In this document: piece after piece, positions 1-32,254 of the stretch
Position numbering within the stretch: the stretch's first letter is position 1
How the letters are laid out: each line of letters opens with the position of its first letter
Source: a virus
Virus record (IMG/VR): IMGVR_UViG_3300027777_000092
Coordinates: 1 to 32,254 of that record
Strand: one strand, 5' to 3'
Length of the DNA: 32,254 bases
Program-made: the position numbers and the translations under genes
The notes under the pieces: model-generated
Databases searched by the model: none
Seen by the model: only the letters and a program-made list of their open reading frames with translations
What the model was told of the DNA's origin: nothing

Positions 1-30
1 CTGCGCAATTTTAACATTTAAGTTGTCCAT
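1..30 (-). CDS. Start of a further leftward gene, cut by the window edge
   Basis: An ATG at 30-28 on the minus strand opens a frame reading MDNLNVKIAQ that leaves the window after ten codons without a stop. It begins 3 bp after the stop codon of the preceding gene, which fits the tight spacing of this operon. No Shine-Dalgarno sequence precedes it. Ten residues are too few to recognise a family, so its function is unknown. A second ATG at 17-15 in another frame is an alternative. Confidence 0.4.
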   Translation of the reverse strand, partial: MDNLNVKIAQ

Positions 31-33
31 AAG

Positions 34-414
34 TTATGCCCAAAAGCGATTAGGAATTAGTGGATCATCTGTAGGACGTTCAACTGGTGTGGTTTTCTTA
101 CCAGATCCAGTTGTCATGATGCTACTCCAGATAATATATTGGGTAGCATCATCTGGAGTTGGTTTATCAGCGAGATCTCTAAATAATATCCAACAAGATC
201 CATCACTTATGGTTTTATCATATTCAATACCATCATCACTAGTTATCTTTTCACCGTTTGGGACATAATGTTCGCCAATAATGCACAGAGCATAATCAAC
301 ACCAGATGTTGATGTTATTGGAAAACCTTCTGAGTCTAAATGAGTATAACCAGCGGATAATCCATATTGATCGGCCGTAGCTCTGTCTGGGAATTTTAAT
401 AGATAGTCAATCAT
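34..414 (-). CDS. Small protein downstream of the tail fibres, function unknown
   Basis: A 126-residue soluble protein with no signal peptide or membrane segment. It is rich in aromatic and acidic residues (for example DGSCWILFRDL near residue 74 and YIIWSS near residue 94). Its ATG overlaps the stop codon of the fibre gene before it (ATGA), so the two are very likely translated together. Its place directly after a receptor-binding fibre suggests a fibre accessory, such as an assembly or attachment factor, but no motif proves this. Small proteins of this general look follow fibre genes in other T4-like phages. I cannot name its family. Confidence 0.75.
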   Translation of the reverse strand: MIDYLLKFPDRATADQYGLSAGYTHLDSEGFPITSTSGVDYALCIIGEHYVPNGEKITSDDGIEYDKTISDGSCWILFRDLADKPTPDDATQYIIWSSIMTTGSGKKTTPVERPTDDPLIPNRFWA

Positions 415-2516
415 GATGTTGCAATTTTAAGATAATCGTTTGATACTCGGCTTTTATATATTGTAAGTCTTGAGAATAATGCACTTCCATTTTGAGGACC
501 TGCACTAACACCATTAGCACCCAATACAAGTTGAGTCATTGGTTCACTTGGTAATGTTGTATTAACCGTTGCGGTTTGAGCAATGCCATTAAATGCTGCA
601 TTGCAATCATTACTCTTATATGCAAATGATGCTGAAATTATACTTGTTGGAGTCCATGATGTAGAATATGTTGCAACTGTTGTAACACCGAGGCTCCCTC
701 CTTGCCCTTTTGATAATTTCATTGAAAATGTATTGAATACTCCATTTGTAGAAATATTAAAACTTTCCTTTAGTCGATCAGTTCCTTCAATGCCCATATG
801 CCCTAAAGTTGTCCCTGTAGGATCCAATGGATTTATTTTAATTTTAATCATTCCTTCACTTTGATTGTATATACTAGCAAAGTCAGTCCCAACCAGATTA
901 CACGATGAAGACGCACGTTGAACTGTTTCAGTGTATGTAGGAATATAAGTTGATGCTCTTTGGCCAACTTCAACCTGTGCACCATATACATATAATCCTT
1001 TACTTGTATCACCGGCATATGATCCACACGTGCTGTTAGCTCCAATTGTAATATCAACAAATCCACCATTACCGCCACCGCTACTTCCAGTCGCACTTGT
1101 TGTAACAGCTACTCGATACCAACCATTTGGATATGCTGTAATTGTAGGATAAGATCCAGCTGGAGTATAACCGCTTATAATACTGCCTGTGCCGGACAGG
1201 CTAAAAACACATGTGCCAGATGCACCATTTGCACTTCCTGGAAATGCACTTAACGCGCAATATGTTCTTCCCTTTGGTTTTACAAAACAAGAAAATGTAT
1301 ATTTTGTATTGCTAGCTATAGAAGATCCACTTATATAACTTTGAAAATGATGTGTATCATTATCAGCTGTTTCCAATATGATGTCTGCTGTATTTGTTCC
1401 AGCCGGATCAAGAGTTTCACTCGTGTTTGACGCGGAAACCGTTGTTCTTAATTGTGTCCAACCGCCAAATATGTTTGAAGGCCAGCATAAATTGGTTGAT
1501 GCTAATTCCAACAGCAATCCACGACTTGTCAAATCGGTTGGATCATACCAAAAACGCGGTCCATATACAGTACTGGTAGTTGTAGACAGATATTGTCGTG
1601 CACTTGTTGCACGTTCAAGTTGTGCACCCCACAACCAATTATATGATCCACCGCGAGTATAGTTGGTATCACCACTAACATCACCGCTTTCATAACGAAT
1701 GTTAACTGCATTTGTATTTGGGCTAGTACTGCTTAAGAATGTTATACTACAACGATACCAATTATTACCTACAGCTGTTATTGTGGATGAAAGAATATTG
1801 GCACTTGCCGTTCCTTTTTGACCGTTACTTAAATTAAATGTTTGTTCATGAGCAGTTCCATCTGAACAATACAATACCAAATATGCCCGCGTTCCATATT
1901 TAGCATATACACTAAAAGTATATGCCGTGCTAGGATCAAACGCATATGTTTGTGTTAAGATGGTTTGCCCGCTGCCAGTGCTTGCTTCAAGAAACTTATT
2001 GGCGGAGTATGTGCCGTCTGGTGCAAGAGTTCCAGTATCATTTGCCACACTCCCGCTCCCAAATGCTTGCCCAGCAGATGGATTCCATGGAGTAGTTGTT
2101 CCATTAGAGCCATTATTAAATGCTTCACTTCTTAATAACAGATTCTCAGGAGAAAATTTAACAAGGCCATCACTATCTACTGTTGTAGCCGCCGTCGCGC
2201 GAGTATAATTTAATGGCGGGCCTTTTCTTGCAGTTATAGTAAAAGCATTTGTAGTTGCAACATTACGTATGAATGCTTTATCATCAGCAAATGCGTGGTC
2301 CAATGAAGGCGGTGAATATAACAATTCACTTACCAAACTCTTTGATGCTTTAAGATCAATTGCAGCTTGTTGAGCCGTGCTAACTGGTTTATTAACATCA
2401 GCAGTATTATTAACTGCATCAAGCAATAAAGCTGTCTTAAAAGCAACAGCTTGTGTTGATATGTCAGACGTTGTTAGATTTACGCCGGTTGTAGTAGTTG
2501 CAATGGTATAAGACAT
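411..2516 (-). CDS. Tail fibre / receptor-binding protein with CBM- and LamG-like modules (paralogue A)
   Basis: A 701-residue beta-rich fibre protein, probably carried on the baseplate and binding host surface glycans. Residues about 1-60 form an adaptor with the collar-type motif AVNNTADVNKPVSTAQQ, common near phage fibre N-termini. Next comes the module start FSPENLLLRSEAF, then two carbohydrate-binding-like jelly-roll modules, recognisable by YTFSVYAK / YTFSCFVKPKG strands and by WGAQLE and YGAQVE near their ends. A C-terminal LamG/concanavalin-like lectin domain covers about residues 540-701 (YNQSEGMIKIKI ... FSRLTIYKSRVSNDYLK). The neighbouring 683-residue gene has the same architecture, so they are tandem paralogues. 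A late promoter lies 20 bp upstream, overlapping the stop of that neighbour. The fibre role is confident. The ligand is unknown. Confidence 0.85.
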   Translation of the reverse strand: MSYTIATTTTGVNLTTSDISTQAVAFKTALLLDAVNNTADVNKPVSTAQQAAIDLKASKSLVSELLYSPPSLDHAFADDKAFIRNVATTNAFTITARKGPPLNYTRATAATTVDSDGLVKFSPENLLLRSEAFNNGSNGTTTPWNPSAGQAFGSGSVANDTGTLAPDGTYSANKFLEASTGSGQTILTQTYAFDPSTAYTFSVYAKYGTRAYLVLYCSDGTAHEQTFNLSNGQKGTASANILSSTITAVGNNWYRCSITFLSSTSPNTNAVNIRYESGDVSGDTNYTRGGSYNWLWGAQLERATSARQYLSTTTSTVYGPRFWYDPTDLTSRGLLLELASTNLCWPSNIFGGWTQLRTTVSASNTSETLDPAGTNTADIILETADNDTHHFQSYISGSSIASNTKYTFSCFVKPKGRTYCALSAFPGSANGASGTCVFSLSGTGSIISGYTPAGSYPTITAYPNGWYRVAVTTSATGSSGGGNGGFVDITIGANSTCGSYAGDTSKGLYVYGAQVEVGQRASTYIPTYTETVQRASSSCNLVGTDFASIYNQSEGMIKIKINPLDPTGTTLGHMGIEGTDRLKESFNISTNGVFNTFSMKLSKGQGGSLGVTTVATYSTSWTPTSIISASFAYKSNDCNAAFNGIAQTATVNTTLPSEPMTQLVLGANGVSAGPQNGSALFSRLTIYKSRVSNDYLKIATS

Positions 2517-2535
2517 ATTCTTAAAGCGGTATTGT

Positions 2536-2543
2536 TATTTATA
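2536..2543 (-). promoter_or_regulatory. T4-type late promoter (TATAAATA) for fibre A
   Basis: An exact TATAAATA on the minus strand, 19 nt before the ATG at 2516. It contains the TAA stop (2541-2539) of the preceding fibre gene. With T4 spacing, transcription would begin near 2530 and leave a leader of about 13 nt without a Shine-Dalgarno sequence. Confidence 0.7.
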
Positions 2544-4590
2544 ACAGTGTGACTGTTTGCAATGTTGAGTTACTTAGCCGCTTATTATAATATCTTAGTG
2601 ATGATATATTCATTACATCATTGTCTGAGCCGATATTCATACGATTAACAATTGGCGGAATTTTGGTAGTTAAATTTGTAGTTGGCGTCAATGCAATGCC
2701 ATTTATATATGCGCCACATGTATTTGTTGAATATGCAAATGAACATTTCCGTAATACACCTTGTGAAGTATTTGTAGTACCACCATATTGTAATGTGCCG
2801 CTAACACCACTAGAAAAAGTAAATTCAGTATCGGTATTGCTTGAAGAGTTATTACCTGTGCTAGTACCAATATAAATGCGATTATTATTTGTACCATCTG
2901 TAAATGATGCTGCAATATTATAGCGCGAACCATATTGTATTGAACGATAATCAACACATAATGTTCCTTCATTTTGATTATAGAATGTAGAAAAATTAGT
3001 TCCAGTGATTGCGCATGAATCCGCCGTACGTATCAATGATTGGGTTAAACTATTAGGAATATATGATGTCATAACATAGCCATCTTCAACCTGTGCGCCC
3101 CAAAATAACATATCTTGTTGAATACCACCCGTTCCCCACCAACCAAGCCAAAACTGCCCATTCAATTCATGTGTAGAGTCTTTTAGTGATGTAATCCAAA
3201 CTCGTATCCAACCATCACCATATTCTTCATAACCATAAGTAATATTATATGTACCGTTATTTATAAAAATATACCATTGTTTATTAACAACATCAAATTT
3301 TATAATAAGGCCTCCACTACCTTCATTACTTGTCATTACAAACGCGGCGCTGTTACCCAATGCTTTTACAAAAAATGAACGGGTATATTGACCATCTCCT
3401 ATGGTGTCATATGTAATGTAATTAAAAGTTGAGCTTTGATTTGGCGTACTTTGTACACGAGTAGCTGTATATGAACCATCCGGTGCAGTTGAACCAGAAT
3501 AATTTGCCGTAACTGTTGTATTGCTATTATTAGTTAAAACATTATGCCCATAGTTTGTTTTTTGTGCTTCAAATATCAGTCCAAGAGAAGTATTATTAGT
3601 AAAATCATAATGAAACCGTGGCCCATATACTTTAGATGAAGTTGTAGATAGGTATGCACGAGGATATGTTGAACGCTCAACTTGTGCACCATGTATGTAT
3701 GCCGATTTAGCACCGCTAGACAGTACATATGACTCGGCCCGTGCGGCACTCAAACTTGACACAAATGCCAATTGAAACCCTGATAAAGTAGATGCTGTAG
3801 CTGGTGCAGTTGCCCAAATACGCATCCATCCATTTTGCAATGTTTCTATACCAGCCGCAATTATACTGGTGCCGCCTTCTCCAGAACTTACCGCTTTCGC
3901 TTGAATATCAAAGTTTTTAAATGCAGAAGATCCAAATCCTCCGCTCCAAAATGTTAGCTGAAAATATCGGTGTTGATCGGTTTCATGCTGTTTGATATAT
4001 ACGCTCATGCAATATGTCAAACCTATTGTTGGCTCATACGGACCGGTTGCTTCATGAATATGCCGCGGCTGTGACACCGAATCAGTAGTCTGTGTTATTT
4101 TTGATGCATTAAGAGATACGCCAAACGGATCAGTTGTAAAGCTGTCCGTTAAGCTTACATATGAAAGCCCGCTAGTCCAAACAGCATTTTGAAATGAATA
4201 TGAATAAAGTGTAAGATTTTCTGGAGCAAACCTTATCATTCCAATATGATCTTTATATGTTGCACCACTAGCTCGCGAGAATTCAGCGGCTGGTCCAGTT
4301 TTGCTGTTTATAAGAGTACCAGCCGCCACTGCTGGATTTTTTGTAACATATTGGTCTTCCTTAAAATTAAACTCTAATACAGGAGGATTATTTAATGCTT
4401 CGCCAATTGCAGAATTATTGACAAATGATGTAAGAGCATTAGATACTGCGGTTGTCACCGGCTTACCTGCATCACTCGTATTGTTAAGTTGGTCCAAAGC
4501 AAAAGCACTTTTAATGATGCTGGCTTTAGATGAAACATCGGCAGTTGATATTAAACCTCCTCCAACTACATTTACGGTATATGATGGCAT
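2539..4590 (-). CDS. Tail fibre / receptor-binding protein with CBM- and LamG-like modules (paralogue B)
   Basis: A 683-residue fibre protein with the same plan as its downstream neighbour. The N-terminal collar-type segment contains LDQLNNTSDAGKPVTTAV at about residues 34-51. Then come FSRASGATYKDHIGMIRFAP, two carbohydrate-binding-like jelly-roll modules ending in HGAQVERS and WGAQVEDG, and a C-terminal LamG-like lectin domain (YNQNEGTLCVDY ... SSLRYYNKRLSNSTLQ). It lacks the usual baseplate-binding adaptor head. A free adaptor-like gene ends about 100 bp upstream, so the two may derive from one fibre gene. The ATG at 4590 follows a GATAAATA late promoter by only 5 nt and has no Shine-Dalgarno sequence. 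The target is probably a surface polysaccharide, which is an inference from fold only. Confidence 0.85.
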   Translation of the reverse strand: MPSYTVNVVGGGLISTADVSSKASIIKSAFALDQLNNTSDAGKPVTTAVSNALTSFVNNSAIGEALNNPPVLEFNFKEDQYVTKNPAVAAGTLINSKTGPAAEFSRASGATYKDHIGMIRFAPENLTLYSYSFQNAVWTSGLSYVSLTDSFTTDPFGVSLNASKITQTTDSVSQPRHIHEATGPYEPTIGLTYCMSVYIKQHETDQHRYFQLTFWSGGFGSSAFKNFDIQAKAVSSGEGGTSIIAAGIETLQNGWMRIWATAPATASTLSGFQLAFVSSLSAARAESYVLSSGAKSAYIHGAQVERSTYPRAYLSTTSSKVYGPRFHYDFTNNTSLGLIFEAQKTNYGHNVLTNNSNTTVTANYSGSTAPDGSYTATRVQSTPNQSSTFNYITYDTIGDGQYTRSFFVKALGNSAAFVMTSNEGSGGLIIKFDVVNKQWYIFINNGTYNITYGYEEYGDGWIRVWITSLKDSTHELNGQFWLGWWGTGGIQQDMLFWGAQVEDGYVMTSYIPNSLTQSLIRTADSCAITGTNFSTFYNQNEGTLCVDYRSIQYGSRYNIAASFTDGTNNNRIYIGTSTGNNSSSNTDTEFTFSSGVSGTLQYGGTTNTSQGVLRKCSFAYSTNTCGAYINGIALTPTTNLTTKIPPIVNRMNIGSDNDVMNISSLRYYNKRLSNSTLQTVTLL

Positions 4591-4595
4591 AATAC

Positions 4596-4603
4596 TATTT
4601 ATC
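4596..4603 (-). promoter_or_regulatory. T4-type late promoter (GATAAATA) for fibre B
   Basis: GATAAATA on the minus strand with only five bases (GTATT) before the ATG at 4590. Using the T4 geometry (box at -13 to -6), the transcript would start on the A of the ATG, so the mRNA would be leaderless. The match to NATAAATA is exact. Activity is inferred. Confidence 0.65.
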
Positions 4604-4686
4604 AGTTATACCATTCCAAACAAATCATACAATTTTAAGTTGTGCATTACGCATCATTTAATTTTTTTACATCAGCTGTTATTTGT

Positions 4687-4899
4687 TCAGCCAGACACAG
4701 TACCAGTAAAAGTAGGATTAGCAATTGGTGCTTTAGCCGCCAACTCGCTTGTGTTTAGCGATACAATTGTTTCATCTGTATTCTTATAATAAAGCTTTCC
4801 GTCTTTATAATTTAATGCAACTTCTCCATATACAAGATCACTTGTCAACGGGACTTTCCCTGTAACATCAGAGCGTTTAAGAATTATTGTATCTATCAT
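4687..4899 (-). CDS. Fibre adaptor head, truncated inside the collar repeat
   Basis: A 70-residue protein starting MIDTIILKRSDVTGKVP. This is the conserved N-terminal adaptor that anchors many phage fibres (followed by LVYGEVALNYKDGKLYYKN). It ends LAAKAPIANPTFTGTVSG, the opening of a classical fibre collar repeat, and then meets TGA. In the -1 frame the codons across the stop read LAEQITADVKKLNDA before a TAA at 4649-4647, which resembles continued fibre coiled coil. The gene may therefore be a frameshift-truncated fibre or a stand-alone adaptor. I chose the ATG at 4899 rather than one at 4944 because the conserved sequence begins there and GGAGG lies 11 nt upstream, one of the few Shine-Dalgarno-like sites in the window. 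The longer start would overlap the previous gene. Confidence 0.7.
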   Translation of the reverse strand: MIDTIILKRSDVTGKVPLTSDLVYGEVALNYKDGKLYYKNTDETIVSLNTSELAAKAPIANPTFTGTVSG

Positions 4900-4910
4900 T
4901 TTAATAAAAT

Positions 4911-4915
4911 CCTCC
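4911..4915 (-). promoter_or_regulatory. Shine-Dalgarno site (GGAGG) for the adaptor gene
   Basis: GGAGG on the minus strand 11 nt before the ATG at 4899. It supports that start over the upstream ATG at 4944. It is unusual here because nearly all other starts lack such a site. Confidence 0.5.
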
Positions 4916-4933
4916 GTTAAGAACAGTGTCAGC

Positions 4934-5272
4934 TTAAAGAGCACTAGTTACGCCTGGGCTAAAATCTATTTGGCCTTCAACTATGCGTGTAACCTTACTT
5001 GTTGAGGTTTGTACTATTTCCACATCATACAGGTAACGGCCTGGCTTAATGCCTGCGGTGACAGTACTTGTCAATGATATAATTACTTGGCCGGTTGTCG
5101 GCGCCGGTATGGTAACAACAAAATCATAAAAAGTGCTGCTAGTATATGATTTGCGAATCTTTCCTCGTGCGGTATAACCAGTAAGATTTACATCAAGCGC
5201 ATTACTTCCTACATTTACAATGCTAGAAAAGTATGATCCCTGATCAGCATATAAGTCTGCATACATTGCCAT
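4934..5272 (-). CDS. BppU-like small baseplate/tail protein
   Basis: A 112-residue single-domain beta-sandwich-like protein. Its sequence (GYTARGKIRKSY ... ISLTSTVTAGIKPGRYLYDVEI ... RIVEGQIDFSPGVT) fits the small Ig-like family found beside fibre genes in many T4-like phages and resembles the N-terminal domain of BppU-type upper baseplate proteins. It probably links or decorates fibres on the baseplate. It sits between the RCC1-type fibre and the adaptor gene. A TATAAATA box lies only 6 nt before the ATG at 5272. A second in-frame ATG two codons later (5266) would allow a leader of about 7 nt. The family look is fairly clear. The exact role is inferred. Confidence 0.75.
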   Translation of the reverse strand: MAMYADLYADQGSYFSSIVNVGSNALDVNLTGYTARGKIRKSYTSSTFYDFVVTIPAPTTGQVIISLTSTVTAGIKPGRYLYDVEIVQTSTSKVTRIVEGQIDFSPGVTSAL

Positions 5273-5278
5273 ATTCTA

Positions 5279-5286
5279 TATTTATA
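5279..5286 (-). promoter_or_regulatory. T4-type late promoter (TATAAATA)
   Basis: An exact TATAAATA on the minus strand in the 34-bp gap after the RCC1-type fibre gene, 6 nt before the ATG at 5272. The expected start point at about 5273 gives a leader of roughly 1 nt. Confidence 0.7.
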
Positions 5287-5306
5287 AAGTGCAATGCATT
5301 ACCAAC

Positions 5307-7760
5307 TTAACCACATGTAATATCAGTGACCTTTGCAAATAATGTACGATTGCCATCTTGACGCATACCAATTCCCCATCGGCTTTGACCAGAGTGATAT
5401 ACATTACCATCACTGGTAAGTATCATTGTATATGCTCCAATATTAGTATTAAACATGCACATAATATCAGATATGGTTGAAGCGGGTGGAAAATAAACTT
5501 TAGTAAATGTAGAAATATCACTTGTTGTACCTATACCTAAGGCGCCTTGAGCATTATACCCACATGCATAAAGCGTATTTGATCCAACCAACTTAAGAAA
5601 AACATGCATTCCTACATAAGTATCATCAGCCGATCCCCACATATTTTCAACATTAACTGAACTTAACGTTGAGACTAATGTTACAGAAGTAATATTAGTT
5701 GTTGTACCATTTCCTAATTGTCCATATCCATTATATCCCCATCCATAAAGTTTATTATCGGTTGATTTTTTAATAAAGCATGACGCACCAAATACCCAAA
5801 AGTTAGCAACATTACCTGATATGGTAATTGCATATGTTGCAAGTGTTGTTGTACCATTTCCTAATTGTCCCCAACCATTATATCCCCATCCGTATAGTAT
5901 ACCAGATGAACTTAATGCATACATTGTATTATAACCATCACTGCCAGCAGAATATATTTTACTTATGCCTGTAAGATTAGTAGCTACAGCGGTTTTAACC
6001 TGTACCCATTTATTATTTATACTAGTAGTACTACCATTTGACATTTGGCCAAGACCACCATAACCTACACACCATACAGTACCATCAGAAAGTAAGGCAA
6101 TTGCAGTGTGCGGAGTGGTTGAGCCATTATAGCTTCCTGCATTTTCAATATCAATTACTGTTGTTGTAGGATTAGCATATGTGTTTCCTGGGCCAAGTAC
6201 TAATACTGGTGTACTTATACTAGTAGTTGTGCCATTACCGATTTGCCCATATTGATTATTTCCAGTCGCATATACCTTACCATCAGTTGTTAAGAAATAT
6301 ACCGTAAATGCATTAGTATCAGGACTTATTGCTACTTTTGAACAATTAGCTATGTTTAAAGTTTTTGTAAGATAAACTCGTCCTGTTGTATCACCTTGGC
6401 CCATTTGCCCATTAGCATTTGTGCCTGAGGCATATACTTCTCCAGCAGTTGTTAATACAAATACATTCTGATCATTTATATAACTCTTACTTACACTATA
6501 TGCAGCATCAGTTGATCCAAAGAAACTTGCAGGAGCTTGTATGTCCGTATTGCCAAAACGACCATTAAGATTACCAATGCCTCGAAGAGTATTATTGGAA
6601 TCGACAAATACAAATGAATCATATGAATTGCATTTCCCGCCATTTAACTTCTCAGGAAATTTTAATACTGCATTTGTTCGGCCATCAACATAACCTTTTG
6701 TTGTCAGATGAGTAGATGATGTTGGTTCAGCCGCGCTTGCATTTCCCGTTGCACTAATTGTACCGCTTGAGATTAATGATGTACCAGTAATAGCGCCTGA
6801 TGCAGTTAATGATGTTATGCCGCTTAGCGCACCTGCAAATGTTACAGCTTTTGTACTTCCATTAACTGTAACTGCAGGAGTTCCAGTTCCATTGTAAATT
6901 ACAGTATTATATGTAGCCGTATCGTCATCATAATTGGCATAAGATAGTGCCAATTCAGCTGCACTATTACCAGCATTCACCTGATTGCTATTAAGTGCCA
7001 CACCACTACTTTTTATTTGACCGCTAGTGCTGATAGTTCCACTGCTGCCACTTAATGATGTACCAGTAATAGCACCGCCAGTAATAGCACCGGTCGTTTG
7101 AATCGTCCCGCTTCCAGCATTCAATGAAACTCCAACAATAGCACCAGCATTGCTAACAGTAAATTGCGATGCTGTGCCGACATTAAGTGTCTGTGAATTG
7201 AGAAAACCTGATGCAGTAATGTTGGTACCACCAATTGTGCTGCTGCTAGTGATTGCGGCACTGTTAATTGTTCCGCTTACTTTAAAATTACCACCATTCA
7301 CATGCAACAATTCTGTTGGTGATGCTGTACCTATACCAACAGATCCTCCAGACAATATTCTTACTCTTTCCGTTGCACTCGTCAATAAGCGGATGTCGCC
7401 AGCGCCATCTTGGCTCAAGGTAAACAATCCAGTTCCATTATTGGTAACAGTAAATGTTCCGTTTGCACCAGACGCACGATTTATTGCAACATTATTACTG
7501 CCGCTCACACTACCAAGATTTATGATTGCGTCGCCACTACCTGTGCGAGCAACTCCTATGTCAACTGTAGCTGCATTACCATTGGTCACCACTGCGCCAA
7601 TCACAACCTTTCCAGTTGTGTCCCACGTAGGACTACCAGCTTCAACAGTTAATTTTTGAATAATACTATTTGTGCTTTTGCGCCATGAATTAAATGTATC
7701 GGCAACAGTAACACCATTCGTATTGATACTTGAGAAAAGATTATATTCAGAAGAGTCCAT
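5307..7760 (-). CDS. Tail fibre with a C-terminal RCC1-like beta-propeller
   Basis: An 817-residue fibre. The N-terminus (FNSWRKSTNSIIQKL) resembles adaptor segments of T4-like fibres. Residues about 60-370 are beta-repetitive shaft with fibre motifs such as SGGSVGIGTASPTELLHVNG and STHLTTKGYVDG. From about residue 391 there are RCC1-type repeats: motifs begin near 391 (divergent), 441, 495, 561, 621, 670, 729 and 786 (divergent), with the core pattern LYGWGYNGWGQLGNGTTT. Seven full blades plus a first partial unit fit a closed seven-bladed propeller. RCC1 propellers bind proteins or ligands in many settings; here the propeller likely forms the receptor-binding tip. No S74 self-cleaving chaperone domain is visible. 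The ATG at 7760 lies 6 nt after a GATAAATA box. Confidence 0.88.
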   Translation of the reverse strand: MDSSEYNLFSSINTNGVTVADTFNSWRKSTNSIIQKLTVEAGSPTWDTTGKVVIGAVVTNGNAATVDIGVARTGSGDAIINLGSVSGSNNVAINRASGANGTFTVTNNGTGLFTLSQDGAGDIRLLTSATERVRILSGGSVGIGTASPTELLHVNGGNFKVSGTINSAAITSSSTIGGTNITASGFLNSQTLNVGTASQFTVSNAGAIVGVSLNAGSGTIQTTGAITGGAITGTSLSGSSGTISTSGQIKSSGVALNSNQVNAGNSAAELALSYANYDDDTATYNTVIYNGTGTPAVTVNGSTKAVTFAGALSGITSLTASGAITGTSLISSGTISATGNASAAEPTSSTHLTTKGYVDGRTNAVLKFPEKLNGGKCNSYDSFVFVDSNNTLRGIGNLNGRFGNTDIQAPASFFGSTDAAYSVSKSYINDQNVFVLTTAGEVYASGTNANGQMGQGDTTGRVYLTKTLNIANCSKVAISPDTNAFTVYFLTTDGKVYATGNNQYGQIGNGTTTSISTPVLVLGPGNTYANPTTTVIDIENAGSYNGSTTPHTAIALLSDGTVWCVGYGGLGQMSNGSTTSINNKWVQVKTAVATNLTGISKIYSAGSDGYNTMYALSSSGILYGWGYNGWGQLGNGTTTLATYAITISGNVANFWVFGASCFIKKSTDNKLYGWGYNGYGQLGNGTTTNITSVTLVSTLSSVNVENMWGSADDTYVGMHVFLKLVGSNTLYACGYNAQGALGIGTTSDISTFTKVYFPPASTISDIMCMFNTNIGAYTMILTSDGNVYHSGQSRWGIGMRQDGNRTLFAKVTDITCG
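5701..5750. repeat. Near-identical DNA repeat in RCC1 blades, copy 1
   Basis: This 50-bp stretch matches 5848-5897 at 45 of 50 positions by direct comparison. It encodes the two most similar blade motifs (LYGWGYNGYGQLGNG and LYGWGYNGWGQLGNG). The DNA similarity points to a recent blade duplication or gene conversion. Confidence 0.75.
5848..5897. repeat. Near-identical DNA repeat in RCC1 blades, copy 2
   Basis: The partner of the repeat at 5701-5750, offset by 147 bp (49 codons). The spacing is in frame and equals one propeller blade. Confidence 0.75.
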
Positions 7761-7765
7761 TGTTG

Positions 7766-7993
7766 TTATTTATCAAGAAGCGCTATTAGTTTATTTACAG
7801 TTTCCTGCAATTGCTGTTGTGCCTGTTTAAGTTGCACTATTTCATCTTCAAGACTGATAATTTTTATTCGTGCTTCTTCTGTTGCTTTGCGTTTAGCAAT
7901 GATTGCAGCATATGCAGTGCAATCAGTATTGATGATTGCATTACTTGATGTATCACGTTCTAACGCAGTAGAGTCTTTAACCTTTATTCTCAT
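7766..7993 (-). CDS. Small coiled-coil virion-associated protein
   Basis: A 75-residue protein. Residues about 1-35 (KDSTALERDTSSNAIINTD) match a short conserved pattern I associate with small proteins in the structural cluster of T4-like cyanophages. Residues about 36-75 form a strong predicted coiled coil (EEARIKIISLEDEIVQLKQ and following). It is likely a trimeric or dimeric connector or assembly factor, but its exact role is unknown. Its ATG overlaps the stop of the 1763-residue gene (ATGA). Its own stop overlaps the late promoter of the next fibre gene. No Shine-Dalgarno sequence is well placed; GGAG lies one base from the ATG, which is too close. Confidence 0.75.
   Translation of the reverse strand: MRIKVKDSTALERDTSSNAIINTDCTAYAAIIAKRKATEEARIKIISLEDEIVQLKQAQQQLQETVNKLIALLDK
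7767..7774 (-). promoter_or_regulatory. T4-type late promoter (GATAAATA) for the RCC1-type fibre
   Basis: GATAAATA on the minus strand formed by the last codons (GAT AAA TAA) of the coiled-coil gene, 6 nt before the ATG at 7760. The predicted start point near 7761 leaves about 1 nt of leader. Confidence 0.6.
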
Positions 7994-10900
7994 ACTCCAG
8001 TTGTTGCAATAGCTCGCAGGTCACGCACTGTTGGTACATCATATAGGTTATCTGATGAAAATACAATCTTTAGTGTAAAACTAATAAAATCATTAGCCGG
8101 ACTAGTCAAGATGTATTCTGCCTCATTATATTCATCGGAGTTACTTGACACCGGAATGGTATTTACTGGAGATACTTTAACCCAGCCTGTAGGAATAGCA
8201 TTTGCTCCGTCATATGCAAGTTTTGCATATAGCGTAATCTTTGAAGCCGCAGTCGGACGATTCGCATTGATATAAACATTCAACTGATCTGCTGGATTAT
8301 TAAGGTTAACGGTTTTAGTCAAGTATCGTGCAACCGCGCTTCCTTTATCAGCAGATGTTTCAGTGGTATCGCTATCAGACAATACATTGATTTGATTCTT
8401 AACAGTCAATAATGATACACGGTCCAAATCAATGATTGGACTTACATAATCACTTGATGTATTCACCTGTGTAAACATATATGTATTTGGCGCAGTTGAT
8501 AGGTCAAGAGCAAATGATGTTTTCAAATCGTAATTTTCATTTGGAGAAACCCCTATTGGTGTCAATGAAGAACCAAGATGTAATGAGTTGGATATACTTG
8601 TACCTTCAACTGTAACGTTCTCTTGAGCAAGATTAAATGTAGTAACAGCTTCATTCAATAAGTTTACAGTATAAGTTGGTTGAGTTGTTCCAGATGTACT
8701 TCCACTCTGTTTAAATGTAGCAGCAACTGATTCACCGCTAGCATAACCACTCCCAGGATTTGTAATTGTAACTTTTGAAATTGAGCTGGTAAGTATATCA
8801 ACCGTAACCGTTCCAGTTGCAGTTGTTCCACCAGCAGCAGGTGCTGCAAATGTCATGGTCGCGCCAGCTTGAGTAAATCCGCTAGACAATGATAGCGACG
8901 AGATTGTCACGCTTTCAACTCCGGTCAAAAATGCTGGTTTAAATTGTAATGAACCGGTTCCAACAAATTGTGCACGATTAAGCACAAACTTAAAGTCACG
9001 TGTTTGGTCGGGCGTCCATGTACTAGAGTTTTGACTCATGAACATAACACCAGTATATACATTTTTTGTAATTTTTTCACCGCTGCCAGAAACATCAATT
9101 CCGCCTACGCGTGCAACAAATAACTTATAAGCAGGATCATTTGATTTTACAACCATTGCATATTCTGCACCAGCTTTAAGATATACTGGATCACTAAATG
9201 TGAAACGAGTAGCAAGAGTAGCATTATCACTAACTTGTACAATGCGAGCACCAGTATATGATCCAGCACTTATTGTATAAGGATTTAAAGTAACGCTACC
9301 AAATGGTATAACTTTTTGTGTAGGTGTTCCGTTTTCAACAGTAACAATTTCAAGAGTAACTGGTAAAGTACTGCTTGCGCTTTGGAAATACAAATCAATA
9401 CTTGTGATAAATGCACCAGTTTCAACATCGCCAATCATAAAGCTTTGTGCAAGTGGGTCATTCCACTTGATGCTTAATACAGTATTCATTTTTGAAGCAT
9501 CAACCCGTGTCTTTGTTAATTGTGGGATGCGCGTACTTGTAATTAGAGTCTCATGAGTTTCAGTTAATCCGCTTGCAACATATGTAGAATCAGCATATGT
9601 TGTTGCTTCATTTAATAAATTACGTGAACTATCAATCAAACGGAATACACGAGAACCAGTCTTAAATTTATAAAACTGATTATTTGGAATTAAGAATACC
9701 CCAGAAACTTCACCAGCAACATTTGTTACGAGTGAAGCAGCAGTAATACCAGCATCAAGCGGAGTACTAACTCCGTTATATGTTCGTACTTCAGTGCTAT
9801 CTTTATAATTGATAATACTTGCGGTTGGCATAGTATATGAATGTATATCAATACCATCAAAGAAAGGATATACTTGGGTATTGGGCTTAAGACCGGTAGC
9901 ACTAAAATAAACTTTCCGTGAACGAATAAACGGAACGAATGTAACATCAACAATTCGGTCACCCGTGTTTTGTGTTATATCCGCAAAACTTAATTGAGTT
10001 TGCAACCCAGTTCGCGATTGCAATGATGCAGCTGATGTAACGATTTGTTGCATCCTAACATTATTTGCAGGATTAACCACGCTATGCATAGCGCTCACTG
10101 TTGTTACTGGAGTACCCGTCCAATTGGTAGTCCATTCATTCCATACCGTACCTAAAATAGCTGTATCTTTTACCGCATCATAGTTTGCAGTATTTAGCGC
10201 GGCATATACTGTATTATTACTAACTTCTTTCCATTCATCGGATCCTGGTGTAAGCTTTACACTACCAACAAATGCTGCAACTTCATAGGGATTTACACTT
10301 TCATATTCTGTTGCATACGGTTGAGTAATCAAAGGAGTTTCATCATATGCAAGAGTAGCTGTATTGCTATTAATTTTAATACTATTTAATGAGCTATCGA
10401 CCTTTTTAAAATCAAATCGACGAGAAGTATAATTTGGTCTTAATGTTCCATTTACGGAATCAATAGATGCAGCATATGCTTCACTAGCAATGTTTGCAGT
10501 ATCATTATTGTAGAATGAATCTACCAATATACCATTCTTAAATCGGCTGCCAGCACTATCAAAAATAGGTTTATCATTTGCTGATTTTTCAAGCAATGAT
10601 AATGTAGTATAGTATTCAATATTCTTTATGCGGCTTTCAAGTCCACCAATGTCTCGCATTGTATAGCGGCGATTATCAATATAATTGGCGATGATATCAG
10701 CTGTGCTATGCGTATAAGCAGGGATTGCTAATGTATATAAAGCCATTGACTTGGGAGGAGTCTCTGGTACTCGAGGATTCAATTCAGGATTACCTTGTGT
10801 AATCGTAAAGTTTCCATTTTGATCAACGCTCAACTTATCAACTCGAGGAAGATAAAAATTGGCATCGGCACTTATTATACTATAAGGGTTTAACTGATCA

Positions 10901-13281
10901 ACATTTCCGGTAGATCCGCTAAGTATCACTGGTCGGAAGTCAATGCAATCTGCAAGTCGTACTCCATTGTATGATGGGATAGTTGAATATGTTAAACCGG
11001 CAGTAGAATTGGTTGCGCTTGGCCAGTAACTATTAACACTAGCACATGCACTGCTTCCGCTTCTTGCAAAGTACGTATAGACAAATGCTATGCTTTCGCT
11101 GCTAAAGGTTTTCTTACCAACATATTTAACTTGAACATTAGTAAAGTAATCATCACGCTGTCCATCATCAATTATGACCCAATCACTTGTTGTATTGGAA
11201 CCGCCTATTGTAACACTAGTCAATCCAAACACTTCTGCCTTAGAAAGAGTAAACACTGTTTGACCAGCGCTTGCAGTTTGTGTATCGGTTTGTGATGTGA
11301 GTGTCTTGGTCATTACACCATCACCGCCAGCGCCTATTCCAACATTAACTGGAATAATTACTGTGTATGCGGCGCCACTACTAACTGCACTGAAATTTAA
11401 TGTAATACTTGAACCGCTTCCGGTTACACTAACTACTGCAGTTTTAACACCAGCAACAAATAAGATTATATTGCCTGGCGTTAAATCAGAAAATTCACGT
11501 TGTCCGCTAGTTACAGTTAATGCAACAGTTGTTGTGCTAGTAACGGTACCGCTAGCAGTATACAAGATATTGTATTTGATATTAGTAAGAGTGCTAACTG
11601 CATCAAATGGTAGCTTAAACAATGCGGTATCATTGCTAGCAAAAGCAAGTGATCCACCAGTTGCTACCGTGAATTTAACAGGTGTAACAGCAGTATTCCA
11701 AATGTTTTTAATATCAGCTAAATTAAAACCGCCGCTTGCAGTTATAATAATATCATACAAATACATACGATATGTTGAACCACTTTCAACTTCGACACCT
11801 TTGATCTTACATGTACCAGCAGAGAACTTTAATACGTCACCAAATGCAATTGTGATTGTTGTTTCGGTAAATGTAACTGTATTTGTTGACGGATTTACTG
11901 TAAGAATTATAAGTCCACTAACCATACCAGCGCCTGGCCCATAAACAACCATCCCAACAGTTAAACCTGTAACATTTGGTAAAATTAAACTTGTTCTAGA
12001 TGTTGTTGTATAGTCAGTACTAACATATGTTTTGGTGAGTCCTACTTTATATGTGTCACTTATACTAGTAATGATTGGTAGATATGAACTGGTATCAAAT
12101 GACCCAATCACGTAGTTACCAATGTTAGCATACGTATTTGCAGGAGTAAGAGCGGACAGAGTACGAGCTTTAGGAGCTTGCAATTCGGTCTTATCAATTG
12201 GAGCAACACGGTAACCATATACATAAGCAACCGAAGGATCAACTCCTAAACTATATTTAGTTTTTGCATCGGCAATGCTAGCTGTCAAATCACCTGCAGC
12301 TATACTATATCCAGCTTTATCCAATTCTGTATTACCATAGCGTCCATAATTGCTACCAGTATCATACAATTCACGCACGTGTGTTTTAAATGGATTAAGC
12401 GTATAGTTTCCACTTTCTTCATATGTACGTTGCGCAAGCTGACGATCCAAATCCGTATAACGATCACGAATTGCAACTGTTACCGCACTGTTAACAACAG
12501 TAATTAAAGAAATCTTATTAAGAGTATTTGCTGTGCTCCCATCTGCTTCAAATGCTAATGCCAAATCAATTACATAACGATCTGCACCTGGAGCAGTATA
12601 GTTAGGAGTACCATTTGCGTTATCAGTAAGAGTAGAGTCAGAGGTATAATCAACAGTACTTTCTGTTACATAAAGATAAGCTTTTCCATTTACACTAGCA
12701 TCCTTAGTATCCAATGCGAAAAATACACTCTGTGCATCAGTTGCAACAAAAGTTCCTTTTGTAAAGAATACACCTTTTGAAAGAAATACTCCTGCGGCAT
12801 AACCAGTTGCAGCAGTGTACAATACAAGTGCATTTGAAGACAATGAGTTTCCTATTGCATAAGAAGCAGTTACTCCATCTGTGGCATTGTTAAGATAGCG
12901 TACATATAAACGATATAGCGCGCCACCCAAGCTGACAACCTTTAATATATTAGCATTAAGACTATTGATGCTGTTTGTCAGCGTAGTTTGACTATAAATG
13001 GACGCTGTTCCACTTGTAATACTAACATCTACGTAACGAACTGTTTTATCAAACGTGCAATTACCTCCAATTGCAGCTGCGCCGTCTTTCCATATACTTT
13101 GGCCAAATTTATCAATCTGGCTTTGCAGTATACTCTGCATTTGGTTTAACTCTCTTACCTGAACACTATATCCAGGCTTAAAGAGTATACGCAAATAATT
13201 TTTATCATCTGGTGTTAAAAGATTAACATCAGCTGTATTGTAATCATCATGATACGCAGTATTGTATGTTGTTATTGCCAT
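7990..13281 (-). CDS. Giant DUF4815-type tail/baseplate structural protein
   Basis: A 1763-residue protein, the largest gene here. The N-terminus carries the conserved pattern NYLRILFKPGYSVQ followed by RELNQMQSILQSQIDKFGQ at about residues 45-65. This is the hallmark of the DUF4815 family of virion structural proteins in T4-like phages of aquatic bacteria. The middle and C-terminus are long beta-rich and Thr/Ser-rich segments with fibre-like character. By position it lies downstream of gp6 and the gp7-like wedge and upstream of the fibres, where T4 carries gp8-gp12. A peripheral wedge or fibre-socket role is therefore plausible but inferred. Its ATG overlaps the stop of the upstream gene (TAATG). 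The family assignment is good; the exact place in the virion is unknown. Confidence 0.85.
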   Translation of the reverse strand: MAITTYNTAYHDDYNTADVNLLTPDDKNYLRILFKPGYSVQVRELNQMQSILQSQIDKFGQSIWKDGAAAIGGNCTFDKTVRYVDVSITSGTASIYSQTTLTNSINSLNANILKVVSLGGALYRLYVRYLNNATDGVTASYAIGNSLSSNALVLYTAATGYAAGVFLSKGVFFTKGTFVATDAQSVFFALDTKDASVNGKAYLYVTESTVDYTSDSTLTDNANGTPNYTAPGADRYVIDLALAFEADGSTANTLNKISLITVVNSAVTVAIRDRYTDLDRQLAQRTYEESGNYTLNPFKTHVRELYDTGSNYGRYGNTELDKAGYSIAAGDLTASIADAKTKYSLGVDPSVAYVYGYRVAPIDKTELQAPKARTLSALTPANTYANIGNYVIGSFDTSSYLPIITSISDTYKVGLTKTYVSTDYTTTSRTSLILPNVTGLTVGMVVYGPGAGMVSGLIILTVNPSTNTVTFTETTITIAFGDVLKFSAGTCKIKGVEVESGSTYRMYLYDIIITASGGFNLADIKNIWNTAVTPVKFTVATGGSLAFASNDTALFKLPFDAVSTLTNIKYNILYTASGTVTSTTTVALTVTSGQREFSDLTPGNIILFVAGVKTAVVSVTGSGSSITLNFSAVSSGAAYTVIIPVNVGIGAGGDGVMTKTLTSQTDTQTASAGQTVFTLSKAEVFGLTSVTIGGSNTTSDWVIIDDGQRDDYFTNVQVKYVGKKTFSSESIAFVYTYFARSGSSACASVNSYWPSATNSTAGLTYSTIPSYNGVRLADCIDFRPVILSGSTGNVDQLNPYSIISADANFYLPRVDKLSVDQNGNFTITQGNPELNPRVPETPPKSMALYTLAIPAYTHSTADIIANYIDNRRYTMRDIGGLESRIKNIEYYTTLSLLEKSANDKPIFDSAGSRFKNGILVDSFYNNDTANIASEAYAASIDSVNGTLRPNYTSRRFDFKKVDSSLNSIKINSNTATLAYDETPLITQPYATEYESVNPYEVAAFVGSVKLTPGSDEWKEVSNNTVYAALNTANYDAVKDTAILGTVWNEWTTNWTGTPVTTVSAMHSVVNPANNVRMQQIVTSAASLQSRTGLQTQLSFADITQNTGDRIVDVTFVPFIRSRKVYFSATGLKPNTQVYPFFDGIDIHSYTMPTASIINYKDSTEVRTYNGVSTPLDAGITAASLVTNVAGEVSGVFLIPNNQFYKFKTGSRVFRLIDSSRNLLNEATTYADSTYVASGLTETHETLITSTRIPQLTKTRVDASKMNTVLSIKWNDPLAQSFMIGDVETGAFITSIDLYFQSASSTLPVTLEIVTVENGTPTQKVIPFGSVTLNPYTISAGSYTGARIVQVSDNATLATRFTFSDPVYLKAGAEYAMVVKSNDPAYKLFVARVGGIDVSGSGEKITKNVYTGVMFMSQNSSTWTPDQTRDFKFVLNRAQFVGTGSLQFKPAFLTGVESVTISSLSLSSGFTQAGATMTFAAPAAGGTTATGTVTVDILTSSISKVTITNPGSGYASGESVAATFKQSGSTSGTTQPTYTVNLLNEAVTTFNLAQENVTVEGTSISNSLHLGSSLTPIGVSPNENYDLKTSFALDLSTAPNTYMFTQVNTSSDYVSPIIDLDRVSLLTVKNQINVLSDSDTTETSADKGSAVARYLTKTVNLNNPADQLNVYINANRPTAASKITLYAKLAYDGANAIPTGWVKVSPVNTIPVSSNSDEYNEAEYILTSPANDFISFTLKIVFSSDNLYDVPTVRDLRAIATTGV

Positions 13282-14684
13282 TAGAATTGAATGATTATTT
13301 TGATTTTTTCGGTTTGACCACTAGCACGTGTTATCTTCTTTCGGTTTTCAGCAAATACTACTTCACCAACAATTCTTGCATACACGCCATCACCTCCAGT
13401 AATACCATTGATATTTGATGTGCATTCTGATGCATTAACCGTAGTATATGTATAATTTGTACCACCAATAGCCAAACGATATGATCCGCTTGCAGGAATT
13501 TCTCTAAAACCTGAAGTATAATTTTGATGGAAATATAAGTTACTTCCACTTATGGCATCAGCTATTGCCAAAGGTTTATCAGTAATATCATATATGATTG
13601 TATTATTGTTAATATCAACCGTAGGAATAGTTCCAGATAATGTCAATGAACGCAATGCATTTGCAGTTGATCCAATAGTATTAGGATTACGTACAAGCGA
13701 TACTTGGCGGTATGGAGTATAGTAATTGTCCGTGCTAATATCTCCAGTAAGATCAAGTGATATACCTGCATACCATGAAGGCATTACATCAGCTGGTATA
13801 TATCCATACCCGTTTTTAGGAGCAATGATTGGCACAACTACCGCGCCACTTCCTGTGCTATCACTAATTTCTACCGACGCAACCTGCAATCCTTTTGGCC
13901 AACTAGCTAAAGCTAAACCATGTGTGACTGCGGTAATTACTCCGCTTGAAACTGTAGCCGTTAATGATACTGCATACGTGACGCTACCAGCCGCATCACT
14001 ACCACGTAATGTTAATGTAGGAGAGCCGCTATATCCACTTCCTCCGTTAACAATATGAAATGTACTGCATAATCCACCATATGTAGCACAATTTGATAAT
14101 GGCGTACTTGTCAATGCAGTTTGACTAATTTCAATAAATTGGTCCGTTACAAAAGCTGTACTAAGACTACTTACTGATTGAACTAATATCCAAACATAAT
14201 TATCTCCACCTTGGCTTGGTATATATGTTGAAGTATCAGACGGAGCATTTGATGTAGTACTCCCACCGGCCTGCAAGCAAAGATACATACCAGTTGCAGT
14301 TGTAGCATAGCATGGAAGAATATTTCCAGTTGCATAAAAGCAACTACTATCATAACTATTATAAGCTTTATATTGCTTACTACTCGTCCAAGCAACATTA
14401 GGAATTACAAGAGTAGTATTGCTAGCTCCCAGTTTACTTAATGTAGCAATGTTGTTTAATACTTCTAAACCATCGCTAAATGATCCTACCGGTGCAGAGA
14501 CATTGTATCCTGATGAATCTTCGGTTACCGCACCAATTGTCGGCCACTTATCAGATTTTCCAATTCCCAAATAATAACGATTTGGACTTGTTACGGCAGT
14601 ACCAGAACGATCCGTTCCAGCTATATCGTTTAAAAATAACTTTGCGTTATTTCTGCGAAATGTATCTGTAATAATTGCTGACAT
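13281..14684 (-). CDS. Baseplate wedge/virion structural protein (T4-like cyanophage type)
   Basis: A 467-residue protein. Its N-terminus (MSAIITDTFRRNNAKLF, then YYLGIGKSDKWP near residue 38) and its C-terminus (GEVVFAENRKKITRASGQTE) match a conserved structural family that follows the gp6/gp7-like genes in T4-like cyanophages. The middle holds a 'GGSGYSGSPTLTLRG' segment at about residues 213-227, a beta-rich motif seen in many phage structural proteins. It is likely a wedge component between gp7 and the giant structural protein. I cannot equate it with a specific T4 wedge gene. A TATAAATA late promoter lies 20 nt before the ATG at 14684. Confidence 0.75.
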   Translation of the reverse strand: MSAIITDTFRRNNAKLFLNDIAGTDRSGTAVTSPNRYYLGIGKSDKWPTIGAVTEDSSGYNVSAPVGSFSDGLEVLNNIATLSKLGASNTTLVIPNVAWTSSKQYKAYNSYDSSCFYATGNILPCYATTATGMYLCLQAGGSTTSNAPSDTSTYIPSQGGDNYVWILVQSVSSLSTAFVTDQFIEISQTALTSTPLSNCATYGGLCSTFHIVNGGSGYSGSPTLTLRGSDAAGSVTYAVSLTATVSSGVITAVTHGLALASWPKGLQVASVEISDSTGSGAVVVPIIAPKNGYGYIPADVMPSWYAGISLDLTGDISTDNYYTPYRQVSLVRNPNTIGSTANALRSLTLSGTIPTVDINNNTIIYDITDKPLAIADAISGSNLYFHQNYTSGFREIPASGSYRLAIGGTNYTYTTVNASECTSNINGITGGDGVYARIVGEVVFAENRKKITRASGQTEKIKIIIQF

Positions 14685-14704
14685 ATTTGTTGATTACTTA
14701 GATG

Positions 14705-14712
14705 TATTTATA
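14705..14712 (-). promoter_or_regulatory. T4-type late promoter (TATAAATA)
   Basis: An exact TATAAATA on the minus strand in the gap after the gp7-like gene, 20 nt before the ATG at 14684. This is the most conventional spacing in the window (leader about 14 nt), yet it still lacks a Shine-Dalgarno sequence. A second related box, CATAAATA at 14738-14731, overlaps the 3' end of the gp7-like gene and may act in tandem. Confidence 0.65.
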
Positions 14713-14722
14713 TACTATACCT

Positions 14723-16666
14723 TTATGCTATATTTATGATTGATGACACATTTAGCATCTTATAACTATATGATTCATCATTCATGTTTATCATCTTTTT
14801 AATTGTTTGGTTATCTCCTAAAAATCCATTTCCTAATAATGAAGGGTCTCTAAATTTTAAACCATTAAGATCATAATCGGAATTAACCAATTGTCTCTCA
14901 CTAGCTAAAGAACTTATAACAAATTGGAACATTACATTTACTTCACGCGATAATAAGATTGAATCATTGCGCAATGCAATCAATACATATTGTAATATAC
15001 TTGATGTTAACCAGCCCGGCTGATATTTAGGAGAATGCTGATGATACGAAACTGTTGAATCAGCCATATACGGAGGAATCAACGCACCTAACCAACTGTA
15101 TTGATTTTGCAAGTCAGGCAATTGGTATGAAATATAATTATCCCATGAATTAAGACTTTGCAATTCAAGTAATAATAAAGTAAATAATTTTAAACCGGCC
15201 GGGTGAACAAATTTTAAGAATGAATCTCGCCATGTTGATGGATCACTGTTTGAACTTATTTCATATGAATAGTTTTGCCAATAAGTACTGTCTTGAATCT
15301 TATATGCATCTGAAGCAAATCCTTTATGATCTTCATACACATATTCTGGTATAGTCTGCAATACCCAAACTATGCTATGACCAGGTAAGCTGCCATCATC
15401 AGTGCATTTATATACATGACGGTTTGGCCAAGATCCATAGCGCGCATAAACATTACCATCTACCGGTTGTGTAGCATCACCATCACCATCAACAAAATGT
15501 AAGAATGGACGCCCACTAGTTGTTGAAATTAAGTTATCCCAAAGTACTTCTGGATCATCAGTTGGAGGTTGTATAGAAGTTGATTCTGCATACCAATAAC
15601 CTGCCGTAATACCGCTGCTGGATATTGATAAAGATCCAGCGGAATCAAATACAGCTGTCCAAGCCGATACCAAATCTGGTGTTAATACATTTTCATGTGA
15701 AAGCCATGTTGGATTAAATTCATTAACCTTTGTTATTATAATCCATACATTAGATCCGCTATCCCAATAACATTTTTGGTAAGGGTCACTCGTACTTGTA
15801 TAAAGCGGTTTATTATTTAAAGTTCCATTTTCATACAAATCATTAAAAATTACATTTTGACTAAGATTTCTAACATACAAATCACCGGAAATTGTTAATG
15901 TCTTGCCAGCGCCTCCCCGCAAAATCCATAATGAATAAAATGTATCCCAATATAATGCATAAGGTTGCAATTGTAAATTATTAAGTGTACCATCACCAGT
16001 ATACGCAAAAAAATCGCCATACATACCGGCACATGTTAATGGCGGAAATGTTATTGGGACATTTTCACTCTCTAAAATTGGACTTAATGTTAATGCTGTT
16101 GTGCTAGATAATGTTAATAATGAATCTGCTCCATTATAAGCAGTCATTAAATTTTCAAATCCAGTTGAGTTAATGACTATTGTATCAGTCACGCCATTCA
16201 CAGGCGGAGCAGTCAATTCCAATGGAGGGACATCGTACGGATCCCAATTTATTTGTCCGCTTGATGGAGTAAAAAGGTATTCTTTAGGATAAAAGATTGA
16301 TACCGTTTCATTTAAGAATATCTTAAAGAATGCAACTATACTATCTTCACTTCCACGCGTATTGTAATACTTTACAATGATTTTATACAATGAAACTTTA
16401 TCTAAAGAAGAACTATTTGGAATATTTTTTGCAATAAGTTCTTGTATATTGTCAAGATACTTATTACTTACAGAATCAATATCTTTATCTGTAAGTATAC
16501 TTCCTATTTCACATGATGGTAATCCATCAGTATTAAGGTAATCATAATACTCTTGGATGAATGAAATTATATTTGCGGCACCGCTTTGTATATTATTTGG
16601 AAATAATGATTGTGTTCTTACACTTTCAACATTTCTTGGCCGGCCGTCTGCAATACTTAATAGCAT
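14723..16666 (-). CDS. 7: Baseplate wedge protein, gp7-like
   Basis: A 647-residue wedge protein. The first 135 residues are the conserved part, with YYDYLNTDGLPSCEIGSI, a helical segment (IQELIAKNIPNSSSLDK) and KYYNTRGSEDSIVAFFKIF followed by YPKE. This signature is shared by wedge proteins encoded next to gp6 in T4-like marine phages. T4 gp7 is much longer (about 1030 residues), so equivalence to gp7 rests mainly on position after gp6. The later part contains repeated small modules of the YPNRHVYKC/WVL type, about residues 200-450. It starts 6 bp after the gp6 stop and is clearly in one operon with gp6. Structural role confident; gp7 name moderate. Confidence 0.7.
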   Translation of the reverse strand: MLLSIADGRPRNVESVRTQSLFPNNIQSGAANIISFIQEYYDYLNTDGLPSCEIGSILTDKDIDSVSNKYLDNIQELIAKNIPNSSSLDKVSLYKIIVKYYNTRGSEDSIVAFFKIFLNETVSIFYPKEYLFTPSSGQINWDPYDVPPLELTAPPVNGVTDTIVINSTGFENLMTAYNGADSLLTLSSTTALTLSPILESENVPITFPPLTCAGMYGDFFAYTGDGTLNNLQLQPYALYWDTFYSLWILRGGAGKTLTISGDLYVRNLSQNVIFNDLYENGTLNNKPLYTSTSDPYQKCYWDSGSNVWIIITKVNEFNPTWLSHENVLTPDLVSAWTAVFDSAGSLSISSSGITAGYWYAESTSIQPPTDDPEVLWDNLISTTSGRPFLHFVDGDGDATQPVDGNVYARYGSWPNRHVYKCTDDGSLPGHSIVWVLQTIPEYVYEDHKGFASDAYKIQDSTYWQNYSYEISSNSDPSTWRDSFLKFVHPAGLKLFTLLLLELQSLNSWDNYISYQLPDLQNQYSWLGALIPPYMADSTVSYHQHSPKYQPGWLTSSILQYVLIALRNDSILLSREVNVMFQFVISSLASERQLVNSDYDLNGLKFRDPSLLGNGFLGDNQTIKKMINMNDESYSYKMLNVSSIINIA

Positions 16667-16671
16667 ATTTT

Positions 16672-18534
16672 TTAGCGATCGCGTTTAAATGTATTGTAAT
16701 CAATTGCACGGCTTGAACCGCCAATTGCAATAGAATCAACTTCTCCAGTTACACTTACTTGATTCATATCAATTTTTATAAGTTGATTTTTCTTAGGAGC
16801 AATATCATTGCTAGCTGGCAGCAAGTTAAGAGTGATTGTAAGCGCATCACCACCATCAATATACAATTCATTCAATTCAACTTTGCCTGTCACAATGTTA
16901 ATGCGGCCAGCATCGGAGGAAATTTTAACTCGCGCTGAAGTTAAATCCAAATAATATGTATAGACACGACGATATGTTGTATCGCCATCTATTGCTTCAT
17001 CACCATAATAGCACTGTGTACTTTTAATATAAAATGTACTTGAAGAAATTATAGTATGGCCATATTCATCATTAGTTAAACCTGTGCCGTAGGAAAGAGT
17101 GGTCTTACCCACATTTTGTGGATCAACTACAAATGATTTGCTAACATACACACGAACCAAACTGTTTAATATAGCTGGGCTATATGTATCAATGGTTTTA
17201 AGCAATGATGAATGTCTAAATACACCATCAAATGATTCAAGATATGCTGCATCAAAATTTTCAACTTGAGTATATATCTTTCCTTCAAGTTCTCCCTTTG
17301 AAAGATTTGTTTTGCTGTTATTGTATTTAAATAATACGTCTAAACTTAAATTGATATATTCTGGGCTAACAAATTCTGGTGTAATACTTAATACCTTTTT
17401 ATATTTTACAATATCAAGTATTTCTGCTTTTTGACTTGCGGTCAAATACAATGCATCTTTAGGCTTCACACATATAAAGGCTTTTCCATATTGAGGAGGA
17501 TCATTTTCTTCACCGCCCCATACAGCAATACTTTGAGTTGAAGGAAATTTTGCAGAAATGATGGTTTTATAATCATCAGCGGTTACTGCTCGGTTTTGTG
17601 TAACAAATGAATTGGGCGCATTGAAACGTATACTTTCTATGCCTTCCTTTGCATTACCGCCTGTTGCATTGCTACTTGTTGTTACAGCTAATACAGAAGT
17701 AGTACCAGTTGGAAGTGAACTTATATATTGGAAACTTACGGCGCCATTACAATCAGCGCCTGCGGTTGTAAGATATTCAACTTCAATAATGCTTAAGTTA
17801 CTAGGCCGTTTCCCAAATATGTTATTACCAAATTCAATCTGATATTTACCATATACATTTTCATTAAGCATGTATATTTGACTTGTTCCGTCAATACTTC
17901 CGATGTTTACTTCAGTAAAAGGAGTATATATGTCAGCTGTTTGTTGTGATGTGCTATTATAAACTCTAACAATAAGAGTGCTAATGTCAATGTTATCGTC
18001 ATCAATCTGATATGTTAATTTATCAGAAACGTTATTAACCTGAAATCGTTTTGTTTCAATGCTTCCTTGATGGACTTCAATTGTTGAGGTATATGTAGTT
18101 CGCCCAACATCTTTTGGTATAACCAATTCATCAAGATTTAAAAATACATATGTTTTACCATCTAAACTGGTTTTAAAATTACTACCGCGAGGTAATGTAA
18201 TATATGATACACCAGTCCCGTTGAATGAAACAGTCAATGATGCAGCTGCAGCTGCTTTACTGCGAGGAACATATCCAACCAATTTTGCATTTGAAACGAC
18301 ACTGCTTCGTAATTGTGCACTATCAATAAATGTTTCATTAAGCGCCATGTGTGCAAGCATTGCATTATAATGAGTATTATACGCAAGTACGTCTACCAAT
18401 TGATTTAATCCGCTACCAGCATAATTCCAATCTTTAAATGGACTATCTGTAGCCGTAAAATAGTTAATTAGATTTTGTTTGATTGTATCAAAATCCAATT
18501 CGGTTACATTGAGCGTTTGTCTAGAAAGTGACAT
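16672..18534 (-). CDS. 6: Baseplate wedge subunit gp6
   Basis: A 620-residue protein close in size to T4 gp6 (about 660). The N-terminus (LNVTELDFDTIKQNLINYF, then LVDVLAYNTHYNAMLAHMAL and VGYVPRSKAAAAA) is the highly conserved gp6/gpJ-type wedge signature, as is the later RAVTADDYKTII segment near residue 317. gp6 dimers form the inner ring of the baseplate wedges together with gp25, gp53 and gp7. The gene follows gp25 with a gap of 7 bp, the order expected for wedge assembly genes. No Shine-Dalgarno site is seen, so translation may be coupled to gp25. Confidence 0.95.
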   Translation of the reverse strand: MSLSRQTLNVTELDFDTIKQNLINYFTATDSPFKDWNYAGSGLNQLVDVLAYNTHYNAMLAHMALNETFIDSAQLRSSVVSNAKLVGYVPRSKAAAAASLTVSFNGTGVSYITLPRGSNFKTSLDGKTYVFLNLDELVIPKDVGRTTYTSTIEVHQGSIETKRFQVNNVSDKLTYQIDDDNIDISTLIVRVYNSTSQQTADIYTPFTEVNIGSIDGTSQIYMLNENVYGKYQIEFGNNIFGKRPSNLSIIEVEYLTTAGADCNGAVSFQYISSLPTGTTSVLAVTTSSNATGGNAKEGIESIRFNAPNSFVTQNRAVTADDYKTIISAKFPSTQSIAVWGGEENDPPQYGKAFICVKPKDALYLTASQKAEILDIVKYKKVLSITPEFVSPEYINLSLDVLFKYNNSKTNLSKGELEGKIYTQVENFDAAYLESFDGVFRHSSLLKTIDTYSPAILNSLVRVYVSKSFVVDPQNVGKTTLSYGTGLTNDEYGHTIISSSTFYIKSTQCYYGDEAIDGDTTYRRVYTYYLDLTSARVKISSDAGRINIVTGKVELNELYIDGGDALTITLNLLPASNDIAPKKNQLIKIDMNQVSVTGEVDSIAIGGSSRAIDYNTFKRDR

Positions 18535-18541
18535 TGAATGG

Positions 18542-18979
18542 TTATCTTAAGCGGTTTAAATAAAATTGAACTTCTTCTTGCTGATCATGTAAAACAACAA
18601 ATCCTATGGTAATGTTGTACGCATTGTTATCGCTATCATCTTGAATCTGAACAGTTATGTTGTTTACTCGTGGTTCAAATTTACCAAGGCAGCGATATAT
18701 TTCATCTTTAAGTGAAAGAGCTGTAAAAATACTAGCAGGCTCAAATAATAATGCACGAACACCACTGCCAATTTCAGGATGAAACGGGTGATCATGAAAA
18801 CTTGTCAACACTATATTCTTAATGCTATTTTTTACGGCATCAATGTCAGTAATTGGACGAATGTCTTTAAGAACCGGATGAACTATGAATGACAAGTCCA
18901 AATCAGAATACATATTTTTCTTAGCAACATTACCTGAAGTAACAGTTGAAGAATTATAATCTGATAAGATATTACTCAT
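18542..18979 (-). CDS. 25: Baseplate wedge subunit gp25 (lysozyme-like fold)
   Basis: A 145-residue protein of the gp25/gpW family, which contacts the sheath and joins gp6 and gp53 at the wedge core. The diagnostic features are FHPEIGSGVRALLFEP at residues 66-81 and the EPR motif at 102-104 (KFEPRVNNI). T4 gp25 is about 132 residues, so the size fits. This family adopts a lysozyme-like fold but is structural. A TATAAATA box ends 7 nt before the ATG at 18979, and AAGG between them looks like a weak Shine-Dalgarno site. If transcription starts at the T4 distance, that AAGG would not be on the mRNA. Confidence 0.95.
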   Translation of the reverse strand: MSNILSDYNSSTVTSGNVAKKNMYSDLDLSFIVHPVLKDIRPITDIDAVKNSIKNIVLTSFHDHPFHPEIGSGVRALLFEPASIFTALSLKDEIYRCLGKFEPRVNNITVQIQDDSDNNAYNITIGFVVLHDQQEEVQFYLNRLR

Positions 18980-18986
18980 TACCTTC

Positions 18987-18994
18987 TATTTATA
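18987..18994 (-). promoter_or_regulatory. T4-type late promoter (TATAAATA) for gp25-gp6-gp7
   Basis: An exact TATAAATA directly after the TGA stop (18997-18995) of the cadherin-repeat gene, with 7 nt (GAAGGTA) before the gp25 ATG. It probably drives the gp25, gp6 and gp7-like genes. Confidence 0.7.
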
Positions 18995-21900
18995 TCAAAC
19001 AGTCTTGCCTGATTTTGGCCCGCCACTTACAACACGAACTTCAATTGGTGCTGCATCTCCAGGTTTAGTTTTTCCTGCAGTATTGATTCCTGCGCTTTGA
19101 ATTTGATTATAAAGAGCAAGATCATCACCGCAATAATAATCAATAACATTGTTTGACATACCACCAGTATCGTGTACAGTAACACGTCCGCTGCCAACTG
19201 GCGTTTTATCTTTAGCATAACGTATTTCAAGAATTGTATTGCCAGTCCAATAGTTTGAAGCAACACTTATGCCTGGTACTAACGGACTATGATAACGCCC
19301 TTCAAATTGATTTGCAGCTGTTAATTTTCCGCTGCTAACTTCACTTGCAGTAGTACGATCAATACTTGCATTGCCATATGCCGTCATATACAATGGCATC
19401 CAATCACCAGTAGCAGCAGAGTCACGATTATAGAATGCTCTTATGACACTTGTGTTGCGTGTTATTTCATTTTCTATAACAGATGCACGCCCACTATAAT
19501 CAGTTTTTAACATGCCATCCCATTCAGCATGTTTATTCAATTCATCCGCAACTAAAGTTAAATATGTTTGTTTATATTGGGCATCTTTACTATCATCAGT
19601 TGTTCGACTGATATTATCATGATAAGAATATGCAAGAGTATTTAATACCGCAAGCATACGATTATAATTTTCCAAATCTTTTCCAGATAATATACTTACC
19701 TTAGCTGAATCTTTATTTAAATGTTCTTTAAGTTGGAAAATAAATGCGTCATAATCATCTTTTGGCTTAGGATTGTATGATGCATTGGCCACCGGTGAAA
19801 CTACTCCTTCAACTGCAGGAGGAGGAGTGCCTAACGGTATATTTGTAGGATTGGGCACGCGCGATCCTCCAGGCAAATAGTTGGTTGTTTTGCAAACATC
19901 AAGATTGTTTAAATTATTAAGTATATCAGATAATCCAGTGATGCCCGCAAAGTTATTTAATATATCATTAATCTTATTGACTAATGCCATTCCAGTAAGA
20001 CCTTGAGCAGCTAATAATGCTTCAATAAGAGTCTCTGGTTTAATCTTTTTAGGACTAGCTAATTCACTAATCTTTTTGATTGCATCATATTGTTTTGCAA
20101 GAGCATCAAGCTGAGATAGCAACGAGGCAGCGGTTGGATTATTAAGAAGCAATTCTTCTGCTTTCTTAATACCCATTTCCATAAGGCGATGAGGTAAATT
20201 CTTAGTACAATCTGCCAAATTTTGCACTTGATTTACCACCTGCAAATCTGATATTTCAAAAGTATCAAGAATCGATACATCAGTAACACTTCCGCCAAGA
20301 GTATTTGATTTGGATTGAAACGTTGGAACACTATCAGAAAAATCAGCACGGGTTACATTAAGAGAATATGTGGTTATGCTCGTGCCGTCTTCAGCAGTAC
20401 ATGAAACTATAAATTGATTATTACCAATCGTTACATCAAGCGGAGCACTAGACACACCAGACAGGACATCATCTCCTTCAACATCAATTTTTGCATTAGC
20501 ATCAACACAAGTTGATGTAAGAGTTAATGACGCAACATCAACTGGTAAATTAACTTGATATGCGGTAATTGCTGAAGAAAAAGACGGCACGAGATCTGCT
20601 CCGCTCGTAACTATATTTGATAGTGTTGACACATGAGATGCAGCAAGTCTTGTAACTGTGATTATGTATGTAGTGGTACTATTGTCCTGAGCAGTAACAA
20701 GAACTGTAATCGTATTGCTATTTCCTACCAATAAAAGTATTGTGGAACTAGCACTTCCGCTTATTACTGTTAATCCATTTACTTTAACAGTAGCACTAGA
20801 GTCAGTGACAGTTGGAGTTACTGTCACTGATGGGTATGCATAAGCTACGGTTGCGGTATATGTTAACGTGCCGGCGGCAAATACTGAACTTAATGTGCCA
20901 TGACTTAATGTTAAACTTGATAATGATGAAACGGTTAATGCAGTACGCGTAACGGTAATAGTATAATTTGTAACATTATGGTCTTGAGAAGTTACAGCAA
21001 TGTTAATTAGGTTTGAACCAGGCAACAAGGGTATGCTTCCACTAGATGAACCGCTTAAAACTGTTATACCATTGACAATTATTGTAGCAGTGCTATCAAC
21101 TGAAGTTGGAGTTATTGCGGCTGATGTGATAGAGTTACTTACGGTTGCCGTATATGATGTGGTCGCACTTAAAAAACTTGGACTTAATGTTAAACCGGTT
21201 AATGCTGATAGGTATGAAGAAGATGCTCGAGTGACAGTTATAACATATGTTAATGTGCCAGCTAATATACTAATTACATTAGATGATCCTACAGCTAAAC
21301 TTATACTACCGCTAGCAACTCCACTCGATACAACTATACCATTAACATATATTGTGCTTGTACTAGTTGGCGTAACTGTTATACTTGATGTATCATTTGT
21401 TACATTTAAAGTATAATTTGGGACAGCACTATTAAAAGCAGGACTTAATGTTCCGCTACTTACTGTTAAACCAGACAATGCAGGATTGCGCATAACTGTA
21501 AGAGTATATGAAGTAGTTGACGGATCTGCTGTACTTACTGTAATAACATTAGTTCCTACATTTAGCAGCAAAGGTAAACTTGATGTACCGCTTGTCACAA
21601 CATTACTATTGCTATTCGTGACAGTAATAGTATAAGTAGATGTAGGTACTATGACAAGTGATGTTATAGTATTTGGTATACTTAATGTATATGATGTTGT
21701 ACTATTTACAAATGCCGGGCTTAATGTTCCGCTGTTAACTAATAAACCGGTCAACGGTCCTGCTCTTATTACAGTTATTGTATATGTTAATTGTTGTCCA
21801 CCGCTTATTGCGGTGGTAATAATTGTAATTATGTTCGATCCAATTGAGACTGGTATACTTGCACTAGCACTTCCGCTCGTTACGGTTACTCCATTTACTG

Positions 21901-22054
21901 TAATAGTAGCTCCCCCTCCACTTATAGTTGGAGTAACGGTTACTGATGTAACGGTGGTTACAATTGCATCGGTATAATTATATTGAGATCCACTAAATGA
22001 TGGGCTTAACGCGCCGGAACTAATTGTTAAGTTTGTAAGAGGTACTGCAGCCAT
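18995..22054 (-). CDS. Hub-associated protein: six cadherin-like beta-sandwich repeats plus a C-terminal 3D domain
   Basis: A 1019-residue protein encoded between the spike and gp25. Residues about 6-567 are six tandem cadherin-like beta-sandwich repeats (PF12733 type) of 85-100 residues, each opening like LTNLTISSGALSPSF and closing like TYTITVTR. About 570-880 is mostly helical with a Pro-rich linker (PPPAVEGVVSPV). Residues about 883-1019 resemble a 3D (Asp-Asp-Asp) double-psi beta-barrel domain: YMTAYGNAS at the start, then VTVHDTGGM with Asp962 and NVIDYY with Asp972. Such domains occur in MltA-like transglycosylases and resuscitation factors that cut peptidoglycan. A role in cell-wall penetration at the hub is inferred from the domain and position. 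The first family Asp is unclear, so activity is uncertain. The ATG lies 4 bp after the spike gene stop. Confidence 0.82.
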   Translation of the reverse strand: MAAVPLTNLTISSGALSPSFSGSQYNYTDAIVTTVTSVTVTPTISGGGATITVNGVTVTSGSASASIPVSIGSNIITIITTAISGGQQLTYTITVIRAGPLTGLLVNSGTLSPAFVNSTTSYTLSIPNTITSLVIVPTSTYTITVTNSNSNVVTSGTSSLPLLLNVGTNVITVSTADPSTTSYTLTVMRNPALSGLTVSSGTLSPAFNSAVPNYTLNVTNDTSSITVTPTSTSTIYVNGIVVSSGVASGSISLAVGSSNVISILAGTLTYVITVTRASSSYLSALTGLTLSPSFLSATTSYTATVSNSITSAAITPTSVDSTATIIVNGITVLSGSSSGSIPLLPGSNLINIAVTSQDHNVTNYTITVTRTALTVSSLSSLTLSHGTLSSVFAAGTLTYTATVAYAYPSVTVTPTVTDSSATVKVNGLTVISGSASSTILLLVGNSNTITVLVTAQDNSTTTYIITVTRLAASHVSTLSNIVTSGADLVPSFSSAITAYQVNLPVDVASLTLTSTCVDANAKIDVEGDDVLSGVSSAPLDVTIGNNQFIVSCTAEDGTSITTYSLNVTRADFSDSVPTFQSKSNTLGGSVTDVSILDTFEISDLQVVNQVQNLADCTKNLPHRLMEMGIKKAEELLLNNPTAASLLSQLDALAKQYDAIKKISELASPKKIKPETLIEALLAAQGLTGMALVNKINDILNNFAGITGLSDILNNLNNLDVCKTTNYLPGGSRVPNPTNIPLGTPPPAVEGVVSPVANASYNPKPKDDYDAFIFQLKEHLNKDSAKVSILSGKDLENYNRMLAVLNTLAYSYHDNISRTTDDSKDAQYKQTYLTLVADELNKHAEWDGMLKTDYSGRASVIENEITRNTSVIRAFYNRDSAATGDWMPLYMTAYGNASIDRTTASEVSSGKLTAANQFEGRYHSPLVPGISVASNYWTGNTILEIRYAKDKTPVGSGRVTVHDTGGMSNNVIDYYCGDDLALYNQIQSAGINTAGKTKPGDAAPIEVRVVSGGPKSGKTV

Positions 22055-22058
22055 AAAA

Positions 22059-22844
22059 TTAGTTTAGTTTGATATTACTCCCCTTGATGATGGTATCAGC
22101 ACCATTTGACAATACATTTATTCCTTTGCCATTTATATTGGTTGCACTCTTTGAAGAATATGTTGCGCCTGCACCAGATGTAACAGCAATTCCTTTTGCA
22201 TTAACCGTGGTTGTTGCAAATGATGCAACATCTATATTCTTTGCAACCACAACCAATGTACCAGAAGTGGTTAAAGTATTTTTTCCTAAGACGGTTGTCA
22301 GGTTCATGCCATGAACGGTACTGGTGTTGGTACTATATACATCAGTCTTATTTGTGCCTGTAATATACAATGTATTGTTTCCTCCTATATGCAATGAATA
22401 GTCATCATGCACTGTAACTTTACCGCCAGCACCAATATTCATTGCATACTCATCAGCAATTTCCATTACATATTGAGCACCTACTTTAGTACGACGTGTT
22501 CCTTTTACAGTTTCATTATAATCACCATTTACTTCAAGATTATAGTTGCCATTCACAACCGTATTGCAATTGCCAAGAACAGTTATATTTACATGACCTT
22601 CAACTGTAATATTGTCTTCGCCATGAACTACTTTATAACCATTGCCATACACAGTAATAGTACGGTCACCGGTTGCATTAATTTCTTCGCTAGTACCACT
22701 CTTGTGTTGTCTTAGCAAACGCTCATGACCAAGAGTGTCATCAACTTCAAAAATGTGGCCACCGCGTGTTTGTGTTACATTATTAAATGGGTAAACCGAT
22801 CCATCGGTTGGATGCGGCCTGCTCCATGTTTCATTGTTTGCCAT
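22059..22844 (-). CDS. Central spike, gp5 C-terminal beta-helix as a separate gene
   Basis: A 261-residue protein starting MANNETWSRPHPTDG. After about 45 residues (TRGGHIFEVDDTLGHERL, a typical segment before the needle) it becomes a run of short repeats of the VxGxxxxx octad type, such as VYGNGYKVVHGEDNITVEGH and VNGNYNLEVNGDYNETVKG. These form the trimeric triple-stranded beta-helix that pierces the outer membrane in T4 gp5. In T4 it is joined to OB and lysozyme domains in one chain; here it is its own gene, immediately after the OB-CHAP gene. The start at 22844 is preferred to one at 22874 because it begins at the conserved sequence, avoids overlap with the upstream gene, and follows a late promoter box by 5 nt. 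Confidence 0.9.
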   Translation of the reverse strand: MANNETWSRPHPTDGSVYPFNNVTQTRGGHIFEVDDTLGHERLLRQHKSGTSEEINATGDRTITVYGNGYKVVHGEDNITVEGHVNITVLGNCNTVVNGNYNLEVNGDYNETVKGTRRTKVGAQYVMEIADEYAMNIGAGGKVTVHDDYSLHIGGNNTLYITGTNKTDVYSTNTSTVHGMNLTTVLGKNTLTTSGTLVVVAKNIDVASFATTTVNAKGIAVTSGAGATYSSKSATNINGKGINVLSNGADTIIKGSNIKLN

Positions 22845-22849
22845 AAGTA

Positions 22850-22857
22850 TATTTATC
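22850..22857 (-). promoter_or_regulatory. T4-type late promoter (GATAAATA) for the spike gene
   Basis: GATAAATA on the minus strand shares its GA with the TGA stop (22858-22856) of the OB-CHAP gene and lies 5 nt before the ATG at 22844. T4 geometry places transcription start on that ATG, again predicting a leaderless mRNA. Confidence 0.6.
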
Positions 22858-23860
22858 AGGCAATTATGGTACAAGTACTGCGAACACTAGATATGTTACG
22901 CGTCTTAGCATAGCAACCGTTTCCTTCTCGGCTACCAGCAGCATTTGTATTACCTTCAACTGTATTAAACTTTCCATTAGAGTCACTATCACTTGTTGCA
23001 ATACCTATATGGCTAAATGAAAATATAACAAGATCACCTGCATATACTTTACTTGGGCGAGTATTTAACTTGACCACACTACTTTTACTTCGTGCCCATT
23101 CTTCATAGCCTCCTCCTTTGAATGCACTAGCGCTCTTCGGCCGATTTGCTTCATCAAATACTCCGCTTTGTTTTACACACCAACTAACAAATGCGGCACA
23201 CCATGGAGCACGGTCATTATAGCCTCCTGGATATTCAGTTGTCTGCCAAAGTTCTTGAATACCCGGCCCTTGGTTTTCACTTGTTTCAAATGTTTTACCA
23301 ACTTTACTTTGGGCAGCTTGTATAATTGCAGTTTTAGCTGCGCTATTAACTACAATAGGAGTTTGCGGATTTTCAAGTGTTGAACACGCTCCGCCAGTTC
23401 CAACTGCGCTACCTCCAAAATTTTGTGCACCATTTGCTTGAGCCGCATAGCCAGCGCTTTTTCCAGATTGTGCTGTTGCACCAGTTGGCGTATCGCTGCC
23501 AACCTTATTAGGAAATACTCCGTGTGGATCAGCAAATCCTTGACCAATCACGCCCAATCCATTATCATAACCAACTGCACTGGGTATACTTCCAGTTACG
23601 ACCGGATCTTGCAATTCGGTAGCATCTCGGAAGAAACCAAATACCCATGAACCGGGAACTAGCCCTGTTGCGCTTTGTCCAATTCCACTAATACTGGGAC
23701 TGGTCACTGGCATAATACACGTAGCCCATGGAAGATCTTCTTTAGGTAAGTCCGTTGTATTATCCGTATGATAACCAAGGCATCTGACACGTACACGCCC
23801 TTGCTGTAATGGGTCACTTACATCTTCAACTACTGCAGTAAACCAATTGGTAATATTCAT
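22856..23860 (-). CDS. 5: gp5-like baseplate hub protein: OB fold plus CHAP peptidoglycan hydrolase
   Basis: A 334-residue protein. Residues 1-100 are the gp5-type OB fold (FTAVVEDVSDPLQQGRVRVR, then PWATCIMPVTSPS and GSWVFGFFRDA), which sits on the gp27 trimer. After a Gly/Ala-rich linker (about 100-165), residues about 170-334 form a CHAP/NlpC-P60-like amidase domain. The catalytic Cys is likely Cys221 (PWCAAFVSWC) and His is His284 (FSHIGIAT), with GDLVIF at 275-280 and VEGNTN at 301-306 as the usual flanking strands. T4 gp5 carries a glycosidase lysozyme at this place, so the cutting chemistry differs: amide or peptide bonds instead of sugar bonds. The start overlaps the stop of the gp27-like gene (TAATG). 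Confident in hub role and domain. Confidence 0.92.
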   Translation of the reverse strand: MNITNWFTAVVEDVSDPLQQGRVRVRCLGYHTDNTTDLPKEDLPWATCIMPVTSPSISGIGQSATGLVPGSWVFGFFRDATELQDPVVTGSIPSAVGYDNGLGVIGQGFADPHGVFPNKVGSDTPTGATAQSGKSAGYAAQANGAQNFGGSAVGTGGACSTLENPQTPIVVNSAAKTAIIQAAQSKVGKTFETSENQGPGIQELWQTTEYPGGYNDRAPWCAAFVSWCVKQSGVFDEANRPKSASAFKGGGYEEWARSKSSVVKLNTRPSKVYAGDLVIFSFSHIGIATSDSDSNGKFNTVEGNTNAAGSREGNGCYAKTRNISSVRSTCTIIA

Positions 23861-25263
23861 TATGCGCTATCTTTAATTATTTTTAAACGTGAAGTATATA
23901 CGCCTTCTTTAAATGTGTGTACGGCTACCGCTACCAAATATTCTCCACTCATTGATTTATCTAATTCTTCAGTATTAGTCTTATTGATATGACTATTATA
24001 TTCTGTAGGATCGGATGACTTGGGAACTTCTATTTTTATTTTGCGACCAGGATTAAGTCGGAAATCTCCATACACTTCAATTTCATGATTCATACTTTCA
24101 AGATTTGCAAGGTATGATTTGGCACGCCCAATGTTTTCTAACAATGGACCACTTGAATTGGGAGCACCATTGCTATTAGCTCCGCTATTAACTGATAATA
24201 AACTACGGCTAGCATCTGCACTATCTGTTAAATTTTGAGATGGCGATGTTTTTCCTTTTGAAAAGAAATTCATGGCTTGACCATATGCAGTATTTTCACT
24301 TAGTCGATTTTTAGCAACAGTATCATCTTTACTATAATTAAATATCTTACTAATGAAACTCTTTGTAGCATAATCGGTAACATCGGTGCGATTAGCGAAT
24401 CCTCCTTCAGTTGCCTGTTTGAGTTTATCCAACTTGATGTTACTTTTCATGTTGAGTATCTTACCCATTGATTCAGCATATGATTCTGGAGTCAATGAAG
24501 TATTCTTTAAGAACTGATGATAACGATATGTTGAATATAAAGGTCCTTTAAGTAGTGTAGTCAATGAAGATATCAATACCACCCCGCTGGAGATTGTATT
24601 GTATACAAAAAATGGCGCACCGTTAACATCATACGCTTTTTTGCGTAGCCATTCAACAGCTTTAAGCGGGCTCTGAATAGTTAAAATTCCATCAAAGGCA
24701 GTACTACATGCACCTCTTACAATTACTTTTGTCACATTTAAATCATTCTCAAAAATCTTTTGTATATTTGCTGCAACATTACCTTTTACACTACGGCTAA
24801 TGCGTTTAAGCATACTTAAGTACCCATAGTCACTAACTGCAATTAAATTATATTCTTGTGTTCCTATACTCGTAGGAGTCTTTTCATAGTTAGGATATTC
24901 CTTTACAATGAAATTAAGTTCAACATCACGTTGAGTTGTATTTGCAGGATCACTTTTTTGACGTGCAACATCAACCTTTTGTAATTTTACATTTATAATT
25001 TCTTGTCCGCTAATTGCAAAATCTTCAAAGAAATTTATTGTATCACGTATGCGGGCATTAAAAACAACCACAGGAGAAAATAATTCTTCAGTGATTGTAA
25101 AACTTGTTACTATATTTTGAATGTCAAGAGTTTTACCTTTTGAATTTTGCATACTTAATGACTTAACGGTATATGCTGATGGTATAAGTGCAACATTACC
25201 ACCTGCTCCTACTCCTTTAGGAGTATTTCTTGACAACGGAGAATTTAAACTGTTAAAGTCCAT
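23860..25263 (-). CDS. 27: Baseplate hub protein, gp27-like
   Basis: A 467-residue protein (T4 gp27 is 391). The N-terminal half has the tube-like hub pattern (YTVKSLSMQNSKGKTLDIQN, SFTITEELFSPVVVFNARIRD, then YPNYEKTPTSIGTQEYNLIAVSD split around residue 130). The next part (GYLSMLKRISRSVKG, then IQKIFENDL) is typical of gp27-type hubs, followed by a helical insertion and a C-terminal beta domain (GDFRLNPGRKIKIEVPK). It forms the trimeric cup between tube and spike and precedes its partner gp5, whose start overlaps its stop. I chose the ATG at 25263. An upstream TTG at 25269 is in frame but adds only two residues and lies next to the gp53 stop. Confidence 0.8.
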   Translation of the reverse strand: MDFNSLNSPLSRNTPKGVGAGGNVALIPSAYTVKSLSMQNSKGKTLDIQNIVTSFTITEELFSPVVVFNARIRDTINFFEDFAISGQEIINVKLQKVDVARQKSDPANTTQRDVELNFIVKEYPNYEKTPTSIGTQEYNLIAVSDYGYLSMLKRISRSVKGNVAANIQKIFENDLNVTKVIVRGACSTAFDGILTIQSPLKAVEWLRKKAYDVNGAPFFVYNTISSGVVLISSLTTLLKGPLYSTYRYHQFLKNTSLTPESYAESMGKILNMKSNIKLDKLKQATEGGFANRTDVTDYATKSFISKIFNYSKDDTVAKNRLSENTAYGQAMNFFSKGKTSPSQNLTDSADASRSLLSVNSGANSNGAPNSSGPLLENIGRAKSYLANLESMNHEIEVYGDFRLNPGRKIKIEVPKSSDPTEYNSHINKTNTEELDKSMSGEYLVAVAVHTFKEGVYTSRLKIIKDSA

Positions 25264-25269
25264 AAGCAA

Positions 25270-26640
25270 TTAAGAATTTAAAACAGTAAAATATGTTTTG
25301 CTAAAGTCACGTATCTTGTCTGGACGAACTACTTTTATTTTACGTTTAGCATCATTTTCAAGAGTTTCTTTTTCATAATTACTAATATAATTAAAATTAT
25401 ATGTTACTTTTGCATCTACAAATAATGGATGCCCTGTATTATTTCCAAGACTTCCCAAATCGGTAACAAGGCGCGGATCGCTTGATTCCGATCCTTCCCA
25501 TGAATATGTTTCAACTCCATTAACATATACCGCAAACAGTGTAGTATAACTTTGAGATGGTAAACAAGTTAATATATATGATGTCCCAGTCATATTGATT
25601 GATGGGAGACCGGTGTCAGTCCATTTACCATTAGTACCAGTAGGAAATAATATAGGAACTACTAATGGAGTAATTCCATTAGTTGTAAGTTGCGCAGTAT
25701 TTTTTAAACTTCCTTGAGGATAATTTGAATTTTGTTTTGTGATAACATCATACGCATTTTCATACATTATATTACCTTCATCATCAGTTGAATAATATTG
25801 ATATGGCGAATTTCTATATAATGGCCAAGTATAGTTTGAGCCTACACTCATATATCTTTTGTTAAAAATATAACTTTCTCTTGTATATAATCCAGCGGCA
25901 ATACCATTATATCCTACATTTGGACCATCGGCATCAGCTGTTTGGAATGTAACTATTGCAGCATCAATCCAGTCTTCTTTTAATGTTTGACAATCAGCAT
26001 ATGCTGCGGATTGGGTAACCGAATTATATGGATTAATCCATTGCAAAATATATTCACTGCTATTTAAAAAAGTATTGCGCAAGTCAAGCGATGAAGTATT
26101 AGCATACGCTGTTACTCCTCCATCATATGGTGTTATGTTGTATATTACAGCCTGCAATAAACGACGATCATAGCGCAAAATATTAGCACGCAATTGCGTT
26201 TCTAGTGATGTTAAAAATAGGTAAGGTAAATACCTATCATCAAGCGGAACAATTGAAAAATCACTATGTTGCTGACGAATAGAGTCAATGTTAGTCAATT
26301 CAGGATTAACACAAAATGAACTATACTTATCATATTCAGTACCAATCATGGTTTCAAAAACCAATGCGGACAATGGCCAAGCATTATTGATACCAGCTTT
26401 AAGAGAATCATTTAATATAAAAAGACTCCAATAATGCTGAGGAGTCTTATATAATAATTGAGATATTGTATCTGGACGATCACCATCAACAATATCATAG
26501 TATGTATAATAACTAACCTTATCTTCATTAAGATTGGTTATGTCAACTGTTCTTGATATATCAGTTAAATTTACATATGATCCTTCGCCATCGATGTCAT
26601 ATGATAATTTTGGAAATTGTGAAAAGAAATTTGTTGCCAT
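25270..26640 (-). CDS. 53: Baseplate wedge subunit gp53, enlarged
   Basis: A 456-residue protein, more than twice T4 gp53 (196). The N-terminal part matches gp53: FFSQFPKLSYDI, then GDRPDTISQLLYKTPQHYWS and LFILNDSLKAGINNAWPLS near residues 53-90. The conserved end also fits (YEKETLENDAKRKIKVVRP, then RDFSKTYFTVLN at the C-terminus). Between them lies an insertion of about 270 residues with Tyr-rich and beta-rich sequence, perhaps an added surface domain. gp53 joins gp6 and gp25 in the wedge core and contacts the hub. It begins 3 bp after the tube-cap gene stop. No Shine-Dalgarno sequence is visible. Confidence 0.9.
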   Translation of the reverse strand: MATNFFSQFPKLSYDIDGEGSYVNLTDISRTVDITNLNEDKVSYYTYYDIVDGDRPDTISQLLYKTPQHYWSLFILNDSLKAGINNAWPLSALVFETMIGTEYDKYSSFCVNPELTNIDSIRQQHSDFSIVPLDDRYLPYLFLTSLETQLRANILRYDRRLLQAVIYNITPYDGGVTAYANTSSLDLRNTFLNSSEYILQWINPYNSVTQSAAYADCQTLKEDWIDAAIVTFQTADADGPNVGYNGIAAGLYTRESYIFNKRYMSVGSNYTWPLYRNSPYQYYSTDDEGNIMYENAYDVITKQNSNYPQGSLKNTAQLTTNGITPLVVPILFPTGTNGKWTDTGLPSINMTGTSYILTCLPSQSYTTLFAVYVNGVETYSWEGSESSDPRLVTDLGSLGNNTGHPLFVDAKVTYNFNYISNYEKETLENDAKRKIKVVRPDKIRDFSKTYFTVLNS

Positions 26641-26643
26641 AAA

Positions 26644-27546
26644 TTAAACCGTTTTTGTTACCGTGCTGTTTACAACAGAGGCTTGAGTTGTGGTAGGATT
26701 AGCTGCACTGTTACCAGTTACATCAGCTGTTGCAGCTGGAACATTATAATTTGCAAGGAAACGACTCTTATCATATGGATTATTTTCAAGGAATTTAATA
26801 TCGTCTTTTGTAAGAGCACGCGATTCAATGAAGGTTAATGTTATTTCACTGTCTAATGGACTGCCATCAGTTCTCCACATATTAGCAATACTATTATATG
26901 TACTTGACATACTTTCCAAATAACATTCAAACAACTTAGGCAAGTATTCAATATCATTACCAGTTATACCATGAATAAACTGAATTGTCCATGTAGCTGG
27001 ATATTGTAATTGGTAAGCATTACCCTGTGGATATAAGCCAAGACGAAATGCTTTTGATATATCATTTATTCGTTGCGATTCATCAGATGATACAGAAATA
27101 AATTTAAACACAAATGAAAATCGGCGGGTGGCAGTTCCAGTAAACTGAGTAGTTATATTTTTATTTAAGGTGGCGCCAACGCCAATACTTACAGCTGATT
27201 GTACTTGTGAACTTGCTTTACCATAACTAGCCGATAATCCTTGTGCAAGATTACCTAAACTTTTTGGTATACCTCCAGCTATTGCACCCATACCAGCGCT
27301 TACACCAGCTCCTATATTACCGCCTGTGCCCAAACCTTCACGTGCAGCAGCCATACCAGCTCCTCCAGAGAATCCAAGTTCAGCATCATTATAAGTTGCT
27401 GCATCAGCAAATGCTATATTTTGCGGTATTGGCATACATACACAAACACTAGAACCAGGCTCAGTTCCAAAACTTTGGAATCTGATCATTGGGCGATCAG
27501 TTGTGGCTTGCAATTCAAGTGGGTATACTAATATTTGAGCGGACAT
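26644..27546 (-). CDS. 48: Baseplate tail-tube cap / initiator, gp48/gp54-like
   Basis: A 300-residue protein. Conserved parts are the N-terminal MPIPQNIAFADAATYND segment (about residues 38-54), an Ala/Gly-rich hydrophobic segment (about 57-110), and a C-terminal half with RRFSFVFKFISVS, YPATWTIQFIHG, LPKLFECYLESMSSTYN and ITLTFIESRALTKDDIK. These mark the tube-cap proteins on which the tail tube polymerises. gp48 and gp54 share the fold, so either name may apply. The frame is open upstream to 27756, but the ATG at 27546 is the start: conserved sequence begins there and it lies under the divergent promoter. It is the first gene of the leftward arm. Confidence 0.82.
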   Translation of the reverse strand: MSAQILVYPLELQATTDRPMIRFQSFGTEPGSSVCVCMPIPQNIAFADAATYNDAELGFSGGAGMAAAREGLGTGGNIGAGVSAGMGAIAGGIPKSLGNLAQGLSASYGKASSQVQSAVSIGVGATLNKNITTQFTGTATRRFSFVFKFISVSSDESQRINDISKAFRLGLYPQGNAYQLQYPATWTIQFIHGITGNDIEYLPKLFECYLESMSSTYNSIANMWRTDGSPLDSEITLTFIESRALTKDDIKFLENNPYDKSRFLANYNVPAATADVTGNSAANPTTTQASVVNSTVTKTV

Positions 27547-27553
27547 ATAAATA
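27546..27553 (+). promoter_or_regulatory. T4-type late promoter (TATAAATA) for gp4, rightward
   Basis: An exact TATAAATA with 14 nt before the gp4 ATG at 27568. Its first T is also the complement of the A of the leftward ATG. The expected transcription start near 27559 gives a leader of about 9 nt with no Shine-Dalgarno sequence. Confidence 0.8.
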
Positions 27554-27560
27554 CTATAAC

Positions 27561-27568
27561 TATTTATA
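27561..27568 (-). promoter_or_regulatory. T4-type late promoter (TATAAATA) for the leftward arm
   Basis: An exact TATAAATA on the minus strand, mirror image of the rightward box, with 14 nt before the tube-cap ATG at 27546. Its first base pairs with the A of the gp4 ATG. The predicted leader is about 9 nt and lacks a Shine-Dalgarno sequence. Confidence 0.8.
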
Positions 27569-28017
27569 TGACATACAGTGGCAAATTTAATCCTGTGAAT
27601 ATAGGAAAATACGAAGGTGACTTTCGCTGTATAAAATACCGCAGCCTTTGGGAGCGCAATACATTCCGTTGGTGTGACATAAATGATGCAATTGTTCGCT
27701 GGAGCAGTGAAGAAGTCATCGTACCTTATCGGTGTAAAACAGATAATCGAGTACATCGTTATTTTGTTGATCTTAAAATTACCTTTAAGAATGGTGATAC
27801 ATATCTTATCGAAATTAAACCCAAGAAAGAGACGCTCGAGCCAAAGAAAAGAGCTAGAACTAGCAAAGGTTATCTTAAAGAAGTGTTAACATATGTAAAG
27901 AATATGAGTAAGTGGGAAGCAGCACATGCTTATGCTCAACAGCGCGGTTGGAAATTTGAGGTATGGCATGAAGATACTCTTAAATCTCTCGGAATTAAAT
28001 TACTGCTTAAAGGTTAA
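27568..28017 (+). CDS. 4: Head completion protein gp4
   Basis: A 149-residue protein, almost the same length as T4 gp4 (150). It has the family pattern YSGKFNPVNIGKYEGDF, IKYRSLWER, FRWCDIND, IVRWSSEEVIVPY and HRYFVDLKI, followed by YLIEIKPKKET. Asp68 and the Glu82-x-Lys84 pair resemble a PD-(D/E)xK nuclease core, as noted for this family; whether it cuts DNA is unproven. gp4 acts late in head maturation before tails join. The ATG at 27568 is chosen over an upstream ATG at 27535 because conserved sequence starts there and it lies correctly under the rightward late promoter. In T4 gene 4 is transcribed in the same direction as gene 53; here it is divergent. Confidence 0.93.
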   Translation: MTYSGKFNPVNIGKYEGDFRCIKYRSLWERNTFRWCDINDAIVRWSSEEVIVPYRCKTDNRVHRYFVDLKITFKNGDTYLIEIKPKKETLEPKKRARTSKGYLKEVLTYVKNMSKWEAAHAYAQQRGWKFEVWHEDTLKSLGIKLLLKG

Positions 28018-28021
28018 GACA

Positions 28022-28029
28022 TATAAATA
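28022..28029 (+). promoter_or_regulatory. T4-type late promoter (TATAAATA)
   Basis: An exact TATAAATA 11 nt before the ATG at 28041. The predicted start point near 28035 leaves about 6 nt of leader (CGCAT side) and no Shine-Dalgarno sequence. Confidence 0.7.
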
Positions 28030-28040
28030 TACTTGCGCAT

Positions 28041-28637
28041 ATGGCATCCAAGACTACATTTAGCTTTGAAAAGTATCACGACCAATTGTCCGCTAGCGGT
28101 ATAACTGCGCATACCAATAAAAGTCGTGCATGGTTTTTTGATAAGCTTAAAGGATTAAGTAATATAGATCGTCGAAAGTTGCTTAAAGATCAGGCGCTTA
28201 ATCCAATGCATCGTCCATTACCCGGGCGAATGTTTATGTTTTTTTATGATCCTAAAGGTAAAGAAGAATTGCCATACTATGACCGCTTCCCGTTAATCAT
28301 TATGGTAGGAAAAGCCAAAGGCGGATTCTATGGTCTTAACTTACATTATCTACCAAATAAATTGCGCGCACTATTCTTTGACAAGTTGTTATCGTTTACA
28401 AACAATGATAAGTATGATGAAACCACAAAGTTTAAGCTAACATACAATATGTTGAGTAGCGTGTCTAGTCTAAAATACTTTGCTCCTTGTTTTAAACACT
28501 ATCTTTTTGCACATCTAGATAGTGTGCCTGTGGAAGTGCCATCAACCGATTGGGAAATTGCCGTATGCCTGCCAACTTGGAAATTTGTTGGAAATGATAA
28601 GACTAGTGTATGGAAAGAGTCTCTTAAACAATTTTAA
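28041..28637 (+). CDS. Conserved T4-like phage protein, function unassigned
   Basis: A 198-residue basic, aromatic-rich soluble protein. Its core (GRMFMFFYDPKGKEELPYYD, then FPLIIMVGKAKGGFYGLNLH and YLPNKLRALFFDKLL, about residues 60-115) looks like a conserved domain I associate with T4-like phages of aquatic bacteria. I cannot tie it to a T4 gene with certainty. Its place after gp4 recalls the T4 head-completion cluster (genes 2 and 4), so a head- or DNA-end-related role is possible, but this is position only. It has its own late promoter and ends 2 bp before the tail-tube-fold gene. Confidence 0.8.
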   Translation: MASKTTFSFEKYHDQLSASGITAHTNKSRAWFFDKLKGLSNIDRRKLLKDQALNPMHRPLPGRMFMFFYDPKGKEELPYYDRFPLIIMVGKAKGGFYGLNLHYLPNKLRALFFDKLLSFTNNDKYDETTKFKLTYNMLSSVSSLKYFAPCFKHYLFAHLDSVPVEVPSTDWEIAVCLPTWKFVGNDKTSVWKESLKQF

Positions 28638-28639
28638 TA

Positions 28640-29155
28640 ATGTCATCAATACAAGACTTACAAAGTACTATCAAACGGCGTGCCGGTTTATCACGAGGTA
28701 ATCGTTTTAAAATTATGATCTCTAATCCATTTGATACTGGCAAAGATCTTAGCCTATTGTGTGAAAGCTGTACTTTCCCTGGACGCCAAATTTTAAGTAC
28801 AGATTTCTCAGTATGGCGCAATGAAAATAAAGTACCTACTGGTTATACTGATGAAGATGTTACATGCGTCTTTTATTTGACAAATGATTATTATGTTAAA
28901 GACTTATTTGACAAATGGCTTGTCATGATACTTAATCCAGTATCATACCTAGTTGAATATACACAAACTTTTGCACGAACTGTTACTATACAACAATTAA
29001 ATGAAGCAGATGAACCAGTATATGAAGTTAATTTACCAAATGCATGGCCAGTTAGCGTAAATTCAATTGAATTGAATAATGATTCTGACAACACAGCTCA
29101 AAAATTAACTGTAGTATTTACATACAATACTTGGTCATCAAGAAAACTAACTTAA
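28640..29155 (+). CDS. Tail-tube-fold protein, gp19-like
   Basis: A 171-residue protein with the tail-tube pattern: NRFKIMISNPFDTGKDL, LLCESCTFPGRQILSTDFSV, then VPTGYTDEDVTCVFYLTNDY and FDKWLVMILNP, ending with QKLTVVFTYNTWSS. This beta-barrel family includes the gp19 tube subunit, tube initiators (gp54) and tail completion proteins. T4 gp19 is 163 residues, so the size fits the major tube, but its place between gp4 and gp26 rather than next to the sheath leaves room for a minor tube-type or completion protein. Another copy of the family probably lies elsewhere if this one is minor. It starts 2 bp after the previous stop (TAATAATG) and lacks a Shine-Dalgarno site. Confidence 0.72.
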   Translation: MSSIQDLQSTIKRRAGLSRGNRFKIMISNPFDTGKDLSLLCESCTFPGRQILSTDFSVWRNENKVPTGYTDEDVTCVFYLTNDYYVKDLFDKWLVMILNPVSYLVEYTQTFARTVTIQQLNEADEPVYEVNLPNAWPVSVNSIELNNDSDNTAQKLTVVFTYNTWSSRKLT

Positions 29156-29163
29156 AATTATAT

Positions 29164-29171
29164 TATAAATT
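29164..29171 (+). promoter_or_regulatory. Weak late-promoter-like box (TATAAATT)
   Basis: TATAAATT differs from the late consensus at the last base and lies 5 nt before the gp26-like ATG at 29177. It has the same close spacing as the leaderless-type promoters on the other strand. Support is weaker because of the mismatch and the AT-rich setting. Confidence 0.35.
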
Positions 29172-29176
29172 AAATT

Positions 29177-29884
29177 ATGGCATTACCAATCCTAGAATCC
29201 CCAAAGTATACTGTTGAAATTCCTTCAAGTAAGAAGGCTGTTGAATATCGTCCGTTTCTTGTAAAAGAAGAAAAGATCCTGCTTATGGCTCAAGAGTCGC
29301 AGGATTCTCGTGAGATGTTAAATACAATGAAAGATATTATTCGTGCATGTACATTTGAAAAAATTGATGTAAATACTTTAACCTCGTTTGATCTTGAATA
29401 TGTTTTCCTAAAACTCCGTAGCAAAAGCATTGGCGAAATTAGCAATGTCAACATCAAGTGTGCGTCATGTGAAGCGCAAAATCCAATCGAGATTAACCTT
29501 GATGAAATACAAGTAAAATTTGATGAATCTGTATCAAAGACAATTATGATTACCGACACTGTTGGAGTTAATATGCGTTATATTCGTGTTAAAGATATGG
29601 GTGCATTAACTGATGATACTAAAACGCAAAGTGATCTTATCAACGATGTTGTCATTGCAAGCATTGAAAGTATCTTTGATGCCGATAAAGTTTACGCTAG
29701 TGAAAATTCAACAAAAGATGAATTGATTACCTTTATCAACAGTCTTAATCGTTCCCAAATGCAAAAGATTGAAGCATTCATCGCAGCAGTTCCTGCACTT
29801 AAAGAAAACATTCAATTCAAATGTAAAGGCTGTGGCCATGATAACAAACTTGAATTGTCTGGTACCCAAGCTTTTTTCGCCTAG
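29177..29884 (+). CDS. 26: gp26-like baseplate/tail assembly protein with a four-Cys zinc site
   Basis: A 235-residue protein of the T4_baseplate (gp26-like) family. It begins LPILESPKYTVEIPSSKK and contains YRPFLVKEEKILLMAQES and FDLEYVFLKLRSKSIGE, the usual family core. Two CxxC knuckles, Cys95/Cys98 (IKCASCEAQN) and Cys216/Cys219 (FKCKGCGHDN), should hold one zinc ion. The gene ends in a slippery run before TAG (see 29872-29878), and an open -1 frame follows. Together with its place directly upstream of the tape measure gene this suggests it acts as the short form of a G/GT-like tail assembly chaperone pair. T4 gp26 takes part in central hub assembly. Family confident; chaperone role inferred. 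Confidence 0.88.
   Translation: MALPILESPKYTVEIPSSKKAVEYRPFLVKEEKILLMAQESQDSREMLNTMKDIIRACTFEKIDVNTLTSFDLEYVFLKLRSKSIGEISNVNIKCASCEAQNPIEINLDEIQVKFDESVSKTIMITDTVGVNMRYIRVKDMGALTDDTKTQSDLINDVVIASIESIFDADKVYASENSTKDELITFINSLNRSQMQKIEAFIAAVPALKENIQFKCKGCGHDNKLELSGTQAFFA
29872..29878 (+). promoter_or_regulatory. Probable -1 ribosomal frameshift site (T TTT TTC)
   Basis: In the gp26 frame the bases read T TTT TTC with TTT and TTC as zero-frame codons, an exact X XXY YYZ heptamer. GCC TAG follows at once, so the stop is two codons after the slip. A -1 slip continues CGC CTA GCC CTC into the open frame that ends at 30060. I did not model a downstream pseudoknot. Confidence 0.75.
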
Positions 29885-30060
29885 CCCTCTCGCATGAATC
29901 ATTGGTTAATTATTTCCAAACCAACTTTGCTCTAATGCAGCATCACAAATACTCATTAAGCGAACTGGATATGATGATACCATGGGAGAGGGAGATATAC
30001 ATTTCAATGCTTGTAGCTCATCTTAAAGAAGAAGAACAAAAACGCAAAAATAGCAACTAA
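29878..30060 (+). CDS. -1 frame extension of gp26 (GT-like tail assembly chaperone domain)
   Basis: A 60-codon open frame in -1 relative to gp26, beginning at the slip (RLALSHESLVNYFQTNF) and continuing with LMQHHKYSLSELDMMIPWER and EIYISMLVAHLKEEEQKRK, then TAA 5 bp before the tape measure ATG. It has no ATG near its start; the first ATG (29935) is inside the likely helical domain and the only early alternative is TTG at 29902 without a Shine-Dalgarno site. With frameshifting the fused product would be 294 residues. Short helical proteins with an HHxYSLxE...PWERxIY pattern follow gp26-like genes in related phages as I recall. Real coding is very likely; fusion is the best explanation but is untested. 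Confidence 0.8.
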   Translation, partial: RLALSHESLVNYFQTNFALMQHHKYSLSELDMMIPWEREIYISMLVAHLKEEEQKRKNSN

Positions 30061-30065
30061 AAACA

Positions 30066-32254
30066 ATGGCCAATATAGAATCTAGTCAATTAGCAGAAGT
30101 AATTGCACAGCTTAAAAGTTTAAACTTTTCGCATGATGTGTTGTTGGACGCTATTGATGATAATAACAAATTGGTTGCAAAGAATATTCTAATTGGCTCA
30201 CAAGTTGAAGGACAGCGCATTGATAATGGTGGACAGCTGTTAGCAATGGTTATTAGTATACGCCGAATGGTTTTTGATCTCGGCAAAAGCAGTAAAGACT
30301 TGTTAGAATTCTTTACAAGCAATGATATGCAGCAAGAAGAAAATCGTAAAGATCTTCTTGCTGCCATAAGAGGCCGGGACAAGAAAGATGAAATGACCAA
30401 ACGAGTAACGCCAAAGAAAGGCGGTAAAGGCGATGATAGCGGATTGATCGGTATTCTTGCTTTTGCGGCTGGTCTTGTAGGCGGTACCGTTGTTGGGTTT
30501 GTTAGCAAAAGTGTTGAACTTTTTGCAGGCTATCTTAAAGATGCTAAATGGCTAAAATCAATTGGAGATTATGTTTTAAAAATAAATGAAAATATAGTTG
30601 CATTATTTGGACGAGTGTATGAAGCTGTATCTGTATGGCTTAAAGAAAACAAATTTATTCAATTTATAGCTGGTAAACTTTCTTCTATAGGAGAAACTAT
30701 AGCTGGAGTAATTGGAAAAGTAGCTGAGATATTTACATCAGCTACTGAAAGTATAAGTGCAATATTAGAAGAAAGTAAAATAGTACAATTTATCAGCGGT
30801 AAGTTAACGGCAATAGGAAAAATTTTAACATCATTTGGAGAATTCATTGGGTTTATCGCCGATCTTACAGTTTCATATTTAGATGTTACAATCTTTCAGC
30901 CTTTGGTTGGTAAACTGCAACAAATAGGTAAAGCTTGGAGTGCTTTTACTGAAACATTAAGTAGTGCATATGAAACGCTATCTGGGTTATTTAAAGCTGT
31001 AGAGTCAACTAGTGGAGCAGTGGGAGAGAGCGCAACCGGTATAAGCAAATTCTTTAGCGGCTTTACTAAATTTTTTGGATTCCTAAGTGATACATTTGGA
31101 ATGTTATTCAAGGGATTTGAAGCTGGTATTCAATTGGGAGAAGGTATAGCTAATGTATTGGGAGGAATACTAAAAGCGGTAGGCCCTTTGATGGAAGCTA
31201 TCGCATTCCCATTGTTAATTATAACTGGTCTAATTGGCGCTATCACAGGATTTATCAAAGGCTTTAAAGAAGATGGTATAATTGGTGGTATTAAAGGCGC
31301 AATAGTTGGAATATTTGATGCATTGGTAGGCGGCTTATTGGATATGATTAAAGGAGCAGTTTCATGGATTGCGTCCGCATTAGGATTTGATAACGTATCA
31401 AAGTTTCTTGACAGCTTCTCATTCTCTGATCTATTTAAAAAATATATTGATTGGATATTTGGTTTATATAAAAATATTTGGTTATGGATTACTGATGCTT
31501 TTTCGTGGAAAACAATATCAGGTATGTTTGAAAATTTTTCACTAGACGGATTATTATCTGGTTTTTATGGAGGAATTCTTGATAGTATAAAAGGAGCAGT
31601 TTCATGGATGGCTTCATTGTTTGGTTTTGATGGTATAAGCAAATACCTAGACAGCTTTTCTTTCTCCGATATATTTAAAACTGTATTTGATGCTATTGGC
31701 AAAGCAATAGATGGAGTCATTGATTGGATAATGAATATTCCACAATTGATTACCGCCCTTGGTGCTAAAATGGGAAGCATGATTAGTGGTGCTATAGGAG
31801 GTATTGGCAATATCGCTGAAGGATTTGCAAAAAGTGTACTAAAAGATGTACTGCCTGATCCTGCTGCAAATACAAGCATGCTCAATCCAATGCATTGGGT
31901 TGCAAAAGCAATACCTGACAGCATTTATGAATATGCAGGAATTAAAGCAGCTGCTGTTGAAGAAGGAACTGGTAAAGCTGCTGCGGCAGATACAAGCGGA
32001 GGTGCTAAACAAGTTACACCTTCAGGCGGAAATAATGGCGAATGGCCAAATTATTACACAGAAGAAAACGCACCTACAACAGGCCATGGCGATCATGTAC
32101 CATGGTTTCCTAATGCAAATAATGTAGGTGCCGAATTGATGAATAGTAGTCAGCCTCAAGGCGCCTCGGCTGTCATAGTTAATAATTATGGCGGCAATAC
32201 CACAACAAATACCACAAGTTCAACCAACAATACCCAAAGTTCCTATGATCCAAT
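30066..32254 (+). CDS. 29: Tape measure protein (partial, runs off the window)
   Basis: An open frame of 729 codons with no stop before the window end. It begins MANIESSQLAEVIAQLKSLN. Residues about 1-115 are helical and charged, followed by a hydrophobic stretch (LIGILAFAAGLVGGTVVGF near residue 127). The rest is repetitive amphipathic and hydrophobic helix of the kind that threads through the tail tube and may enter the host membrane, with a second strong segment at about 375-435 (FPLLIITGLIGAITGF). An 80-residue duplication lies at about 428-535. The tail end is Asn/Thr-rich (VNNYGGNTTTNTT), seen at the end of marine T4-like tape measures. T4 gp29 is 590 residues, so this one predicts a longer tail or an added domain. 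It follows the gp26 extension, the standard chaperone-tape measure order. Confidence 0.85.
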   Translation, partial: MANIESSQLAEVIAQLKSLNFSHDVLLDAIDDNNKLVAKNILIGSQVEGQRIDNGGQLLAMVISIRRMVFDLGKSSKDLLEFFTSNDMQQEENRKDLLAAIRGRDKKDEMTKRVTPKKGGKGDDSGLIGILAFAAGLVGGTVVGFVSKSVELFAGYLKDAKWLKSIGDYVLKINENIVALFGRVYEAVSVWLKENKFIQFIAGKLSSIGETIAGVIGKVAEIFTSATESISAILEESKIVQFISGKLTAIGKILTSFGEFIGFIADLTVSYLDVTIFQPLVGKLQQIGKAWSAFTETLSSAYETLSGLFKAVESTSGAVGESATGISKFFSGFTKFFGFLSDTFGMLFKGFEAGIQLGEGIANVLGGILKAVGPLMEAIAFPLLIITGLIGAITGFIKGFKEDGIIGGIKGAIVGIFDALVGGLLDMIKGAVSWIASALGFDNVSKFLDSFSFSDLFKKYIDWIFGLYKNIWLWITDAFSWKTISGMFENFSLDGLLSGFYGGILDSIKGAVSWMASLFGFDGISKYLDSFSFSDIFKTVFDAIGKAIDGVIDWIMNIPQLITALGAKMGSMISGAIGGIGNIAEGFAKSVLKDVLPDPAANTSMLNPMHWVAKAIPDSIYEYAGIKAAAVEEGTGKAAAADTSGGAKQVTPSGGNNGEWPNYYTEENAPTTGHGDHVPWFPNANNVGAELMNSSQPQGASAVIVNNYGGNTTTNTTSSTNNTQSSYDP
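31347..31440. repeat. Tandem duplication in the tape measure gene, unit 1
   Basis: Encodes IKGAVSWIASALGFDNVSKF then LDSFSFSDLFKK. It matches 31587-31680 with an offset of exactly 240 bp; 20 bases at 31350-31369 are identical in the copy. Confidence 0.8.
31587..31680. repeat. Tandem duplication in the tape measure gene, unit 2
   Basis: Encodes IKGAVSWMASLFGFDGISKY then LDSFSFSDIFK, the second copy of the 80-residue unit at 31347-31440. The protein is more alike than the DNA away from the identical 20 bases. Confidence 0.8.

Follow-up and report, generated by a model that had tools for sequence, protein, structure and literature searches.

Late transcription of phage T4 is a textbook system, and the late mRNAs are assumed to have ordinary leaders. 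Transcription starts six bases 3' of the late box, which occupies positions -13 to -6 (PMC1524935). Near-symmetric DNA that is used by RNA polymerase in two orientations is also known from bacterial bidirectional promoters, which are built from overlapping -10 elements of the sigma-70 type and have mapped starts at a separation of 7-25 bp, most often 18, and in which the two directions can compete where one of them is strong (Warman et al.; PMC10268837, PMC12825309); in E. coli, competition matters only in that situation (PMC12825309). In the Deinococcus-Thermus group, a promoter box located directly 5' of the ORF yields mRNAs without a leader (PMC12340547). In pelagimyophages, late promoters were reportedly not found with the method used for cyanophages (PMC7029224). 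A survey of the open-access literature yielded nothing relevant on leaderless late mRNAs in T4-like phages.

Here we analysed a viral DNA of 32,254 nucleotides (IMGVR_UViG_3300027777_000092), the whole of which is referred to as the window. A search for near-identical DNA among known phages gave no match to it. At the junction between two divergent virion genes, a head closure gene (gp4-like) and a baseplate tail tube cap gene (gp48-like), lies a 27-bp unit, CATATAAATACTATAACTATTTATATG, that we consider very probably to be a pair of interleaved divergent late promoters of the T4 type (gp55/gp33/gp45), situated at a conserved junction between gp4 and the tail cap and wedge operon. The features of the unit and the other late boxes in the window are listed in Table 1.

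Table 1. Features of the divergent late-promoter unit, its flanking genes and further late boxes in the window.
Feature	Position	Strand	Remarks
Divergent late-promoter unit, 27 bp	27544-27570		CATATAAATA-CTATAAC-TATTTATATG; coordinates and sequence confirmed as exact
Left arm CATATAAATA	27544-27553		perfect, 10 bp
Spacer CTATAAC	27554-27560		7 bp, AT-rich
Right arm TATTTATATG	27561-27570		perfect, 10 bp
Late box TATAAATA of gp4-like gene	27546-27553	+	exact; overlaps ATG of minus-strand gene
Late box TATAAATA of gp48-like gene	27568-27561	-	exact; overlaps ATG of plus-strand gene
ATG of gp4-like gene	27568-27570	+
ATG of gp48-like gene	27546-27544	-
Predicted +1 of gp4 transcript	27559	+	from T4 geometry; 9-nt leader without Shine-Dalgarno (SD) sequence
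Predicted +1 of gp48 transcript	27555	-	from T4 geometry; 9-nt leader without SD sequence
Baseplate tail tube cap, gp48-like	26644-27546	-	phrog_230, 2.7e-29
Head closure, gp4-like	27568-28017	+	phrog_218, 9e-53
Additional late box	28022-28029	+	11 nt 5' of DNA end protector ATG
DNA end protector, gp2-like	28041-28637	+
Late box GATAAATA	22850-22857	-	5 nt 5' of ATG 22844; predicted leaderless; this start lies 30 nt inside the TTG start of the ORF list
Inverted repeat TCAGTGACAGT / ACTGTCACTGA	20802-20830		within large ORF 18995-22054 (no match in PHROG)
Late box TATAAATA	18987-18994	-	7 nt 5' of ATG 18979; baseplate wedge, phrog_261
Second late box CATAAATA	14731-14738	-	also 5' of ATG 14684
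Late box TATAAATA	14705-14712	-	20 nt 5' of ATG 14684
Late box GATAAATA	7767-7774	-	6 nt 5' of ATG 7760
Late box TATAAATA	5279-5286	-	6 nt 5' of ATG 5272
Late box GATAAATA	4596-4603	-	5 nt 5' of ATG 4590; predicted leaderless
Late box TATAAATA	2536-2543	-	19 nt 5' of ATG 2516

The palindrome anatomy and coordinates given in an earlier note on this DNA proved exact, as did the distance of 14 nt from box to ATG for both genes. Each box carries the 8-bp sequence of a T4-type late promoter, TATAAATA (NATAAATA), immediately 5' of a virion gene. One base is common to each box and the start-codon triplet of the opposite gene, with the other two bases of the triplet adjoining the box; the two promoters thus each contain the other's start codon, as the note had described, and their footprints must overlap. 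Both gene starts agree with those of the relatives, which open with MTY/MAY-x-GKF in the gp4-like protein and align at M-x-x-x-(I/L)-(L/V)-YP-x-EL in the gp48-like protein. No gene for gp55 or gp45 was identified in the window, and since the window is a 32-kb fragment, recognition of the gp55 type is argued from relatives, two of which (G009 and G019) have homologues of both proteins. G009, a relative of 174 kb, also has 18 tRNA genes in an array (L121) and a tmRNA call by ARAGORN (L120, 9001-9327) with an odd 27-residue tag, which may be a false call; another relative, G002, has an array of 23 tRNA genes (L101, about 19.9-29.1 kb).

We compared the junction to those of related phages. In the seven distinct contigs with the unit, the 21-bp segment that separates the two start codons has a mean pairwise identity of 98.6%; for third codon positions in these contigs, the mean is 62% (gp4) and 51% (gp48). 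The unit is thus kept while the flanking genes diverge, the pattern for which the earlier note had proposed to test by aligning the junction. In one of the seven (L016), the ATG on the minus strand has moved by two bases, with the boxes and the spacer retained. The exact motif CATATAAATA-N4..14-TATTTATATG was recovered from 46 IMG/VR contigs, with gp4 on one side in 30; in the other 16, one or both sides open no more than a trivial ORF. One or both boxes are present at most of about 50 distinct gp4 junctions, where they are interleaved, overlap or lie back-to-back. In several relatives a strict box is limited to a single side, and at this junction the boxes of some cyanophages are all degenerate. 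The note had named relatives with the same divergent genes but neither box as contrary evidence, and such cases were seen only among more distant phages, for example P-RSM6, where no strict box was found on either side.

Facing pairs of the type TATAAATA-N0..16-TATTTATA in the related contigs were always located at the gp4 junction (N5-N12) and never elsewhere. The only such pair in C48C1 is at the gp4/gp48 junction (N9), and the only one in T4 is at the gp4/gp53 junction (NC_000866, about 77.34-77.38 kb), with the same N7 spacing and topology as in the window, a parallel that the earlier note had missed. In contrast to the window, the boxes in T4 are 26 and 28 nt from their ATGs, with the SD sequences AGGAG and AGGAGGG, the start codons lie outside the boxes, and the partner of gp4 is gp53 rather than gp48. 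Because T4, C48C1 and the related contigs carry the pair at the gp4 junction, the promoter pair is probably ancestral and older than the phage in the window, whereas the fusion of boxes and start codons is probably a derived, lineage-specific compaction found in only some aquatic relatives.

Divergent junctions are a usual location for operators, and the palindrome, with its perfect 10-bp dyad, could accordingly be a symmetric site for a dimeric DNA-binding regulator of both genes. This is very unlikely. The arm spacing in relatives with these genes ranges from an overlap (-2) through 5, 7, 9 and 11 to 12 bp, too wide a range for a rigid dimer, and the conserved spacer, CTATAAC, is asymmetric; it is on these two grounds that we rejected an operator. 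Moreover, the arms are longer than the boxes only at junctions with an overlapping start codon, and single half-sites are present 5-7 nt before many other genes.

Bacteria do use AT-rich dyads of this kind as sigma-70 promoters that fire in both directions (PMC10268837; PMC12825309), and a host promoter with TATAAT-like -10 elements that is used early in infection would be another way to account for the unit. We regard it as very improbable, as the sequence matches the late consensus 8-mer and not TATAAT, both genes are virion genes, and the identical 8-mer is located 5' of other virion genes in the window as well as in the cultured SAR11 (Pelagibacter) phage HTVC008M.

We also considered whether the unit is a chance inverted repeat in an AT-rich junction, with one box or neither being functional. 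Perfect 10-bp inverted arms are indeed expected about once per window (0.98 expected, 4 observed, a number reached in 5.5% of the shuffles), and TATAAATA is not enriched (9 copies versus 7.4 expected). However, a facing pair TATAAATA-N0..16-TATTTATA arose in only 21 of 3000 dinucleotide shuffles (0.7%), and the full unit, a facing pair with CA..TG ends, in none of the 3000; the pair coincides with a real pair of divergent starts. The conservation well above that of neutral sites and the boxes with positional homology in T4 and C48C1 also speak against chance, which is exceedingly unlikely. The perfect arms and the equal distances, cited as evidence in the earlier note, are present but not independent: each ATG overlaps the opposite box (CA+TATAAATA), so they follow from the overlap and are no evidence of symmetry beyond that of a box plus the opposite ATG. 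A hairpin, terminator or antisense overlap at the RNA level is hardly credible and was rejected on geometry, since the inverted repeat has arm cores of only A and U with no T-run, and the predicted starts inside the spacer would leave no transcript with both arms and no overlap between transcripts.

Two interleaved late promoters would each require no more than an 8-bp box of their own plus the AT-rich 7-bp spacer, the segment to be melted by both. RNA polymerase, presumably directed by gp55 at both boxes, would bind facing either way and start near 27559 rightward or near 27555 leftward. From the geometry, binding would be mutually exclusive at any instant, and the two directions could, hypothetically, alternate. 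The predicted leaders of 9 nt (ACTATTTAT, AGTATTTAT; d=14) mean that gp4 and gp48 in the window do not classify as leaderless; neither leader contains an SD sequence, and translation of the late mRNAs would be SD-independent.

Short distances between late boxes and start codons were observed across the lineage. In the window, five further genes on the minus strand (ATGs at 22844, 18979, 7760, 5272 and 4590) have a late box 5-7 nt before the ATG. We measured how far NATAAATA lies before the next ATG that opens at least 90 codons in 13 contigs (the window and 12 relatives) and found a mode of 5 nt (39 cases), followed by 6 nt (28), 7 nt (18) and 8 nt (8), with few cases below 5 nt. In contrast, distances of 5-8 nt occurred only once in T4, Syn9, S-PM2, C48C1, phiM12, XG4 and Milchi together, with a peak at 21-30 nt in T4, Syn9 and C48C1. 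The start codon located 5 nt past the box was ATG in 40 cases, GTG in one and TTG in none, and ATAAATA was seen 70 times at 5-7 nt before an ATG in the related contigs, compared to 0.9 expected. SD-like motifs 5' of genes without a box were found at a frequency of 7% in the related set versus 6% in shuffled sequences, whereas the corresponding values were 65% and 22% in T4. The gene starts in the distance and SD statistics were set by a simple ORF rule; the statistics cover 39,900 of the 40,191 bases of G005 and the first 20 kb of G015, and some related contigs are near-duplicates, such that the counts are not all independent.

Given that T4 transcription starts six bases past the box, a distance of 5 nt places the predicted beginning of the mRNA at the A of the ATG, and the sharp lower edge of the distribution at 5 nt accords with such a start. 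Box-to-ATG geometry thus makes it likely that late mRNAs in this lineage are leaderless or ultra-short, with leaderless mRNAs predicted for ATGs 22844 and 4590 in the window and in many relatives. The overlap of box and start codon would be possible because the late leaders are so short and lack SD sequences; as judged from sequence, the true anomaly of the lineage would be that its mRNAs have hardly any leader, a point not recognised in the earlier note. The host lineage of the related contigs may not rely on SD sequences. As separate observations, a T precedes the ATG (position -1) in 56% of the genes without a box and 80% of those with a box in the related contigs G002-G020, and the core of a phage tRNA-Pro has exact matches in one betaproteobacterial and two verrucomicrobial genomes, which is too little to name a host. 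A phage S21 gene, sought as a host marker, was not found.

Cultured relatives can be compared with this pattern. HTVC008M also has late boxes exactly 5 nt before ATG, and seven such boxes in its annotated stretch match the CDS starts of the record, including those of gp48, gp2 and wedge genes (CDS starts 5 nt past NATAAATA at 6280, 7562, 16007, 18916, 19456, 31132 and 49760, all predicted to be leaderless). Unlike in the related set, its other genes keep SD signals (53% versus 22% in shuffled sequences), the boxes at its gp4 junction are back-to-back rather than interleaved, and its gp4 diverges from gp2. Melnitz has three boxes at 5 nt and mostly longer leaders.

A still shorter form of the unit, CATATAANTATTTATATG, has the two boxes fused and each ATG 5 nt past its box. 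Among the matches listed, at least 58 contigs have such a unit flanked on either side by an ORF of 80 codons or more. One of the genes is gp4 in 36 of these 58 listed contigs, and every one of the 36 combines an imperfect gp4 box (TATAAGTA in 32, TATAATTA in three and TATAACTA in one) with TATAAATA as the partner box. The other 22 listed units include 21 perfect palindromes and represent ten gene-pair families in other phages, where the 18-bp palindrome CATATAAATATTTATATG (CATATAACTATTTATATG in one family) separates unrelated divergent genes (contigs L286, L301, L328, L331, L343 and L369 plus nine other families). By eye, the genes beside these palindromes encode, for example, HNH-like, methyltransferase-like and oxygenase-like proteins. 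In these phages, any gp55-like protein that was detected (4 of 12) is a distant one, and, with one weak exception, there is no match to gp23; in four of them, boxes were likewise seen at exactly 5 nt from the ATG. We considered them as members of the same lineage and dropped the idea, given the distant or undetected gp55-like protein and the wanting gp23 match, and treat them only as carriers of similar units.

The claims in the earlier note about the output of the unit are not supported. A single unit was proposed to fire both halves of the late tail regulon, but further late boxes are located downstream on both sides; the plus side, described as tube and ruler genes, begins with the head closure and DNA end protector genes. 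Equal expression of the two sides was also proposed. We find no support for such a balance: each operon has further boxes, and the imperfect gp4 box opposite a consensus partner box in all 36 fused gp4 units among the matches listed suggests unequal output.

Compared to the bacterial bidirectional promoters, the unit shares the symmetry and the potential use in two orientations, but its boxes are putatively of the gp55 type and the start codons lie inside it. The starts predicted for the window unit are 4 bp apart, outside the 7-25 bp range of Warman and Grainger, and those of the 18-bp fused form are 13 bp apart. The leaderless genes of the Deinococcus-Thermus group differ in being cellular genes with a cellular sigma factor, and neither phages nor divergent promoters are mentioned in that study (PMC12340547).

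Taken together, we lean towards the view that, in a broad group of aquatic phages of the T4-like type, much of the late regulon is expressed from mRNAs that lack SD sequences and are leaderless or nearly so, with +1 at the A of the ATG. The extreme would be the 18-bp fusion of both promoters and both ATGs, which at the gp4 junction always combines a perfect box for the tail gene with an imperfect one for gp4, and which recurs in palindromic form at unrelated gene pairs elsewhere. If such a lineage-wide shift of the promoter onto the start codon is true, late virion proteins would be made by SD-independent initiation, promoter evolution would be bound to codon position, and start sites would be predictable to the base from the sequence. 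The placement of the box relative to the ATG may also help to explain why late promoters reportedly escaped detection in pelagimyophages (PMC7029224). The unit of 18-27 bp would represent a minimal natural bidirectional promoter, suited to measuring how the two orientations of a single polymerase compete.

Follow-up and report, generated by a model that had tools for sequence, protein, structure and literature searches.

Gene 26 of an uncultured T4-like phage very probably encodes a lambda-type tail assembly chaperone pair by programmed −1 frameshifting

In an uncultured relative of phage T4, a programmed −1 frameshift at the end of gene 26 very probably adds a T domain to gp26, giving a long tail assembly chaperone; gp26 and the resulting gp26-51 would then correspond to G and GT of phage lambda, respectively. 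The DNA analyzed, hereafter the window, is the whole stretch of 32,254 nucleotides of IMG/VR record IMGVR_UViG_3300027777_000092 (positions 1 to 32,254). The features of the region are collected in Table 1.

Table 1. Features around the candidate slip site, in window coordinates
Feature	Coordinates	Strand	Remarks
Tail tube protein	28640..29155	+	PHROG 3629, 2.8e-33; PF06841, 1.4e-6
gp26, putative short tail assembly chaperone (G / TAC-N)	29177..29884	+	Pfam PF12322, 3.4e-58; PHROG 150, 1.2e-63
Slippery heptamer T TTT TTC	29872-29878	+	In phase, near the 3′ end of gp26; kept in 60/63 lineages
gp26 zero-frame stop TAG	29882-29884	+	Two codons after the heptamer
−1 frame T domain (gp51 C-terminal domain), 60 codons + TAA	29878..30060	+	PHROG 634, 6.5e-28; BLASTP to T4 gp51, 5e-6
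Tape-measure-like protein	30066..32252	+	Runs off the window; PHROG 58, 305 and 4372 at about 1e-7

The elements on which a preliminary description had based its proposal of a frameshift were all found again, namely an exact T TTT TTC in the correct phase, a TAG two codons later and a 60-codon −1 frame that lacks an ATG of its own ahead of its conserved core and ends just before the tape measure gene. The zero frame reads GCT TTT TTC GCC TAG, and (29872 − 29177) mod 3 = 2, which is the phase of tandem −1 slippage. The −1 frame, preceded by a TGA, is open from 29854 to 30057 and is closed by a TAA (30058-30060), 5 bp ahead of the tape-measure ATG at 30066. The added coding sequence amounts to 60 codons (29878-30057), or to 62 if the count starts at the first T of the heptamer; the predicted −1 product would comprise 294 aa (33.6 kDa), as compared with the 235 aa (26.5 kDa) of unshifted gp26. 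In-phase T6 occurs four times in the about 10,465 codons of the window genes, and only the one at 29872 is near the 3′ end of a gene.

The −1 frame finds its best family match in PHROG 634, which is named “baseplate hub assembly catalyst”, i.e. gp51, and a second, weaker match is to the C-terminal end of PHROG 150; the preliminary description had not recognized the C-terminal domain of T4 gp51 in the −1 product. A DNA end protector gene is found upstream of gp26 besides the tail tube gene, and the order tail tube - chaperone - tape measure is that of lambda; as to the tape-measure assignment of the ORF starting at 30066, each family match is weak, while several families agree. Gp26 also contains two CxxC pairs, CASC and CKGC, the second shortly ahead of the slip site, which likely form a zinc site; the zinc-ribbon Pfam matches to gp26 are weak, and the second pair is missing from several cyanophage relatives.

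The heptamer and the −1 frame were then sought in homologues, a check suggested by the preliminary description. Among the loci scanned, from 80 IMG/VR relatives and two phage genomes, the extension lies in the −1 frame in 82 of the 82 where it was detectable, each with an in-phase T6 before the gp26 stop. The set was enlarged by additional phage records (Acidovorax ACP17, Aeromonas phiAS5 and avDM6, Vibrio Va3, Stenotrophomonas Marzo, Pseudomonas Astolliot, two Rhizobium phages, Melnitz, S-T4 and others), and clustering at 80% nucleotide identity defined 63 non-redundant lineages. In 60 of these, an in-phase T6 is present within the last 25 codons of gp26, with the same −1 domain behind it; these comparative data are decisive, and the slip site is not a chance occurrence. 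The three exceptions, PhaxI, Kevin and D503 (ATT TTC ATT TAA, GTT TTC ATC TAA and CTT TTC AAG TAA, respectively), have the same −1 domain and a shorter T run, so that slippage there may be single-tRNA or otherwise different. In lineage coordinates these sites lie at L100:3790-3810, L101:3706-3726 and L102:3745-3765; PhaxI and Kevin are Ackermannviridae, and Vibrio phage D503 groups with them.

The conservation concerns both the nucleotides of the slip site and the protein encoded behind it. The terminal Phe-Phe of gp26 is written as six T in 58 of 58 cases, versus 6 of 49 for the other Phe-Phe pairs of these genes (Fisher 9e-24), and the codon ahead of it ends in T in every case, though it codes for S, D, N, A or G; the invariable use of TTTTTT, preceded by a T-ending codon across five amino acids, shows selection on the nucleotides and not on the protein. 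The distance between the slip site and the −1 domain is constant, and conservation of the domain starts with its first codon (FFxxxLxHxxLxNxxxxNFxLMQHHxYSLxExxxMxPxER); when the window was compared with its four nearest relatives, the codon changes in the −1 frame were 11-14 synonymous and 1-3 nonsynonymous. Thus, the programmed −1 frameshift put forward in the preliminary description is supported by the T6, the −1 frame and the tail tube/tape measure position, all conserved across T4-like phages, and the same conservation, together with the gene order, speaks for gp26 in the role of G.

Three other accounts, i.e. a separate gene, transcriptional slippage and a sequencing error, were all weighed and rated low. 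The small −1 ORF might be a gene of its own, coding for a stand-alone gp51 C-terminal domain, with translation beginning at a start codon of its own or through reinitiation after termination at the gp26 stop, and it is annotated as such in the GenBank records of P-SSM2, phiM7, phiAS5, Va3, Marzo, P10VF and others. TAATG or TGATG overlaps occur in some lineages; homologues with an independent start and no slippery run, the pattern that the preliminary description regarded as contrary to frameshifting, were not what was found, the run being as widespread as described above, though an ATG lies within 15 nt of the gp26 stop in 17 of 58 lineages, so that coupled initiation is possible there, as an addition. 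In the window, however, a TTG at 29902 is the lone −1 frame start before the conserved core, the first ATG (29935) lying already within the core, and an SD-like sequence is absent at both; moreover, in about a third of the lineages (20/58) the −1 frame contains no ATG, GTG or TTG ahead of position +45, counted from the gp26 stop. Conservation of the −1 sequence extends upstream of any start: over the ten codons that precede the earliest potential start in the window, the changes with respect to the same four relatives are 2-3 synonymous and 0 nonsynonymous. Reinitiation would not need the T6, which is conserved at the nucleotide level, and the SD-like element present in other lineages is about 25 nt from those ATGs, too far to serve them; a separate gene is thus very unlikely.

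Slippage of RNA polymerase on the T run, with the long form made from mRNAs with an altered number of U, appears extremely unlikely. Long T runs in general favour this process and the run reaches T7-T8 in several lineages, but T6, as in the window, is short for it; the tandem-slip phase is kept in all 60 T6 lineages, a C closes the run in 31 of them, and the upstream SD-like element of most lineages points to the ribosome. As for an originally in-frame gp26-gp51 fusion, split by a sequencing error or by a true frameshift mutation, the gp51 of T4-type phages is indeed a single-frame fusion; however, the same site and frame recur in independent contigs and in finished genomes of many phage groups, which makes the likelihood of this explanation practically negligible.

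In T4 gp51, a PF12322 domain (residues 1-201, 3.9e-52) and, after it, the domain that lies in the −1 frame of the window are joined within a single reading frame. The two T4 proteins, gp26 and gp51, are similar to each other (2e-6), and between the profiles of the frameshift-type gp26 and of gp51 there is a match at 3.9e-15 that covers the gp26-like part and stops at the junction. T4 gene 26 ends in GAG TTC TTT GAG TTA CTA TAA, and no T domain follows. In T4, IME08, IME13, PspYZU05 and IT22, gene 51 is divergent from gene 26, which has neither a T domain behind nor an in-phase T6, so that these phages hold the short and the long form as two genes. T4 gene 26 lacks the frameshift extension because the long form is carried as gene 51, in agreement with the remark of the preliminary description that T4 gp26 itself is not known to use a frameshift. 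The phylogenetic tree resolves the frameshift-type gp26, the T-even gp26 and gp51 as three groups, all supported; the tree is unrooted, so the duplication is undated. Sequence comparisons thus support the proposal that the window gp26 is the counterpart of lambda G and gp26-51 that of GT, with T4 holding both as two genes.

Elements that may stimulate slippage were searched on both sides of the site. Anti-SD pairing, scored on a 12-nt stretch whose end lies 3-6 nt ahead of the heptamer, averages −6.1 kcal/mol over the lineages, with 82% at or below −4 (background −0.87 and 8%, respectively). The SD-like element is typically GAG GGN at −14 to −9 from the heptamer (for example in lineages L013, L040 and L065); its Glu codon is GAG in 20 of 29 cases (background 27%, p 3e-6) and its Gly codon GGA or GGG in 35 of 57 (background 33%, p 1e-5), codon usage which indicates that the element is selected at the codon level. 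Stimulators of the dnaX type have a known spacing upstream of the slip site, and the distance of the element fits such a stimulator, not initiation at the downstream ATGs. In the window, no SD-like element was found at 29858-29871 (aSD −2.8 kcal/mol), and it is mostly absent in the lineage to which the window belongs.

The window genes are almost without SD (1 of 17 at or below −4, mean +0.1, weaker than random), so that the host of this phage may have no use for an SD-like stimulator, as judged from one clade; the leaders of the window genes are A/T-rich, as in hosts not using SD. Over the lineages, no correlation was found between the SD strength of gp26 and the upstream SD-like element, so that it is a single clade that connects the loss of the element with SD-free translation. 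Downstream structure, which the preliminary description had suggested to examine over about 60 nt, was seen in many lineages: folding of the 60 nt after the heptamer versus shuffles gives a mean z of −1.55 (control −0.41), with 22 of 59 lineages below −2, while the hairpin of the window is not significant (z −0.19). RNAalifold on ungapped blocks around the site revealed no common structure, nor was one conserved helix register found downstream, the registers differing by lineage. In L016, L036 and L056, the 70 nt that follow the heptamer contain strong 11-bp hairpins with loops of about 33 nt; these hairpins begin 5 nt beyond the heptamer and share their register, though not their sequences. 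Evenly poised between belief and doubt is a composite site, in which U UUU UUN would be combined, in most lineages, with a dnaX-like, codon-selected GAG-GGN element, whereas the SD-less lineage of the window would have dropped the latter and would depend on the bare heptamer or on some other feature.

In the proposed mechanism, a minority of ribosomes would slip at U UUU UUC, where the two tRNA-Phe would move back by one base and pair anew on U UUU UUU; these ribosomes would bypass the TAG and append the 60-residue T domain, yielding a long form (GT, TAC-NC) of low abundance with respect to the short gp26 (G, TAC-N). In the lambda model, G binds the tape measure and T the tail tube subunit, at a ratio of about 30:1, and both leave the tail (Atkins review, PMC5009743). 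By analogy, many short copies of gp26 would coat the tape-measure protein, the long copies, few in number, would recruit tail-tube subunits through their T domain, and both chaperones would then leave the tail.

AlphaFold models, built with the window and IMG/VR rows only, were confident (pLDDT 89.5 for gp26 and 85.8 for gp51), and were compared with the best PDB chains from Foldseek, followed by a VIA re-look. For the gp26 model the HK97 tail assembly chaperone gp13 (2ob9) came first, with Z 7.3 and rmsd 4.2 over 83 residues (gp26 1-85), a Z below 8 being one that may be due to chance; the next PDB chain had a Z of 2.8, well below that value. Foldseek gave no match of the gp51 model in the PDB, 2ob9 was not among the VIA re-look matches listed for this model, and profile searches of PDB sequences detected no solved relative of gp26 or gp51. 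Given the Z below 8 and the gp51 model without the same match, the HK97 chaperone fold that the N-terminal domain of gp26 may share is taken as supportive only.

In T4, gp26 and gp51 have been named as hub assembly chaperones, gp51 being required for assembly and absent from the particle (PMC3004832). The connection between T4 hub-assembly proteins and the lambda-type chaperone system, drawn in the preliminary description, stands; its novelty does not, as PMC10885494 and PMC12846349 credit Vladimirov, Gautam and Davidson (2022, Virology 566:9-15) with the identification of T4-like tail assembly chaperones. The same papers report, respectively, that some T4-like phages have a short gene and a longer fusion copy in place of the frameshift (PRFect, PMC10885494), and that poly-T frameshift signals are known in the TAC-N genes of T4-like phages (phage Adele paper, PMC12846349). 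The frameshift of the window is thus a lambda-type device already described for T4-like phages; the SD-like stimulator 9-14 nt upstream of the heptamer is possibly a new detail, and it offers a natural comparison of SD-using and SD-free phage lineages. In T4-like phages other than the T-even group, the −1 frameshift appears to be the rule, with T4 hub-assembly genes 26 and 51 as the two-gene form of the same chaperone pair, for whose long member “baseplate hub subunit” or “assembly catalyst” is a misleading name. The joined frames are annotated in none of the 15 frameshift-type GenBank records examined, hence the long chaperone is missing from their annotation.

As regards known systems, T4 gp26 and gp51 belong to the same families as the window proteins, with PF12322 in both and the C-terminal domain of gp51 corresponding to the −1 domain; T4 and the other 26/51-type phages differ in having a separate full-length gene 51 and no frameshift, whereas in the window and in other T4-like lineages one gene would make the long form. 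The UUUUUUC of the window differs from the heptamer of lambda G/GT, GGGAAAG, and resembles the TTTTTTG of E/E+E′ in P2, a contractile-tailed phage that also has a T-run heptamer, in a different protein; T TTT TTG is the slip site of the two Rhizobium phages of the comparison set. The TACs of Vandenendeviridae and Andersonviridae, as presented in the phage Adele paper (PMC12846349), share a −1 frameshift upstream of the tape measure, usually unannotated, and a conserved poly-T motif, but they belong to another phage group and their motif is GTTTTT, not an in-phase T6. With lambda G/GT (Xu, Hendrix and Duda) and HK97 gp13 the window shares the order tail tube - chaperone - tape measure, a −1 slip, predicted in the window, close to the end of the short-form gene, and a C-terminal extension; unlike these proteins, the window gp26 has further domains with paired CxxC motifs.
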